From positions 1-64,000 of the forward strand of contig JANYHJ010000095.1 in the NCBI GenBank assembly GCA_025359135.1: a DNA stretch of 64,000 bases, written 5' to 3'. Source of the DNA: Gemmatimonadota bacterium (lineage in GTDB: Bacteria > Gemmatimonadota > Gemmatimonadetes > Gemmatimonadales > Gemmatimonadaceae). The stretch's first letter is position 1. Each line of letters opens with the position of its first letter. A program made the position numbers and the translations under genes. Positions 1-64,000 of this stretch are shown piece after piece. The notes under the pieces are model-generated. The model did not search any database. It was given only the letters and a program-made list of their open reading frames with translations, and was not told the DNA's origin.

Positions 1-48
1 CGAGCGGGACTGCATCATCCGGGAATGAGCCCGGGACTACTCACCGCA

Positions 49-93
49 GTGTCACCCATGTACCCGGTCTGACGTGTTACCGATGTACCCGGC
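49..93. repeat. Two 20-base direct repeats, insertion-sequence-end-like
   Basis: Two copies of a 20-base unit start at 49 and 74 (25-base period). They match at 17 of 20 positions and share the core ATGTACCCGG. Tandem repeats of this general form (TGTNACCnATGTnCCCGG) are common at the ends of IS21- and IS481-like elements. No transposase is visible here, so this would be the edge of an element lying outside the window, or a remnant. Assignment rests on recollection of the motif style only. Confidence 0.4.
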
Positions 94-103
94 TATTCAG
101 GCA

Positions 104-922
104 CTACTGCCGACCTGCAACTTCGATGGGCAGGACAGCGCGGCGGCTGGCAAACGCGGAGCGGAGGGCCTCGTCCAGTGCGTGGCTACGCTCCATCTCG
201 GCCCACAGCGCACCCTGCGCGCGGAGAATGCGTGTCGTGGAATCCTTTGAGAAGCTCACCTGTTTTGCCTTCGTGAAGGCCGCATCAAAATCCCGATACA
301 GAGCCGAGTGTGGTCGAAAGGTCGCCCGGTTCACGGCGACGAAGACGACCGCCTCGACGAGCGGGTCCACGGGAGAAGTCAGTTGCGTAATGCCGTTGGC
401 GCCACTGCAAATGTGAACGAACAGCGTGTCCCCCACGGCAGACACACGATCGGGGAAGTAGAAGCGCGCGGCAATCTGTCGGAGCTCGAGGGTCGTCACC
501 GCTATGCGGGGAGCGGGCGGAAGGTCACCCGTGATGACGCGCCCCCGCGGTCGCCAGTAGCGCACCAGCATGGCAAACAGGCGCTCGTTGAAAGGGGGAC
601 TCGCCTGGAGCGTCGCGATGATTGAATCCCGTACGGCTTCAGGGCGGTCGCCTTTGCGAACAAAGCGTGGAAACGCACCGGGGGTGTGACCGGCGAGGTA
701 CATGACGACATCACCGTGCGCGGCCAGAAAGTCGTGTAGAAGCGAACCGCGGGGCACGCTGTCGGTCGCGAGGGTTACGACCGGCACACTGTCGGGCTGC
801 CCGAATACGGGCGTCGTTTCGATACGCACCCAGCGCTGATACTCCCGACGCACGTCCGCTGCGGTGACGGTGTCGGTCGGGGTCACAAGCAAGCTGGCGG
901 CGACAGCGGCTGCGAGAATCAT
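104..922 (-). CDS. Secreted protein of unknown function
   Basis: This 272-residue protein is not recognised as any family. It begins with a hydrophobic stretch (MILAAAVAASLLVTP) that looks like a short signal peptide with little positive charge, so it is probably exported. The rest is a soluble mix with no obvious repeats or catalytic motif; the C-terminal half contains a charged helix-like stretch around residues 200-250. The ATG at 922 is the only reasonable start and has no clear ribosome binding site. It stands alone, with IS-like repeats just beyond its 3' end and an integron attC-like hairpin about 35 bases before its start. Its base composition looks less GC-rich than its neighbours. 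The context suggests an acquired gene, possibly a gene cassette; its function is unknown. Confidence 0.6.
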   Translation of the reverse strand: MILAAAVAASLLVTPTDTVTAADVRREYQRWVRIETTPVFGQPDSVPVVTLATDSVPRGSLLHDFLAAHGDVVMYLAGHTPGAFPRFVRKGDRPEAVRDSIIATLQASPPFNERLFAMLVRYWRPRGRVITGDLPPAPRIAVTTLELRQIAARFYFPDRVSAVGDTLFVHICSGANGITQLTSPVDPLVEAVVFVAVNRATFRPHSALYRDFDAAFTKAKQVSFSKDSTTRILRAQGALWAEMERSHALDEALRSAFASRRAVLPIEVAGRQ

Positions 923-955
923 TAGGATTGCCCTCGGCAGTAAGTCCCTTCGTAT

Positions 956-1019
956 GCCTAACGAGTATTAGACAGTTCCGCGCTTTCAGCCGCCATCGGC
1001 TTACACGCTCGAATTAGAC
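956..1019 (-). other. Integron attC-like recombination site (candidate)
   Basis: Read on the minus strand, the segment begins with GTCTAAT (1019-1013) and ends with GTTAGGC (962-956), which fits the integron R' consensus GTTRRRY. The two ends can pair over seven bases with two G-T wobbles. Between them lie a 5-base stem AGCCG/CGGCT (988-992 with 997-1001) and flanking TTC/GAA and GCG/CGC pairs separated by unpaired bases, as is typical of attC hairpins. A second GTCTAAT at 973-967 breaks the symmetry, and the 5' box ends in AAT rather than AAC. The secreted-protein gene begins 34 bases after it, the usual cassette layout. No integrase is in the window. Confidence 0.4.
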
Positions 1020-1102
1020 AGCTTGTACCCCTGACGCCGCACCGCGCAAGTCCCGGTACAGGCGCGGCTTGGCCACCGCTCCGGCTGCCAGCCTCACCAC
1101 GT

Positions 1103-1118
1103 TAGGTCGTTCGACCTA
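1103..1118 (-). terminator. Short hairpin after the heptosyltransferase gene
   Basis: TAGGTCG and CGACCTA form a perfect dyad 8 bases beyond the stop codon of the glycosyltransferase. The loop would be small and no T-run follows, so terminator function is only possible. Confidence 0.25.
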
Positions 1119-1126
1119 TCCCCGCA

Positions 1127-2269
1127 CTATTCAACTCCCATCCCCACCATCGACCGCACATACCCCGCGTACGCACTCCTCCACCGCTCCACCTTCGCCA
1201 CCACCTGCGCTACCGAAATCTGCCCCATCCGCCCCGGCCGGTTCTCCATGCTCACCGGATACTCTTCCCCCGGATCGCCGTACGCATCGATCATCAAATC
1301 CTGGAACCGCCGATACGGCCCCACGCGCTTCGGATTCGAATACGCGATCAACGACACCACCGGCCGATCGATCGCCACCGCCATGTGCAACGGCCCCGTA
1401 TCAGGACTGAGCGCCACCGCCGCGCCATCGAGAATCGCGGTCAGCCGTCGCAGCCCGGACCCGAGCGCATTCACCGTCGGTACGCCGCTTTCGCGCTCGA
1501 TCACCGCGCGCGCCGCGAGCTCCCTTGGTGACTCCCCACCGCACAACACCGGCTGCAGCCCGAAGTCGTGCCACAACACCCGGCACACCTCCGCCCACCG
1601 CTCCGGCATCCAGTCTTTCTCCGCCTTGCTCGTCGCCACGATGATCGCGGCCGCGGGGCGCTCGAGCTTGTCAAAGAACTCACGCTGCCACGCACGCTCG
1701 CTCTCCCACGGCCCGAGGTTCCACGTCACCCGCCCACGCGGCACGCCGAGCGCGTCGAGGAACTCCAGGTACTGATCCTGCACGTGCTGCCCGGCGTGCG
1801 GCGGAATCTGGTGCGTCGTGAAGAGCCAGTTGCCGTCGCGCGCGCGTGCGCGATCGAATCCCAACTTGACCGGCGCCTTCGCGAAGCTCGTGATCAGCCC
1901 CGCCTTGAAGTACACCTGCAGGTTGAGCACGAGGTCCAGCGGCCGCGTCGCCAGTTCGCCGCGGATTTCGTTGAACGCCGCAATCGCCTCGAGTCCGCGC
2001 TTCCGCTTGAAGAAGACGATCTCGTCCACCAGCGGATGCCCCAACACCAGCGAGCCGGGCCCGGGTTGCAACACCCACGTCACCCGCATCGCGGGATGAT
2101 GCGCCTTGAGCGCGTGCAACACGGGCAACACGTGAACCACGTCGCCGGCCGCGCTCATCATGACGATGCCGACACGATCGAACTTGGCGCGCACGAGCGG
2201 CGCCGCGGCGCCGTCAACGATGCCGCTTGTCGACGCCGAGCTCGACGGACGAGGTACCATCGCACTCAC
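1127..2269 (-). CDS. Glycosyltransferase family 9 (ADP-heptose:LPS heptosyltransferase-like)
   Basis: This 380-residue protein has the GT9 layout. An N-terminal Rossmann half starts with VGIVMMSAAGDVVHVLP (about residues 33-49), where the family has its G(D/E)xxHxLP motif. The C-terminal donor-binding half has SPDTGPLHMAVAI (about 289-301), the conserved D-T-G-x-x-H motif for the nucleotide sugar. Known members transfer heptose or a similar sugar to the lipopolysaccharide core on the cytoplasmic face of the inner membrane. It is the last gene of a three-gene minus-strand operon. Its GTG start at 2269 overlaps the TGA of the upstream Kdo-kinase-like gene (GTGA), implying coupled translation; an ATG at 2260 is the alternative. 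Pairing with an LPS-core kinase supports a role in envelope glycolipid synthesis. Exact sugar specificity is not readable. Confidence 0.85.
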   Translation of the reverse strand: MSAMVPRPSSSASTSGIVDGAAAPLVRAKFDRVGIVMMSAAGDVVHVLPVLHALKAHHPAMRVTWVLQPGPGSLVLGHPLVDEIVFFKRKRGLEAIAAFNEIRGELATRPLDLVLNLQVYFKAGLITSFAKAPVKLGFDRARARDGNWLFTTHQIPPHAGQHVQDQYLEFLDALGVPRGRVTWNLGPWESERAWQREFFDKLERPAAAIIVATSKAEKDWMPERWAEVCRVLWHDFGLQPVLCGGESPRELAARAVIERESGVPTVNALGSGLRRLTAILDGAAVALSPDTGPLHMAVAIDRPVVSLIAYSNPKRVGPYRRFQDLMIDAYGDPGEEYPVSMENRPGRMGQISVAQVVAKVERWRSAYAGYVRSMVGMGVE

Positions 2270-3054
2270 GTCGGGCCCTCCTCGTCCAACCCGAGCAGCA
2301 CGCGATCCGCCGCCTCGAGCGGCGCCGCCAGCATCCCCGCTCGCTTGGCCAGTGATCGCGCCAGCCGCGCACGATTCGCGCGTCCAACGCCCGCATCACC
2401 AGCAACGCCGAACGTCACCACGTCCGTATCCAGCAACCACGCCACCAGCACGGCATCCGCGTCATCCGCGTCCTCCGCACCATGCGCGCCGGGCGCGAGC
2501 AACACGTTCTTCGCATTCAGGTCCGGATGCTGCACGCCACCCGCGGTCATCGCGTCCAGCAACGCCGCCACGGCGGGGAGCACGCGTGCGCGCCGCTCCT
2601 CGACCGTCAGTCGTCCAAGCAGCGCCAACAGGTCGGCGCCACCTGGCACTTCGCGCGTCGCCACGTCCGCACGCGCAAACCCGATCGCGGCGGGATACAC
2701 CACATACGCGAGCACGCGCGGCGTCGGGAGGCCAAGCGCCGCAATGCGCCGGCTCGACTCGAACTCCGCAGGTGCACGCGTCGGCGCGCGAAACAGGTCA
2801 CCCGTCACCGGCGCGAGCACGCCACCATGCGTCGAGTGCCGCACCACCACAGCCTCGGGGCCCAGCGTCACCGCCCACGCCGTCGCGCGCCCCATGTACG
2901 CACGCGCCCCCGGCTGCGATTCGGCCCACGCATGCAGCGTGCGGCCACCGTCCAGTGCACGCAGCAGGGCAGGGGCCACCGCGCGTTCCGCCATCCCCTG
3001 CGCGTGCGACGCGGTCACCGGCACGACATCCGGCGGCGCGGCGCCCGCGGTCAC
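2266..3054 (-). CDS. LPS-core sugar kinase, Kdo kinase/InaA-like
   Basis: The protein has about 262 residues and belongs to the protein-kinase-like fold used by 3-deoxy-D-manno-octulosonate kinases. The catalytic loop HPDLNAKNVLL matches the H-x-D-L-N-x-x-N pattern of Kdo kinases (HRDLNAHNVLL in the family), and LLDTD about 30 residues later sits at the DFG-equivalent metal-binding position. It likely phosphorylates a sugar of the lipopolysaccharide inner core in the cytoplasm. The start chosen is GTG at 3054, which overlaps the cyclase stop as GTGA; the reading frame stays open further upstream but only as antisense to the conserved cyclase domain. It is followed by a heptosyltransferase, again with a four-base overlap. 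The N-terminal glycine-rich loop is hard to place, so family membership rests mainly on the catalytic loop and the neighbour. Confidence 0.75.
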   Translation of the reverse strand: MTAGAAPPDVVPVTASHAQGMAERAVAPALLRALDGGRTLHAWAESQPGARAYMGRATAWAVTLGPEAVVVRHSTHGGVLAPVTGDLFRAPTRAPAEFESSRRIAALGLPTPRVLAYVVYPAAIGFARADVATREVPGGADLLALLGRLTVEERRARVLPAVAALLDAMTAGGVQHPDLNAKNVLLAPGAHGAEDADDADAVLVAWLLDTDVVTFGVAGDAGVGRANRARLARSLAKRAGMLAAPLEAADRVLLGLDEEGPT

Positions 3055-4715
3055 AACACCACGCTGTAGACCGGGAGAGGCTGGCTCTTGCCCTTGAGCT
3101 CCATCGGCGGATGACTCTTGAGCTTGGGCGGTTCCTTGAGCGCCGCCTTGAACTGCTCCGAGAGCAAGATCTCGCCGGGCGCGGCGGCGCCACACAGCCG
3201 GCTCGCGGTGTTCACCGTATCGCCGATCACGGTGTACTCGAGTCGCCGCTCGGAGCCGATGTTGCCCGCGAACGCATCGCCGCAATTGAGACCGATGCCG
3301 ATCGAGAGCGTCGGGCGCCCCTCGGCTTTCCAGCGCTGGTTCAACTGCTCGAGCTCCGCCATCATGTCGATCGCCGAACGCATCGCGCGATCCGGGTCGT
3401 CGACCTCCGCGAGCGGCGCGCCCCACTGTGCCATCACCGCGTCGCCGATGAACTTGTCGAGCGTGCCGCCGTGGCGGAACACGCACTCCACCATTTCCGT
3501 GAAGTACTCCGAGAGGAGCTTCGCCATGTCGGACGGATTCATCGTCTCCGACATCGCCGTGAAGCCGCGGATGTCCGAGAAGAGCACCGACACCGTGCGC
3601 TTGTCGCCGCCCAGCTTGACGGCGTCCGGGTTGTTCGCGATCCGCGCCGCGAGGCCGGGCGTGAAGAACCGCTCGAAGTTGGACCGCGTCAGCGCTTCCT
3701 TCCGGATCCGCTCGGAGAACTGCGAGTTCTCGATGGCCACGGCGGCAATGCCACCGAACGCGATCAGGAAGCCCAGGTCATCCTCGGTGAACCGGTGGCG
3801 CGTGAAGAGGCAGTCCACGTAGATCACGCCGAGCGCGCGCCCTTCGCTGCCCACGAGCGGCGCGCACATGGCGGAGCGCACCTGCTGCAGCACGATCGAC
3901 TGCCCCGCGAAGCGCGCGTCCTCGCCGGCGTCCTCCGACACGATCGCCTGCCGTCCGCCGTACACGGCGCGCGCGATCGACTGCGGCACCATCGTCCCGA
4001 GCGTATTCCCCTTGCGATCCTTCGCGATCTTGGGATGCAGGTCGCCAGACTCATCGCCCAGCAGGATCGCCACGCGATCCACAGGGAAGATGCCCCACGA
4101 CTTCTCGACGATCTTCTCGAGCAGCGCGTCCACCGTGATCGACTTGGTCAGCTCGGTGGACACATCCAGCAGCGTGGTCAGTCGCTCCTGCGTGCTCGAC
4201 GTGTCGCGGTCCTTCGCGGACGCGTTCGGCGACGCTGCAATGGCTTCCTGTTCCTTGCTCCGGAGCGACGCGGCCAGCAGGTCGCGGAAGTCGGCCGGCA
4301 GCGACTTCACGATCGTGGCGCCGGCCATCTTGGGCTGCTGCGCCGTCGGCGAACCACCCATCGGGGTCGCCATGCCGTGATCGGGCATCGGCGGCGGGCC
4401 GACCGGCGTCGGATGCGCGACCGCCGCCGGTGCGAGCACCTCGAGCCGGAAAGGCACCTTGCCGAACGTCACCGCGTCGCCGTGGTGGCAGCTCGCCTCG
4501 GTGATCTGCTGCCCGTTGCGAAAGGTGCCGTTGCTCGACCCCAAGTCACGGATGAGCACCTTGCCGTCGACAATCGACACCTCGGCGTGCCGCCGCGAGA
4601 TGGTCGGGTCGGCAATCGGGATGTCGCTCGTCAGCGCTCGCCCCACGACCATGGGCGCGGTCGTGCGGAGATCGACGTTCTGGTTGCCTTCGAGGCCGAT
4701 CAGGGTGTACTTCAT
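3051..4715 (-). CDS. FHA-GAF-adenylate/guanylate cyclase (class III)
   Basis: This cytoplasmic protein of 554 residues has three modules. An N-terminal FHA domain (about 20-90) shows the phosphothreonine-binding signature ISRRHAEV and LGSSNGTFRNG. A GAF domain follows (about 185-340). A class III nucleotide cyclase domain fills 370-554, with the metal-binding motif VLFSDIRGFTAMSE, GDAVMAQWGAP and the GDTVNTASRL signature. The family makes cAMP or cGMP; base specificity is not assigned here. The FHA domain suggests that partner binding or activity depends on Ser/Thr phosphorylation, and a candidate membrane Ser/Thr kinase is encoded at 18453-20549. The gene leads an operon whose next two genes are LPS-core enzymes, coupled by GTGA overlaps. 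The ATG at 4715 precedes the FHA domain directly, and the gene is divergent from cardiolipin synthase 68 bases away. Confidence 0.9.
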   Translation of the reverse strand: MKYTLIGLEGNQNVDLRTTAPMVVGRALTSDIPIADPTISRRHAEVSIVDGKVLIRDLGSSNGTFRNGQQITEASCHHGDAVTFGKVPFRLEVLAPAAVAHPTPVGPPPMPDHGMATPMGGSPTAQQPKMAGATIVKSLPADFRDLLAASLRSKEQEAIAASPNASAKDRDTSSTQERLTTLLDVSTELTKSITVDALLEKIVEKSWGIFPVDRVAILLGDESGDLHPKIAKDRKGNTLGTMVPQSIARAVYGGRQAIVSEDAGEDARFAGQSIVLQQVRSAMCAPLVGSEGRALGVIYVDCLFTRHRFTEDDLGFLIAFGGIAAVAIENSQFSERIRKEALTRSNFERFFTPGLAARIANNPDAVKLGGDKRTVSVLFSDIRGFTAMSETMNPSDMAKLLSEYFTEMVECVFRHGGTLDKFIGDAVMAQWGAPLAEVDDPDRAMRSAIDMMAELEQLNQRWKAEGRPTLSIGIGLNCGDAFAGNIGSERRLEYTVIGDTVNTASRLCGAAAPGEILLSEQFKAALKEPPKLKSHPPMELKGKSQPLPVYSVVL

Positions 4716-4783
4716 TCAGCCGTGAAATATGGCACTCAACCCCGCCTTCGCCTAGCTCCGCCCACCCCGGCCCGGGGGGGTGG

Positions 4784-6223
4784 ATGATCCCCTGGCGAGA
4801 CCCCGCCTTCTGGGCGGAACTGTTCGTCATCTCCGACTGGACGATTCGCATCGTCATGGCGGGGGTCGTGCCGTTCCGACGCGCGCCATCCGCGGCTGTG
4901 GCGTGGCTGCTCTTCATCTTCGCGTTTCCCTGGATCGGTCTGGCCGCGTACCTGACCCTCGGGAGCTGGCGCCTCCCCGCCGCACGCGTCGCCCAATACG
5001 ACCGGCTGCGCGGACGCCTCACCGAGCTGATCGCGCACATGCGCAAGGACCCACGGGCGCGGCGGCCGCGCATCAAGCCCGAGTTCGAGGGCGCGGTGAT
5101 GCTGGCCGAGAATCTCGGGCACCTGCCGATTGTCGGAGGCAACGCGGTCGAACTCCTGCCCGACTACGACGGCACGATCGACCGGATCGTGACCGATATC
5201 GATGGTGCCGGGCGCCACGTGCACGTGCAGTACTACATCTTCGCCGACGACACGGTGGGTCAGCGCGTGATGGCGGCGCTGGGACGCGCGGCGGGGCGCG
5301 GCGTTGTCTGTCGGGTCCTGATCGACACGGTCGGAACCGGCGCGCGCACCCTGCGGCGCCTGCTGCCGCAGATGCGGGCCTTGGGCATCCAGGCGCACGA
5401 GTCACTCCCGCTCGGCCTCTTCCGCCGCAAAGCCGCGCGCTTCGACCTGCGCAATCATCGCAAGATCGTGGTCGTCGACGGCACCGTGGCCTACACCGGC
5501 TCGCAGAACCTCGTGGAGTCGCTCGGCGACGACGGGCTCTGGAACGACGAGATGGTGGTGCGGCTCGAGGGACCGGTGGTGCTTCAGCTGCAGGGCACCT
5601 TTGCGGCCGACTGGTTCATCGAATCGGACGAGATGCTGCCGGACGACGTCTTCCCCGAACTCGCGGCCTGCGGCACCGTGGCGGCGCAGGTGCTGCCGAG
5701 CGGGCCGGGCTTTCCGGTGGGCAACTACCAGCACCTGCTGCTCTCGTTGCTCCACGGCGCGCGCAAGCGCGTCATTCTCACGACGCCCTACTTCATTCCC
5801 GACGAGGCGCTGCTCCAGGCGCTGCACACGGCCGTGCTGCGCGGAGCGCGCGTCGATCTGGTCGTGTCGGAGAACCTCGATTCGCGGTTCGTCGCGCTGG
5901 CACAGGCCTCGTACTACGACGACCTGCTCGAGTTCGGCGTGCACGTGCACCGCTACCGCGAGCGCTTCCTGCACGCCAAGCACGTCACGATCGACGACGA
6001 AGTGGCGGTCATCGGCTCGAGCAACCTCGACATCCGCTCGTTCCGGCTCAACAACGAGGTGAGCGTCGTCTGCTACGACGCCCACGTGGCGTCGCAGCTG
6101 CGCGCGGAGGCCGAGCGCACGATGGCCAAGGCGACGCCGTTGGTGGCCGCGCAGTGGGCCAAGCGCAGCCTCGCTCCGCAGCTCGTGGAAAACCTCGCGC
6201 GCCTGCTCAGCCCGCTGCTCTAG
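4784..6223 (+). CDS. cls: Cardiolipin synthase (phospholipase D family)
   Basis: This 479-residue enzyme is expected to join two phosphatidylglycerol molecules into cardiolipin at the inner membrane. Two hydrophobic N-terminal segments (about 10-30 and 38-58) match the membrane anchor of bacterial Cls. Both catalytic HKD motifs are intact: HRKIVVVDG near residue 226 and HAKHVTIDDEVAVIGSSN near residue 397. These are followed by the typical GSQN and GSSNLDIRS. Length is normal for the family. The ATG at 4784 lies just after a run of G that could serve as a weak ribosome binding site. The gene is monocistronic: it is divergent from the cyclase operon and convergent with the downstream lipoprotein gene, 13 bases away. 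Confidence 0.93.
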   Translation: MIPWRDPAFWAELFVISDWTIRIVMAGVVPFRRAPSAAVAWLLFIFAFPWIGLAAYLTLGSWRLPAARVAQYDRLRGRLTELIAHMRKDPRARRPRIKPEFEGAVMLAENLGHLPIVGGNAVELLPDYDGTIDRIVTDIDGAGRHVHVQYYIFADDTVGQRVMAALGRAAGRGVVCRVLIDTVGTGARTLRRLLPQMRALGIQAHESLPLGLFRRKAARFDLRNHRKIVVVDGTVAYTGSQNLVESLGDDGLWNDEMVVRLEGPVVLQLQGTFAADWFIESDEMLPDDVFPELAACGTVAAQVLPSGPGFPVGNYQHLLLSLLHGARKRVILTTPYFIPDEALLQALHTAVLRGARVDLVVSENLDSRFVALAQASYYDDLLEFGVHVHRYRERFLHAKHVTIDDEVAVIGSSNLDIRSFRLNNEVSVVCYDAHVASQLRAEAERTMAKATPLVAAQWAKRSLAPQLVENLARLLSPLL

Positions 6224-6236
6224 CGCGCATACGGCG

Positions 6237-7265
6237 CTACGGCTTGCTCGTGAGTCCGCTGCCGCCCACCGAGTCAGCGCCGCGCTTGCCGTCGAGCACC
6301 GCCTGCGACGTCATGATCGTCACGTCACCCACGGTGACGAGCAGACGACCCTCGCCCTGCGGCGCGCGGGTGCCACCGCCGGTGCGCATCGTGCGCACGG
6401 CGCGCGCCACTGCGGCTAGGCGCGCTGGGTCGACGCTGGCCGTGTTGTGCGCCGGCAGCAGGCGCGTCACCGGTGGCAGGACCGCGATCATGCGCGCGAG
6501 CGAGCTCTCGTAGGCGTCCAGGTCGGTCTCCGGCGCGAAGAGCCAGATCGTCGACTCGTAGTACGAGTCGCCGGTGAAGAGCAGGTGATGCGCCCGGTCG
6601 ACGAGCGCGATGGCGTCCGGCGTGTGGCCCGGCGCCGCGAGGATCTCGAGCGTGCGTCCACCGAGATCGAGCGTGTCGCCCGCCTTCACGCGGCGCGACA
6701 CGGTCCACGGCCGCGTGCGCAATCCGGCCGTGTCGACCGACGCAGGCACCGGCTCGCAGAGGCTTTCGGCGTCGACTTCGCCCTTGAGCATCGCGTGCGC
6801 CTTGCCGAGCTCGTTGGCGCGTGTGTACGGCGTGTCCATGCCCAGCACGTCGCTGAACTCCCAGTTACCGCCGACGTGATCGAAGTGCGTGTGCGAATTG
6901 AGCACGCTCACCGGTAGCGTGGTGAGGTGCTCGACCACCGGGCGGATCGGCACCAATCCGATGCCGCTATCGAAGAGGAGCGCGCGCTTCTCTCCTACCA
7001 CGAGATAGGCGATCGCCTCCTGGAACTGCTTCGCCTCGACGATCGCGAAGACGCCGGGCTCCACCCGGTAGACGGAGTACCAATCGGTACCCGCGTCCAC
7101 TGGCGTCAGCGCCTTGTTGGCCGCGCGCGGTAGCTCGTTGCACCAGCGCACTGCCGGGTTGGCGGCGTAGGCCGAGGTCTTCGGCGCTTCCTTGCAGGCG
7201 ACGAGTGTCGCCGCGAGTCCCACCACTGTCGCGCGCATTGCAGGTCGTGCCGATCGACGAATCAC
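6237..7265 (-). CDS. Metallo-beta-lactamase-fold lipoprotein hydrolase
   Basis: A 342-residue protein with the zinc-binding motif HTHFDHVGG, a second ligand region APGHTPDAI and LLFTGDSYY, all typical of the metallo-beta-lactamase fold. The N-terminus MIRRSARPAMRA has basic residues, followed by a hydrophobic run ending in a lipobox LVAC, so it is probably a lipoprotein anchored in the envelope. The start chosen is GTG at 7265, overlapping the trpE stop as GTGA; ATG at 7238 would give a shorter form that still keeps the lipobox. The substrate cannot be read. The fold covers beta-lactamases, lactonases and thioester or phosphate hydrolases, so antibiotic resistance should not be assumed. Its coupling to trpE has no obvious metabolic logic. 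Confidence 0.8.
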   Translation of the reverse strand: MIRRSARPAMRATVVGLAATLVACKEAPKTSAYAANPAVRWCNELPRAANKALTPVDAGTDWYSVYRVEPGVFAIVEAKQFQEAIAYLVVGEKRALLFDSGIGLVPIRPVVEHLTTLPVSVLNSHTHFDHVGGNWEFSDVLGMDTPYTRANELGKAHAMLKGEVDAESLCEPVPASVDTAGLRTRPWTVSRRVKAGDTLDLGGRTLEILAAPGHTPDAIALVDRAHHLLFTGDSYYESTIWLFAPETDLDAYESSLARMIAVLPPVTRLLPAHNTASVDPARLAAVARAVRTMRTGGGTRAPQGEGRLLVTVGDVTIMTSQAVLDGKRGADSVGGSGLTSKP

Positions 7266-8791
7266 GATGCTCTTCCATGTCGCACGCGGCCGATGGCGGT
7301 GAGCATCGCGCGTGCCTTGTTCTCCGTCTCCGCCCACTCCATCGCCGGCACCGAGTCCACGACGATCCCCGCGCCCGCCTGCACGTTCGCCTCGCCACCG
7401 GCAATCACGCACGTGCGAATCGTGATCGCGAGGTCCATGCGATCACCACCCGCGCCGATCCAGCCGACCGCACCCGCGTACGGCCCGCGCCGCTCGGGCT
7501 CGAGTTCGTCGACGATCTGCATCGCCCGCACCTTGGGCGCGCCGGTCATCGTGCCTGCGGGAAAGGTCGCCCGCAGCACATCCATCGCGCTCACGCCGTC
7601 CCGCAGCATGCCCGTCACTTCGCTCACGAGGTGAAAGACGTGCGAGTACCCCTCGACCTGCATGAACTCCTTCACCTGCACGGTGCCGAAGCGCGCCACG
7701 CGCCCGATGTCGTTGCGTCCGAGGTCCACGAGCATCACGTGTTCGGCCCGCTCCTTCTCGTCAGCCGCAAGTTCCGCCGCGAGCGCGGCATCCTCGGCTG
7801 GCGTGCGGCCGCGCGGTCTCGTGCCGGCAATCGGACGTACGGTGGCCGCGCCATCGGCGACGCGGACATGCAGTTCGGGGCTCGAGCCCACCAGCTCCAC
7901 GCCGTCGAGCACGAGGTGGAACATGTACGGGCTCGGGTTGATGGCCCGCAGCGCGCGGTAGAGGTCGTTCGGCGCGAAGTCGAGCGGCACGCGGATGCGA
8001 CGCGCGAGCAGCGCCTGAAAGCAGTCCCCGGCGAGGATGTACTCCTTGATGCGCGCGACGGCCCGCTCGAACTGCTCCCGCGACATGACGCTCGTGCCAA
8101 TGGCCGGTGGGGCGTTGGCGTCGAGCACGAGCGGCGGCAGAGCGCGTGGGGCTCGCAGCCGGCCGAGCGCGTCGTCGAGCCGCGCCTGCGCCTCCTCCCA
8201 GAGGGCGCGCAGCGCGTCAGCGCTGGCCTGCTCCGGCACGGGGACCCCGTAGATGAGCTGCGCTTCGCCCTTGAGGTTGTCGAGCACCACGAGCACCCCC
8301 GGAAGGAGCAGGAGCGCGTCGGGCGCGTGCACACCGCGCGGCGGCGCGTGGTCGAGTCGCTCGATGTGTCGAACCATGTCATAGGACAAATACCCTACTC
8401 CGCCGGCCCACGGACCCTCGAGTCCGGGCGTGGCCACCGGCAGGTGTCGCGCCAGAACCGCCTCGAGGTCCGCCAGCGGATCGTCCGGTCGGCGTGCGCC
8501 AGCCCACCCGGCTGCGGGGGACCATTCTTCGACCACGCCATCCGACAGCCGCCATGCCCCACGTGGCTCGGTGCCGAGGAAGGTGTAGCGCGACCAGGTC
8601 TCGGAACCGGCGGGCGCTGACTCGAGCAGGAAGGCGAACGGTCCACGCCGCAACTTCGCGAAGGCGGACACGGGGGTGTCGGTGTCGAGCAGCGTCTGGC
8701 GCCAGACCGGCACGAGCCCGCCGGCGCGCGCGCGCGTTGCGAAGTCGTTGAATGCCGCGTCGGTTGTCGCGAAAGACGATGATGTAGCCAT
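7262..8791 (-). CDS. trpE: Anthranilate synthase component I
   Basis: A 509-residue enzyme that converts chorismate plus ammonia or glutamine-derived ammonia to anthranilate, the first step of tryptophan synthesis. The chorismate-binding domain shows ADEKERAEHVMLVDLGRND (about 327-345), TFPAGTMTGAPKVRAM and the C-terminal GAGIVVDS block. The N-terminal regulatory region has LLESAPAG followed by RYTFLG, the tryptophan-binding LLES pattern. No glutaminase subunit (trpG) or other trp gene is adjacent, which is unusual. The only partner is the metallo-beta-lactamase-fold lipoprotein overlapping its stop. The ATG at 8791 has no Shine-Dalgarno sequence and follows a C-run and T-run. No leader peptide or attenuator is visible. 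An aminodeoxychorismate synthase (PabB) role cannot be fully excluded, but the LLES motif favours TrpE. Confidence 0.9.
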   Translation of the reverse strand: MATSSSFATTDAAFNDFATRARAGGLVPVWRQTLLDTDTPVSAFAKLRRGPFAFLLESAPAGSETWSRYTFLGTEPRGAWRLSDGVVEEWSPAAGWAGARRPDDPLADLEAVLARHLPVATPGLEGPWAGGVGYLSYDMVRHIERLDHAPPRGVHAPDALLLLPGVLVVLDNLKGEAQLIYGVPVPEQASADALRALWEEAQARLDDALGRLRAPRALPPLVLDANAPPAIGTSVMSREQFERAVARIKEYILAGDCFQALLARRIRVPLDFAPNDLYRALRAINPSPYMFHLVLDGVELVGSSPELHVRVADGAATVRPIAGTRPRGRTPAEDAALAAELAADEKERAEHVMLVDLGRNDIGRVARFGTVQVKEFMQVEGYSHVFHLVSEVTGMLRDGVSAMDVLRATFPAGTMTGAPKVRAMQIVDELEPERRGPYAGAVGWIGAGGDRMDLAITIRTCVIAGGEANVQAGAGIVVDSVPAMEWAETENKARAMLTAIGRVRHGRAS

Positions 8792-8901
8792 GCATCGAAA
8801 AAAGGGGGGGCGACGCCAATCCTGCTAGCGTCCCACCGCGTCCTCCGCCAACTTTCGCGAGTGGCGTCGAATGGCACGCGCGTCTCCCCCCCGTCCTGAC
8901 C

Positions 8902-11307
8902 GTGGCGACCAAGTCCGTCCGCGATGAGTGGATTGTTCCCACCCTCGAGGGCCTCCTGAGCAAGGAGGCCATCGCGGAGTTGCAGAACAGCGTGCAGGAG
9001 AGCTACTGGGAAACGGCTGTCCGCATGAAGTTGCTCGGCGAGGAGGACATCCTGAACGCGCTCGCCCAGCGGTTCCGCATGAAGGCGGCCAACCTCGCGC
9101 AGGTGAGCACCCAAGCCAAGGAGCTCGTCCCCGAGGCGCTCGCCCGCAAGTACCGCATCGTGCCGCTCGCGATCACCGACTCGGTGCTCGACATCGCGAC
9201 TGCCGACCCGCACGATCTCGACTGCGAGAAGACGCTGGCCTTCGCCCTCGGCCGCACGATCCGCATGTCCCTCGCCTCGCCGGCTCGCCTCGTCGAGCGC
9301 ATCGACGAGATCTATCGTCCGGAAAATGCGGTCGAGAAGATCCTCGAGGGGGTCACCGGCAAGTACGAGCTCGAGTCGATCAGCGAGGAGATCAACCAGG
9401 ACGAACTCGATCTCTCGCCCGATCGCGCCGCCGAACGGCCGGTCATCCGGCTCGTCGACCATATCGTGGCCGAGGGCATCGCCTCGCGCGCCTCGGACAT
9501 CCACCTCGAGCCCGAGGAGGGCGGCGTCGCGGTGCGCTACCGCATCGACGGCGTGCTGCGGCAGGTCATGCAACTCCCGCGTGCCGCTGGCCTGCCGCTC
9601 GTCTCGCGCATCAAGATCATGGCCGGCCTCGACATTGCCGACCGCCTGCGTCCGCAGGACGGACGCGCGCGCGTGGCCGTCTCCGGCGTGCGCATCGACC
9701 TCCGTGTCTCGACGTTGCCCGCGTCGAACGGCGAGAAGGTCGTCATCCGCATTCTCGACCAGCGTGCCACCGTCCTCTCCCTCGATGCGATGGGACTCAA
9801 CCCGGACGAGGGCGACCGGATCCGGCAGCTGACCAACATGCGTGAAGGGCTCGTGCTCGTGACCGGTCCCACCGGCTCGGGCAAGACCACGACGCTCTAC
9901 TCGATGATCCGCGCCATCCAGCAGCGCTCGGTCAACATCGTCACCATCGAGGATCCGGTCGAGTATCGCCTGCAGGGCATCGTGCAGGTGCAGGTGAACG
10001 AGAAGGCGGGACTCAACTTTCCCTCGGCGCTGCGCTCGATCCTGCGGCAGGACCCCGACGTCGTCCTGATCGGCGAAATCCGCGACAAGGAAGCGGCGAT
10101 GATCGCGCTGCAGGCTTCGCTCACGGGCCACCTCGTGCTCTCGACGCTGCACACGATCGACGCCGCGAGCTCGATCACGCGCCTCGTCGACATCGGCATC
10201 GAGACCTACAAGATCGCGACCGCGCTCAAGGGCATCGTCGCCCAGCGCCTGCTGCGCCGGCTCTGCAAGACCTGCCGCGAGCCGGCCACCGAGGCGCTGC
10301 CCGATCGCATGATGAAGTACTTCGTGGGGGGCGAGACGCTGTACAAGGCCGTCGGCTGTGCGGAGTGTGCGCAAACCGGCTACCGCGGCCGACTCGCGAT
10401 CACCGAAGTGCTGATGGTCACGCCGGAGGTCGAGCGCCGCATCTCCTCGGGCGAGTCGGCGGACAAGATCACGGAAGCCGCGCGTGAAGGCGGCATGCGC
10501 TCGCTCTTCGAGTCGGGCGTGCTGCACGCCAAGGCCGGCACCACCGCCGTCGATGAACTGCTGCGCGTCTGCGAAATCCCGGTCGAAGGCGGCCGCGTGT
10601 CGAGCTCCATGCGGCTCTCCGACATGCAGCTGCCACCGGACGGCGGCAGCGCACCACGTCGCGAGACCTCGTTCAACGGTCCGCCGCCGGCCGGCACCGT
10701 GCGCGACACGCCGTCTGCCGGTCCGGTCACGAACGTGCCCGCGGCCACGCCAGTCCCGCGGCGTGACACGCCCTCGGGTACCCCCGTGGGCACGCCGATC
10801 CACACGCCGGCGCAGCCCCCGGTGCGCGTCCCCGGCCTGCCGCACCGCAACACGCCGCGGAACGTGCCCACGGTCGGACTCTTCAACGATGCCTTCGAGC
10901 TGCTCGAAGATCCGCCGAGCGGCACACGGGCGGCGACCGCCACCACCGTGCTGCTCGTCGAGGACGAGGCGTCGCTGCGTCGCGTCGTGCGCGACCTCCT
11001 CGAGCGCGAGGGCTTTGCCGTCACCGAGGCCGCCGATGGCGTCGCCGCGCTCGACGAGATCGATCGCTCCGCGCCCGACATCGTCGTGCTCGACTTGAAC
11101 CTCCCGCGCCTCGACGGCTACGGCGTGCTCACGCACCTGCGGTCGCGTCCAGCCACGCAGAAGCTTCCCGTGCTCGTGCTCACGGCCAAGGGCGATGAAG
11201 ACTCGGAGGTGCGCGTCTTCGAGTTCGGCGCGAACGACTTCCTCACCAAGCCCTTTCGCCCGCGCGCGCTGTCGGCGCGCTTGCACGCGCTGCTCAAGCG
11301 CGGCTGA
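8902..11307 (+). CDS. GspE/PilB-type secretion ATPase fused to a receiver domain
   Basis: This 801-residue protein starts with a GspE/PilB N-terminal domain (about 5-140), which in relatives contacts the inner-membrane platform or binds c-di-GMP. The hexameric ATPase core follows, with Walker A GPTGSGKTTT near residue 322, an Asp box, Walker B-like VVLIGEIRDKEAA and LTGHLVLSTLHT. A tetracysteine zinc motif (CKTC ... CAEC) lies near 455-490. A Pro/Thr/Gly-rich linker of roughly 90 residues then leads to a complete CheY-like receiver domain (about 680-801) with VLLVEDE, the phosphoacceptor region VVLDLNLPR and LTKPF. Such ATPases power type II secretion or type IV pilus assembly; no other secretion gene is nearby. 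The receiver suggests control by an unidentified histidine kinase. The start is GTG at 8902, without a clear ribosome binding site. Confidence 0.9.
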   Translation: MATKSVRDEWIVPTLEGLLSKEAIAELQNSVQESYWETAVRMKLLGEEDILNALAQRFRMKAANLAQVSTQAKELVPEALARKYRIVPLAITDSVLDIATADPHDLDCEKTLAFALGRTIRMSLASPARLVERIDEIYRPENAVEKILEGVTGKYELESISEEINQDELDLSPDRAAERPVIRLVDHIVAEGIASRASDIHLEPEEGGVAVRYRIDGVLRQVMQLPRAAGLPLVSRIKIMAGLDIADRLRPQDGRARVAVSGVRIDLRVSTLPASNGEKVVIRILDQRATVLSLDAMGLNPDEGDRIRQLTNMREGLVLVTGPTGSGKTTTLYSMIRAIQQRSVNIVTIEDPVEYRLQGIVQVQVNEKAGLNFPSALRSILRQDPDVVLIGEIRDKEAAMIALQASLTGHLVLSTLHTIDAASSITRLVDIGIETYKIATALKGIVAQRLLRRLCKTCREPATEALPDRMMKYFVGGETLYKAVGCAECAQTGYRGRLAITEVLMVTPEVERRISSGESADKITEAAREGGMRSLFESGVLHAKAGTTAVDELLRVCEIPVEGGRVSSSMRLSDMQLPPDGGSAPRRETSFNGPPPAGTVRDTPSAGPVTNVPAATPVPRRDTPSGTPVGTPIHTPAQPPVRVPGLPHRNTPRNVPTVGLFNDAFELLEDPPSGTRAATATTVLLVEDEASLRRVVRDLLEREGFAVTEAADGVAALDEIDRSAPDIVVLDLNLPRLDGYGVLTHLRSRPATQKLPVLVLTAKGDEDSEVRVFEFGANDFLTKPFRPRALSARLHALLKRG

Positions 11308-11331
11308 GCCGGCGCGCTCGATGCGCCGCGC

Positions 11332-11805
11332 ATGACCCAGCTCACGGTCGGGGTGGTCGACGTCTATCCCGTCGTGCGCGGCGAGGCAGGCGACTGGCGC
11401 GTCCTGATGCTCCGGCGTGCGCCCGGTGCGCGCTCAGCCGGCGCCCTCGAAGTCGTGCACGGCAAGATCGAGCCCGGCGAGAAGCCCCCCGCGGCCGCCC
11501 TCCGCGAACTGCGCGAGGAAACGGGGCTGGTGCCCGCGCGGCTCTACGTGATCACCTCGCATCCGTTCTACGTGCCGGTCCACGACACGGTCTATCTCGC
11601 GGTCACCTTCGCGGCGTTCGTCGATCCAGCGGCGCCGATCGTCATGGGTCCCGAACACACCGGGCACGAATGGCTCCCCTTTGCCGACGCCGCGATGCGC
11701 GCCACCTGGCCGCGCACCGAGGAGCACCTGCGCTGGATCGCGAAGCTGTTGGCCAGCGGTGATGCCGGGCCAGCCGAGGATGTGCTGCGGGCGCCGCTAT
11801 CCTGA
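11332..11805 (+). CDS. NUDIX hydrolase
   Basis: A 157-residue protein with a complete Nudix box beginning at GKIEPGEKPP and ending RELREETGL, matching G-x5-E-x7-R-E-x-x-E-E-x-G. It hydrolyses a nucleoside diphosphate linked to another group; the substrate (oxidised nucleotide, dihydroneopterin triphosphate, diadenosine polyphosphate or other) cannot be read from the sequence. The ATG at 11332 lies 24 bases after the GspE-receiver gene, so the two may be cotranscribed. The protein lacks a signal peptide and is cytoplasmic. It is convergent with engB, 29 bases away. Confidence 0.88.
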   Translation: MTQLTVGVVDVYPVVRGEAGDWRVLMLRRAPGARSAGALEVVHGKIEPGEKPPAAALRELREETGLVPARLYVITSHPFYVPVHDTVYLAVTFAAFVDPAAPIVMGPEHTGHEWLPFADAAMRATWPRTEEHLRWIAKLLASGDAGPAEDVLRAPLS

Positions 11806-11834
11806 GCGCGTCGTGATCCTGCACCCGCAACCGC

Positions 11835-12469
11835 TCACGTCGCCGGCGGCACCGGCATCTGGTGGCCAGCGACGATCTGCACCACGGCGCGCGCCAGCTC
11901 GTCGCGCCCCTCTCCGGTGCGCGCGCTGAACTGCACCACCTGCTCCTCGTCGAGCTGCAGCTGGATCGTGATCGACTGGACGCGCTCCACGCGTTCGCGC
12001 ACCCCGAGCTTGTCCACCTTGGTGAGCACCACGATCACCGGGCAGGCGATTTCCGCGAGGAAGTCGAGCATCTGCAGGTCGTCGTCCGTCGGCGCGTGCC
12101 GCACGTCGAGCAGCTGCACCACGCCCGCCAACACCGGCGTCGCGCTCAGGTAGCCCTCGATGAGTGGCCGCCACGTCGCCTTCGCCGCCTTGCTCACCTT
12201 GGCATAGCCATAGCCCGGCAGGTCGACGAGCATGAAGCGCTTGTTGACCTCGAAGAAGTTGATCTCGCGCGTGCGGCCTGGCGTGTGGCTCACGCGCGCG
12301 AACGCCTTCCGGTGCAGGAGCTTGTTGATCAGGCTCGACTTGCCGACGTTCGATCGCCCCGCGAATGCCACCTCCGGCTGCACCGGATCCGGCCGCCAGC
12401 CACCCGGCGCGGCCATGCCCCCGCAGAAGTCGAGCGAGCGGATGACCAGCGGATCGGGCTGCGTTGTCA

Positions 12470-12470
<1 letters not shown>
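11835..12470 (-). CDS. engB: Ribosome biogenesis GTPase EngB/YsxC (YihA)
   Basis: A 211-residue GTPase of the TrmE-Era-EngA-EngB family, needed for late assembly of the large ribosomal subunit. The G motifs are all present: G1 GRSNVGKSSL near residue 39, G2 region HTPGRTREINFF, G3 DLPGYGYAKV, G4 TKVDKLG and a G5 SART. Length is normal. The ATG at 12470 overlaps the lon stop codon (ATGA), so translation is coupled. It closes the tig-clpP-clpX-lon-engB cluster, an order also known from Bacillus (ysxC after lon), which supports the assignment. Confidence 0.95.
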
Positions 12471-14890
<2,420 letters not shown>

Positions 14891-14908
14891 GTCCCCAATC
14901 TAACGACC

Positions 14909-16171
<1,263 letters not shown>

Positions 16172-16286
16172 GGTGGTCACGCTCACGCGAGGGCAGCCGA
16201 GGCGAATCCCCCGGGGACTACTGGTGATAGGCTACCACCAGCCCCACAGGGGGTCAAGCGAGTTGCGCCGTGCAGGATGACGGCGC

Positions 16287-16904
16287 TCAGACGGCGGCGG
16301 GCTTGCTCCCGACCTCGGTCTGGGACGTGACGATGTTGTCGATGATGCCGTACTGCTTCGCATCCTCGGCGGACATGAACTTGTCGCGCTCCACGTCGCG
16401 CTCGATCTGCTCGAGCGGGCGCCCCGTGTGCTTGGCCATCAACTCGTTCATCTTGCCGCGCAGGTACAGGATCTCCTTGGCCTGAATCTCGATGTCGGCC
16501 GCCGTACCCTGCGCACCACCCGACGGCTGGTGAATCATGACGCGCGAGTGGGGCAACGCGGAACGCCGTCCCGACCGACCGGCCGCCAGCAGGAAGGCGC
16601 CCATCGAGGCCGCCATCCCCATGCAGATCGTGTTCACCGGCGCGGTCAGGAACTGCATCGTGTCATAGATCGCCAGCCCGGCGCTGACGCTGCCGCCCGG
16701 CGAGTTGATGTAGAGGTGGATGTCCCGCTCCGGATTATCGGCCTGCAGAAAGAGCAGTTGAGCGATGATGATGTTCGCGACATCGTCGTTGATGGGCGTG
16801 CCCAGGAAGACGATCCGGTCCATCAGCAGTCGCGAGAACACATCGTACGTGCGCTCGCCGCGGCTCGACCGCTCGATCACGTAGGGGGCGTAAATGCTCG
16901 CCAT
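16287..16904 (-). CDS. clpP: ClpP, proteolytic subunit of Clp protease
   Basis: A 205-residue serine peptidase of the tetradecameric Clp ring. The catalytic triad is complete: Ser in [11 protein letters not shown] near residue 100, His in VMIHQPSGG near 125 and Asp in the [11 protein letters not shown] block near 175. The N-terminal [10 protein letters not shown] and the hydrophobic [12 protein letters not shown] segment match the family. The ATG at 16904 gives the standard length with a short propeptide region. It is preceded by tig (59 bases) and followed by clpX, the usual order in many bacteria. Confidence 0.97.
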
Positions 16905-16963
16905 GGGAAGCTCGGGGGTGCGGGAACTCAAGGACAGCAGGAATGTGATGGCGCGTGGCCGTC

Positions 16964-18202
16964 TTACGCCATCGGGTTCTTCTCGCGCAGCCACGCGAAG
17001 ACCCGGTCTTCGGTGATCTGGCGCTCGATCTCGCGCAGGCGACCGGCCTTTTCGAGTGAAGCGTAGAGCTTGCCCGTGTCGGTCCCGCGCGCCTTCGCCA
17101 TCTCGTCGATCTTCGCATCAATATCGGCTTCGGACGCCGCGAGCTTCTCCCGTTTGGCGATCGTCTCGACCACGAGGTCCCGACGCACCTGCCGTTCGGC
17201 GAGCGGCCGGAACTCGCCGGCGAACTTGGGCTGCTCCGCTTCAGGGATGCCGTACATCTGGGCATACCCCTCAACCAGCTGCGCGACCCACGCATTCGGC
17301 ACGTCGAACGGATTGGCCGCGATCACCTGTTCCAGCAGCGCGGTGCGCCACTCGGCATCGGCGTCGATCTCCGCGTGCTTCTTGAGGTCGGCCTCGACCG
17401 TGGTGCGCAGCGCAGCCATCGTGTCGAAGTCGCCGATCTCGCGCGCGAAGGCATCGTCGAGTGCGGGCGCGGACTTGCGCTTGACGTCCTTGAGCGTGGC
17501 ACGCGCGAGCTTGCTCTTGCCGCGCTCGGCCTCGTTCGGGAAATCATCGGGCCATTTCACGGTGCGCTCCACCGTCTGTCCGGGGACCGCCTCCATGATC
17601 AGCTCCTCGATCCCGGCGATGGCCTGGCCACCGCCCAGTTCGAGGCGGTATTCCTTGAGCTCGCCCATCTCGCCGGCGTCGTTGGTCGTCGCCAATTCGA
17701 CGGTCACCTGGTCGCCGGGCATCGGCTTCTCGGTCACGGGTGCCCAGGTCGCGCGCTGGTCGCGCAGCTGTTCGACTTGGGCGTCCACATCGGACTCGCC
17801 GACTGGCTTGACCGTACGGGCGACGCTGAAACCGGAGAGACGCTCGAGCGTGACCTCGGGGCGCACCTCCACGTGCAACTCGAACGAGAGCGGCTCGCCG
17901 TCGGTGAACGAGAGGTCGTGAATGTGCGGCTGGGCGATCGGCTCGAGCTGTTCCTTCTGCAGCACGGCCTCGTACGCTTCGCGCACGACCGCCTCGATGG
18001 TCTCCTGGCGGATCTGCGCGGCGAACTGCTTGCGAACCATGGCGGCCGGAGCCTTGCCGGCGCGGAAGCCCGGAATCCGGGCCTGATTGGCGTAGCGGCG
18101 GGCGGTGCGCTCTTCGGCGGCCTTCACGTCCGCTACCGGGACGGAAACCTGCAGGAGGCGCTCGACGCCCGCGGTCTTCTTGGGGGTGACGGTGATGTCC
18201 AT
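16964..18202 (-). CDS. tig: Trigger factor, ribosome-bound chaperone
   Basis: A 412-residue chaperone that binds the ribosome exit tunnel. The N-terminal ribosome-binding domain includes the signature [15 protein letters not shown] (about 43-57), equivalent to the GFRxGKxP loop. A central peptidyl-prolyl isomerase domain of FKBP type (about 155-240, starting [10 protein letters not shown]) and a helical C-terminal domain follow. The ATG at 18202 places the usual [15 protein letters not shown] strand at the N-terminus. It is the first gene of the tig-clpP-clpX-lon-engB cluster and is divergent from a Ser/Thr kinase gene across a 250-base gap that must hold both promoters; no strong consensus promoter is evident there. 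Confidence 0.95.
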
Positions 18203-18452
18203 AAGGGGTGGAAAGATAACCCCTTGCAGGGCGGGATTGGTCCCCCGAACAGGGGAGGGATGGCCGAGGGCGCGGCTCGGCGACGACGCGCTGTGCGCGC
18301 GGCGTGAGCGAACCCGCGCGCGTCTCTCGAAGCACGTGGTGCAGGGTGATGTGTGTGGGTTCCGCATGTGCACCGACGCACCGTCTGGCGGCGCTCGCGA
18401 ACTGAGCGCTCACAGAGTTGCGCGTGCGCCCTCTTCCCCCCACCTTCCCCGC

Positions 18453-20549
18453 GTGACCCGGGAGCTGCCCAAAGAACTCGGCAAGTATCAGATCACCGAC
18501 GTCCTTGGCGAAGGGGCCATGGGCGTGGTTTACCGCGCCTACGACCCCGTCCTCGACCGGTACCTCGCGGTCAAGGTCATGAGCGCCGTCATCGCCAGCG
18601 ACACGAACCTCCGCGAGCGGTTCATGCGCGAGGCCCGCGCCGCCGGTTCGCTCCAACATCCGAACGTCGTCACGATCTACGACTTCGGCGAGGCCGGCGA
18701 GCACCTCTACATCGCCATGGAGTTCATCGAGGGGGCCGACCTCTCGGAGATCATCCGCCGCCGCGATCCGCTCTCCCTCGCGCAGCGTCTCGACATCGTC
18801 ATCGACGCGCTCAACGGCCTCGCTTATGCGCATGGCCGCGGCGTCGTGCACCGTGACGTCAAGCCGGCCAACATCCGCGTGTCCGCCGAGGGACGCGGCA
18901 AGCTCATGGACTTCGGCATTGCCCGCGTCAACTCATCGGAGCTGACCAAGAGCGGCGAAATGATCGGCACGCCGCAGTACATGGCGCCGGAGCAGGTCAT
19001 GGGCGGCGCGGTCGCCGCCACGACGGACATCTTCTCCATGGCGAGCGTGCTCTACGAGCTGCTCACCTACACGCGCCCGTTCAATGGCGAGACGCTGCAC
19101 GCGGTGCTCTTCAACGTCGTGAGCGAGGAGCCCGCCTCGATCCTCGAGCTCGACCAGCAGCTGCCCCCGGCCCTCGACACGATCATCAAGCGCGCGCACA
19201 GCAAGGATCCGCTGCACCGCTACGAGAGCGCCACGGCTTTCGCGAAAGACCTCGGCTCGGTGCGCTTTGCACTCTCGAGCGGCGGTGGCGCGACGATGGC
19301 CGTGCGCCCCTCGCAGATGCGCCACGTCCTCACGGACTCCGATCGCCAGTACCTCGAGTCTCTGGGCGGTGTCGCCGCACCCGGAACGGTCAGCAACCCG
19401 AGCCAGCCGGGTGGAAGCGGTCGCTCCAATCCTGGTTCCCGCAGCAACCCGAGCTTCGGCGGCAACACCAGCGCGCCGGGCGGCGGGTCGAGGGTCGGCA
19501 GTCGCACGCGCCCACCCACCGCCGCGCCCGGCTACTCGCCCGACGAATTTGATCGCTCTGCCGCACCGACCGCCGACCTGCCCGTCACGATGGCGCCCTC
19601 GACACCAGCGGGCAATCGCATGCTCGGCATCGTCGTTGGTGTGATCGCCACGGCGGCCATCGGCGGCGGCGCGATCTATCTCGCCGGTGGCCGGGGTGGC
19701 AACAACGCGCCGCCGCCCAGCACGACCGCGCCGGCGCCACAAGTCGCCGCCCAGCCGACGACCGCGCAGCCCGCAGCGACGCAGCCAGCGGCGGAGCCGG
19801 CCGCGTCGCCCGCTGTTGTCGTCGCGCCGCCACCGGTCGCGCCCAAGCTCAACCCGAACGCGTCCGGTGGCACGGCTGATGCCGCCGTTACGCAGTTCCG
19901 GATATCCACCATGGCGACGCGGCAGCGCGCCGCCGATGCGGGCGCTACGGCAGCGGAACTCGCCGCCGGCGACGCGCAGCTCAAGGTGGCCGATGTCGCA
20001 GTCGCGAAGAAGCAAGCATCCGCCGCGTTGAGCGCGCTCTCGTCGGCCGGCGCGCGCTGGGCCGACGGTGAGCGCACCGCGCGCGATCGCACCGCCGCGC
20101 GCGTGACGGCGGCCAAGCCCGTTGAGCAGGTGCCGTCACCTGGCACGCCCGTACAGACGGCGCCGGCGCCTGCGGCCACGCTCCCCGCGACGGCACCAGT
20201 GGTGGCGCAGCCGGTGGTCGAGGATCCGCGCGTTGGCATCGACAAGGCGATTGCCGCGTATGCACGTGCGATCGAGTCCGAGGACGTGAGCGAGATTCGT
20301 CGCGCCTATCCCGGACTCACCAATCAGCAGGCGCAGGGCTGGGACGCCTTCTTCAAGTCGGTCAAGAACCTCAAGGCGCACATTTCCGTCGACGGGGCAA
20401 ACGTGAGCGGTGGGAACGCCGAGGCCCAGGTGGCCGGCACCTACGAGTACGATGCGCGCAGCAACGGCAACCACGACAAGACGCCGGTCAAGTTCAACGC
20501 CTCGCTCGTGAAGGACGGGGCCGTCTGGCGACTGAACCTCGTGCACTAG
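18453..20549 (+). CDS. Membrane Ser/Thr protein kinase with C-terminal NTF2-like domain
   Basis: About 698 residues. The Hanks-type kinase domain (about 10-270) starts LGKYQITDVLGEGAMGVVY, with the VAIK-equivalent Lys in YLAVKVM, the catalytic loop VVHRDVKPANI, LMDFGIAR and YMAPEQ. A Gly/Ser/Pro-rich linker follows, then one transmembrane helix near residues 390-411. After it come a Pro/Ala/Gln-rich stretch and a final domain of about 110 residues (from DPRVGIDKAI) resembling the SnoaL/NTF2-like fold, which would lie in the periplasm. The kinase phosphorylates Ser/Thr residues; FHA proteins such as the cyclase at 3051-4715 are possible readers (inference). The start is GTG at 18453; an in-frame ATG at 18366 would add 29 residues before the kinase fold. 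Confidence 0.9.
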   Translation: MTRELPKELGKYQITDVLGEGAMGVVYRAYDPVLDRYLAVKVMSAVIASDTNLRERFMREARAAGSLQHPNVVTIYDFGEAGEHLYIAMEFIEGADLSEIIRRRDPLSLAQRLDIVIDALNGLAYAHGRGVVHRDVKPANIRVSAEGRGKLMDFGIARVNSSELTKSGEMIGTPQYMAPEQVMGGAVAATTDIFSMASVLYELLTYTRPFNGETLHAVLFNVVSEEPASILELDQQLPPALDTIIKRAHSKDPLHRYESATAFAKDLGSVRFALSSGGGATMAVRPSQMRHVLTDSDRQYLESLGGVAAPGTVSNPSQPGGSGRSNPGSRSNPSFGGNTSAPGGGSRVGSRTRPPTAAPGYSPDEFDRSAAPTADLPVTMAPSTPAGNRMLGIVVGVIATAAIGGGAIYLAGGRGGNNAPPPSTTAPAPQVAAQPTTAQPAATQPAAEPAASPAVVVAPPPVAPKLNPNASGGTADAAVTQFRISTMATRQRAADAGATAAELAAGDAQLKVADVAVAKKQASAALSALSSAGARWADGERTARDRTAARVTAAKPVEQVPSPGTPVQTAPAPAATLPATAPVVAQPVVEDPRVGIDKAIAAYARAIESEDVSEIRRAYPGLTNQQAQGWDAFFKSVKNLKAHISVDGANVSGGNAEAQVAGTYEYDARSNGNHDKTPVKFNASLVKDGAVWRLNLVH

Positions 20550-20580
20550 CGTCACGCGACCACGATGGGCGGGAAATGAC

Positions 20581-20611
20581 ACGGGGTGGCATGCTTGGCA
20601 TGCCACCCCGT
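20581..20611. terminator. Strong bidirectional hairpin between convergent genes
   Basis: A perfect 14-base stem (20581-20594 with 20598-20611) encloses a 3-base loop, between the convergent kinase and outer-membrane protein genes. There is no long T-run, but position and stem strength fit a shared terminator. Confidence 0.75.
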
Positions 20612-20641
20612 CGTGCTGCGGGTCTGGTGCGACCGCGTCCG

Positions 20642-22048
20642 CTAGAAGTTGTACTCCGCGCCGATCGTCCAGAGCAGGTTCGAACGCAAGCCGCCACGAT
20701 TGAGCGGGATCAGGACGTTGGCCACGGTATTCAGATTCTCGAAGGTGCGAAGCTTGAGGCCGAACGATCCGTTGACGATGTCGTCGCGCGTGTTCGGAAT
20801 GTTCGTGAGGTCGACCTGGCGCGTGAACGGCAGCTCGTAGGTGATGTTCTGCGGGAGTTGCGTCTTGTTCCCGCCCACCTGGAACTCGGTGATCAGGTCC
20901 ACGGCGAGCATCGCCCATGGCGCCATCAGGTGGTCGAACCCGAGCGTGCCAAGCACCGCGCTGTTCTGGACGTCGCCGGCGCGGTAGAGAAACCCCGCAT
21001 TGACGTGCGGACTGAACGCATCAAATCGTCCCGAGAGCACCACGATGCCGCGTCCAGCGAATGCGCCCGATCCGAGCAGGTCTGACGCGCTGCCCGTCGC
21101 GAACTTTCCATCGAGCAGCAGCGCCATCGAGCCCTTCGGTCCGGAGCCCAGGCCGATCTTGAGTCTGGCCGAGACGTCGCCGATTCCGCTGGCGTCGCCC
21201 TCGACCGACTTGCTCGCCTGCAGGACGGGATTGGTGGGAGTACCGGCGAAGAAGTGCGCGGCGAATCCGCCGCCGAACGGGTCGATGTTGGCCACGCTCG
21301 ATCCCTTGAGCGACGTCTCGACGAACGGCAGCTGCACCGAGAAGTCGATGTTGTCGGTCAGCCCGTACGTGAAGAAGAACGACGTGACGCGCGATTCGAG
21401 CTGCAGGTTCAGGTTCACGCGAATCACGTCGTTCTCATAGGACGGGAGCCCGAGCTTCGCACAATTGCCCGCGAACACCGAGTCGCAACCGGGGAACGAA
21501 GTGTTCGTGATGTTCTCGTGGGTGAAGACGAGGCGCAGGTCGTTGAGCGGAACTCCCCGGATGGCGTTGTACTGCGTGTGCGTCTGGTTGACGCCGATGG
21601 CGGCACGCCCGCGCCCGAGCGTCTGCGCGCGCTCGGCGAAGATCGGTCCGGGAGATACGGTGGTCGCGACCGGTACGCCGTTCTCGAAGCGGAACGTGGT
21701 ACCGCCGCCGGCTGAGGTGAGCGGAACGTTCGACGCCGCGCCGCCGATGAAGTTCGTGACGAACCCGAGCAACGAGCCGTTGTTCGCCACCGCGCTCGGG
21801 ATGAAGTGGTTGCCGTGCACCTGCACAGTGGGTGGCTGTCCCGCGCCACCGGATCCCGGCAGGAAGAGCTCGACTTCCGTCGAGCCGAAGCGGAAGAGCG
21901 ACGCGAGGAGGTCGGCAAGTCCTCCGCTGCCCGCCGTCACGTCATTCATCGTGCGGGAGACGCGACGGCCCTGCGCGTGGGCCGTCGTGGCGAGCGCGGC
22001 CAGGGCGAGGCCGAGCGCCGGGAGGATGAAACGTGAGAAGCGAACCAT
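20642..22048 (-). CDS. Outer-membrane beta-barrel protein (transporter-like)
   Basis: A 468-residue protein with a clear signal peptide (MVRFSRFILPALGLALAALA, cleavage after AHA-Q). The mature part is rich in alternating hydrophobic strands, such as VTSFFFTYGLTDNIDFSVQL and FATGSASDLLGSGAF. It ends in EYNF with a terminal Phe, as expected for a substrate of the outer-membrane assembly machine. The middle resembles the transporter family annotated as phenol degradation meta-pathway proteins or FadL-like barrels (TYGLTDNID ... DVSARLKIGL). The substrate is unknown. It is a single gene, convergent with the Ser/Thr kinase. The ATG at 22048 immediately precedes the charged n-region of the signal peptide. 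Confidence 0.75.
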   Translation of the reverse strand: MVRFSRFILPALGLALAALATTAHAQGRRVSRTMNDVTAGSGGLADLLASLFRFGSTEVELFLPGSGGAGQPPTVQVHGNHFIPSAVANNGSLLGFVTNFIGGAASNVPLTSAGGGTTFRFENGVPVATTVSPGPIFAERAQTLGRGRAAIGVNQTHTQYNAIRGVPLNDLRLVFTHENITNTSFPGCDSVFAGNCAKLGLPSYENDVIRVNLNLQLESRVTSFFFTYGLTDNIDFSVQLPFVETSLKGSSVANIDPFGGGFAAHFFAGTPTNPVLQASKSVEGDASGIGDVSARLKIGLGSGPKGSMALLLDGKFATGSASDLLGSGAFAGRGIVVLSGRFDAFSPHVNAGFLYRAGDVQNSAVLGTLGFDHLMAPWAMLAVDLITEFQVGGNKTQLPQNITYELPFTRQVDLTNIPNTRDDIVNGSFGLKLRTFENLNTVANVLIPLNRGGLRSNLLWTIGAEYNF

Positions 22049-22176
22049 CGGAAGTCCTCTCGTCAGTCGAACGTCGTCACCGGATCGGCCGGCAGGGCCG
22101 TTTCTCGGCTGGGTCGCGTGAAGATGCCATCCGCACCGTACACGTCAAGCGTTCACGCCCTCAGGCGCGGTCGCGC

Positions 22177-22482
22177 CTAACGCTCGCGAGCACGCTGCCG
22201 GCGCTGCCATTCCATATAGTGTCGCTTGCACATCAGCCAGACGTGATAGCCCTGCGCGAGGAAGGCGAGGGCCAGCGCGCCAAGCACGATGAGGATGTCG
22301 AGGTGCAGGTGCGCAAGGAACAGCGACAGCGCGAGGAACATTCCGGAGGCGCCGAACGAGAGCAGCTTCGCCGGACGCGGACCAAGGCCCGTGAGCGTCC
22401 GGAAGATGAGGATCCCGCCGACCTCGACGCCGATCCCCGCGAGAATGAGGAGCAGCACGAGCGGGGTTGCGTCCAATGGCAT
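22177..22482 (-). CDS. Small membrane protein in the carotenoid operon
   Basis: A 101-residue protein not recognised as a named family. It has three predicted membrane helices (about 7-27, 37-58 and 60-82) and a strongly basic C-terminal tail (MCKRHYMEWQRRQRARER) that would face the cytoplasm. Its ATG overlaps the stop of the cruF-like gene (ATGA), so it is made together with the carotenoid enzymes. It could be an assembly or membrane-anchoring factor for the pathway, but there is no direct evidence of function. It is the last gene of the operon. Confidence 0.65.
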   Translation of the reverse strand: MPLDATPLVLLLILAGIGVEVGGILIFRTLTGLGPRPAKLLSFGASGMFLALSLFLAHLHLDILIVLGALALAFLAQGYHVWLMCKRHYMEWQRRQRARER

Positions 22483-23429
22483 CAGTCGCCCGAGAGTGCG
22501 AGGGTGGCAGTGCCGGAATGTCGCTCTCGCGCCTTCGCGCCGTCAGGACGCACGCGCCAGGCGAGCGCGAGTGGCGCGCCCATGGCGAGGCTGCCGAGCG
22601 CGGCAGCCCACCACATGCCGTGGCGCGCGCACATCGCGATCGGCATCACGCCGTTGAGGGCGTAGAGCACGAGAGGCAGCAACGACGGCGCGATCTCGGC
22701 GCGCCACCGACTGGGCGGCACGAGGGCGAGCATGACCCGCGCAATCAGCGTGCCCGTCATCACCCAGCCGATCCAGTTGGAGATCGGCATGCCGTAGAAG
22801 AACGGCGACGTCAGCCAACCCGGCACCCAGGACGGCACGCGCGCGAAATCCCACGCCCAGTGGACGGGCGTGACCACCGTCATCGCCGGGTCCTGCGCGA
22901 TGTCCCAGGCCGTGAGGATCACGCCGGCCGCAATCGCCCAGCGCCAACGACCCCGACCGGAGTCGTCTGCCGTCATCAGGCGCGCACAGATGGCGAGCGA
23001 GCCGTAGAGCATGTAGTACCACGAGATCGGGATCGGAAATGGTACGTCGCCGTTGATCCGGTAGCCCAGCATCTCGGTGTAGTGGTACGGGCCGAACGGC
23101 AGGCCGATGTTCGTCCCCAGCAGTTCGCTCACCAGCGCGATGCCCGTGGCCACGACGAAGAGCGCGATCGCGCTGCGCGCACCGAGGCGCGGCGTCGAGT
23201 GCAGGAGCGCAGCGGCGCATCCGAGAACAACCAGCGTCGGTCCGGTGAACTTCCAGCTGAGGCGGAAGATCTCCGCCGTGTACGGCGTCTGCATGAAGGT
23301 GGGGAACTCGCCGGCCAGGATCGTCACCAGCGCCAGTGTCCCGAACAGCACGAAGCTGGCATGCACGCCGAGCACGAGCCACACCGCGCGCTCGGTGCGC
23401 GAAGCGCCGGCGAGCGCACGACCGCTCAT
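22482..23429 (-). CDS. cruF: Carotenoid 1,2-hydratase, CruF type
   Basis: A 315-residue polytopic membrane protein of the Caroten_synth family (DUF422), which includes CruF of cyanobacteria and Deinococcus and the C50 carotenoid hydratase of haloarchaea. Features include about eight hydrophobic segments and the conserved FGPYHYTEMLGYRI block. WAWD, SPFFYGMPISNWIGW and the Asp-containing LTAWDIAQDPAM are also present. The family adds water across the terminal 1,2 double bond of acyclic carotenoids. It overlaps crtI upstream and a small membrane protein downstream, each by four bases. A second copy sits at 59178-60131 beside a second crtI, so the two may differ in substrate. A hydratase role is well supported; exact substrate is inference. 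Confidence 0.85.
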   Translation of the reverse strand: MSGRALAGASRTERAVWLVLGVHASFVLFGTLALVTILAGEFPTFMQTPYTAEIFRLSWKFTGPTLVVLGCAAALLHSTPRLGARSAIALFVVATGIALVSELLGTNIGLPFGPYHYTEMLGYRINGDVPFPIPISWYYMLYGSLAICARLMTADDSGRGRWRWAIAAGVILTAWDIAQDPAMTVVTPVHWAWDFARVPSWVPGWLTSPFFYGMPISNWIGWVMTGTLIARVMLALVPPSRWRAEIAPSLLPLVLYALNGVMPIAMCARHGMWWAAALGSLAMGAPLALAWRVRPDGAKARERHSGTATLALSGD

Positions 23430-24937
23430 CGCAGGACCGTCTCCACGACGGGGCGACCGCGGCGCGCACCCCGCTCCGGACCGATCAGTTCCGCCGTCGT
23501 CTTGCCGCTCGAGAGCACGCCCGGAATTCCCGCGCCCGGATGCGTGCCCGCGCCGGCGAAGTAGAGGTTGGGGATGTCCTCACTGCGGTTGTGCGGTCGC
23601 ATCCAGGCGCTCTGCGTGAGCGTCGGTTCCACCGAAAAGGCGCTGCCCACGTGACTCGTGAGGACGTCGCGGAAGTGGAGCGGATCGATTCGGCGCTCCG
23701 TGACGACGTGCTGGCGCAGGTTGGGCAGGTAGCGCTCCTCGAGGTACCGCATGATCGCGTCGCGGTAGGGCTCTGCCGCGGTGGTCCAGTCGGTGTCGCC
23801 ACCGAGGTGCGGCACGGGCGACAGCACGTAGAACGCATCGCACCCCGGAGGGGCGAGCGACGGATCGGTCGCGGTCGGTCGGTGCAGATAGAGCGAGAAG
23901 TCCTTCGCGAGAACCTTGCGCTTGAAGATATCCTCGAGCAAGCCCTCGTAGCGGGGACCCATGAGGATCTCGTGATGTGCCACCTCGTCGTACGTCCGGT
24001 TGGTGCCGAAGTAGATCACGAAGAGCGACATCGAGTAGTCGAGGCCCTCCAGATACTTGTCGCTGTTCTTCTCCCGGAATTGCGCCGGCACCAAACGCAT
24101 GTACGTGTCGGCGACGTCGCCGTTCGAAATCACGACATCCGCCTCGATCGACTCGTCGTCGAGCCGCACGCCGGTCGCACGCTTGGTGGCCGGGTCGACG
24201 AGGATCTCGCGCGCTGGCGTGGCGAGCCGCACCGTACCGCCAAGCTCCTCAAAGAGCTGCACCAGGGCGCGCACCACGGCGCCCATGCCGCCCATCGCGA
24301 ACCACACCCCCCATTTCTGCTCCAGATGGTGGATGAGGGCGTAGATGCTCGTCGCGCGGAACGGATTGCCCCCCACGAGCAGCGGATGGAACGAGAAGAC
24401 CTGGCGCAGCCGCGCGTCTTTCATGTACCGATTCACGAACGTGGCAACCGAACGATCCGAACGCAGGCGCACGAGGTCCGGGAGGATCTTCGCGAAGCTG
24501 CCCAGGGTCAGGAATGGCTTGTCGATCATCCCGAAGCCGGTCTGGAAAATGTCGGCCGTCTTTTCGCGGAACCTGGCGTAGCCCTCGAGGTCGTCGGGAC
24601 TGAAGCGCGTCACCTCGCGTTCCACCTGCGCCTGCTCGCCAGTGTAGCGAAAGACCGAGCCATCCTCGAAGCGGATGTTGTAGAACGGCGACACCGGCAC
24701 CAGCTGCACGTAGTCGGACAACTGCCGTCCGGCGAGCGTGAAGAGCTCCTCGATCAGCTGGGGCGCCGTGATGATCGTCGGGCCACCGTCGAAGGTGAAG
24801 CCATCCTGCTCGTAGACGTACGCGCGGCCACCCGGCTTGTCGCGCTGCTCGACGATGGTGACGTCATGTCCCATCACCTGCAGACGAATCGCTGCGGCGA
24901 GTCCGCCGAAGCCGGACCCGATGACTACGATGCGCAT
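23426..24937 (-). CDS. crtI: Phytoene desaturase
   Basis: A 503-residue FAD-dependent amine-oxidase-fold enzyme. The dinucleotide-binding motif is MRIVVIGSGFGGLAAAIRL at the very N-terminus, followed by KPGGRAYV. The C-terminal FAD motif is AGAGTHPGAGIPGVLSSG, typical of bacterial CrtI. The substrate-region block FSFHPLLVGGNPF is also typical. It introduces double bonds into phytoene to give lycopene or a related polyene at the membrane. Location directly after crtB (9-base gap) and overlapping a cruF-like gene supports the phytoene desaturase role. A close paralogue at 60171-61715 shares long identical blocks such as LHRPTATDPSLAPPGCDA and is likely specialised for a later desaturation. Confidence 0.92.
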   Translation of the reverse strand: MRIVVIGSGFGGLAAAIRLQVMGHDVTIVEQRDKPGGRAYVYEQDGFTFDGGPTIITAPQLIEELFTLAGRQLSDYVQLVPVSPFYNIRFEDGSVFRYTGEQAQVEREVTRFSPDDLEGYARFREKTADIFQTGFGMIDKPFLTLGSFAKILPDLVRLRSDRSVATFVNRYMKDARLRQVFSFHPLLVGGNPFRATSIYALIHHLEQKWGVWFAMGGMGAVVRALVQLFEELGGTVRLATPAREILVDPATKRATGVRLDDESIEADVVISNGDVADTYMRLVPAQFREKNSDKYLEGLDYSMSLFVIYFGTNRTYDEVAHHEILMGPRYEGLLEDIFKRKVLAKDFSLYLHRPTATDPSLAPPGCDAFYVLSPVPHLGGDTDWTTAAEPYRDAIMRYLEERYLPNLRQHVVTERRIDPLHFRDVLTSHVGSAFSVEPTLTQSAWMRPHNRSEDIPNLYFAGAGTHPGAGIPGVLSSGKTTAELIGPERGARRGRPVVETVLR

Positions 24938-24946
24938 GGTGCGACC

Positions 24947-25939
24947 TCAGGCGAGCTTGACGCGCTCGAACGGTCCGGCGGGTTCACCCAGTTCGAATCG
25001 GATGGACGGCCCCTCACCGAGGGCGACCACATCCGCGATGACGGGCTCGGCGCGCCACACGTTCCAGAGGAGGCGCATGCGTTGCGGAGTGCTCATGCGT
25101 GCGCGTACCTGCAGGGTATCGTAGCCGATCGACTCGATGGCGCCAAGGATGCCCGAGTAGCCGACCGCGCACGCCGTGGCGCAGCGCTGCGAATCCGGAG
25201 CGAGGAGCGCGATGCCGGGCCGCGCCATCTCGTACAGCGCACGCGCGCGACCAACTTCGAACGCCATGAACGGACGCCAGCGCTCATCCTCGGAACTCAC
25301 CCGGCCGCTCAGGATGTCGTCCGGCGTCAGGCCGAAGAGGGCCAGGTCGTCGTCGGGCAGGTAGCAGCGTCCCCGGATCGCGTCTTCACCCACGTCGCGC
25401 AGCACGTTCGTCAGCTGCATCGCAACGCCGAGAATCCGCGCATAGCGGAGCGCCCGCTCCCGCGTTTCGGTGCCGCCGGCCACGCCAAACACATGGGTGC
25501 ACATCTCGCCCACGGTGCTCGCCACACCCTCGCAATAGCGGGCCAGCTCCCCCCACGTCGGGTAGCGCACGGGCGCCAGATCTCGAGCCACTCCGGCCAC
25601 CAGTTCGCGTAGCACGTCGAGCGGCACGCTGTATCGTTGAATCGCCCACTGCAACTCGCGAAACACCGGGTCTGTCATCTGGTCGCCGCGGTGCGCCGCC
25701 TTGAGCGTGCGGTCGTACTCGGCCAGCTTCTTCTGCGTGCCTGTGGCGCGCTGCTCCACCGCCAGATCGACCATGTCGTCGGCGACACGGCAGAACGCGT
25801 ACAGCGCATAGGCTGCCCGCCGCTTGGACGGAGGCAGGAAGCGCGATGCCAACGAGAACGTTCGGGCGTGACCGCGTACAATCCGCGCACAGTGCGCGGC
25901 GTCTGTTCGGGCCGTTGTTGAGCTCAGGAGAGCGGGCAT
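24947..25939 (-). CDS. crtB: Phytoene synthase
   Basis: A 330-residue prenyltransferase that joins two geranylgeranyl diphosphates into phytoene, the first committed carotenoid step. Both Asp-rich metal-binding motifs are present: DDMVD near residue 53 and the NVLRDVGEDAIRGRCYLP block near 179-196. The N-terminal ARTFSLASRFLP is the family's substrate pocket. The ATG at 25939 gives a normal length. It is the first gene of the operon crtB-crtI-cruF-small membrane protein. About 100 bases upstream lies an 18-base dyad overlapping a TTGACA hexamer (26038-26055), a possible regulated promoter. Confidence 0.94.
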   Translation of the reverse strand: MPALLSSTTARTDAAHCARIVRGHARTFSLASRFLPPSKRRAAYALYAFCRVADDMVDLAVEQRATGTQKKLAEYDRTLKAAHRGDQMTDPVFRELQWAIQRYSVPLDVLRELVAGVARDLAPVRYPTWGELARYCEGVASTVGEMCTHVFGVAGGTETRERALRYARILGVAMQLTNVLRDVGEDAIRGRCYLPDDDLALFGLTPDDILSGRVSSEDERWRPFMAFEVGRARALYEMARPGIALLAPDSQRCATACAVGYSGILGAIESIGYDTLQVRARMSTPQRMRLLWNVWRAEPVIADVVALGEGPSIRFELGEPAGPFERVKLA

Positions 25940-26037
25940 TCAGTTGCGCGGGGGAAGTGCCACCGGTGATGCAGATTCGGTCACATCATCGCGGCGCAGA
26001 CAAGCCGATTCGGAAGCAAATGATTGCCGGAAACGGA

Positions 26038-26055
26038 TGTCAACTTCGCGTGACA
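26038..26055 (-). promoter_or_regulatory. Possible operator/-35 region for the crtB operon
   Basis: An inverted repeat TGTCA-N8-TGACA lies about 100 bases before crtB. One arm overlaps a perfect -35 hexamer TTGACA (26043-26038, minus strand). No convincing -10 hexamer follows at 16-18 bases, so promoter activity is uncertain. A light- or stress-responsive regulator binding here would make sense for carotenoids, but this is speculation. Confidence 0.3.
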
Positions 26056-26114
26056 AAACTTGGGACCTGCTTCCCCAATGCGCTAGCCCGTCAGGAGGTT
26101 CCCCTGCCTACGTC

Positions 26115-26145
26115 AGAGGGCCGTCCAATGGATGGCCGGCCCTCT
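26115..26145 (-). terminator. Hairpin after tRNA-Leu
   Basis: A 9-base stem AGAGGGCCG/CGGCCCTCT (26115-26123 with 26137-26145), whose loop contains a further TCC/GGA pair, begins six bases beyond the 3' end of the tRNA. No T-run follows. Likely a terminator or processing signal for the tRNA transcript. Confidence 0.5.
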
Positions 26146-26151
26146 CACAAG

Positions 26152-26234
26152 TGCGAACGGTGGGACTCGAACCCACATGCCTTTGGGGCACGGGATCCTA
26201 AGTCCCGCGCGTCTGCCAGTTCCGCCACGCTCGC
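26152..26234 (-). tRNA. tRNA-Leu (anticodon UAG)
   Basis: A complete class II cloverleaf of 83 bases can be folded on the minus strand. The acceptor stem is GCGAGCG/CGTTCGC with one G-T pair. The D arm contains TGGCGGAACTGGCAGACGC. The anticodon stem CGGGA/TCCCG holds loop CTTAGGA (anticodon TAG). A long variable arm TGCCCCAAAGGCA and the T arm GTGGGTTCGAGTCCCAC follow. The discriminator base is A, as expected for leucine, and the CCA end is not encoded. It would read CUA codons and, with wobble, other CUN codons. Confidence 0.93.
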
Positions 26235-26272
26235 GTTCGTGACGCCGAAGGCTCGTCACCGCGTCGGGCGGC

Positions 26273-26304
26273 GTCAACCCGGGTCAGCGCGACACCGGGT
26301 TGAC
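26273..26304 (-). terminator. Hairpin downstream of the HtrA gene
   Basis: A perfect 10-base stem GTCAACCCGG/CCGGGTTGAC with a 12-base loop lies 9 bases after the HtrA stop codon and before the tRNA gene. No T-run is present. It probably ends the HtrA transcript. Confidence 0.55.
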
Positions 26305-26313
26305 CGACCAAGC

Positions 26314-27897
<1,584 letters not shown>

Positions 27898-27947
27898 GCC
27901 TGATGCTCCCTGGGTCGAATCTGTCGGGTGAAATGCGACTGCTTTCC

Positions 27948-27953
27948 AGTATA
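27948..27953 (-). promoter_or_regulatory. Possible -10 element for the HtrA gene
   Basis: TATACT on the minus strand lies about 50 bases before the HtrA start, just past the dnaK terminator hairpin. The matching -35 position falls in the hairpin stem and is not consensus, so only the -10 is supported. Confidence 0.35.
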
Positions 27954-27962
27954 CACATGAAA

Positions 27963-27992
27963 CGCGGCGCCGGTTTCGACACCGGCGCCGCG
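27963..27992 (-). terminator. Terminator of dnaK
   Basis: A perfect 12-base GC-rich stem (27963-27974 with 27981-27992) with a 6-base loop follows dnaK. On the minus strand it is followed by TTTCATGTGT, which fits an intrinsic terminator. Confidence 0.75.
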
Positions 27993-28014
27993 CTCAATGG
28001 TTGCCGCCGGTTCT

Positions 28015-29949
28015 TTACGCTTTCTTGTCGTCCACGATCTCGTAGTCGGCCTCGACGACATCGTCCTTGCCCTCGGCCTTGGGCGCCGCGGATTCCGGCG
28101 GCGGCGCGCCGGTCGAACTGCTGCCTCCCGCACCACCTTGCTGGTCGTAGAAGGTCTTGCCGGCCGCCTGGAAGGCCTGGTTGAGCTCTTCCTGCGCCGA
28201 GCGGATCTCGGTCATGTCATCGCCGCGGCCAGCCTTGCGGGCACGCTCCACGGCGCCGTCCAAGCGCGACTTCACGTCTGCCGGCAGCTTGTCGGCCCAC
28301 TCCTTCGAGTTCTTCTCCACCTCGTACGTCAGCGCATCGAGGCGGTTGCGCGTGTCGATATCCTCGCGCTTGCGCCCGTCGTCGGCCGCGTTGGCTTCCG
28401 CTTCCTTCACCATGCGATCGATCTCGGCGTCGGAAATGCCGCTCGACGACTCGATGCGGATCTTCTGCTCGCGCGCGGTCGCTTTGTCCTTCGCGGTGAC
28501 GTGGAGAATGCCGTTGGCGTCGATGTCGAACGTGACCTCGATCTGCGGCATGCCGCGCGGTGCCGGCGGAATGCCCGTGAGCTGGAACTTGCCGATCGTC
28601 TTGTTGTGCACGGCCTGCGGGCGCTCGCCCTGCAGGACGTGGATCTCGACCTGCGTCTGGTTGTCGTCGGCGGTCGAGAACGTCTCCGTCTTCTTGGTCG
28701 GGATGGTCGTGTTGCGCGGGATGAGCGTCGTCATGACGCCGCCCATCGTCTCGATGCCGAGGGAGAGCGGGGTGACGTCGAGCAGGAGCACGTCCTTCTG
28801 CTCACCCGTCAGCACCGCGCCCTGGACGGCCGCGCCGATGGCCACGACTTCGTCCGGGTTCACGCCCTTGTTCGGCTCCTTGCCGAAGAACTCCCTGACC
28901 TTCTCCTGGATCTTCGGGATACGCGTCGAGCCTCCGACGAGCAGCACCTCGTCGATCTCCGACGGCTTGAGGCCCGCGTCCGCGAGCGCCTTCTTCATCG
29001 GCTCGAGGGTGCGCGTGATCAGGTCATCGACGAGCGACTCGAACTTGGCGCGCGTGAGCTGGTAGTTGAGGTGCTTCGGGCCCGACTGGTCGGCCGTGAT
29101 GAAGGGCAGGTTGATGTCGGTGGTATTGGTCGACGAGAGCTCCATCTTGGCCTTCTCTCCGGCTTCCTTGAGGCGCTGGAGCGCCATCGCGTCCTTGGAG
29201 AGGTCGATGCCCTGGTCGCGCTTGAACTCGGCCACCAGCCAGTTGATGACGCGCTGGTCGAAGTCGTCGCCACCGAGGTGGGTGTCGCCGTTGGTGGACT
29301 TGACCTCGAACTGGCGCGAGCCGTCGACGTCGTAGAGCTCGAGCACGGAGATGTCGTACGTGCCGCCACCCAGGTCGAAGACGGCGACCTTCTCGTCCTT
29401 CTTCTTGTCGAGGCCGTAGGCGAGCGCGGCGGCCGTCGGCTCGTTGATGATGCGGAGCACATCGAGGCCGGCGATCTTGCCGGCGTCCTTGGTGGCCTGG
29501 CGCTGCGAGTCGTTGAAGTAGGCCGGCACCGTGATGACGGCCTTGCTGACGCCGTGGCCGAGGTAGTCCTCGGCCGTCTGCTTCATCTTCTGCAGGATCA
29601 TCGCGGAGACTTCGGGCGGCGTGTACTTCTTGCCCTGGATCTCGACCGAGGCGAGGTCCTTGGCGCCGGCGGCGATGGTGTACGGCACGCGCTTCGCCTC
29701 CTCGGACACTTCACCGAGCTTGCGGCCCATGAAGCGCTTGATCGAGAAGACGGTGTTGTGCGGGTTCGTGACGGCCTGCCGCTTGGCGATCTGGCCGACG
29801 AGGCGTTCGCCGTCCTTGGTAAAACCGACCACGGACGGGGTCGTGCGACCGCCTTCCGCGTTCGGAATCACGACGGGGTCACCGCCTTCCATCACGGCCA
29901 CGACCGAATTGGTCGTGCCGAGGTCAATGCCGATCACCTTGTCAGCCAT
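28015..29949 (-). CDS. dnaK: Molecular chaperone DnaK (Hsp70)
   Basis: A 644-residue cytoplasmic Hsp70. The nucleotide-binding domain starts [11 protein letters not shown] and has the phosphate-binding motifs [10 protein letters not shown] and [11 protein letters not shown], and the linker region ending [13 protein letters not shown]. The substrate-binding domain and lid follow, ending with the acidic C-terminus EADYEIVDD, which resembles the usual DnaK tail. The ATG at 29949 is preceded by GGAG at a suitable distance. No grpE or dnaJ lies alongside, and no CIRCE inverted repeat or clear sigma-32-type promoter was found in the 222-base upstream gap. It is divergent from the rhomboid gene and followed by a strong terminator. 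Confidence 0.98.
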
Positions 29950-30171
29950 CTGTGAAATCTCCGGGTAGTGGACCCGGCGGCCGTGGGCACGGGGCCGGGT
30001 GGCAGGAACGCGTCGAGGGACCAAAGTCCCGCGCTCGCTGGTACAGCATATGCAAGGCCGGGACCGCCGTTTCGCGCCTCTTTGGCGTAAGGTGTTGCGA
30101 TGGAACGGGTTGGTGTGCGTCAATTTGACAGACGGGCCGGTCGGCCACGATCGCACTAGGTTTTCTCTGGC

Positions 30172-30927
30172 ATGATTCCACTCGGCGACGAAAACGAGAC
30201 CATGCGCGTGCCCGTCGTCACGATCGGCCTGATCGTGGCGACCGTACTGGTGTGGGTGTTCGTGCAGGGGGCGGGGCTCAACCCGATCACGCTCTCCGCC
30301 AGCGTGTGCGACTACGGCATGGTGCCGGGCGAGATCACGAAGAAGGTGGCCGTCGGCGTCGGCATCCCGATGGGCCACGGTCTCGCCTGCATCATCGATG
30401 ACCAGGCGATCAACTGGTTCACGCCGCTGATCGCGATCTTCCTGCACGGCAGCTGGGGTCACCTGCTCGGCAACCTGCTCTTCCTGTGGGTGTTCGGCGG
30501 CAGCGTGGAAGACAGCATGGGACGCGGGCGCTACCTCGCGTTCTACCTCGTCTGCGGGCTCGTGGCCGCGGCGGCCCAGATCGCGTCGGGTCCGCGCTCG
30601 CCGGTACCGACCGTGGGTGCGAGTGGCGCGATCAGCGGCATCATGGGTGCGTACCTCGTGCTGTATCCGATGGTGCGCGTCAACATGCTGTTCGTGATCT
30701 TCATCGTGCCAGTGCGTGCGTGGCTCGTGCTGCTGTACTGGTTCTTCCTGCAGCTGGCGCAGGCCTTCGCGCAACTCGGACCGCTCCGCAACGAGGTGTC
30801 GGGCGGCGTGGCCGTGTGGGCGCACGTGGGTGGCTTCGTGGCCGGCGTGCTCCTCGTGCGGCTCTTCGAGGACCAGGTGCGCGTGGTGCGACGGACGACT
30901 GGCGTGCACGCGGTGGTGTCGCCGTAG
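30172..30927 (+). CDS. Rhomboid family intramembrane serine protease
   Basis: A 251-residue polytopic membrane protein with about six transmembrane helices. The catalytic serine is in [15 protein letters not shown] (GxSG motif) and the catalytic histidine in [13 protein letters not shown]. The loop [14 protein letters not shown] carries the conserved His and Asn of helix 2. It cleaves single-pass membrane proteins within the lipid bilayer; substrates are unknown. The insert between helices 1 and 2 (about 35-75) is longer than in GlpG. It starts with ATG at 30172 with no strong ribosome binding site and is divergent from dnaK. Confidence 0.92.
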
Positions 30928-31023
30928 TCGGGATTGCCTGACACGTCGCCTGCGAAGCTCCCGACAACGGGTCCAGCTCGCCAGCGTTCGACCGATTCTT
31001 GGATGACGATCGGACCGTCCCGC

Positions 31024-31061
31024 GTGACGGCTCTGTTACACGGCGAGTATCGGTCCGTGAC
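31024..31061 (+). promoter_or_regulatory. Candidate PhoB-binding repeats upstream of pstS
   Basis: The motif GTnAC occurs at 31024 (GTGAC), 31035 (GTTAC) and 31057 (GTGAC), that is at 0, 11 and 33 bases, with a degenerate unit at 22. Eleven-base spacing is the hallmark of Pho boxes. It lies about 50-85 bases before pstS, in the only gap ahead of the pst operon. The 11-mer at 31033-31043 recurs inverted before ppk. Confidence 0.5.
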
Positions 31062-31107
31062 CTGAGCCCGGGATTGTTACAACCGAACTTCAACCGGAGC
31101 GCGATCT

Positions 31108-32151
31108 GTGAGCAAGTCCATCCTCCGTACGCTGGCCTCGACGACCGGCGCGGTGATTCTTCTGGCGACGACGGCGGGTGCCGCGGTTGCCCAGGACCTG
31201 ACGGGAGCCGGGGCCACGTTCCCCTACCCGATGTACTCGAAGTGGTTCAACGACTACGCGATCAGGACGAACGTCAAGATCAACTACCAGTCGATCGGGT
31301 CCGGTGGTGGTGTGCGTCAGATCAGTGAGCAGACGGTCGACTTCGGCGCCACCGATGGCCCGATGAGCGACGAGGAACTCGGCAAGGCCAAGGGTGGCAA
31401 GATCCTCCACATCCCGACCGTGATGGGTGCGGACGTGGTGGTCTACAACCTGCCCGAGACCAAGGAGACGCTCAAGCTCGACGGTGCGCTCATCGCCGAC
31501 ATCTTCCTCGGCAAGGTCACCAAGTGGAATGACCCGCGCATCGTCGCCGAGAACAAGGGCGTGGCGCTGCCGGCGACGGACATCGTGGTCGTGCACCGCT
31601 CCGACGGCAGCGGCACGACCTTCATCTGGACCGACTACCTCACCTCGGTGAGCAAGGACTGGGCGGCTGGTCCGGGCAAGGGCAAGGATGTGAAGTGGCC
31701 GGTCGGCATCGGCGGCAAGGGGAACGAGGGCGTGGCCGGGCAGGTGAAGCAGATTCCCGGCAGCATCGGATATGTCGAGCTGGTCTACGCGCGCCAGAAC
31801 AAGCTCGCCTACGCGCACATCAAGAACTCGCACGGCAGTTACGTCGACGCCACGATCGAGAGCGTGACCGCGGCGGCCGCCGAGATCGCCAAGGGGTTGC
31901 CCAGGGACAGCGACTACCGCATCTCGATCGTGAACGCGCCCGGCAAGGACGCGTATCCGATCTCCTCGCTGACCTGGTTGCTCGTGTACGAGAACCAGAC
32001 GAACGGCGACAAGGGGAAGAAGCTGGTCGACTTCCTCAAGTGGATGCTCGCCGACGGACAGAAGAGCGCGTCGAGCCTCGACTACGCGCCACTGCCCGGT
32101 GCGATCGTGAAGCAGCTGCAGGACCGCATCAAGCAGATCAAGGTCAGCTGA
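31108..32151 (+). CDS. pstS: Phosphate ABC transporter, substrate-binding protein
   Basis: A 347-residue periplasmic phosphate-binding protein. A Sec signal peptide runs to about residue 30, with cleavage after VAQ or AVA. The mature protein starts DLTGAGATFPYPMYSKW, the classic PstS opening, and includes SIGSGGGVRQI and the phosphate-contact block SDGSGTTFIWTDYL. It captures phosphate for PstCA-PstB. The start is GTG at 31108, eight bases after a CGGAG ribosome binding site. It leads the operon pstS-porin-pstC-pstA-pstB-pstB-phoU, with a GC-rich hairpin just after its stop that may raise its yield relative to the membrane subunits. A second, lipid-anchored PstS lies at 43929-44993. Confidence 0.96.
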   Translation: MSKSILRTLASTTGAVILLATTAGAAVAQDLTGAGATFPYPMYSKWFNDYAIRTNVKINYQSIGSGGGVRQISEQTVDFGATDGPMSDEELGKAKGGKILHIPTVMGADVVVYNLPETKETLKLDGALIADIFLGKVTKWNDPRIVAENKGVALPATDIVVVHRSDGSGTTFIWTDYLTSVSKDWAAGPGKGKDVKWPVGIGGKGNEGVAGQVKQIPGSIGYVELVYARQNKLAYAHIKNSHGSYVDATIESVTAAAAEIAKGLPRDSDYRISIVNAPGKDAYPISSLTWLLVYENQTNGDKGKKLVDFLKWMLADGQKSASSLDYAPLPGAIVKQLQDRIKQIKVS

Positions 32152-32164
32152 TCGCGGCGTCGCG

Positions 32165-32188
32165 CCGCCCGCCACCTCTGGCGGGCGG
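32165..32188 (+). terminator. Hairpin between pstS and the porin-like gene
   Basis: A perfect 10-base stem CCGCCCGCCA/TGGCGGGCGG with a 4-base loop sits 13 bases after pstS. No T-run follows, so it may be a partial terminator or a 3' stabiliser of pstS mRNA. Confidence 0.5.
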
Positions 32189-32248
32189 ACGCGTCGCGCG
32201 CCTCCGGCCGCTTCGCGCGGTCATTCATTCCAACCCATCCTTCGTCTC

Positions 32249-33475
32249 ATGTTCAGTTCTCGTCATGTGCAGGTGCTGGCCCTCTTCGCGGCGGCCGCGA
32301 CGGTCGCCCCGACGGCGCCGGTCCGCGCGCAGCAGGTCACCACGACCGGCGCCGAGAAGCCGGCCACGCCGGGCTTCGATTTTTCGGGGCTCGCCTTCGG
32401 GTCGCTGTCGTATCGCAGCGACTCGGCGACCAAGCTGGTGAACGGCGGCAAGGAACGTCCGCAGTTCAACCTCGATCGCGTCTACTTCACGTTCCGCATG
32501 CCCGCAGGAGAGGATGTCAGCTTCCGCGCGACGACGGACGTCTTCCAGCAATCGCCCTCGACCTACTACGCGGGCTGGGCGATCCGCATGAAGTACGCCT
32601 ACGTGCAGTACAACTTCCTGCACGACATCGGCGGCAACAAGGGATTCAATGCGCAGGCGCGCATCGGCCTCCTGCACAACGTGGCCATCGATCACTACGA
32701 AACCTTCTGGCCGCGCTACCTCGAGCAGACGGATATCGAGCGCAACGGCTTCTTCTCGTCGTCGGACCTGGGGGCGGCCGTGACGGTGACGCTGCCCAAC
32801 AAATGGGGCGAGGTCTACGCGTCGGTCATCAACGGCGCGGGGTACACCTCGGGTGAGACCGACCGGTTCAAGGACTACGGCATGCGCCTGTCGCTCACGC
32901 CCTTTGCCGGCATGGAAGGGAACGGGCTCATGAAGACCTTCACGATTTCGCCATGGGCGTCGAGTGGTGGCGCGGCCAGTTCGCACCAGAACGACGTCGC
33001 CTCGGTCACGAACAACGGCCCGGTGTCCGACCCGCTGACGAAGGATCGCTATGGCATTCTCGTCGGCAACAAGGATCACGCGCTGACCTTTGCCGTCAAC
33101 TGGTCGCAGCGCAAGGACAGCTTCGAGAGCGGCGCGAACACGGTTGCGTCACCGTTGGTGAAGGCCGACACCTCGGGCACGGTCACGAGCGGGTTCATCG
33201 TGGCGCGCCCGACGGAGCTCTTCGATCGCGCGCACAAGTCGTCGTGGGGCGTACTCTTCCGCTACGACAACTTCGTCCCGAAGGACAATTCGACGGCGGG
33301 CACCAGCGGCTCCGCGCCGAGCCAGCAGCGCACGATTGCCGGCATCTTCTGGGAGCCGAACGCGCGCACAACGTTCACGCTCAACTATCAGGGCTTGGAC
33401 TTCAGCAATTACCTCCCCGCCAACAAGCCGGCGGTTGCGAGCACGGTGTTTCTGCACTGGTACGTGACCTTCTAG
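32249..33475 (+). CDS. Porin-like outer-membrane protein of the pst operon
   Basis: A 408-residue protein with a signal peptide (to about residue 27, cleavage after VRA or RAQ) and a beta-barrel pattern of alternating hydrophobic strands. It ends in HWYVTF with a terminal Phe, the outer-membrane insertion signal. Strands such as FNLDRVYFTFRM and AWAIRMKYAYVQYNF-like segments resemble trimeric porins of the OprO/OprP or DcaP style, but no definite family is recognised. It sits between pstS and pstC, so a role in bringing phosphate or phosphate esters across the outer membrane under starvation is likely; this rests on location only. The ATG at 32249 directly precedes the basic n-region. Confidence 0.75.
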   Translation: MFSSRHVQVLALFAAAATVAPTAPVRAQQVTTTGAEKPATPGFDFSGLAFGSLSYRSDSATKLVNGGKERPQFNLDRVYFTFRMPAGEDVSFRATTDVFQQSPSTYYAGWAIRMKYAYVQYNFLHDIGGNKGFNAQARIGLLHNVAIDHYETFWPRYLEQTDIERNGFFSSSDLGAAVTVTLPNKWGEVYASVINGAGYTSGETDRFKDYGMRLSLTPFAGMEGNGLMKTFTISPWASSGGAASSHQNDVASVTNNGPVSDPLTKDRYGILVGNKDHALTFAVNWSQRKDSFESGANTVASPLVKADTSGTVTSGFIVARPTELFDRAHKSSWGVLFRYDNFVPKDNSTAGTSGSAPSQQRTIAGIFWEPNARTTFTLNYQGLDFSNYLPANKPAVASTVFLHWYVTF

Positions 33476-33497
33476 GCATTCGCGGCTAGGATGAACG

Positions 33498-33536
33498 CAC
33501 CCGGCAGGGAGCCGAGATTCGACTCCTTGCCGGGTG
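33498..33536 (+). terminator. Hairpin between the porin-like gene and pstC
   Basis: A 14-base stem with one G-T pair (33498-33511 with 33523-33536) and an 11-base loop follows the porin-like gene by 22 bases. It lacks a T-run. It may end most porin transcripts while letting some continue into pstC. Confidence 0.55.
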
Positions 33537-33593
33537 TGGTGTCACAACACCCAGACGGCCGACGATGGCCGCTTCAGCTCAAGGAACCACGGC

Positions 33594-34601
33594 ATGACGG
33601 AACCGGCCATCGCGCCTGCGGAGAGCACCTCGGGTCGCGGCCCGGGCGGGGCAGGGCCTGCCTCGACGTCCCTCGGCGGGTCGTCGACGGCGGACCGGAT
33701 CTACAACGGCGTCATCACGCTGTTTGCGCTCTGCGTGCCGCTGCTGTTGCTCGGCCTCTTCTTCGAGGTTGGCGCGGCCGGGTGGCCGGCGCTCAAGAAG
33801 TTCGGCGTCGGGTTCCTGTTTTCGAGCAACTGGGATCCGGTGCGCGAACAGTTCGGCGTCGCTCCCGCCATCGTCGGCACGCTCGCGACGTCGATCGTGG
33901 CGCTGATCATCGCGACACCGTTGGCGCTTGGCGTGGCGATCTACATCGCGGAATTCGCGCCGACCTGGTTGCGGACGCCGATCGCGTTTCTCGTGGACCT
34001 GCTGGCGGCGATTCCGAGCGTCGTCTACGGCCTCTGGGGGATCTTCGTCCTCGTGCCGATCATGCGCTCGACGGTGATGCCGTTCCTGCGTGACACCCTG
34101 CACCTGGGCGCGACGCCGTTCTTCGCGGGGCCGGCCTACGGGCCGAGCGTGCTGACGGCGGGGGTGATTCTCGCGATCATGGCCTTGCCGTACATCTCGT
34201 CGGTCTCGCGCGAGGTTCTCTTGGCGGTGCCGCGTACCCAGCGCGAGGCGGCGCTGGCGCTCGGCGCGACTCGCTGGGAGGCGATCCAGGGCGCGGTGCT
34301 GCCGTACGCTCGCACCGGCATCATCGGCGGCATCATACTCGGGCTCGGGCGTGCGCTCGGCGAGACGATGGCGGTGACGATGGTGATCGGCAACCGGCAT
34401 GATCTCTCGGCGTCGCTCTTTGCGCCCGGATACTCGATCGCTTCGCTGATCGCGAACGAGTTCACCGAGGCGTCGGGCGACCTGCATCTGTCCGCCCTGA
34501 TGGCGGCAGGTTTCGTGCTGTTCGTGATCACCCTGATCGTGAACGCGATCGCGCGCTGGCTCGTGTGGCAGATGGCCGGTGGGCAGAGGTCGGTGGCATG
34601 A
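33594..34601 (+). CDS. pstC: Phosphate ABC transporter permease PstC
   Basis: A 335-residue inner-membrane permease with six transmembrane helices after a Gly/Ser/Pro-rich cytoplasmic N-terminus of about 35 residues. The EAA loop that docks onto the ATPase reads [39 protein letters not shown] is the conserved PstC signature. Together with PstA it forms the phosphate channel. The ATG at 33594 is chosen because the region upstream codes for the intergenic hairpin. The stop overlaps pstA (ATGA), giving stoichiometric synthesis. Confidence 0.96.
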   Translation: MTEPAIAPAESTSGRGPGGAGPASTSLGGSSTADRIYNGVITLFALCVPLLLLGLFFEVGAAGWPALKKFGVGFLFSSNWDPVREQFGVAPAIVGTLATSIVALIIATPLALGVAIYIAEFAPTWLRTPIAFLVDLLAAIPSVVYGLWGIFVLVPIMRSTVMPFLRDTLHLGATPFFAGPAYGPSVLTAGVILAIMALPYISSVSREVLLAVPRTQREAALALGATRWEAIQGAVLPYARTGIIGGIILGLGRALGETMAVTMVIGNRHDLSASLFAPGYSIASLIANEFTEASGDLHLSALMAAGFVLFVITLIVNAIARWLVWQMAGGQRSVA

Positions 34602-35545
34602 GCGACCTCGCGATGCCGCCGGCTTCATCGGAGATTCCGCCGGTGCAGACGCTGCGCCCGACCACGCGCCAGCGCGCGACCGCTGCGCGCACGCTGGCCA
34701 CGGTACGCCGCCGCCGGGCCGTGAATGTGGTGATGGTCGGGCTGCTCGTGCTGAGCGCGATCCTGACGACGCTGCCGTTGGTGCTGATCCTGGGCCACCT
34801 GCTCAAGTCGGGCTTCTCGTCGCTCAATTGGGCGTTCTTCACGCAGCTGCCCAAGCCCGTTGGCGAGACGGGTGGCGGCATGGCGAACGCGATTGTCGGC
34901 ACGCTCATCCTGGTGGGGTTGGGAAGCCTGATCGGACTGCCGATCGGCGTGGGCGCCGGCCTCTACCTCGTCGAGCGCAGTGGCACGAAGTTGGCAACGA
35001 CGGTGCGCTTTCTTGCCGATGTGCTGAATGGCCTGCCGTCGATCGTGCTCGCGATTTTCGCGTGGAACCTGCTCGTGCGCTCCGTCGGCCACTTCTCCGC
35101 CCTTGCCGGCGGCGTGGCGCTGGGCGCGATGATGGTCCCCATGGTGACGCGGACGACGGAGGAGATGGTGCGGCTGGTTCCGGCGGCCTTGCGCGAAGCG
35201 GCCCTCGCGCTCGGGTACTCGCGGGCTCGCACGTCGCTCACCATCGTGCTGCGCACGGCCACGGCGGGAATCGTGACGGGCGCGCTGGTCGCGATCGCGC
35301 GCGTGGCTGGCGAAACCGCCCCGTTGCTCTTCACGGCTTTCGGCAACCAGTTCGCTTCCACGGCGCTCGATCGACCGATCGCGGCGCTCCCCCTGCAGAT
35401 CTACACTTACGCGGTGAGTCCGTATGATGACTGGCATGCCCAGGCCTGGGCTGGCGCCCTCGTCCTCATCGTCCTTGTCCTCGCCATCAGCCTCCTTGCC
35501 CGTGCCGCGACCAGGAGCCGGTTCGATGCCCGTGGCGGTGAGTGA
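34598..35545 (+). CDS. pstA: Phosphate ABC transporter permease PstA
   Basis: A 315-residue inner-membrane permease with six helices following a basic cytoplasmic N-terminus (residues 20-45, many Arg). The docking loop is [20 protein letters not shown], and [18 protein letters not shown] is typical of PstA. It partners PstC. It overlaps pstC by four bases at its start and pstB by 20 bases at its end, so the whole permease-ATPase block is translationally linked. Confidence 0.96.
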
Positions 35546-36386
35546 CGCATCGCGGCCGCCGGCCGCGCGGTCGGGACGCCCGGTGCTGTTGCGCGACCGC
35601 AGCGCGGCCGCGGAGCTGCCGTCGCGCATCCGGCTGCAGGTGAACGGACTGACCGCCAGCTTCGGTGGTCGCGCGGCCGTCAAGCGCGTCAGCCTCGCCC
35701 TGCGCGACCACCGTGTGACGGCAATCATCGGACCATCGGGGTGCGGAAAGTCCACGTTCCTGCGTTGCCTCAACCGCATGCACGAAACGATCGGCGGGGC
35801 GACCGTGGATGGCTCGATCACCCTCGACGGCGAGGACATCTACGCGGCGTCGGTGAACCCCACCGAGGTGCGCAAGAAGATCGGGATGGTGTTCCAGAGG
35901 CCGACGCCATTCCCCACGCTGACGATTCGCGACAACGTGGCCGCGGGGCTCAAGGTGGTGAAGGACGGCGGGGCGTCGCGTGGGGGCGCCGACCAGATCG
36001 TGGAGCGCGCGATGCGCCGCGCCGTCATCTGGGACGAACTGAAGGATCGGCTGAGTGCGAGCCCGATGGGACTCTCCGGCGGCCAGCAGCAACGGCTCTG
36101 CATCGCGCGTGCGCTGGCGACCGAACCGGAAGTGCTGCTGCTCGACGAACCGACGGCGTCGCTCGATCCGGTGAGCACGCTCAAGGTCGAGGAACTCGTG
36201 CACGAGCTGCGCCGCGACATGGCGGTGATCATCGTCACGCACAACATGCAGCAGGCGGCGCGGGTTTCGGACGAGACCGCGTTCTTCCTGCAGGGCGAGA
36301 TGATCGAGATCACGCCGACGGAGCAGCTGTTCACGACCCCGACCGACCCGCGCACCGAGTCGTACATCACGGGACGGTTCGGATGA
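35526..36386 (+). CDS. pstB: Phosphate ABC transporter ATPase PstB (first copy)
   Basis: A 286-residue ABC ATPase. Walker [10 protein letters not shown] lies near residue 69, the Q-loop in [10 protein letters not shown], the signature [15 protein letters not shown] near 183, Walker [13 protein letters not shown] and the switch His in [13 protein letters not shown]. The sequence fits PstB closely. It has an N-terminal extension of about 35 residues before the ABC fold. The ATG at 35526 overlaps pstA by 20 bases and is preceded by AGGAG at an 8-base distance, which decides the start. A second PstB follows immediately with an ATGA overlap, so the transporter may use a heterodimer or two alternative homodimers, as in other bacteria with duplicated pstB. 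Confidence 0.95.
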
Positions 36387-37189
36387 CGGACGTCATGGCG
36401 CTGCCAGCGCCAGCCGTGGTGCCACTGGATCCGGGTACCGGGTGCATCGAGGCGCGCGCCTTCTCGTTCTGGTATGGCGAGAAGCAGGCGCTTTTCGAGA
36501 TCGACCTGGAGTTGCCCAAGCGCGCCGTGACGGCCTTCATCGGGCCGTCGGGGTGCGGCAAGTCGACGTTCCTGCGCTCGATCAACCGCATGAACGAGAC
36601 GATCCCGGGTACGCGCAAGACGGGCGACATCCTGCTGGACGCCGAAGACATTTACGACGCCCGCACGGACGTGGTCGGCCTGCGCCAGCGCGTGGGCATG
36701 GTGTTCCAGAAGTGGAACCCGTTCCCGAAGTCGATCTACGACAACGTGGCGTTCGGGCCGCGGATCAACGGGGAGCGGCACAAGGCCACGCTCGACGAGA
36801 TCGTGGAACGCTCGTTGCGCCGCGCCGCGTTGTGGGACGAGGTCAAGGATCGGATGCGAGAGAGCGCCACGGGGCTGTCAGGGGGCCAACAGCAACGCCT
36901 CTGCATCGCGCGCACGTTGGCCAACGATCCCGAGGTCATCCTGCTCGACGAACCGTGCAGTGCCCTCGACCCGATCGCGACGCAGAAGATCGAGGAGCTG
37001 CTGGTCGAGCTCAAGCGCGAGCTGACCATCGTCATCGTCACGCACAACCTGCAGCAGGCGGCGCGCGTCTCGGATCGCACGGCGTTCTTCTTCCTCGGGC
37101 GCCTGATCGAGTACGCCCCCACGGAGCAACTGTTCACGAGTCCGCAGCAGGAGCGGACCGAAGCCTACGTCACCGGGAGGTTCGGATGA
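36383..37189 (+). CDS. pstB: Phosphate ABC transporter ATPase PstB (second copy)
   Basis: A 268-residue ABC ATPase, similar in length to PstB of E. coli. Walker [10 protein letters not shown] is near residue 54, the Q-loop in [20 protein letters not shown], the signature [15 protein letters not shown], Walker [13 protein letters not shown] and switch His in [13 protein letters not shown]. The [15 protein letters not shown] block is characteristic of PstB and is a better match to the family than the first copy ([14 protein letters not shown]). Both copies have all catalytic residues. It overlaps the first pstB and phoU by four bases each. Confidence 0.96.
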
Positions 37190-37965
37190 GTCCGGAAGTC
37201 GACAGCACCAGCACGGGCGTGGTCCCGGACGCCACGCCGGCGCCCACGACCGGTTTTCGCCACTTCCACGAGCAGCTCGACACGCTCAAGGAGCGCCTGC
37301 TCACGATGTCGCAGCGCGCCGAGGCGCTCGTCGAGTTGTCGGTGACCGCGCTCCTCCACGCCGACCAGGGCAAGGCGGAGGCGGTGATCGCGGGCGACCG
37401 CGAGATCGACGCCCTGGAAATCGAGGTCGAGTCGCTGGCCGTGACGCTGCTGGCCACGCAACAGCCGATGGCGCGCGACCTGCGCTTCCTCGTGGCGGCG
37501 ATCAAGATCTCGAGCGACCTCGAACGCGTCGGCGACCACGCGGTCAACATCGCGCAGTCGGCGGTCGAGCTGGCGAAGTCGAAGGCGCGCATCACGCCCG
37601 ACCCCGAGATTGCCGTGATGGCCGACAAGGCGCGAGTCATGCTGAGCCGCTCGCTCGACGCCTTCATCCGAGCCGACGGAGCGCTCGGCCGCGCCGTGTG
37701 TGCGATGGACGACGAAGTGGACGCCCTGCACGACTCGCTGTTCCGGATCGTGATCACGCACATGCTCGAGGATCCGACGACGATTTCGGCCGCCCTCGAA
37801 TTGTTCCTCGTGAGTCGCAACCTCGAGCGGGTGGCGGACCTCGCGACGAACATCGGCGAGGATGCGGTCTACCTGGCGGAGGGGGTGCAGATCAAGCACC
37901 ACCTCGAGGAGCGGGCCCTGGCGGGCCGGACGCCGGTCCTGATGCCGTCGTCGCGCCAAGGGTAG
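37186..37965 (+). CDS. phoU: PhoU, phosphate signalling regulator
   Basis: A 259-residue all-helical cytoplasmic protein with two PhoU repeats. Each ends in the metal-binding E/DxxxD pattern: [16 protein letters not shown] (near 108-123) and [20 protein letters not shown] (near 205-224). PhoU links Pst transport activity to PhoR and restrains Pho regulon expression when phosphate is plentiful. The N-terminal 25 residues are a disordered Thr/Pro-rich extension; [16 protein letters not shown] begins the fold. It ends the pst operon, overlapping the second pstB by ATGA. The PhoR/PhoB genes it should act on lie 7-9 kb downstream on the other strand. Confidence 0.95.
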
Positions 37966-38047
37966 GCTGGAGGAGGCCAAACGGATGCCGTCACGAGCGG
38001 CGCCGGAGCCCGTGGATGCCGGGGATGCGGCGAGGCGGTAGCTTTCC

Positions 38048-38083
38048 GTCACGCGCGGGTCACCATCACGTCACGATGGTCAC
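38048..38083 (+). promoter_or_regulatory. Candidate PhoB-binding repeats upstream of DUF47-pit
   Basis: GTCAC occurs at 38048, 38059 and 38070 (exact 11-base spacing), with a fourth at 38079. This is the geometry of a Pho box made of direct repeats. It lies 25-60 bases before the DUF47 gene start. The short distance would imply a very short leader or a leaderless transcript. Confidence 0.5.
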
Positions 38084-38107
38084 GAACCGGGCGCATCGGC
38101 CACCGCT

Positions 38108-38752
38108 GTGGCTGATCAGTCTCCTCCGACCGGCTCGCCCGTGCGCCTGATTCCACGCGACGAAGGATTCTTCGCCCTGTTCGGCGAGCTGGCTCGCCGC
38201 ATGACGAACTCGACCAAGCTGCTGTCCGAAATGTTCGTGCAGCCGCATCGGCTCGACGACTTCGTCAGCCAGATCAAGGCGATCGAGCATGAAGCGGACG
38301 ACCTGACGCGCGAGGTGATCGCGCGACTCGACAAGAGCTTCGTGACGCCGATGGACCGGGAGGACATCCACCTGCTCGCCTACCGGCTGGACAACGTGAT
38401 CGACCTGGTGGACGGCACGGCGCGCCGGGCGAAGCTCTTCCACGTGACGGAGATCCGCGAGCCGGCGCACCGGTTGGCCGACGTGCTCAACCGCGCGGCG
38501 ATCGTGATCGAACGCGCCGTGAGCGACATGACGAAGCGCCAGTCGGTGGTGGCGGCGGGCAACGAGGTCAAGAAGCTCGAGGAGGAGGGCGACGCGATCT
38601 ACGGCGAGGCGATCGGTGACCTGTTCAAGCCGGGGGCGGATCCACTCGAGGTGATCAAGTGGAAGGAGCTCTACGACAAGATCGAGTCGGCGATCGACGA
38701 GACGGAGGACGTGTCGAACGTTCTCGAGAGCATCTCGCTCAAGAACAGCTGA
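38108..38752 (+). CDS. DUF47/PhoU-like phosphate transport regulator
   Basis: A 214-residue helical protein of the DUF47 family (also called Pit accessory protein, a PhoU relative). It begins after a short tail with LIPRDEGFFALFGELA, the family signature. Acidic helix segments such as IKAIEHEADDLTREVI and DRAREDIHLLAYRLDNVID-like sequence follow the PhoU helical pattern. In other bacteria such genes sit before pit and are thought to modulate the Pit transporter; the pit gene follows 5 bases later here. The start is GTG at 38108; no strong ribosome binding site is visible. Confidence 0.88.
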   Translation: MADQSPPTGSPVRLIPRDEGFFALFGELARRMTNSTKLLSEMFVQPHRLDDFVSQIKAIEHEADDLTREVIARLDKSFVTPMDREDIHLLAYRLDNVIDLVDGTARRAKLFHVTEIREPAHRLADVLNRAAIVIERAVSDMTKRQSVVAAGNEVKKLEEEGDAIYGEAIGDLFKPGADPLEVIKWKELYDKIESAIDETEDVSNVLESISLKNS

Positions 38753-38756
38753 TCCC

Positions 38757-39800
38757 GTGGTCACGTACGTTCTCGCGATCGTCCTGATCGCGCTCTGCTT
38801 CGACTTCATCAACGGCTTCCACGACTCCGCGAACTCGATCGCGACGATCGTGGGCACGCGGGTCCTGTCGCCCTTCGCGGCCGTGTGCTGGGCGGCGTTC
38901 TTCAATTTTGCCGCGCTCTTCGTGGTGAAGACGGCAGTGGCCAAGGCGGTAGCGAGCGGCTTCGTGAACCCAGCCATCGTGACGCCCAACCTGATGGCGG
39001 GGGCGCTGCTGGGTGCGATCGCCTGGAACCTGATCACGTGGTGGTTCGGCATCCCGTCGAGCTCCTCGCACGCGCTCATCGGCGGCCTCGCCGGCGCCGG
39101 GATCGCGAAGGCGGGCACTGCCGCGCTCGCCACCGGAGCGGGGAGCAAGTGGACGCAGACCCTCGCGGCGATCGTCATCTCGCCGCTGCTGGGCGCGCTC
39201 TTCGGCTTCCTGCTGATGGTCATCGTGCTCAACCTCTGCCGCAGCATCACGCCGGCCAAGGTCGACAAGTGGTTCCGGCCGGGACAGCTCGCGTCGTCGG
39301 CGCTGCTTTCGCTGTCGCACGGCGGCAATGATGCGCAGAAGACGATGGGGATCATCGTCGGGCTGCTCGTATCGGTCTCGCCACAGTTCGCGAACGAAAC
39401 GGGGTGGGCGCATTTCCTCTATGTGGCGGACGCGAAGACGATCCCGCTCTGGGTCGAAGTCTGCGCTTACACCTCGATTTCGCTGGGAACGCTGTTCGGC
39501 GGATGGCGCATCGTGCACACGATGGGCTCGCGCATCACGCGACTGCGTCCGGTGGGTGGCTTTTGCGCGGAGACGGGCGGCGCGCTCGTGATTCTCGGTG
39601 CATCGGCGCTTGGCGTGCCCGTGAGCACGACGCACACGATTACGGGGTCGATTGTGGGGGTCGGCGCCACCAGCCGGATGCGGGCGGTTCGCTGGGGCTT
39701 AGCGGGGAAAATCGTCTGGGCGTGGGTCCTGACGATCCCGGCCTCGGCGCTCATGGCGTCGCTCTTCTATCTGGCGATTCAGGCGGTCCATCCGCTGTAA
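38757..39800 (+). CDS. pit: Low-affinity inorganic phosphate transporter, Pit/PHO-4 family
   Basis: A 347-residue polytopic inner-membrane symporter with about ten helices. The two repeated family signatures are FDFINGFHDSANSIATIVGT at residues 18-37 and the C-terminal ETGGALVILGASALGVPVST region (about 276-295). LSHGGNDAQKTMGIIVGLL is also conserved. It moves metal-phosphate complexes using the proton gradient. Start GTG at 38757 lies 5 bases after the DUF47 gene, so the two are cotranscribed. It complements the Pst system encoded just upstream. Confidence 0.95.
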   Translation: MVTYVLAIVLIALCFDFINGFHDSANSIATIVGTRVLSPFAAVCWAAFFNFAALFVVKTAVAKAVASGFVNPAIVTPNLMAGALLGAIAWNLITWWFGIPSSSSHALIGGLAGAGIAKAGTAALATGAGSKWTQTLAAIVISPLLGALFGFLLMVIVLNLCRSITPAKVDKWFRPGQLASSALLSLSHGGNDAQKTMGIIVGLLVSVSPQFANETGWAHFLYVADAKTIPLWVEVCAYTSISLGTLFGGWRIVHTMGSRITRLRPVGGFCAETGGALVILGASALGVPVSTTHTITGSIVGVGATSRMRAVRWGLAGKIVWAWVLTIPASALMASLFYLAIQAVHPL

Positions 39801-39877
39801 CCACAACGGTTTAGGTACTAGCGGCGAGGGCGAGCTGGCCGAGGTTCGGTCAGATCGCCTTTCATGTTTGTGAGGTG

Positions 39878-39888
39878 CCGTGTAACAG
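39878..39888 (-). promoter_or_regulatory. 11-mer shared with the pstS upstream region
   Basis: CTGTTACACGG on the minus strand here is an exact copy of 31033-31043 in the pstS regulatory region. It lies about 120 bases before ppk. A shared regulator, such as PhoB, is a reasonable guess. Confidence 0.35.
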
Positions 39889-39960
39889 GACGGGCGTGGC
39901 AATGGACTGCCATTTGGCCCCGGCGTACACTACACATTCAAGAGGATGATGTGACGACGT

Positions 39961-39975
39961 CCGTGGACTCCACGG
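39961..39975 (+). promoter_or_regulatory. Dyad CCGTGGA-C-TCCACGG before ppk
   Basis: A perfect 7-base inverted repeat around one base ends 34 bases before the ppk start. It could be an operator or a leader hairpin; nothing identifies a regulator. Confidence 0.25.
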
Positions 39976-40009
39976 GCGTCGCGTCGTCTGTAGGCTCCCG
40001 GACGCCAAC

Positions 40010-42199
40010 GTGACTACCGACAGCTACCCCACACCCGCCCTGTACCTGAACCGAGAGCTCTCGTGGCTCGAGTTCAATGCCCGGGTGCTGCACGAAGCCT
40101 TCGACGAGCGCACGCCGCTGCTCGAGCGGCTCAAGTTCCTCTCGATCTTCAGCACGAACCTGGACGAGTTCTTCATGGTCCGGGTGGCGGGGCTGCGTCG
40201 CCAAGTGGCGGCGGGGGTGCAGGTGTCGGGGCCTGACGGAATCTCGCCGCAGGAGGCCCTTGATCGCATTCACCTGCGGGTCGCCGAGCTTTCGGCGCGG
40301 CAGCGCGAATGCCTGCAGCAGATGATCCTGCCTCGGCTCGCGGAGCTCGGCGTGCGATTGGTCGAAATGACGGACCTGTCGCAGAGCGAGTGGTCGACGG
40401 TGGACCAGTTCTTCGAGTCGCAGGTCTTCCCGGTGCTGACGCCGCTGGCGGTGGATCCAGGGCACCCGTTCCCGTACATCTCGAATCTCTCGCTCAGTCT
40501 CGCCGTGCGGCTCCGCGACCCGGAGCGTGGCGTCGAGCAGTTTGCGCGCGTGAAGGTGCCCAAGAGCTTGCCGCGCTGGGTGAGCTTCGGGCGGCCGCAT
40601 CACTTCGTGCCGCTCGAGGACGTGATTGGCGCGAACCTGGGAGCGCTCTTCCCCGGGATGGAGATCCTGGGCTGGCACGCGTTCCGTGTCACGCGCTACT
40701 CGGACCTGGACCTCGGCTCGATCGAGGAGAACGAGGACCTGCTCGCGACGATCGAGGAGCAAGTCTTCCGCCGGCGCTTCGGCGAGGTCGTGCGCCTCGA
40801 GGTGCAGGGCGGGATGCCGAGCGAGCTGCGCGTGCTGCTGGCCGACGAACTGCACGACATCGACGATCCCGTGGCGCCACTTTCGCCGCGTGACGTGCAC
40901 GACGGCGGCAAGCTGCTCGAGCTGGGCGACCTGATGGCGCTGGCGTCGATCGACTTGCCGGAGTTGCACGACCAGCCGTTCACGCCGGTGACGCCGGTGG
41001 AGGTACGCGACGAGAACAGGTCGATCTTCGAGGTGATCCGCGAGCGCGACCTGCTGGTGCACCATCCGTTCGATTCGTTCCAGGGAACCGTGGAGCGCTT
41101 CCTCGAGGAGGCCGCGGCTGACCCGAACGTGTTGGCGATCAAGCTGACGCTCTATCGGACGAGCGGCGAGACGGCGATCGTGCGCGCCCTGACCGAAGCG
41201 GCACAGGCGGGCAAGCAGGTGGCGGTGCTCGTGGAGCTGCAGGCGCGCTTCGACGAGGCCAACAACATCACGTGGGCGCGGACGCTCGAGTCATACGGCG
41301 TGCACGTGACGTACGGGCTGCCCGGCCTCAAGACGCACTCGAAGATCGCGCTGGTGGTACGGCGCGAGCCCGAGGGGATCCGCCGCTACGTGCACATCGG
41401 CACCGGCAACTACAACAGCAAGACCGCGCGCTTCTATACCGACATCGGGCTGTTCAGCTGCTCGCCTTCACTGGGTGCGGACCTGACCGACCTGTTCAAC
41501 CTGCTCACCGGCTACTCGCGGCAGCGCCTGTACCGCAAGCTGCTGGTGGCGCCGGCCAACATGCGCCTGCGCTTCATGGAGTTGATCGCGCGGGAGACGG
41601 AGAATGCGCGCGTGGGCAAGCCGGCCAAGATCGTCGCGAAGATGAACGCGCTGGTGGACACCGACATCATCGACGCGCTCTATCGCGCGGGGCAGGCGGG
41701 GGTCGAGATCGACCTGATCATCCGCGGCATCTGCTGCCTGCGCCCGGGGATTCCGGGGACGAGCGACCATGTCCGCGTGATCTCGGTGATTGGTCGCTTC
41801 CTCGAGCACTCGCGCATCTGGTACTTCCACAACGACGGTGCGGGCGAGTACTACATCGGCTCGGCGGACTGGATGCCGCGCAACCTCGACCGGCGCGTGG
41901 AAGTGATCGTGCCGGTTGAGGAACCGGGGCACCATGCGCGGCTCAAGCGCGTGCTCGACGTCTGCCTGGCCGACAACCGTCAGGCGTGGGAGCTGCGTCC
42001 GGACGGCTCGTACGTGCAGCGCACGCCGGCTGTAGGCGAGATGGAGCGCGGCACACACCTGGCGCTCTTGCGCGAGAGCTGGGGGATGGCGCGCGCGAGC
42101 GGGACGATGACGGCGATCAGCGAGTCGCCGATGGCACCGGCCAACGCGGCCAAGGCCAAACCGAAGAAGAAGCGGGCGCGGACGCCGCGGATGGGGTGA
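40010..42199 (+). CDS. ppk: Polyphosphate kinase 1
   Basis: A 729-residue enzyme that makes long-chain polyphosphate from ATP. It begins LNRELSWLEFNARVLHEA, the standard Ppk1 N-terminus. The catalytic histidine lies in GLKTHSKIALVVRR near residue 442 and is followed by RYVHIGTGNYNSKTARFYTD, the conserved block of the phospholipase-D-like active site. The second His region is SRIWYFHNDG-like (EHSRIWYFHNDGAGEYYIGS spans the site). A basic Lys/Arg tail (about 705-729) extends beyond the usual length. The start is GTG at 40010. The gene follows the pit operon with its own 209-base upstream region and is convergent with ppx. Confidence 0.96.
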   Translation: MTTDSYPTPALYLNRELSWLEFNARVLHEAFDERTPLLERLKFLSIFSTNLDEFFMVRVAGLRRQVAAGVQVSGPDGISPQEALDRIHLRVAELSARQRECLQQMILPRLAELGVRLVEMTDLSQSEWSTVDQFFESQVFPVLTPLAVDPGHPFPYISNLSLSLAVRLRDPERGVEQFARVKVPKSLPRWVSFGRPHHFVPLEDVIGANLGALFPGMEILGWHAFRVTRYSDLDLGSIEENEDLLATIEEQVFRRRFGEVVRLEVQGGMPSELRVLLADELHDIDDPVAPLSPRDVHDGGKLLELGDLMALASIDLPELHDQPFTPVTPVEVRDENRSIFEVIRERDLLVHHPFDSFQGTVERFLEEAAADPNVLAIKLTLYRTSGETAIVRALTEAAQAGKQVAVLVELQARFDEANNITWARTLESYGVHVTYGLPGLKTHSKIALVVRREPEGIRRYVHIGTGNYNSKTARFYTDIGLFSCSPSLGADLTDLFNLLTGYSRQRLYRKLLVAPANMRLRFMELIARETENARVGKPAKIVAKMNALVDTDIIDALYRAGQAGVEIDLIIRGICCLRPGIPGTSDHVRVISVIGRFLEHSRIWYFHNDGAGEYYIGSADWMPRNLDRRVEVIVPVEEPGHHARLKRVLDVCLADNRQAWELRPDGSYVQRTPAVGEMERGTHLALLRESWGMARASGTMTAISESPMAPANAAKAKPKKKRARTPRMG

Positions 42200-42203
42200 C
42201 GTG

Positions 42204-42226
42204 GCGCGCGGGTGAGACCCGTGCGC
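42204..42226. terminator. Bidirectional hairpin between ppk and ppx
   Basis: A 10-base stem with one G-T pair (42204-42213 with 42217-42226) and a 3-base loop fills most of the 38-base gap between the convergent genes. No T-run is present. Confidence 0.55.
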
Positions 42227-42237
42227 GATATCGCAGC

Positions 42238-43872
42238 CTAGTCCCCGTCGCCCTCGTCGGTGCGCACCTCGACGGGCTTGCCGTCGGGACCGACCACTTC
42301 CACCGGCACACCAGCGACATCCGCGAGCAGCGCGGCCTTGCGTGCGGCGCCCCAGAGCTCGAGGCGCAGGATGGCGCGCGGCACCGGCGTGGGATGGACG
42401 CGAATGGCGCGCTGGATCCACCGCACCTTGACGTCGGCGACGCCACCGACGTGACCGCGATCGAGCCCATCGGCCAAGCGCAGGATGGCCGAGAGGCGGC
42501 GGATCTGTTTGCGCAGCTCAGGGGTGAGCCCGGCGAGGTTCTCGTGCGACTTCTTGGGCGCCGATCCGCGATGGTAGCGCGCGATGTTGGCGACGGCCAC
42601 CTGTTCCGTCGGCGTCATGCCAAGCAGGTCGGCGTGCAGGATCAGGTGATACGAATGCTTGTGGTGCTTGTCGTAGTTGATGTGGTAGCCGATGTCGTGG
42701 AGAAGCGCGGCATCGGAGAGCACCTGACGGTCGCCGGGTTCGCAGTCGAGCCTGCTCCCCAGCGCATCGAAGAGCTGAAGCGCCAGGCGCTGGACCTGGC
42801 GCGCGTGCGGCGCCTCATAGCGACAGCGTTCGGCGAACTCGCGCACCGAGCGCTCGCGCGCCTCGCCCGGATCGGTGACGTGCGGGCTGACCTTGGCCGT
42901 CTCGAGCAGCAGCCCTTCGCGAATGCCATACGCGCTGCAGAAGAGCGCGCGACTCTCGAGGCGCGCCATGACCTCGGCGGCGACCGCGAGGCCCGCGACG
43001 ATGATGTCCGCACGCGCGGGATTGAGCCCGGGCACCTGCGAGCGCTCGTCGGCGGTCATCTCCTGCAGCGTGTCGAGCAGGTGCTCCAAGTCCTCGCGCA
43101 CGATGCGCGTGCCATGCACCGAGCGCGCCGTCTGCACGCCCTGCCGTGCGAGCAGCATGCCCGCGAGGTTGGTGAAGGTGCCGCCCGAGCCGATGACGCG
43201 TGCGCCGCGCCAGTCGCGCACGGGGAGAATGTCGCGGATGTCGTCGCGCACGAACTTGCGCAGCTTCTTGACGCGCTTGAACGTGGCGTCGGGGCGCAGG
43301 AACTTCTCGCTCAGGCGGATCGTGCCGAAGGGCACGCTGACGAGTCGCTCGAGCAAACCGTCGGCCGAGAGCGCGAGTTCGAGCGAGCCACCGCCGATGT
43401 CCATCACCACGGCGCGACCGGTGCCAAGGTCGAAGTGGGCGATGGCACTGACCCACGAGAGCCGCGCTTCTTCCTCGCCCTTGAGCAGCTTGACCTTGAC
43501 GCCGATCGCCTTCTTGACGGCCTCGACGAACTCCTGCCCATTCTCGGCGTCGCGGACGGCGCTCGTGGCCACCGCCTCGACGCGCTTGACGCCCAGGTGC
43601 CGCGCGAGGGTGACCATGCGCGCGACGGCGTCGGTGGCGGCGATGATCGACGCGGGTTCGAGGCGTCCCGACTTGGCGAGTCCCGCGCCCAGGCGCGGCG
43701 CGGCCTTCATTTCATCGACGACGCGAATGGCCCCGGTGGGTCCGACATCCGCGACGATCTGGCGGATGGAGTTCGAGCCGATGTCGATGGCGGCGATGCG
43801 CTTCTCACCTTCGTCGCGATAGGGACGCGACGAGGTGTCCACCGCCGGCGAGCCGCGAACGATCGTGGCCAT
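42238..43872 (-). CDS. ppx: Exopolyphosphatase, Ppx/GppA family
   Basis: A 544-residue enzyme that releases phosphate from polyphosphate or pppGpp. The ASKHA-fold N-terminal domain has AAIDIGSNSIRQIVADV (phosphate-1 motif, near 27-43), GEEEARLSW and VMDIGGGSLELAL (phosphate-2 motif). The C-terminal half carries an HD-type domain (LLHDIGYHINYDKHHKHSY near 392-410), as in long Ppx enzymes. The start chosen is ATG at 43872; a GTG one codon earlier is equally possible. It faces ppk, so synthesis and breakdown of polyphosphate are encoded together but on opposite strands. It is followed upstream by pstS2 with 56 bases between them, so both could share one transcript with phoR. Confidence 0.93.
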   Translation of the reverse strand: MATIVRGSPAVDTSSRPYRDEGEKRIAAIDIGSNSIRQIVADVGPTGAIRVVDEMKAAPRLGAGLAKSGRLEPASIIAATDAVARMVTLARHLGVKRVEAVATSAVRDAENGQEFVEAVKKAIGVKVKLLKGEEEARLSWVSAIAHFDLGTGRAVVMDIGGGSLELALSADGLLERLVSVPFGTIRLSEKFLRPDATFKRVKKLRKFVRDDIRDILPVRDWRGARVIGSGGTFTNLAGMLLARQGVQTARSVHGTRIVREDLEHLLDTLQEMTADERSQVPGLNPARADIIVAGLAVAAEVMARLESRALFCSAYGIREGLLLETAKVSPHVTDPGEARERSVREFAERCRYEAPHARQVQRLALQLFDALGSRLDCEPGDRQVLSDAALLHDIGYHINYDKHHKHSYHLILHADLLGMTPTEQVAVANIARYHRGSAPKKSHENLAGLTPELRKQIRRLSAILRLADGLDRGHVGGVADVKVRWIQRAIRVHPTPVPRAILRLELWGAARKAALLADVAGVPVEVVGPDGKPVEVRTDEGDGD

Positions 43873-43928
43873 CACGAATTATGGCACACGCACGGACGAG
43901 CGCACAGGTCGGATGCCGATGCCATCCA

Positions 43929-44993
43929 TCACGGAGCCCGCGCGCCGACCAGCGCGTCGAGCACGCCATCAACGCGGGCCACGAGCCCAGCAGGAAGCGG
44001 CTCGTAGTCGAGCGCCTCGGCGCTCGCGCGACCGGAATGCAGTGCCCAACGGATGAACGCGACGAGCTTCTTGCCCTTGGCGGGATCTCGCGGCGTGCGG
44101 TACAGAAGCAACCAGCTGAGGGTACTGATCGGGTAGGCGGCGGGATGCTCGCCATCGACGACGGATAGGCGGAAGTCGTCCGTGGGGCCGACGCGCCCGG
44201 CGACGTCCGCGATTGCGGCGCTGATCGCGGCGCGCGATGGCACGATGAATGCACCCGAGCGGTTGCGCAGCGCCGCGACGCTCAAGTTGTTCTGCCGGGC
44301 GTATGCGAGCTCGACGAAGCCGATGGCGTACGGCGTGAGCTTGAGCTGACCCGCGAGTCCTTCGTTGCCTTTCGCGCCGAGGCCGACGGGCCACTGCAGT
44401 TCCTTGTGGGTTCCAGGACCGGCCTTCCACTCGGGGCTGACCCTCGAGAGGTAGTCGCCGAGCACGTAGCCGCTGCCGCTCGGATCCGCCCGGAAGACCA
44501 CCAACACCGCCTGATCCGGCAGTGCGAGTCCGGGATTGAGGGTCTGGATGCGGGCGTCGTTCCAGCGAGTGACCTTGCCGAGGAAGAGGTCGGCCACGAG
44601 CGGGCCATCGAGGCGGAGCGTGGCCGTGACGCCGGGGAGGTTGTAGACGATCGAGACGGCGCCAGCGACGAGGGGCACCTGCAGGACGTCGCCACCCTTG
44701 GCGCGCGCGAGCTCATCGGCCGTCGCGGGTGCTTCGGAGGCGCCGAAGTCCACGGTCTGTTCCATGAGCTGCCGGATGCCGCCGCCGGATCCGATGCTCT
44801 GGTAGTTGATCTTGACGCCGGTCTTGACCGCGTAGTCCGCGAACCAGCGCGAGTAGAGCGGATACGGGAAGGTGGCACCGGCGCCGGTGAGGTCGACGCC
44901 ACTGTTGGCGGGACTTCCGTCGCCTCCGCCGCACGCGGCCAGGATGACGACGAGGACGGAGAGGACAACACGGTGACGGCGGGCGGTGCACAC
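43929..44993 (-). CDS. Second phosphate-binding protein, PstS-like lipoprotein
   Basis: A 354-residue PstS homologue. The N-terminus is a lipoprotein signal with a hydrophobic run LSVLVVILAAC ending in lipobox LAAC, so the mature protein would be lipid-anchored. It then reads LTGAGATFPYPLYSRWFADY, closely matching the first PstS, followed by YQSIGSGGGIRQLMEQTVDF and SGSGYVLGDYL. The phosphate-contact block is DPSGSGYV rather than SDGSGTTF as in the first copy, so affinity or ligand may differ. The start is GTG at 44993. The gene lies 34 bases after phoR, suggesting that it belongs to the phoB-phoR transcript and may act as a starvation-induced or sensory binding protein. Confidence 0.9.
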   Translation of the reverse strand: MCTARRHRVVLSVLVVILAACGGGDGSPANSGVDLTGAGATFPYPLYSRWFADYAVKTGVKINYQSIGSGGGIRQLMEQTVDFGASEAPATADELARAKGGDVLQVPLVAGAVSIVYNLPGVTATLRLDGPLVADLFLGKVTRWNDARIQTLNPGLALPDQAVLVVFRADPSGSGYVLGDYLSRVSPEWKAGPGTHKELQWPVGLGAKGNEGLAGQLKLTPYAIGFVELAYARQNNLSVAALRNRSGAFIVPSRAAISAAIADVAGRVGPTDDFRLSVVDGEHPAAYPISTLSWLLLYRTPRDPAKGKKLVAFIRWALHSGRASAEALDYEPLPAGLVARVDGVLDALVGARAP

Positions 44994-45027
44994 GCGCTCA
45001 AGATAGCGCGACGGTGCGCGCGTTAGG

Positions 45028-46734
45028 TCACGATTGCAGCGGGAACCAGCAGCTGATCGTCGTGCCCTCGCCGACGACGGATTGCGCCGAGACGCGACCG
45101 CCATGCGCTTCGACCAGGTGGCGCACGATGGCGAGGCCGAGTCCCGTGCCACCCTGTTCGCGCGAGCGTCCGGGATCGACGCGATAGAAGCGCTCGAAGA
45201 TGCGCGGGAGATGTTCGGCCGGAATGCCGCTGCCCATGTCGCGCACCCCGACCACCACGCCGCCCGTCTCCGCCGTGGAGAACACGGTGATCTGGCCGGA
45301 GGCGGTGTGCCGGACGGCGTTGTCGGCGAGGTTGGAGAGGATCTGTCGCATGGCGGTAGCGTCGGCCCAGACGCGCGCAGCCGGGGGAGCAAGCGCGATG
45401 TCAAGCGTGACGCCTCGCCGGTCGGCAGCGGCCGAGGCCACGGCCGTGGCCTCGGGGGCGAGTGTCGCAAGATCCAGATCGACCGGATTGGGGATCCAGC
45501 CTCCCGACTCGATGCGCGAGAGGTCGAGCAGGTCGTCGACGATGCGCTGCATGCGCTGGGCGTGGGCGCGGATCGTCTCCGCGAACTGGCGGCGCACTTC
45601 CGGCGGTAGCTCGGGGTCGAGGAGTGTGTCCGCGAAGCCGCTGACGACGGTGAGCGGCGTCTTGAGTTCGTGCGAGACGTTGGCGACGAAGTCGCGGCGC
45701 ACCGTTTCGAGCCGGCGCTGCGCGGTGAGGTCGAGGATGGCGAGGACAGCGCCGCCGGGGCTGAGTGGTCGCGCGGCAAGGGCGAGGGTGCGGTCGCCGA
45801 TGGCGGTCTCGATGGTGTCGGTGGGCATCCCCGCGAGTGCTGACGCGAGCGCCTCGCGCAACGTGCGATCGCGCGGCAGCAGGTCGCTCTTGAAGGGCAG
45901 CGTGTCGCGGACGCCGAGCAGGCGGCGCGCGGTTTCGTTCATGCGCACGATGCTGCCGCGCAGGTCGAGCGCCACCACGCCCTCGTGCAGCGCTTCGAGC
46001 GTGGCGTCGACGAGGGCGTCTTCGGCGTCGTGCGCGGCGGCGCGGTCGGCGAGGGCCTCGGCGAGACGGTGGAGGGCGCTCGCGAGGTCGCCGACTTCAC
46101 CGGGCGCCGTGAGGGCGGGCCGCCGCTCGAGGTCGCCGCCGGCGAGGGCGCGTGCCACGTCGCGCAACCCGACGATTGGTGTCGCGACGCTCTGCCCGAG
46201 GAGGAAAGCGAGGGTCGCTGCGAGCGCCACGGCGATGACGGCGGTGACCGCGAGGGCGCGGCGGACTTCTCCCACCGTGGCGAGCAACTGATCGAGCGGC
46301 TGATCGACGCGCACCGCGCCCTTGGCGGCGGGTACGGCTACATAGAGGCGAGCCCGCCCGTCAGCTTCATCACGGCGTTCGGCCGATCCGGGTGTGCCGC
46401 CGAGCGCGGCTGCAACTTCCGGGCGATTGGAGAGCGCTTCGCGATCGAGTCCAACGCCGACGCGTTGATCGGAGTCGGCGATGCGCACGCCATCACGACC
46501 GAGGAGCACGACGTGCGCGTCGAGGGAGCGGGCCGCGTCTGCGGCGAAGGTGCCGGCGTCGCGCGGGTCGACGTTCCATTCGACGGCCACGAGGGCCGCG
46601 GCGCGCTCCATGCGGTGCGTCGCATCCTCGCGGATGGCGCGCGTCTGGCGCGCATCGGCGGTGGCGAGGATGATGACGGCGAGGACGCCGACGGTCGCCA
46701 CGGTCCCGGCGACGAAGCGAGTGGTGAGGCGCAC
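45028..46734 (-). CDS. phoR: Sensor histidine kinase PhoR
   Basis: A 568-residue membrane kinase. Two transmembrane helices (about 8-26 and 160-182) flank a periplasmic domain of about 130 residues, larger than in E. coli PhoR. HAMP (about 180-235) and PAS (about 245-330, EALHEGVVALD) domains follow. Then comes a HisKA domain with the phosphoacceptor in FVANVSHELKTPLTVVSGF (His about 355) and an ATPase domain with NLADNAVRHT, GSGIPAEHLPRIFERFYRVD and GGTGLGLAIVRHLVEAHGG. The FERFYRVD and order with phoB identify it as PhoR. The start is GTG at 46734. It lies 111 bases after phoB. Confidence 0.93.
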   Translation of the reverse strand: MRLTTRFVAGTVATVGVLAVIILATADARQTRAIREDATHRMERAAALVAVEWNVDPRDAGTFAADAARSLDAHVVLLGRDGVRIADSDQRVGVGLDREALSNRPEVAAALGGTPGSAERRDEADGRARLYVAVPAAKGAVRVDQPLDQLLATVGEVRRALAVTAVIAVALAATLAFLLGQSVATPIVGLRDVARALAGGDLERRPALTAPGEVGDLASALHRLAEALADRAAAHDAEDALVDATLEALHEGVVALDLRGSIVRMNETARRLLGVRDTLPFKSDLLPRDRTLREALASALAGMPTDTIETAIGDRTLALAARPLSPGGAVLAILDLTAQRRLETVRRDFVANVSHELKTPLTVVSGFADTLLDPELPPEVRRQFAETIRAHAQRMQRIVDDLLDLSRIESGGWIPNPVDLDLATLAPEATAVASAAADRRGVTLDIALAPPAARVWADATAMRQILSNLADNAVRHTASGQITVFSTAETGGVVVGVRDMGSGIPAEHLPRIFERFYRVDPGRSREQGGTGLGLAIVRHLVEAHGGRVSAQSVVGEGTTISCWFPLQS

Positions 46735-46845
46735 GCGGTGAAGCTAGTGCACGCCGTCAGCGCGGGAGCGTGAGGTGCTCACCGTCATGGAGCGATCATG
46801 CGCCGAGGTTGCCCTGGGCTGAGTGGTGGCTCGGCACGCCGCTGG

Positions 46846-47559
46846 CTACGCCGTTCGCGACTGGACGGTCCCCCGAATGCGATAGCCGAAGCCGCGGACC
46901 GTCTCGATCAACTCACCGGCAGCGCCGAGCTTGGAGCGCAGGCGCTGGATGTGCATGTCGACGGTGCGCGTCTGGATGTCGGGCGCCGCCTCCCACACGG
47001 TCTCGAGCAGGTGGCCGCGCGCCTGCACGCGTCCACGCCGTTCCGCGAGCGTGACGAGGAGCTTGTACTCGGTGGGGGTGAGATCGACGTCGTTGCCATC
47101 CATCGTGACGCGATGCGCCGCGCGATCGATGCGGATGGGGCCGACGGCGAGGGCGTCGTTTCCCACGGGGGACGCGGTGACGCGCCGAAGGATCGCGCCG
47201 ACGCGGAGCACGAGTTCCTGCGGCGAGAAGGGCTTCGTGAGGTAGTCGTCGGCGCCGAGCGAGAGGCCCCGGATGCGGTCGGCCTCTTCGCGGCGAGCCG
47301 TGAGCATGAGCACGGCGACGTCCTGCATGGAGGGGTCGACTCTCAGCTGCTCGAGCACCTCGTATCCGGACATGCCGGGCAGCATGAGATCGAGCACGAT
47401 GAGACCGGGTCGCTCCTGGCGGGCGAGAGCGAGGGCGTCGGCGCCCGTCGACGCGGTCGAGACCCTGTAGCCGGCCTTCGCGAGGTGATAGGCGACGAGG
47501 GCGACGATGTCGGATTCATCGTCCACCACGAGCACGCGGTTGGACGTCTGGGTCGTCAT
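46846..47559 (-). CDS. phoB: Response regulator PhoB (OmpR family)
   Basis: A 237-residue two-domain regulator. The receiver domain has VLVVDDESDI, the phosphoacceptor Asp in IVLDLMLPGMSG near residue 57 and YLTKPFSPQEL near 106. The winged-helix domain (about 135-232) shows LTPTEYKLLVTLAERRG and the recognition helix TRTVDMHIQRLRSKLG, as in PhoB. It would bind Pho boxes; candidates lie upstream of pstS and DUF47-pit. Its ATG overlaps the udk stop as ATGA, so expression depends at least partly on the udk transcript. Confidence 0.93.
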   Translation of the reverse strand: MTTQTSNRVLVVDDESDIVALVAYHLAKAGYRVSTASTGADALALARQERPGLIVLDLMLPGMSGYEVLEQLRVDPSMQDVAVLMLTARREEADRIRGLSLGADDYLTKPFSPQELVLRVGAILRRVTASPVGNDALAVGPIRIDRAAHRVTMDGNDVDLTPTEYKLLVTLAERRGRVQARGHLLETVWEAAPDIQTRTVDMHIQRLRSKLGAAGELIETVRGFGYRIRGTVQSRTA

Positions 47560-48206
47560 GGCGAGCCTTCCAGGAGGCGTCGGAGGATCTTCGCGACGAT
47601 CATTTCCACGGCCACCAGATTCTGTCCCCCGCGCGGCACGATCACGTCCGCGTAGCGCTTGCTCGGTTCGACGAACTGGAGGTGCATGGGCTGAACGGTC
47701 GTGAAGTACTGGTCGAGCACGTCGTCGAGCTTCCGGCCACGTTCCGCGATGTCGCGGCGAATGCGGCGGGCGAGCCGCACATCCGCATCGGCATCGACGA
47801 ACACCTTCACGTCGAGCAGCTGCCGGAGCCGTTCCTCGGCGAAGAGGAGGATGCCGTCCACGACGACGACGGCGGCCGGTTCGACGTGCCGGGTGAGAGT
47901 AGAGCGAAGGTGCGCCTTGAAGTCGTAGACGGGTGCCTCGACCGCTTGGCCGTTCGCCAATCGCGCCAGATTCTCCGTGAGCAGGTCGAGGTCGAACGCA
48001 TCCGGGTGGTCGAAGTTGCGCCCTGTGCGATCGTCCATCGGCATGGCGTGGAGATCCCGGTAGTACGCATCCATCTCGATGAACGCGACCTCGCTCGTAC
48101 CCAGCGCCGCCGCCACGTTGCGCGCGACGGTGGACTTGCCGGAGCCGGTGCCACCGGCGATGCCAATCAGGAGCGGCTGTCGGGCGACATGCGAAGGCGC
48201 GTTCAC
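47556..48206 (-). CDS. udk: Uridine kinase
   Basis: A 216-residue P-loop kinase that phosphorylates uridine (and cytidine) to the monophosphate in pyrimidine salvage. Walker A is GIAGGTGSGKSTVARN near residues 16-30, followed by EMDAYYRDL, NFDHPDAFD (substrate-binding Asp) and VVVDGILLF. RRIRRDIAERGR is the lid. The start chosen is GTG at 48206; the frame stays open further upstream but only with a TTG start and no conserved sequence. It heads a minus-strand operon with phoB overlapped by four bases and phoR after it, an unusual partnership. Confidence 0.92.
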   Translation of the reverse strand: MNAPSHVARQPLLIGIAGGTGSGKSTVARNVAAALGTSEVAFIEMDAYYRDLHAMPMDDRTGRNFDHPDAFDLDLLTENLARLANGQAVEAPVYDFKAHLRSTLTRHVEPAAVVVVDGILLFAEERLRQLLDVKVFVDADADVRLARRIRRDIAERGRKLDDVLDQYFTTVQPMHLQFVEPSKRYADVIVPRGGQNLVAVEMIVAKILRRLLEGSP

Positions 48207-48380
48207 GACGGAAGGAAGGATGCGGGGTTTGTAACGAGAAGCGAAGAGCACACCTGTAAAGGTTCGGTACCGGCTCAGGTGGCGCAACCGTCCATGGTGC
48301 TCACGCTGGGTGCTAACTCCTCACCCCGCAACGAGCTGGCCGGGGTCCCCCCCTGCATGGGTGGCGCATAGATTTCCCGG

Positions 48381-48623
48381 ATGGACAACGCAACTGGCCC
48401 GAGAATCAGGGTGTACGTGAACAACGCACCCGTCGACGTGCCGGTGGGGGCGACGGCCGCCGAGGCCGTGGGGGTGTGGGACGGGGCGGTGGCCGCACAG
48501 GTGCGCGCCGGTGAGCGCGCCATCGCGGACAGCCGCGGGATCGTGACAGCGTCGGACGGCGCGACGTTCGCGGGCGCCATCTACCGGATCCTGCGCGCCG
48601 GAGCCCGCGAGGACACGGCGTGA
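48381..48623 (+). CDS. Small beta-grasp-like protein coupled to adenosine deaminase
   Basis: An 80-residue protein not firmly recognised. The N-terminal RIRVYVNNAPVDVPVGATAAEAV resembles the ThiS/MoaD/2Fe-2S-type beta-grasp opening in its strand-turn-strand and GATAAEA turn. However, it lacks the C-terminal Gly-Gly of sulphur carriers and any Cys, so it is neither a sulphur carrier nor an iron-sulphur protein. The second half (AIADSRGIVTASDGATFAGA) looks like a further strand pair. Its stop overlaps the GTG start of the adenosine deaminase gene (GTGA), so the two are made together. The ATG at 48381 is the only start; no ribosome binding site is obvious. Function unknown. Confidence 0.65.
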   Translation: MDNATGPRIRVYVNNAPVDVPVGATAAEAVGVWDGAVAAQVRAGERAIADSRGIVTASDGATFAGAIYRILRAGAREDTA

Positions 48624-49690
48624 ACGCGCGACCCGAGCACGCTGCACCGCCCACGATCGATCGCGAGCTCCTGCGGCGGCTCCCGAAGGCCGAGCTGCAC
48701 TGTCATCTCGATGGCTCGGTGCGCGCCGCAACGCTGATCGAGCTCGGACAGGAGTATGGCGTGGCAATGCCGCGCGCGAGCGCCGAGGCGCTCGCCGCCT
48801 ACATGCACGTGCTCGACGCCCGCCATCTCGACGACTACCTCGAACGATTCGAGGTCACCCTCGGGGTGATGCAGACGGAGTCGGCGCTCGAGCGGATCGC
48901 GTACGAACTGGCCATCGACGCTGCGGCGGACGGGGTCCGCTATCTCGAGGTGCGCTACTGCCCCGTGCTCAACCAGCGCGGCGGACTCGAACCTGGCGCG
49001 ACGGTCGAGGCGCCGCTTCGTGGTCTGGCACGCGCCGAACGTGAAACGGGGATCGTCGCGCGTTCGATCATCACCGCGCTGCGTACGCAAGACCCGAAGG
49101 TCTCGCTCGAACTCGCGAGGCTGGCGGTGGCGTATCGCGGGCGCGGCGTGATCGGATTCGACCTGGCCGGGTCGGAGGCGGGGTTCCCGGCTTCAGAGCA
49201 CGCGGCGGCGTTCCTGCATGCGCGCGAACACGACGTGGCCTGCACCTGCCATGCGGGCGAGGGCGACGGCCCGGACTCGATCCGCAACGCGGTGCATCGG
49301 TGCGGCGCGCACCGGGTGGGCCACGCGACGCGCTTGATCGAGGACGCATCGCTCGTGGACTACGTGGGCAACCACCGCATTCCGCTCGAGCTCTGCCTGA
49401 CGAGCAACGTGCAGACGCGTGTGTCGCCGACGTATGCGGAGCACCCGATGCGCCGCTACTACGACCTCGGGCTCAACGTGGTGCTCAACACGGATAACCG
49501 ACTGATGAGCGCCGTGACGCTGACCGACGAGTACGCCGCGGCCAACGTGCACCTGGGCTTCTCGCTCGACGAGCTGTGCGACGTGGCGATGAACGGCTTC
49601 CAGAGCGCGTTCCTGCCGTGGGCGGAGCGGAAGGCGCTCGTGGCACGCGTGAGCGCGGAGATTGACGCGTTGCGCGCCTTCGCGACGTGA
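48620..49690 (+). CDS. add: Adenosine deaminase
   Basis: A 356-residue zinc enzyme that deaminates adenosine to inosine, or acts on a related purine. Metal ligands are AELHCHLDGSVR (HxH, near 26-37), TCHAGEGDGPDSI (His and catalytic Glu) and LNTDNRLMS (Asp). GHATRLIED carries the second active-site His. The usual NTDD motif reads NTDN, so the residue after the metal-binding Asp is Asn; the first Asp is kept. This variation could reflect a different purine substrate. It starts with GTG at 48620 inside the stop of the upstream small gene and is followed 20 bases later by purine nucleoside phosphorylase, forming a purine salvage operon. Confidence 0.9.
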   Translation: MNARPEHAAPPTIDRELLRRLPKAELHCHLDGSVRAATLIELGQEYGVAMPRASAEALAAYMHVLDARHLDDYLERFEVTLGVMQTESALERIAYELAIDAAADGVRYLEVRYCPVLNQRGGLEPGATVEAPLRGLARAERETGIVARSIITALRTQDPKVSLELARLAVAYRGRGVIGFDLAGSEAGFPASEHAAAFLHAREHDVACTCHAGEGDGPDSIRNAVHRCGAHRVGHATRLIEDASLVDYVGNHRIPLELCLTSNVQTRVSPTYAEHPMRRYYDLGLNVVLNTDNRLMSAVTLTDEYAAANVHLGFSLDELCDVAMNGFQSAFLPWAERKALVARVSAEIDALRAFAT

Positions 49691-49709
49691 AGCGTTCGAT
49701 GAGCGGTCG

Positions 49710-50546
49710 ATGAACCGGAGCCACGGGGCGTTCGGCGCCGAGGCCGCCCGCACGAGTGCGGCGGCCGTGCGCGCGCGCATCGGCGATGCGTCCCCCGTGT
49801 GCGCGATCATCCTGGGCTCCGGTTTGGGCGGCCTCGCGGCGAAGATTGCCGGCGCGGTGCGGGTGCCGTACGCGGAGATTCCCGGCTTCCCGAGCGTGAC
49901 GGTCGCGGGACACGACGGCGCGCTGATCGCGGGCGCACTGTCAGAGCGGCGCGTGCTCTGCCTCGCGGGGCGCTTCCACATGTACGAGGGACACGACGCG
50001 GCCGTGGCGGGCTTTCCCGTGCGCGTCCTGCACGCGCTTGGCGCACCCGTGCTCTTCGTGTCGAACGCGGCGGGTGGCGTGCGCCGCACGTTCAACTCCG
50101 GCGACCTGATGGTGATCGCGGATCACATCAACCTCATGTTCCGCAATCCGCTCGTCGGGCGCGTGGAGCCGGGAGACGAGCGATTCCCGGACATGTCGGC
50201 GCCGTATGATCCGGCGTTGCGCGCGCTGCTGCACGACGTTGCGCGCAGCGCGGGGATTCCGCTCACGGACGGCGTCTACGCGGGTTCGCTCGGCCCTGCG
50301 TACGAGACGCCGGCCGAGGTGCGCATGCTCGAGCGGTTGGGCGTTGACGCGACCGGGATGAGCACGGTGCCCGAGGTGGTGGTGGCGCGGGCCATCGGCA
50401 TGCGCGTGGCCGGCGTGACGCTGATCAGCAACCAGGCGGCGGGCCTCTCACCGGTGCCGCTCAGTCACGCCGACGTGGTCGAGGCGGGACGCGCCGCAGC
50501 TGCGGCCTTCGAGGCGCTGGTCGAGGGGTTCGTCGCGCGGCTGTAG
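49710..50546 (+). CDS. Purine nucleoside phosphorylase
   Basis: A 278-residue trimeric-type PNP that splits inosine or guanosine with phosphate to the base and ribose 1-phosphate. The motifs are IILGSGLGGLAAKI near residues 33-46, EIPGFPSVTVAGHDG, RFHMYEGH (phosphate and substrate His) and VSNAAGGVRRTFNSGDLM. AYETPAEVRML and GMSTVPEVVVARAIGM follow. This is the usual high-molecular-mass trimeric family (DeoD-unrelated). The ATG at 49710 is chosen because an earlier ATG at 49699 is out of frame and stops quickly. It acts directly after adenosine deaminase in salvage, giving hypoxanthine, and the genes are cotranscribed. Confidence 0.93.
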   Translation: MNRSHGAFGAEAARTSAAAVRARIGDASPVCAIILGSGLGGLAAKIAGAVRVPYAEIPGFPSVTVAGHDGALIAGALSERRVLCLAGRFHMYEGHDAAVAGFPVRVLHALGAPVLFVSNAAGGVRRTFNSGDLMVIADHINLMFRNPLVGRVEPGDERFPDMSAPYDPALRALLHDVARSAGIPLTDGVYAGSLGPAYETPAEVRMLERLGVDATGMSTVPEVVVARAIGMRVAGVTLISNQAAGLSPVPLSHADVVEAGRAAAAAFEALVEGFVARL

Positions 50547-50556
50547 CGCGCGATCG

Positions 50557-50946
50557 TCAAGTCGCCGACGCCGCAGAGCCGGAGAGCCACGCACGCGCCT
50601 CGGCTTCCGAATGGAAGACGTCGACATCGAGCGGAATGCGCTGCGCCCCGACCGAGAGTGCGCGCATCATGCCGTATGACGCGAGCGAGGCGGTGACGAT
50701 GGCCCAGCGGCGGTGCTGCAGTTGGTCCGCGCGCAGCGTGAGGAAGACGAGAAGGGCCGCAAGGTCAGGCGGCGTGATGGGGGCCGCGATCTGCGTATGG
50801 TCGGAGAGGATGCCGTCCTGCGGCAGCGCGCCCGGGCAGGCGATCACGGCGTCGACCGTCGCCTGCATGTCCGCAAGGTCGAGGGCGCCCGAGATCTTCG
50901 CGTGTACCACGTGTGCATCCGGCTCGTACGTGACCACGAAGTCCAT
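50557..50946 (-). CDS. SpoIIAA-like/STAS-type small protein
   Basis: A 129-residue soluble protein. The beta-alpha pattern FVVTYEPDAHVVHAKISGALDL-like opening, a central helix, and the C-terminal FHSEAEARAWLSG are typical of SpoIIAA-like proteins, a family often found as free-standing proteins of unknown role. No phosphorylated Ser of anti-sigma antagonists is apparent. It is convergent with the PNP gene (10-base gap) and 4 bases downstream of the DUF4198 gene on the minus strand, with which it may be cotranscribed. Function not assigned. Confidence 0.65.
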   Translation of the reverse strand: MDFVVTYEPDAHVVHAKISGALDLADMQATVDAVIACPGALPQDGILSDHTQIAAPITPPDLAALLVFLTLRADQLQHRRWAIVTASLASYGMMRALSVGAQRIPLDVDVFHSEAEARAWLSGSAASAT

Positions 50947-50950
50947 GGAA

Positions 50951-51820
50951 CTAACGTGCGGGCGCCACGGCCAGCGTCAAGGTGGCGAAGTCACTCTCCC
51001 ACTCGAGGTTCTTCCGCGAGGCGCGGCGCAGGTTGGTCGCGGCGATGAGGTAGCGTCCCTCGCGTGCGAGCCGCAGGGTGGCGCGGCCCGTGGCATCGGT
51101 CGTGACCACGGTGATCGTCGTGTCGCCCTCACGGCGCAGCGTGACGGGCTGGGCGGCGACGGCGTTGCCACCACGCGAAACCCGGACGTCGAGCGCCTGA
51201 CCCGGGGCGAGCGCGGTCGGATCGGCGAGGGGCTGCAGTTCGAAGCCGAGGCCGAGTGGCACTGTCCATCCGGCGTCCGGCGAATTGCCGACCCGCACGA
51301 AGGTGGCGGCGTGCTTCACGTATTCCTCGCGCCATTTCTTCGGCGCAGGCATGGCGTCCCACGCGGCACGGACCTCGCGCGTCGCACCGATCTCGTCGAG
51401 GTAGACGCCGATCAGCTCGGGCTCGAGCGTGAGCACCTTCGGTGCGAGCTCGACGGCAAGGGCGGCGACGCCCGCGGTCGCGGGGGTCCAGCGGTAGAGG
51501 GTCGCGTTGTCGCTCTGCGAACGGTTGCCGAGCGGACGGGTGGCGCCCGCGAGGCGCACGTCGGCGCGGAGAATGCGTCCGGCATTGATGGCGAAGTCAT
51601 CGGCGGCGAAGAGCACGCCGCTCGTGAGATGCAGCGTGACCCTTTGCCCCACCGGAACGCGAAGTGAGGACGGCAACAGCCAGGTGTCATGCGCGTCCAC
51701 GTGCGACGCCGTGAGCGCGACGGCCGCGACAGCTGCCACGAGCGCGAACCGGTAGCGGCGCGGACGCACGATGCCCGCGGGCGTGGGTCGCTCGTGCCCA
51801 GGCGAGCGTCGCATCGTCAT
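50951..51820 (-). CDS. DUF4198 periplasmic protein
   Basis: A 289-residue exported protein. An Arg-rich n-region precedes a hydrophobic segment (about 25-42), and the mature protein begins HDTWLLPSSLRVPVGQ, the hallmark of DUF4198, where an N-terminal His after cleavage is conserved. The C-terminal third is a predicted immunoglobulin-like beta domain (DTTITVVTTDATGRATLRL). The family often accompanies cobalt, nickel or other metal uptake systems and copper-type binding by an N-terminal His has been suggested; no metal transporter is nearby here. The ATG at 51820 overlaps the stop of the 159-residue membrane protein gene (ATGA). Confidence 0.8.
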   Translation of the reverse strand: MTMRRSPGHERPTPAGIVRPRRYRFALVAAVAAVALTASHVDAHDTWLLPSSLRVPVGQRVTLHLTSGVLFAADDFAINAGRILRADVRLAGATRPLGNRSQSDNATLYRWTPATAGVAALAVELAPKVLTLEPELIGVYLDEIGATREVRAAWDAMPAPKKWREEYVKHAATFVRVGNSPDAGWTVPLGLGFELQPLADPTALAPGQALDVRVSRGGNAVAAQPVTLRREGDTTITVVTTDATGRATLRLAREGRYLIAATNLRRASRKNLEWESDFATLTLAVAPAR

Positions 51821-52296
51821 GGCGCGCCCGTCGTGGCCGGCACGTCCGCCGGCGCACCCATGCGGACGAGCGGACGGCTTGCCCATGGAATCGCGAAGAG
51901 GACGAGGGCCGTGGCGATGCCGAAGAAGATGAGCATCGTGCGACGCTTCGCGGCCGGGTCGGTGGCGCGGCGCGCGCGTGCGGCGCCGATGTGCGCGAAC
52001 ACGAGCGCGATGAGCATGAAGGTCGCATGCTCGAGCGTGAAGAAGCGCAGGGACGGATCCTTCATGGCCGCACCCATGTTGCCGCGGGCCACCGCCACGA
52101 CCGGCGAGATGAACCAGAGCACGAGGCCGAGCACGAGCTGCAGCGACATCGCGTGCGGGAAGAACTTGCGCGGTGTCTCGTCGGCGGAGGTCCATGGTTC
52201 GGAACCGCCGGTGGCGCCACGCACGAGGGCGAGCAGGGCGAGCGCCACGACGATCCAGCGCGTGAGCGAGTGCAGCGTGAGAACCAGACCGTACAT
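51817..52296 (-). CDS. Membrane protein of unknown function paired with DUF4198
   Basis: A 159-residue protein with four predicted membrane helices (about 9-25, 48-70, 88-108 and 118-138). Several His residues lie in or near helices: LHSLTRW near 8-14, FFPHAMSL near 46-53, LEHATFML near 87-94 and FAHIGAAR near 99-106. A regular His pattern of this sort suggests a haem b or metal site, but no family is recognised. It is cotranslated with the DUF4198 protein, so a joint envelope role is likely. The ATG at 52296 is the first start after an intergenic gap. Confidence 0.65.
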   Translation of the reverse strand: MYGLVLTLHSLTRWIVVALALLALVRGATGGSEPWTSADETPRKFFPHAMSLQLVLGLVLWFISPVVAVARGNMGAAMKDPSLRFFTLEHATFMLIALVFAHIGAARARRATDPAAKRRTMLIFFGIATALVLFAIPWASRPLVRMGAPADVPATTGAP

Positions 52297-52382
52297 GTGT
52301 CGGCAACCGAGCGAGGGGAGCAGTGCGAAGACTGCCGGATGTTAGCCATCGCCCGCGCGGCGCGCACCCGCCCGCGCGCGTG

Positions 52383-53714
52383 TTAACGCACGAGGCGCAA
52401 CCGCTGGTTGACCGGGTAGAGCCACTCGATGCCGCGTGCGGTCACGATGGCGTCGTCCTCGAGCGGAATGCGCAGCTTCTTGCCGCCCCACTCCGCCACC
52501 GGCACCCACGCGAACAGTTCGATGGAGAAGAGGTTGCTGGGCCGGATCTCGAAGGTTTGTCGCTTCGGGTTGAAGAACGCGATCGACGGACCGAGGCCGT
52601 GGCCCCAGTCGCCGACGGAGTGACAGCCGATGAAGAACTCGGTGACGTTGTCGCTCGCGATCCTGTTGAACGCGGCCGCCTTGCGGAAGCCACCCTTGCC
52701 GATGGCGTCTTCGGTGGCCTTGAGCATAACCTGCGCCGTGGTACCGGCCTTGATGGTGCGCTGGATGATGCCGCGCACCTTGAGCGCTTCATCGAAGGCG
52801 TGCTGGAGCCACGCGGGCGCCGCGGTCTCGCTCTCCTTAAGGATGTAGGCGATGCGCTTCTGGTCGGTCCACATGCCGAGGTAGCCGACGCCGTAGTCGA
52901 TCATGACGATGTCGCCGCGCTGGATGACGCGATCTGTGGATGTCGCCTCGATACCGGTCGGTCCGGTGATGTAGACGCTCGGCACCTCGAACGACGAGCC
53001 GAGCCGGCGCTGCTGCATCTGCTCCTCGAGCCACCAGGCGACGTCGGCGAGGGTGGTCTTGCCGGGGGTGATGACCTCGTTGGACAGCGCACGCTCGAGC
53101 AGCTGGCGCCCCATCTCGCCGGCTTCGCCAAAGGCGACGATCTCGGACGCGACGCGGCGCGAGGTGAAGTCGGAGATGAGCTTCTCCGCGCTCACGATGC
53201 GCGTCGTGTACTCGGGGCCAAGCGTCTTCGTGATGTGCTGGTAGAGCGAATGCGAGAGGCCGTCCGCGCGCCCGATCTCCTCGGCGAAGTCGAGGGCGAT
53301 CTTCTTCGGGTTGCGCGCCTTGACGAAGGTGGCGAGGTCCGGGGCGCCGTCGGCGATGTCGTAGGCGCCGCAGGCCTCGCGGTGGTGATCCTCGATCCCG
53401 AGCGCGGCGCGCTCGATGCGGTCGCCGCCCCGGTCTGTGAAGACGTAGTAGCCGATGTCGCCCACGTAGCCGCGGCCGAGCAATTCCCACTGCGGCTCGT
53501 AGTTGCCCTCGCGCATGGCGACGATCCACATGTCGACGCCGTTCTCGCGCATGGCCTCGGGGAGGATGCGGTCGAACTTCTCGCGGCGGATCTGGCAGAG
53601 TCGGTCCCAGCGAACGCGGGCTTCGTTGGATTGCGCGTGGAGCTGGCTCGCGCAGGCCGTGACAAGGACCACAGCACAGTTGAGCGCGACCAGGAGCTGC
53701 TTTGACAGGTTCAC
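52383..53714 (-). CDS. Exported M24 (aminopeptidase P-type) peptidase homologue
   Basis: A 443-residue protein. The N-terminal MNLSKQLLVALNCAVVLVTAC has a possible lipobox (VTAC) and also a signal peptidase I site after LHA, so it is exported and perhaps lipid-anchored. The pita-bread fold is visible in the C-terminal half: IQRGDIVMIDYGVGY and MWTDQKRIAY for the Asp ligands, FFIGCHSVGDWGHGLGPSI for the His ligand, FSIELFAW and LEDDAIVTARG for the Glu ligands. M24 enzymes remove N-terminal residues next to proline. The start is GTG at 53714, following GAGG at a good distance. It lies 7 bases after the PQQ dehydrogenase gene. Confidence 0.85.
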   Translation of the reverse strand: MNLSKQLLVALNCAVVLVTACASQLHAQSNEARVRWDRLCQIRREKFDRILPEAMRENGVDMWIVAMREGNYEPQWELLGRGYVGDIGYYVFTDRGGDRIERAALGIEDHHREACGAYDIADGAPDLATFVKARNPKKIALDFAEEIGRADGLSHSLYQHITKTLGPEYTTRIVSAEKLISDFTSRRVASEIVAFGEAGEMGRQLLERALSNEVITPGKTTLADVAWWLEEQMQQRRLGSSFEVPSVYITGPTGIEATSTDRVIQRGDIVMIDYGVGYLGMWTDQKRIAYILKESETAAPAWLQHAFDEALKVRGIIQRTIKAGTTAQVMLKATEDAIGKGGFRKAAAFNRIASDNVTEFFIGCHSVGDWGHGLGPSIAFFNPKRQTFEIRPSNLFSIELFAWVPVAEWGGKKLRIPLEDDAIVTARGIEWLYPVNQRLRLVR

Positions 53715-53721
53715 GACGGCC

Positions 53722-55803
53722 TCACGGTGTGGGAAGCGCGAACGCGACGTACACGCCGCCTGATGGCGCGTCGTTCTTGCCGCCACCGCAGGCGATGACG
53801 AGGTACTCCTTGCCATCCACCATGTAGAGCGACGGCGTGGCAGCGCCGGCAAAGGGAAGCGTCGCTTCCCAGAGGAGCTTGCCATTCCGCTTGTCATAGG
53901 CGTGGAGCTTGTTGTCCCAGCTCGTGGCGGCGATGAAGAGGATGCCGCTCGTGGTGACGACCGGGCCGCCGTAGTTGTCGGTGCCGGTGTTCTTGATGCC
54001 CTTGGCCGCGAGCTGCGGGTACTCGCCAAACGGAATGCGCCACTTGAACTGCCCCGTGTTGAGGTCCACCGCGGTGAGCGTCCCCCACGGCGGCGAGATG
54101 GCGGGATAGAAGCCCGAGTCCTGGAAGATCGTGTAGCCGTCGTTCCGGTACTTCATCCAGTACGGATTGCTGCCCGGCTTGTCGTTGGCGTCCTTGCCCG
54201 TGATGAGGAAGTTCACGAGGTCGGTGATGGCGCCGCCCTCGAGCGCGCCACCGAAGGCGGGCATGCGGCCGTATCCGTTGCGGATGACGGCGGCCAAGTC
54301 CGTCGCGCTACGCCGCTCGCCGATGCCGACGAGCGAGGGGATCTGTCCGGGCGTGCCCTTCAAGTCCGCGCGATGGCAGCTCGCGCAGTTGTTCTTGTAG
54401 AGCGACTTGTCGTCACGCGGGATCATCTTGAGCAGCCAGGCCATCTCGTTCACGTTCACGTAGAGCAAGCCGGTTTCGGGATCGAACGCGGGGCCGCCCC
54501 ACTCCGCGCCGCCGTCATAGCCAGGGAAGACGATCGTGCCCGCTTCCGATGGTGGATTGAAGATTCCGCGGTTGGGATACTGGTTGAAGGTCTTGAGCGC
54601 TTCGGCGTGCGCCTTCGCGGTGCGCGTCGTGAGGTCGCGCGCGGTGAGCGTCTGGCGCACGAGCGGTGGCGGCAGCACGGGCAACCGCTGCGTCGTCGCC
54701 GCGTGCTCGCCGTCCAGCTTCGAGGCCGGCACCTTGAACTCGCGCACCGGGAAGAGCGATTCACCCGTGAGGCGATCGAGCAGCCAGATGTGGCCCGTCT
54801 TGGTGGTCTGTGCAATCGCATCCACCGGCTTGCCGTTGCGCGAGACCGTCACGAGCGTGGGCGCGGCAGGGAAGTCCAGGTCCCAGAGGTCGTGCTTGAC
54901 GCCCTGCCAGTGCCAGACGCGCTTGCCCGTGCGCGCATCGAGGGCAAGCAGCGTGTTGGCGAAGAGGTTGTCGCCGACGCGATTGCTGCCGTAGAAGTCG
55001 AATGCCGCCGACCCGGTCGCGGCGAAGAGCAGCGCGTTCTTGCGATCGATCGTGACGCCCGACCACGCGTTGGCGCCGCCGTTGATCTTCCACGAGTCGG
55101 GGCTCCACGTCTCGTAGCCGAACTCGCCGGGGTGCGGCAGCGTGTGGAAGATCCAGCGGAGCGCACCCGTGTGGATGTCGTACGCGCGCAGGTCACCCGG
55201 CGCGGACGGCAGGCTCTCGCTCATGTTCGTGCCGATGATGTACAGGTCCTCGAACACGACGCCCGGCGAGCTGGCGCCGACGCCGAGTGTCTCGGGCGGG
55301 CGGCCGAGGCCTTGGCGCAGGTCGATCTTGCCCGAGTCGCCGAAGGTGAGCACCGGCTTGCCCGTGCGGCGATTGACTGCCCAAAGCCAGTTGCGGTAGA
55401 CGATGAAGAGCTGGTCGCCGAAGACGGTGACGCCGCGCTGGCGGAAGCGGCGCGTCGGTGCGACGCCGCCACTGGGGTCGAAGCTCCAGAGTTCCTTGCC
55501 CGTGGCCGCGTCGAGCGCGAAGACGCGCACCTTGGGGCTCGTGGCGTAGAGCATGCCATCGATGACGATCGGGTTGGCTTGCATCTCCGAGCCGGGGAAG
55601 GCATCGCGCGTGTCGTACGTCCACGCGACCTGCAGCCGCTTCACGTTCTCCGGCGTGATCTGCGCGAGTGTGGAGTGACGGTTGGCATCGGGACCGCCGC
55701 CGTTGTACGGCCAGTCGGCGGTGCGGGTTTGGGCCGCGAGCACGCAAGGCGAAACGGTGACGCTCACAGCGAGGACCGCCGAGCGCAGGAGATGACGGTG
55801 CAT
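53722..55803 (-). CDS. PQQ-dependent dehydrogenase with c-type haem motif
   Basis: A 693-residue periplasmic quinoprotein. A signal peptide (MHRHLLRSAVLAVSVTVSP) precedes DWPYNGGGPDANRHSTLAQI, the usual opening of PQQ alcohol/glucose dehydrogenases. Propeller repeats such as VFALDAATGKELWSFDP and LLALDARTGKRVWHWQG follow. A cytochrome c segment with CASCH (near 481) is inserted before the last propeller blades (LTAVDLNTGQFKWRIPFGEY), so electrons could pass from PQQ to haem within one chain. Substrate may be an alcohol or sugar. The ATG at 55803 gives the signal peptide. No PQQ synthesis gene is in the window. It lies between the paaK gene and the M24 peptidase gene. Confidence 0.9.
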   Translation of the reverse strand: MHRHLLRSAVLAVSVTVSPCVLAAQTRTADWPYNGGGPDANRHSTLAQITPENVKRLQVAWTYDTRDAFPGSEMQANPIVIDGMLYATSPKVRVFALDAATGKELWSFDPSGGVAPTRRFRQRGVTVFGDQLFIVYRNWLWAVNRRTGKPVLTFGDSGKIDLRQGLGRPPETLGVGASSPGVVFEDLYIIGTNMSESLPSAPGDLRAYDIHTGALRWIFHTLPHPGEFGYETWSPDSWKINGGANAWSGVTIDRKNALLFAATGSAAFDFYGSNRVGDNLFANTLLALDARTGKRVWHWQGVKHDLWDLDFPAAPTLVTVSRNGKPVDAIAQTTKTGHIWLLDRLTGESLFPVREFKVPASKLDGEHAATTQRLPVLPPPLVRQTLTARDLTTRTAKAHAEALKTFNQYPNRGIFNPPSEAGTIVFPGYDGGAEWGGPAFDPETGLLYVNVNEMAWLLKMIPRDDKSLYKNNCASCHRADLKGTPGQIPSLVGIGERRSATDLAAVIRNGYGRMPAFGGALEGGAITDLVNFLITGKDANDKPGSNPYWMKYRNDGYTIFQDSGFYPAISPPWGTLTAVDLNTGQFKWRIPFGEYPQLAAKGIKNTGTDNYGGPVVTTSGILFIAATSWDNKLHAYDKRNGKLLWEATLPFAGAATPSLYMVDGKEYLVIACGGGKNDAPSGGVYVAFALPTP

Positions 55804-55835
55804 GGGCCTGGTGCGTTGGGGGGACACGCGATGAT

Positions 55836-57179
55836 TCACGCGCGCGGACGCTCGTCCGTGACGCGATTGAGCTTGCCGCCCTCGGAGCGCGGCGCGCCGC
55901 CCGGGGGGAGCAGGGTGACACGCATGGAGACGCCGATGGTGTCGTGCAGGAGTTTCGTGATGCGCCCGCGCAGCGCCCGCAGCTGGTGGTCGGCCTCGAC
56001 GATTTCCTCGGAAAGCGTCTCGCGCACGATCTCGCGCGCGAACGGCCCCGCCAGTTCGGCCTGCACCTCGAGCGCGTCGAGGTTCTTCTCGCGGGTCACG
56101 ACCAGGCGGTAGTGCGGCGCCAGCTCCTCGACCCTCGCGAGCACGCTCTCGACCTGGCTCGGATAGACGTTGACGCCGCGGATGATGAGCATGTCGTCGG
56201 TGCGCCCCTTGATGAGCGCCATCTTGACGAGCGTGCGGCCGCAGGCGCACGTGCCGCGCGTGAGCGAGGTGATGTCGCCCGTCCAGTAGCGGAGGAGCGG
56301 CAGCGCCTCCTTGGTGAGCGTCGTGATGACGAGCACGCCCTCGCCGCCATCGGGCACGGGCTCGCCGGTCTCGGGGTGGAGGATCTCGGGGTAGAAGTGA
56401 TCTTCCATGACGTGCGAGCCGTCGCGCGCCTCGACGCACTCGTTGCTCACGCCGGGGCCGATGATCTCCGACAAGCCGTAGATGTTGGTGCAGCGCACCC
56501 CGAGCCCGCGGTCGATCTGCACGCGCATGCCGTCGGTCCACGGCTCCGCGCCGTGCAGCGCGTAGCGCAACGAGAGCGCGTCGGGCGCGATGCCGCGCTT
56601 CTCGCACTCGGCCACGAGCGTCAGCGCGTAGCTCGGCGTGCAGGTGATGACGTCGGGCTTCAAGTCCTGGATGAGGAGCAGCTGTCGCTCGGTCATGCCG
56701 CCGGACACCGGAACGACGGTCATGCCGAGGCGCTCGCCACCGTAGTGGATGCCGAGCCCGCCGGTGAAGAGGCCGTAGCCGTACGCGTTGTGCAGCATCA
56801 TGCCCGGTTCTGCGCCGGCCATCGCGAGCGAGCGCGCGCAGACGCGGGCGAAGAGATCGGTGTCCGCGGTGGTGTACGCGACGACCGTGGGGCGTCCCGT
56901 CGTGCCGGACGACGCATGCACGCGGATGCAGTCGCGGCGCGGCACGGCGAGCATGCCGAAGGGATAGGTGTCGCGCAGGTCGGTCTTGCGGGTGAGCGGC
57001 AACCGGGTGAGATCGCCCAAGCCGCGGATGTCGCCCGCCTTCACGTGCGACGCCGCGAGGCGCTCACGGTAGAGCGGCACGCGCTCGGCCACGCGCGCGA
57101 CCAGAGCGCGCAAGCGTTCGCCCTGCACGGCGCGCCGCGCCTCGACGTCCATGCACTCGAGCTCGGGCTCGAAGATCAT
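55836..57179 (-). CDS. paaK: Phenylacetate-CoA ligase
   Basis: A 447-residue adenylate-forming enzyme, the right length for PaaK. Signature blocks are HASSGTTGRPTVVAYT (P-loop, about 91-106), YGYGLFTGGLGIHYG, CTPSYALTLVAECE, NIYGLSEIIGPGVSNEC and the hinge region RTDDMLIIRGVNVYPSQVE. It activates phenylacetate (or another aryl acid) to its CoA thioester in the cytoplasm. No other paa gene is nearby, so the pathway link is not shown here. Its ATG at 57179 overlaps the stop of the DUF3052 gene (ATGA). Confidence 0.9.
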   Translation of the reverse strand: MIFEPELECMDVEARRAVQGERLRALVARVAERVPLYRERLAASHVKAGDIRGLGDLTRLPLTRKTDLRDTYPFGMLAVPRRDCIRVHASSGTTGRPTVVAYTTADTDLFARVCARSLAMAGAEPGMMLHNAYGYGLFTGGLGIHYGGERLGMTVVPVSGGMTERQLLLIQDLKPDVITCTPSYALTLVAECEKRGIAPDALSLRYALHGAEPWTDGMRVQIDRGLGVRCTNIYGLSEIIGPGVSNECVEARDGSHVMEDHFYPEILHPETGEPVPDGGEGVLVITTLTKEALPLLRYWTGDITSLTRGTCACGRTLVKMALIKGRTDDMLIIRGVNVYPSQVESVLARVEELAPHYRLVVTREKNLDALEVQAELAGPFAREIVRETLSEEIVEADHQLRALRGRITKLLHDTIGVSMRVTLLPPGGAPRSEGGKLNRVTDERPRA

Positions 57180-57592
57180 CGCGTGCCGCGCTCGCTCACG
57201 CGGATGACGAGCTTGAGCCCCGACCAGACGTCACTCACGGCGCAGACCTTCACGTCCACGAAGCCCATCGGCAGCGCGACGGCGCGGATCACGTCTTCGG
57301 TGATGGAGGTGGGCACCTTGGCGGATTTCTTGGGCCACGAGACCCAGACGAAGCCGGTGTCGGTGAGCGAGGTGCGGAGCGCGGTGAGCTGCTTGAGGAG
57401 ATCGGCGCGCTCCGTGACGAAGAGGTGCACCGCCGCCGGCGTCGCGGCGCGCGCCGTGATGACGAGCCCGTCGGGTGCGGGCGCGATCCACTGCGCGTAT
57501 TCCGGCGGCGCACCGCGCAGAAGGAGGCGCATGCCGGGTGCGAGGCCCAGCTTCTTCGCGAGGGGAGTTCCCGAGTATCCGGCGGTGGGCAT
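57176..57592 (-). CDS. DUF3052 family protein
   Basis: A 138-residue soluble protein. GYSGTPLAKKLGLAPGMRLL at the start and FVWVSWPKKSAKVPTSITED near residues 81-100 are the defining motifs of DUF3052 (KxGxxxGxxLxL and WPKKxSxxxTDITE). Function is unknown in the family. It is coupled to paaK by a four-base overlap, and no catalytic role can be inferred from that. Confidence 0.85.
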   Translation of the reverse strand: MPTAGYSGTPLAKKLGLAPGMRLLLRGAPPEYAQWIAPAPDGLVITARAATPAAVHLFVTERADLLKQLTALRTSLTDTGFVWVSWPKKSAKVPTSITEDVIRAVALPMGFVDVKVCAVSDVWSGLKLVIRVSERGTR

Positions 57593-57648
57593 GCGACGGG
57601 AAGAACGTCGCGGCAGGACCGCACGCTGTCCAGAGCGGAACGCGCGCG

Positions 57649-58317
57649 CTACGGCCAGTGCTTGGTGACCCGCGCCGTGACCACCGAATCGAGCTTGGGG
57701 AAGGCGAAGAGCAGGTACGGATTGCCCTCGCGCGCGATCTTGCCTTGCTCCGGGCCATTGCCGCGCGGCGCGCCCTCACCGTAGCCGTTGTAGAGCGAGT
57801 CGACGACGGTCATGCCATTGATCACCGCTCCGACGGGAGCGAACCCGGTGGCATCAAGGCGCGTGTTGTCGACGAAGTTGAGAAAGAGCTGCGTCGTCCG
57901 CGAATTCGGACCGCCCATGGCAAAGGTCACGGCACCGCGCACGTTGCTCGCCTTCACCGGATCGTCCTGGATACGCCGTGTGCGCCACGCGCTGTTGACG
58001 GCGGAGTCGCCGTGCAGGCCGAACTGCGCCATGAAGCCCTTGACGACGCGGAAGAAGCGCACGCCGTCGTAGTAGCGCGCATGCACGAGATAGTGCACGC
58101 GGTCCACGCCGTTGGGCGCCCACGACCGGCGCATCATGACGTCGAACGGACCACGCGACGTCACGAACGAGACGACGAACGAGTCGGGCGCGGCCTTGGC
58201 CAGCTCGTCGGCCACGGGCGCCTTGAGTCCGGCGAGTGGCGCACGCCGGCAGGCGCCGAGTGCCGCGACGAGCGCGACCATCATCACGCACCGCGCTCGG
58301 AGGGAGCTGATCGGCAT
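57649..58317 (-). CDS. Cyclophilin-type peptidyl-prolyl isomerase, lipoprotein
   Basis: A 222-residue protein with a lipoprotein signal peptide ending in lipobox LGAC (about residue 23). The cyclophilin domain has VRFFRVVKGFMAQFGLHGD, whose Arg is the catalytic one, and TFAMGGPNSRTTQLFLNFVDN with the conserved QLF(I/L)N. GFAPVGAVINGMTVVDSLY follows. It catalyses proline isomerisation, here in the periplasm as an anchored protein. It overlaps no neighbour but starts 5 bases after the stop of a second, similar cyclophilin gene, suggesting tandem duplication with divergence. Confidence 0.9.
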   Translation of the reverse strand: MPISSLRARCVMMVALVAALGACRRAPLAGLKAPVADELAKAAPDSFVVSFVTSRGPFDVMMRRSWAPNGVDRVHYLVHARYYDGVRFFRVVKGFMAQFGLHGDSAVNSAWRTRRIQDDPVKASNVRGAVTFAMGGPNSRTTQLFLNFVDNTRLDATGFAPVGAVINGMTVVDSLYNGYGEGAPRGNGPEQGKIAREGNPYLLFAFPKLDSVVTARVTKHWP

Positions 58318-58322
58318 GGGGA

Positions 58323-59042
58323 CTACGTCTTCTTCTTTCTGGGCGGGTCGGGCTTCACGACGGGTCGCACAGGGACGAAGATGGCAGCGGTCTCGATCGA
58401 GTCGAGTTCGGGGAAGAGTTCCTTGAGGTACAGGTTGCCCTCCGACTTGATCTTGCCCTGATCCGGGCCGACACCCTGCGGCGCACCCTCACCGTAGCCG
58501 GCGTAGAGCTTCTCGACCGCGGGCATGCCGCGCACCACCTCGCCGAAGGGCGCGAACCCCATCTCGTCGAGCTGCGCATTGTCGGCCAGATTGATGAAGA
58601 GCTGCGTCGTGCGAGTGTTGGGGCCGGCGGTCGCGAAGACGATCGTGCCTGTGGTGTTCTTGGCCTTCACGGGATCGTCGGTCAACGTGAGCTTCTCGAA
58701 CGCGGCGTCGACTTCGGTATTGCCCGAGAGTCCGAACTGTGCGACGAAGCCCGGCAGGACGCGGAAGAAGCGCGCGCCGGTGAAGAAACCGTTCGACACC
58801 AGGTAGTGGAAGCGATCCGCGCCGATGGGCGCCCACGCGCGATGCACCAGCACTTCGAACTCGCCTTCGCTGGTCTGGATCAGCACGCGGAAGGTGTCGG
58901 GGGCCGCCGCCGCGAGCTTCTGCGGATCCGGCGCGGTGAGCGCAGGTGAGGCCGGGGTCTTGGGGCCTTCGGCTTCCTTCGAATGGTCGCCGCCACTGCA
59001 GGCAGCGAGCGCGACGAGCACGGCGAGGTGAAAGGTTCTCAT
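58323..59042 (-). CDS. Cyclophilin-type peptidyl-prolyl isomerase, lipoprotein (second copy)
   Basis: A 239-residue protein with a short lipoprotein signal (MRTFHLAVLVALAAC, lipobox LAAC), then an Ala/Pro-rich spacer of about 30 residues. The cyclophilin domain has ARFFRVLPGFVAQFGLSGN, TIVFATAGPNTRTTQLFIN and GFAPFGEVVRGMPAVEKLY. The catalytic Arg and QLFIN are kept. It ends with a basic tail PPRKKKT. The ATG at 59042 begins the signal peptide. It is divergent from the second cruF-like gene across 135 bases. Confidence 0.9.
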   Translation of the reverse strand: MRTFHLAVLVALAACSGGDHSKEAEGPKTPASPALTAPDPQKLAAAAPDTFRVLIQTSEGEFEVLVHRAWAPIGADRFHYLVSNGFFTGARFFRVLPGFVAQFGLSGNTEVDAAFEKLTLTDDPVKAKNTTGTIVFATAGPNTRTTQLFINLADNAQLDEMGFAPFGEVVRGMPAVEKLYAGYGEGAPQGVGPDQGKIKSEGNLYLKELFPELDSIETAAIFVPVRPVVKPDPPRKKKT

Positions 59043-59177
59043 GGCCGGAAAAGTACACGTGCGGACTCCGTCGTCGACTGGGGGCGGCCCAGGAGATGGC
59101 TGCTTGCCGCCCCCCGCGTCGGCGCACATGTTTTCCCGCAGTTCGTGCTCCCACCCGGTCCCGCGCCCGTTCCCGTC

Positions 59178-60131
59178 ATGGCCTCCCTTGCCGCCACGCC
59201 CGATTCGACGGCCGACGCCCTCCTGCGCGTCGCCGCCATTGCGCTGGTGGTGCACGCCGTCGCCCATCTCCTGTCTGCGGTTGCATTTGCCACGTTCCTG
59301 ATCGAGCCCTACCCGGCGTGGATCAACACGCCGACGAACCTCAAGATCATGGCGTTCGGCCTCAGGTGGGGGGGGCAGGGCACGGTGGTGCTGGGCGCCG
59401 TCGCCGCCTTCGCCTTCTGTGCGTCCAAGTTCGGCCTCCGCCACACGTTTGTCGCCTTCGTCGTGAGCTTCGCGCTCTCGCTGGGTGCGGAGTTGGTGGG
59501 CACCGATTCGGGCTATCCGTTTGGTCCGTACGCATACTCGGAGCGGCTCGGCTACAAGATCCTCGAGCTCGTGCCGTTCAACATCCCGACGTCGTGGTTC
59601 TACCTGCTCGTCGGGTGCCTCGCGATCTGCGGACGGCTGCTTCCCGCCAAGGATGATGCGACGAGCAAGTGGTGGTGGGCGTTCGTGGCCGGGCTCATCC
59701 TCACCGCCTACGACGTGTCGATGGACCCGGCGATGGTGAAGACGCGTCACTGGATGTGGCACGCCCGCGACTTCTCGCAGTCGGGCGCCGTCGAGCAGCT
59801 CCTCGCCGAACCGATCTTCTACGGCATGCCGCTGACCAACTGGCTCGGCTGGCTGCTCACGGGCACGCTCGTGACGCGCGCCATGCTGATCTTCGCGCCA
59901 CCATCGCTGTGGGCGCGCGAGATCGCGCCGTTCAAGTTCCCGCTACTGCTCTACGCCGTGAACGGCTTCCTGCCGATCACGATCTGCCTTGCGCAGGACA
60001 TGATTCCCGCGGGCATCATCGGCGCGCTCGCGATGGGGGTTCCGCTCTGGATGGCCTGGCGCCGGGAGCCCGCAGCGGTTGCGGGAAGTGCGCCCGCACT
60101 CGGTCGCGCCGCGCTGACCATCGGCGACTGA
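59178..60131 (+). CDS. Carotenoid 1,2-hydratase, CruF type (second copy)
   Basis: A 317-residue polytopic membrane protein, homologous to the cruF-like gene at 22482-23429. Shared blocks include FGPYAYSERLGYKI (FGPYHYTEMLGYRI in the other), LTAYDVSMDPAM, EPIFYGMPLTNWLGWLLTGTLV and the LLLYAVNGFLPI ending. It belongs to the DUF422/CruF family that hydrates terminal double bonds of acyclic carotenoids. Two copies, each next to a crtI-like gene, suggest sequential hydration steps or different substrates. The ATG at 59178 gives a sensible start; the frame stays open further upstream without homology to the first copy. It leads the second carotenoid operon. Confidence 0.85.
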   Translation: MASLAATPDSTADALLRVAAIALVVHAVAHLLSAVAFATFLIEPYPAWINTPTNLKIMAFGLRWGGQGTVVLGAVAAFAFCASKFGLRHTFVAFVVSFALSLGAELVGTDSGYPFGPYAYSERLGYKILELVPFNIPTSWFYLLVGCLAICGRLLPAKDDATSKWWWAFVAGLILTAYDVSMDPAMVKTRHWMWHARDFSQSGAVEQLLAEPIFYGMPLTNWLGWLLTGTLVTRAMLIFAPPSLWAREIAPFKFPLLLYAVNGFLPITICLAQDMIPAGIIGALAMGVPLWMAWRREPAAVAGSAPALGRAALTIGD

Positions 60132-60170
60132 ACCCAGGTCCGATCCCGACTCGCTCACCACTCGTCACGC

Positions 60171-61715
60171 ATGCGCATCGTCGTCATCGGTAGCGGTTTC
60201 GGGGGACTCGCAGCCGCGATTCGCCTTCAGGCGCTCGGTCATGACGTGACGATCGCCGAGAAGCTCGACAAGGCGGGCGGGCGCGCCTACGTCTTCGAGC
60301 AGGACGGCTTCACCTTCGATGCCGGGCCGACGATCGTGACGGCACCGTGGCTCATCGACGCCATCTTCGAGGCGGCGGGCAAGCGGCGCGACGAGTACGT
60401 GGACCTCATGCTCCTCGAGCCGTTCTACAACGTGCGGTTCGACGACGGCGACATCTTCCGCTACAACGGCATTCGCGACGAGCTGATCGAGCAGGTGCGG
60501 AACTTCTCGCCATCCGACGTGGAAGGCTACGAGCGCTTCGTGGCCGCGGCCAAGGATGTCTTCAACTGCGGCATGCCGCTCATCGACCAGCCGCTGCACA
60601 ACCTGCGGACGATGCTGCCGGTGTTTCCTGATCTCGTGCGCCTCCGCGCCGACCGGTCGGTGGCGGCGATGGTCAATCACTACATGAAGGATGAGAAGCT
60701 GCGGCAGGTCTTCTCGTTCCATCCGCTCCTCATCGGCGGAAATCCGTTCAATGCCTCCGCGATGTTCGCGCTCATCCACTACCTCGAGCAGAAGTGGGGC
60801 GTCTGGTTCGCGAAGGGCGGCATGGGGCAGCTCGTGAAGGGGCTGGTGCGCTGCTTCGAGGACATCGGCGGCACGATCCGCTACGAGAGCGAAGTCAGGC
60901 AGATCACGCTGTCGTCGGACCAGAAGCGCGCCACCGGCGTGCGTCTCGCGGATGGCACGACACTCCCCGCGGACACGGTGATCTGCAACGCCGAGACGGC
61001 CACGGCGCTCAAGACGATGGTGCCCGCGACCGCGCGTCCGCGCATGAGCAACGCGAAGCTCGACCGCTATCGCTACTCGAACTCGCTCTTCGTCATCTAC
61101 TTCGGCACCAACCGGCAGTACCCCGACATCGCGCACCACGAGATCCTGCTCGGCCCCCGCTACAAGGCGCTGTTGCACGACATCTTCGATCGTCGCGTGC
61201 TGGCCGAGGATTTCTCGCTCTATCTGCACCGGCCCACAGCGACCGATCCGTCGCTCGCGCCGCCCGGATGCGATGCGTGGTACGTGCTCTCGCCCGTACC
61301 GCACCTGGGCGGTGACATTGACTGGGACGTGGTGGGGCCGCGCTACCGCGACCGCATCATGCAGCACCTCGAGGAGCGCTACCTGCCCGATCTCTCGAAG
61401 CACATCGTGACCGAGCGGCGCATCGACCCGCGCTACTTCCAGCAGACACTCAACAGCCACCTGGGGAGCGCATTCGGTCCAGAACCCACGCTCTTCCAGT
61501 CGGGCGCGTTCAGGCCGCATCCAGTGTCGAAGGACATCCGCAACCTGTACTTCTGCGGCGCCGGCCCGCACCCGGGCGCGGGGCTGCCGGGGGTGTTCTC
61601 GAGCGGCAAGATCGTCGCCGACCTGATCGGCGCCGAGCCGAATCCCCGACGCGAGCGCGTCGTGCCCCTCGCGCCGCCGCGCACTGCCCTCTCCGAAGTC
61701 GCTGCGGGCGCGTGA
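60171..61715 (+). CDS. Carotenoid desaturase, CrtI/CrtD-type (second copy)
   Basis: A 514-residue FAD-dependent desaturase. The N-terminus MRIVVIGSGFGGLAAAIRLQ matches the first CrtI. The C-terminal FAD motif is GAGPHPGAGLPGVFSSGK. Long shared segments (FSFHPLLIGGNPF, LHRPTATDPSLAPPGCDA) show recent common origin with the gene at 23426-24937. Since crtB is present only in the first operon, this one likely performs a later step, such as 3,4-desaturation of hydroxylated lycopene (CrtD-type); that is inference. It follows the second cruF-like gene by 39 bases and its TGA overlaps the next gene's GTG (GTGA). Confidence 0.88.
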   Translation: MRIVVIGSGFGGLAAAIRLQALGHDVTIAEKLDKAGGRAYVFEQDGFTFDAGPTIVTAPWLIDAIFEAAGKRRDEYVDLMLLEPFYNVRFDDGDIFRYNGIRDELIEQVRNFSPSDVEGYERFVAAAKDVFNCGMPLIDQPLHNLRTMLPVFPDLVRLRADRSVAAMVNHYMKDEKLRQVFSFHPLLIGGNPFNASAMFALIHYLEQKWGVWFAKGGMGQLVKGLVRCFEDIGGTIRYESEVRQITLSSDQKRATGVRLADGTTLPADTVICNAETATALKTMVPATARPRMSNAKLDRYRYSNSLFVIYFGTNRQYPDIAHHEILLGPRYKALLHDIFDRRVLAEDFSLYLHRPTATDPSLAPPGCDAWYVLSPVPHLGGDIDWDVVGPRYRDRIMQHLEERYLPDLSKHIVTERRIDPRYFQQTLNSHLGSAFGPEPTLFQSGAFRPHPVSKDIRNLYFCGAGPHPGAGLPGVFSSGKIVADLIGAEPNPRRERVVPLAPPRTALSEVAAGA

Positions 61716-62515
61716 GTGTGGACTGGATGTACTGGCCGTTCCGGTCGCTCGTCATCGGGCACCTCATCACGGGATCGGTCGGGCTGCTGCTCTTCTGGGT
61801 GGCGGTGGGGACGCGCAAGGGCGGCCCGACCCACACGCGCTGGGGCACCGTGTTCATCTGGAGCATGTTCATCACCGGCGCGTTCGCGGTGACGATGAGC
61901 ACGCTCACGTTGGTTGATCCGTACGCCACGCATCCGCACTTCCGCGAGATGCCGCAGTGGCAGGACGAACAGCTCGTGCGCGCGCTGTTTGGCTGGATGA
62001 TGCAGTACCTGGGCGTACTCACGATCAGTCTTGCGTGGCACGGCGTCGGCGCCGTGCGGAACAAGAAGCATCACGAGGGCAACCGCAACGCGCGCAACAT
62101 CGCCCTGCAGGTGGCGGTGATGCTGCTCGCCGTGAACGTGGCGGTGCGCGGCTACCTCGTGCATCAGCCCACCATGATGGGGATCAGCGTGGTCGGACTT
62201 GCGAGTGGCGCGACCAACTTGTTCTTCGCGTTCCGCCAGGCGCCACCACGCTTCAGCTACCTCTACGAGCATGCCAAGGCGCTGGTGGGGGCGGCCATCA
62301 GTGCGTACACCGCCTTCCTCGCGTTTGGTCTCGTGCGCCTCTATCCCGAACACGCGTTCAACCCCATTCTATGGGCGACGCCGTGCACGATCGGACTGGG
62401 CATCATCATCTATCATCAGGTGCGGATCGCGAGGATGCGCAACAAGGTCGAGGTGGCCCGTGCGGCGAAGGTGGCGGTATCGGCGCCGGCGCTCGCGTAT
62501 CCGGTCGAAGTCTGA
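61712..62515 (+). CDS. Polytopic membrane protein of the second carotenoid operon
   Basis: A 267-residue protein with about seven hydrophobic helices, the first near 11-30 and the last near 222-240. It resembles the DUF2306-type membrane proteins in its early VIGHLITGSVGLLLFW and repeated His-containing loops (YATHPHFREMP, WHGVGAV, NKKHHEGN), but the match is not firm. Its start GTG overlaps the stop of the desaturase gene (GTGA), so it is translated with it; ATG at 61727 is an alternative. A role in carotenoid modification or transfer would fit the place, but nothing in the sequence proves it. Confidence 0.65.
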   Translation: MSVDWMYWPFRSLVIGHLITGSVGLLLFWVAVGTRKGGPTHTRWGTVFIWSMFITGAFAVTMSTLTLVDPYATHPHFREMPQWQDEQLVRALFGWMMQYLGVLTISLAWHGVGAVRNKKHHEGNRNARNIALQVAVMLLAVNVAVRGYLVHQPTMMGISVVGLASGATNLFFAFRQAPPRFSYLYEHAKALVGAAISAYTAFLAFGLVRLYPEHAFNPILWATPCTIGLGIIIYHQVRIARMRNKVEVARAAKVAVSAPALAYPVEV

Positions 62516-62549
62516 GCGCGACGATTCGATTCCAACTGGGAGAGTGCGC

Positions 62550-63506
62550 GTGTTCCACCTGAAGACTCGAGCGGCCGTGGCCGCGACACTCGTGCTGCTG
62601 CCCACCGTGGCGCGCGCGCAGTCGCTCACGCCCGGCACCGGCTACGTGACCGTGCCCGGCGGCCGCTTCTTCTACGAAGTGAGCGGCACCGGTCATGGAA
62701 CGCCCCTCCTCGTCATCCACGGCGGCCCTGGCGGCACGAGTTGCGGCTTCGCGCCGCTCAAGGCGCTGGGCGATGATCGTCCCGTGATCCGCTACGACCA
62801 GTTGGGCACCGGACGGTCGGATCATCCGACCGACACGACACTCTGGCGGTTGCCGCGCTTCGTCACGGAGGTCACCGCGCTGCGCAAGGCGCTCCACCTC
62901 GACCGCGTCATCGTGCTCGGCCACTCGTGGGGCGGCACGGTGGCCGCGGAGTACGCGCTGACCACGAAGGACACGGGGCTCAAGGCCACGGTGCTCGTGA
63001 GTCCGCTCCTGAGCACGCCGATGTGGATCGCCGATGCGCAGGCACTCGAGCGCACGATGCCCAAGCCGTTGCAGGCGGCCATCGCGCGACATGAGGCCGA
63101 CCAGACGTACGATGCCCCCGAGTATCTCGCGGCCACCGATTCGTTCTATGCGCGCTTCCTCGCGCGACGGCAGCCGCGCGTGCGGCCACCCGAGTGTGCG
63201 GGGGTGAAGGGCAACGATACCGTCTATCGCTACATGTGGGGTCCGACCGAGTTCACGGCCACGGGCACGCTCAAGTCGTACGACCGCTCGCGCGAGATCG
63301 CGAAGCTGCACGGTCCCGTGCTTTTCATGACGGGCGAGTACGACGAGGCGCGACCCGTCACGCTCAAGACGTTCGTCGACAAGGTGAAGGGCGCGCAGTT
63401 CGTCGTGGTGCCCAACGCGGGACACGCGATCTGGAACGACAACCCCGAGTTCGCGATTCCGAAGCTGCGCGCGTTCCTTCGTGAGGTCGACGCGAAAGGG
63501 CCGTGA
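62550..63506 (+). CDS. Exported alpha/beta hydrolase, proline iminopeptidase-like (S33)
   Basis: A 318-residue secreted enzyme. A signal peptide (FHLKTRAAVAATLVLLPTVA, cleavage after ARA) precedes an alpha/beta-hydrolase fold. The oxyanion motif is VIHGGPGGTS, the nucleophile Ser is in VLGHSWGGTVAAEY, the acid is in TGEYDEARP and the His in NAGHAIWND. HGGPGG and the RYDQLGTGRSD block are typical of prolyl aminopeptidases of family S33. The GTG at 62550 is chosen because GGGAGA lies 6 bases before it; a GTG at 62544 is in frame. It lies 34 bases after the carotenoid operon genes and may be cotranscribed. Confidence 0.88.
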   Translation: MFHLKTRAAVAATLVLLPTVARAQSLTPGTGYVTVPGGRFFYEVSGTGHGTPLLVIHGGPGGTSCGFAPLKALGDDRPVIRYDQLGTGRSDHPTDTTLWRLPRFVTEVTALRKALHLDRVIVLGHSWGGTVAAEYALTTKDTGLKATVLVSPLLSTPMWIADAQALERTMPKPLQAAIARHEADQTYDAPEYLAATDSFYARFLARRQPRVRPPECAGVKGNDTVYRYMWGPTEFTATGTLKSYDRSREIAKLHGPVLFMTGEYDEARPVTLKTFVDKVKGAQFVVVPNAGHAIWNDNPEFAIPKLRAFLREVDAKGP

Positions 63507-63575
63507 AACGTGGAGGCCGGGCGCGCGCGGCTGACCCGTGGCTGTCGTGAGCGCCGCGGCGCGTCAAGCTGGCGG

Positions 63576-64000
63576 CTACGCTGAGCGCCGCGTCACCCGG
63601 CAGCGGATCTCGTGCGCGGGCCGCGTGGTGAGCCGCGCCAACGGCCACACGCTGGCGGGATCCTCCGACACGAAGTCGTAGCGCCGCACGAGCCGCGCGA
63701 TCACCAGCGACGCTTCGAGCGTGGCGAAGCCCGCGCCGATGCAGACGCGCGGCCCCGAGCCGAACGGCAGGTACGTGCCGGGAATGATCTCCTTGTCGCG
63801 CGACGGATCGAACCGGTCGGGGTCGAAGCGGTCCGGATGCTTCCACAGCTGCTCGTGCCGGTGGATCGACCACGGCGCAATCATCACCATCGTCCCCTTC
63901 CTGATGCGCTTCGTGCCGATCGTCGTGTCGAGGGCCGCCACGCGCGGCAGGAAGGTGATCGGCGGATAGAGACGGAGCACCTCGCGGAAGACGTTGCGCA
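63576..64000 (-). CDS. Cytochrome P450, C-terminal part (runs off the window)
   Basis: The last 140 or so residues of a P450 are visible; the 5' end lies beyond position 64000. The K-helix ExxR motif appears as EVLRLYPP at the edge. Next come the DPDRFDPSR meander and the haem-binding loop FGSGPRVCIGAGFA, with the axial Cys. This is a class of bacterial monooxygenase. Being convergent with the hydrolase and next to a carotenoid operon, it could be a carotenoid hydroxylase, as P450s are in some pigmented bacteria, but substrate cannot be inferred from this fragment. The frame is intact up to the edge, so this is truncation by the window and not a broken gene. Confidence 0.93.
   Translation of the reverse strand, partial: RNVFREVLRLYPPITFLPRVAALDTTIGTKRIRKGTMVMIAPWSIHRHEQLWKHPDRFDPDRFDPSRDKEIIPGTYLPFGSGPRVCIGAGFATLEASLVIARLVRRYDFVSEDPASVWPLARLTTRPAHEIRCRVTRRSA

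Follow-up and report, generated by a model that had tools for sequence, protein, structure and literature searches.

Positions 956–973 on the minus strand of the window (the whole 64,000-nucleotide stretch analysed here, G000:C159:1–64000, whose position 1 is the start of its contig), together with the region that extends to position 1126, are likely to form an attI-type integron recombination site without an adjacent integrase gene, and the open reading frame at 104–922 is likely to be the first cassette inserted there. What is observed is the match of the core to attI sites, its location, an integrase gene and attC sites elsewhere in the genome, relatives of the candidate cassette gene beside attC sites, and recurrence of the arrangement in the family Gemmatimonadaceae. 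Integrons are described as one integrase and one adjacent attI, and the usual interpretation of integrase-less arrays is that an integron has degraded or that cassettes were inserted at chance sites. The window site is most likely a real integron feature that the original prediction, an attC-like site at 956–1019, misnamed, and part of a pattern that recurs in the family. The genome's own assembly comprises 243 contigs, and the 62 named relatives are all metagenome-assembled genomes.

On the minus strand, a glycosyltransferase family 9 (GT9) gene (1127–2269; PF01075, 125.3 bits) is followed by a 204-base intergenic region (1126–923), the open reading frame (922–104) and the end of an insertion sequence (101–1). 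The GT9 gene precedes the site in the same direction, is chromosomal (a match was found in 40 of the 60 relatives searched) and occupies the place that the integrase gene (intI) holds in the integrase-linked integrons read here. The right end of the insertion sequence (1–101, plus strand), presumably IS481-like by its resemblance to that family, is cut by the contig end and identical over 101 of 101 bases to C6:16725–16825; contig C6 carries a complete copy. Because this repeated element and the contig start occupy positions 1–101, the attC of gene 104–922 and anything farther out are hidden. No integrase gene is present in the 1.5 kb upstream of the window core, the site has no match in plasmids, positions 1–3000 have no Rfam match at E ≤ 1, and a scan of 900–1300 gave no sigma-70-type promoter or terminator match. 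Integrase gene, attI and cassettes are thus not together at the window locus; all of them are together on contig C152. Very long open frames on the plus strand at 1568–3097 and 2160–4787 lie antisense to real genes, which is usual in G+C-rich DNA, and are no evidence of genes.

The boxes on which the attC reading was built are present on the minus strand (GTTAGGC at 962–956 and GTCTAAT at 1019–1013, read directly), and the open reading frame does begin 33 bases past the site. The internal hairpin postulated between the boxes did not hold up: the minus strand shows no excess folding over shuffled controls (z −0.69 for 956–1022 and −1.04 for 956–1020; plus strand, z −0.17). R1, a covariance model based on 13 attC sites from the genus, recovers attC-like sites from other genera in the family (e.g., 68 bits in G011 and 50 bits in G004). 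Run over the window with default filters, it gave nothing at E ≤ 10; with filters off on positions 1–3000, its best score was 6.1 bits (E 1.1), so the site is not an attC; the latter search also found no attC in the 955 bp between the site and the contig start. Two attC readings were discarded in this way, that of 956–1019 for want of both excess folding and an R1 score, and that of a wider pair, GCCTAAC (956–962) with GTTAGGT (1101–1107), spanning 956–1107, for want of an R1 match in the window. It is very improbable that the site is an attC closing a preceding cassette of a chromosomal array, as originally proposed; its R-box-like ends with partial complementarity on one strand and the existence of the wider complementary pair would fit such a site, but the folding and R1 results contradict it, and the site is preceded by a chromosomal glycosyltransferase gene rather than a cassette. 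The site instead marks the start of an array and matches the attI cores that lie next to integrase genes in the family. The original prediction was to fall on a poor attC score in a genome with no integrase or other attC; the score is poor, yet an integrase gene was found on another contig (C152) and further attC sites on C152, C6 and C171. Its cassette reading survives in altered form, since a recombination site very probably does lie beside a cassette gene, but one of attI type.

The informative element is a second GTCTAAT, left unused by the original prediction, that lies four bases before GTTAGGC. The core GTCTAAT-ACTC-GTTAGGC (956–973, minus strand) is thereby composed of an L box (973–967), the spacer ACTC (966–963) and an R box (962–956), and the GTCTAAT at 1013–1019 (minus strand, read directly) may be an accessory integrase-binding box; extra GTCTAAT boxes are also found in the attI region of G073. 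First-cassette junctions next to integrase genes share the same layout, a box of 7 bases that in most cases terminates in AAT, four further bases and GTTRNNY. The window site has the L box, 4-nt spacer and R box of the integrase-adjacent sites, but the genome's integrase gene sits on contig C152, and the site is called attI-type because that gene is not adjacent. Integron integrases (IntI) cleave the R box behind its first G, and the predicted cassette insertion point would fall there, between 962 and 961. The recombination point is given as 5′-G↓TTRRRY-3′ in the consulted section of one report (PMC9892861).

A weight matrix was derived from 13 integrase-adjacent cores picked by eye from 14 integrase loci; one locus (G013) was dropped, no core being apparent, and three further integrase matches (two in G008 and one in G004) that came without loci were left out. 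When each core was left out in turn, the true site ranked first in its own locus in 12 of 13 cases (second in G008a), with scores of 8.6–24.0 bits. Within the 64-kb window, 956–973 ranked first at 24.5 bits, the runner-up scoring 14.2, and it still ranked first, at 23.1 bits, with a matrix from which the most similar genome, G073, had been removed. The best matrix site in 28 other glycosyltransferase loci scored 16.2 bits and lies on the opposite strand (L036); because this value falls within the range of true sites, single matches below about 17 bits are not decisive. The sequence concerned (L036:1385–1402, in G017) is attI-core-like and situated 116 bp downstream of the same glycosyltransferase gene.

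The window core and the integrase-adjacent site of G073 are identical at 17 of 18 bases, with an unbroken run over the first 16. Four sites, the window's among them, served to write the pattern KTYKAAYWCWCGTTAG, which occurs at five places in 119 genomes, namely the four source sites and G073, and whose reversed control occurs at two; G073 is therefore the sole independent match, identical to the window at 16 of 16 positions and located directly after an integrase gene. The first genome pattern, based on palindromic R boxes, was uninformative (22 forward against 30 reversed-control matches) and was dropped. A stricter core, GTYYAATNNNCGTTAKRY, has 43 occurrences in 36 of 179 family genomes, compared with two for the reversed pattern. 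Judged from these comparisons, the 18-bp core is evidently more than chance. It would be surprising indeed if the site were a coincidental resemblance and gene 104–922 an ordinary orphan: the motif is short, there is a single site, and the G+C content of the gene is mildly low, but the core is enriched over reversed-pattern controls and ranks first in the matrix search, a sister locus exists in another genome (G001) and the relatives of the gene lie beside attC sites (see below for both). That the gene is less G+C-rich than its surroundings, as originally noted, holds in direction (64.3% against 67.8% for the window), but the difference is mild, 6.6% of 316 windows of 819 bp being as low.

None of the 43 occurrences of GTYYAATNNNCGTTAKRY was dropped from the counts that follow. 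Of these occurrences, 22 have an integrase gene upstream on their own strand, with the core 169–492 bp from the end of the tblastn match; the other 21 have no upstream integrase at E ≤ 1e-5, and 20 of these are preceded by at least 1.5 kb of sequence (the remaining one, L120, has 184 bp and is counted among the 21). An attC follows in the right orientation at E ≤ 0.05 in 12 of the 21 integrase-less and 15 of the 22 integrase-linked cores, and several cores without a downstream attC run into a contig end. Both kinds of core occur in one genome in G095, G109, G132, G138, and G200 according to the pattern, and in G000 (the genome of the window) and G001 according to other evidence. Contig-end artefacts are excluded for the integrase-less sites G109b, G095a, G095b, and G138b because these lie at least 9 kb inside contigs of 58–255 kb.

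The likeness between integrase-less and integrase-linked sites extends beyond the core. With the core excluded, 10 of the 21 integrase-less cores have upstream sequence homologous to an integrase-linked attI at z > 10 (best of 22 comparisons, 60 shuffles); the best z for the remaining 11, the window included, is 0.7–6.1. Blastn matched blocks of about 200 bp between two sites of one genome in four pairs (G095b, 84% over 200 bp; G095a, 74% over 207 bp; G109b, 78% over 203 bp; G132a, 74% over 204 bp), matched G093 to G132 at 70% over 221 bp, and in five other pairs matched 44–76 bp next to the core, with a short extra piece in two. The four blocks run from about −182 to the R box, and the stop codon of the partner integrase gene lies 1–58 bp farther out, at −185 to −239. 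The block is built of a left dyad, a middle dyad and the core. Module ends were set by blastn; a lenient local alignment was set aside because in G+C-rich sequence it extended far beyond the homology. The genes upstream of the integrase-less copies are mutually unrelated (10 open frames scanned, 7 matched) and include a met-zincin, M14 peptidases at two sites, a ribonucleotide reductase and an S-adenosylhomocysteine hydrolase, among others. The ribonucleotide reductase (G132, L151:3–2633), 326 bp upstream of its integrase-less core, has an intein-like insert with a LAGLIDADG domain.

These observations can tentatively be assembled into a distributed integron, in which one IntI would serve several scattered attI modules of up to about 200 bp, copied or moved without intI and each founding an array beside a different host gene; such an arrangement is conceivable, though we hold it with less than even confidence. 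Perhaps IntI itself would bring about the copying or moving by acting on boxes at the module ends. The alternative that the window site is what remains of a complete integron, whose integrase gene was deleted and whose attI and cassettes were left behind, possibly now inert, is rather unlikely. It would account for a glycosyltransferase gene in the position and direction of intI and for the diverged upstream half of the window site, and one copy elsewhere, G095b (L153), keeps what is likely a decayed integrase tail. In that copy, blastn against its partner matched an extra 41 bp (76% identity, E 0.001) inside the end of the partner's integrase gene, and a frame, RVLHRGLLGVRSSL, resembles the partner's integrase tail, HVLNRGGLGVKSPL, in the right place and order, with a score of 47 that is below the best of 25 shuffles (52). 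G095b thus probably derives from a stretch that included intI or at least its terminal part, whether by loss of that gene or because a longer piece was copied. Against a remnant at the window, neither the remaining 20 integrase-less cores (L120 being almost without testable sequence) nor that of G001 showed a collinear tail, and there is little room for one in the window because the glycosyltransferase frame reaches to 154 bases before the core; furthermore, the copies lie beside various unrelated genes in genomes that keep an intact intI elsewhere.

The whole putative attI-type region of the window, from the glycosyltransferase stop to the R box (956–1126, minus strand), is less clearly related to other attI regions than its core. 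Of seven local alignments, core included, that to the attI of G073 was the best (z 5.0, equalled by 0 of 500 shuffles), and that to G002 came next (z 2.6). With the core excluded, the best match against 22 integrase-linked regions was weak (z 3.3, 1 of 60 shuffles), and blastn of the window against G073 matched the 16-bp core alone. The region is unlike the attI of its own genome (z 1.1). A small dyad at 1103–1118, TAGGTCG-TT-CGACCTA (read directly), is possibly the left dyad that is present in other attI regions of the family, although the support is weak, its sequence being different.

The weakly attI-like upstream half is also what would be expected if IntI had inserted the cassette at a chance GTT-containing sequence, a secondary genomic site of attG type rather than a copy of attI. 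Such sites are described as targets in the consulted parts of two reports (PMC12444791, PMC10127599), the second of which indicates that they need little beyond GNT or GTTRRRY. The window site has more than this, its L box, 4-base spacer and R box all matching attI with a score far above the rest of the window, and an attI homologue stands at the same place in the sister MAG G001; insertion at a chance site is accordingly an unlikely origin.

In G001 (contig C143), the same glycosyltransferase gene is followed by an attI-like site and then by an attC. The site aligns with that genome's own integrase-linked attI over about 220 bp (z 11.6, 0 of 500 shuffles as good), with blastn matching only the last 22 bp. 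Among 30 glycosyltransferase loci, only those of the window and G001 have a match to the core expression on the gene's strand and no more than 700 bp downstream. The window region is unlike the G001 site at this same locus (z 0.1), from which it follows that the two glycosyltransferase-linked sites arose separately or that one of them decayed or was replaced. A maf gene is found in the downstream flank of GT9 in 22 of the 30 loci but not in the window's genome or G001. The former has its maf gene on contig C6, which carries a cassette array of fitting direction at its far end, and the idea of one continuous stretch with the site between GT9 and maf is only partly supported, the gap not being spanned; the contig with the maf gene of G001 gave no attC match. 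By eye, two closely similar stretches in G001 with no obvious gene (L091:1–168 and 400–550) precede the attC and the integrase-less attI.

The putative first cassette gene (104–922, minus strand) encodes 272 amino acids with a signal-peptide-like N-terminus, as judged by eye, and its product has no Pfam, PADLOC or NCBIfam match. The family is confined to the window's genome and three others among 198 genomes searched. The relative in G088 (L117:6613–7431) is flanked on both sides by attC sites in its own orientation (6484–6580 and 7460–7559), that in G123 is directly followed by an attC (L115:3404–3502), and that in G087 has none at E ≤ 1; the presence of attC beside the relatives in two of three genomes supports the identification of 104–922 as a cassette gene. 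No relatives were found in plasmids or by a peptide scan of genome contigs. A structure model of the product, based on 4 sequences, is fairly confident (pLDDT 82) and has no PDB match at E ≤ 0.001.

The integron integrase gene of this genome (C152:2436–3371) scores 409.7 bits against a curated cut-off of 265; its uninterrupted product of 366 aa includes HTFRHSFATHLLEAG and STTMIYTHVLNKGGLG, which we take to be the HxxR and tyrosine segments of the recombinase. Three closely aligning repeats of about 104 bp adjoin the gene and recur on C6 and C171 and in both other genomes of the genus that were searched; their ends pair, one arm contains additional bases and they follow genes, and from these features and their orientation we take them to be attC sites. 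At the loci read closely, in G000, G001, G002, and G073, intI is transcribed toward the array. Part of a cassette with no obvious gene in the integrase-linked array of C152 (L018:842–1040) is shared with C6 (L086:9780–9905), where it lies between an amidohydrolase gene and the next attC (by eye), and this suggests exchange between arrays or the formation of a cassette from chromosomal sequence.

Under the preferred reading of an attI-type site, IntI made from the intact gene on C152 would act in trans on a second attI at the window locus and recombine the attC of a cassette into its R box, and transcripts of the upstream glycosyltransferase gene may extend into the first cassette. Host transcription may express the cassette because GT9 reads toward it and no terminator match lies between them. 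Recombination in trans, expression of the cassette and continued activity of the window copy are inferred; one integrase probably serves several docking sites in trans. Cassettes of integrase-less arrays are described as mobilisable in trans in the consulted passages of two papers (PMC12444791, PMC9668308).

The arrangement resembles several known systems and differs from each. Treponema integrons, in which intI is described as transcribed toward attI and the array (in the part of PMC3607928 consulted), share with the window the L box, the short spacer, a GTTRRRY-like R box and the cassette that comes next; the window site lacks the adjacent intI and has a glycosyltransferase gene in that place. 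A CALIN, a cluster of attC sites lacking an integron integrase (at least two attC without intI), likewise holds cassettes away from intI but is defined by attC alone, whereas an array of the window type begins with an attI-type site at which new cassettes could enter. Insertion away from the integron is also a property of attG and other secondary IntI sites, which the consulted text characterizes as short consensus sites distinct from both attC and attI, in contrast to the attI L box and spacer of the window. Extra attI sequence away from intI is known as well from Delta-attI-type cassettes of class 1 and class 2 integrons; according to the sections consulted, these carry short fragments (14–18 nt for attI1) that replace attC inside an array, with one complete attI1 of 65 bp (PMC12901181). 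The attI-type sites of this family, unlike these, stand at array starts, at other loci, and reach about 200 bp in the clearest pairs. Among the listed titles and abstract openings of open-licence papers, no description was found of whole attI copies without intI at other loci, the Delta-attI-type cassettes coming closest.

If several attI copies in a genome are live, new cassettes can be taken up at more than one locus, each with a different host promoter, and functioning platforms would be found among the "CALINs". IntegronFinder is said, in the consulted portion of its description, not to detect attI outside class 1 (PMC9024848); the core motif and the attI module make integrase-less attI sites searchable.

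Further observations concern the arrays themselves. Insertion sequences break the cassette arrays of G000 in the assembly. A transposase gene, presumably IS30-like, lies between attC sites on C171 (L087:8154–9110), and its end also starts contig C152 (L018:1–64). In G008, four partial matches to the integron-integrase model were found on contigs C14, C5, C20, and C8, three of them over the cut-off. In the integron array of G002, one stretch (L090:4060–6772) ahead of the attC at 6857 holds what by eye resemble genes for a MerR-type regulator, a small transporter, a protein that binds heavy metals and a mercuric-reductase-like protein.
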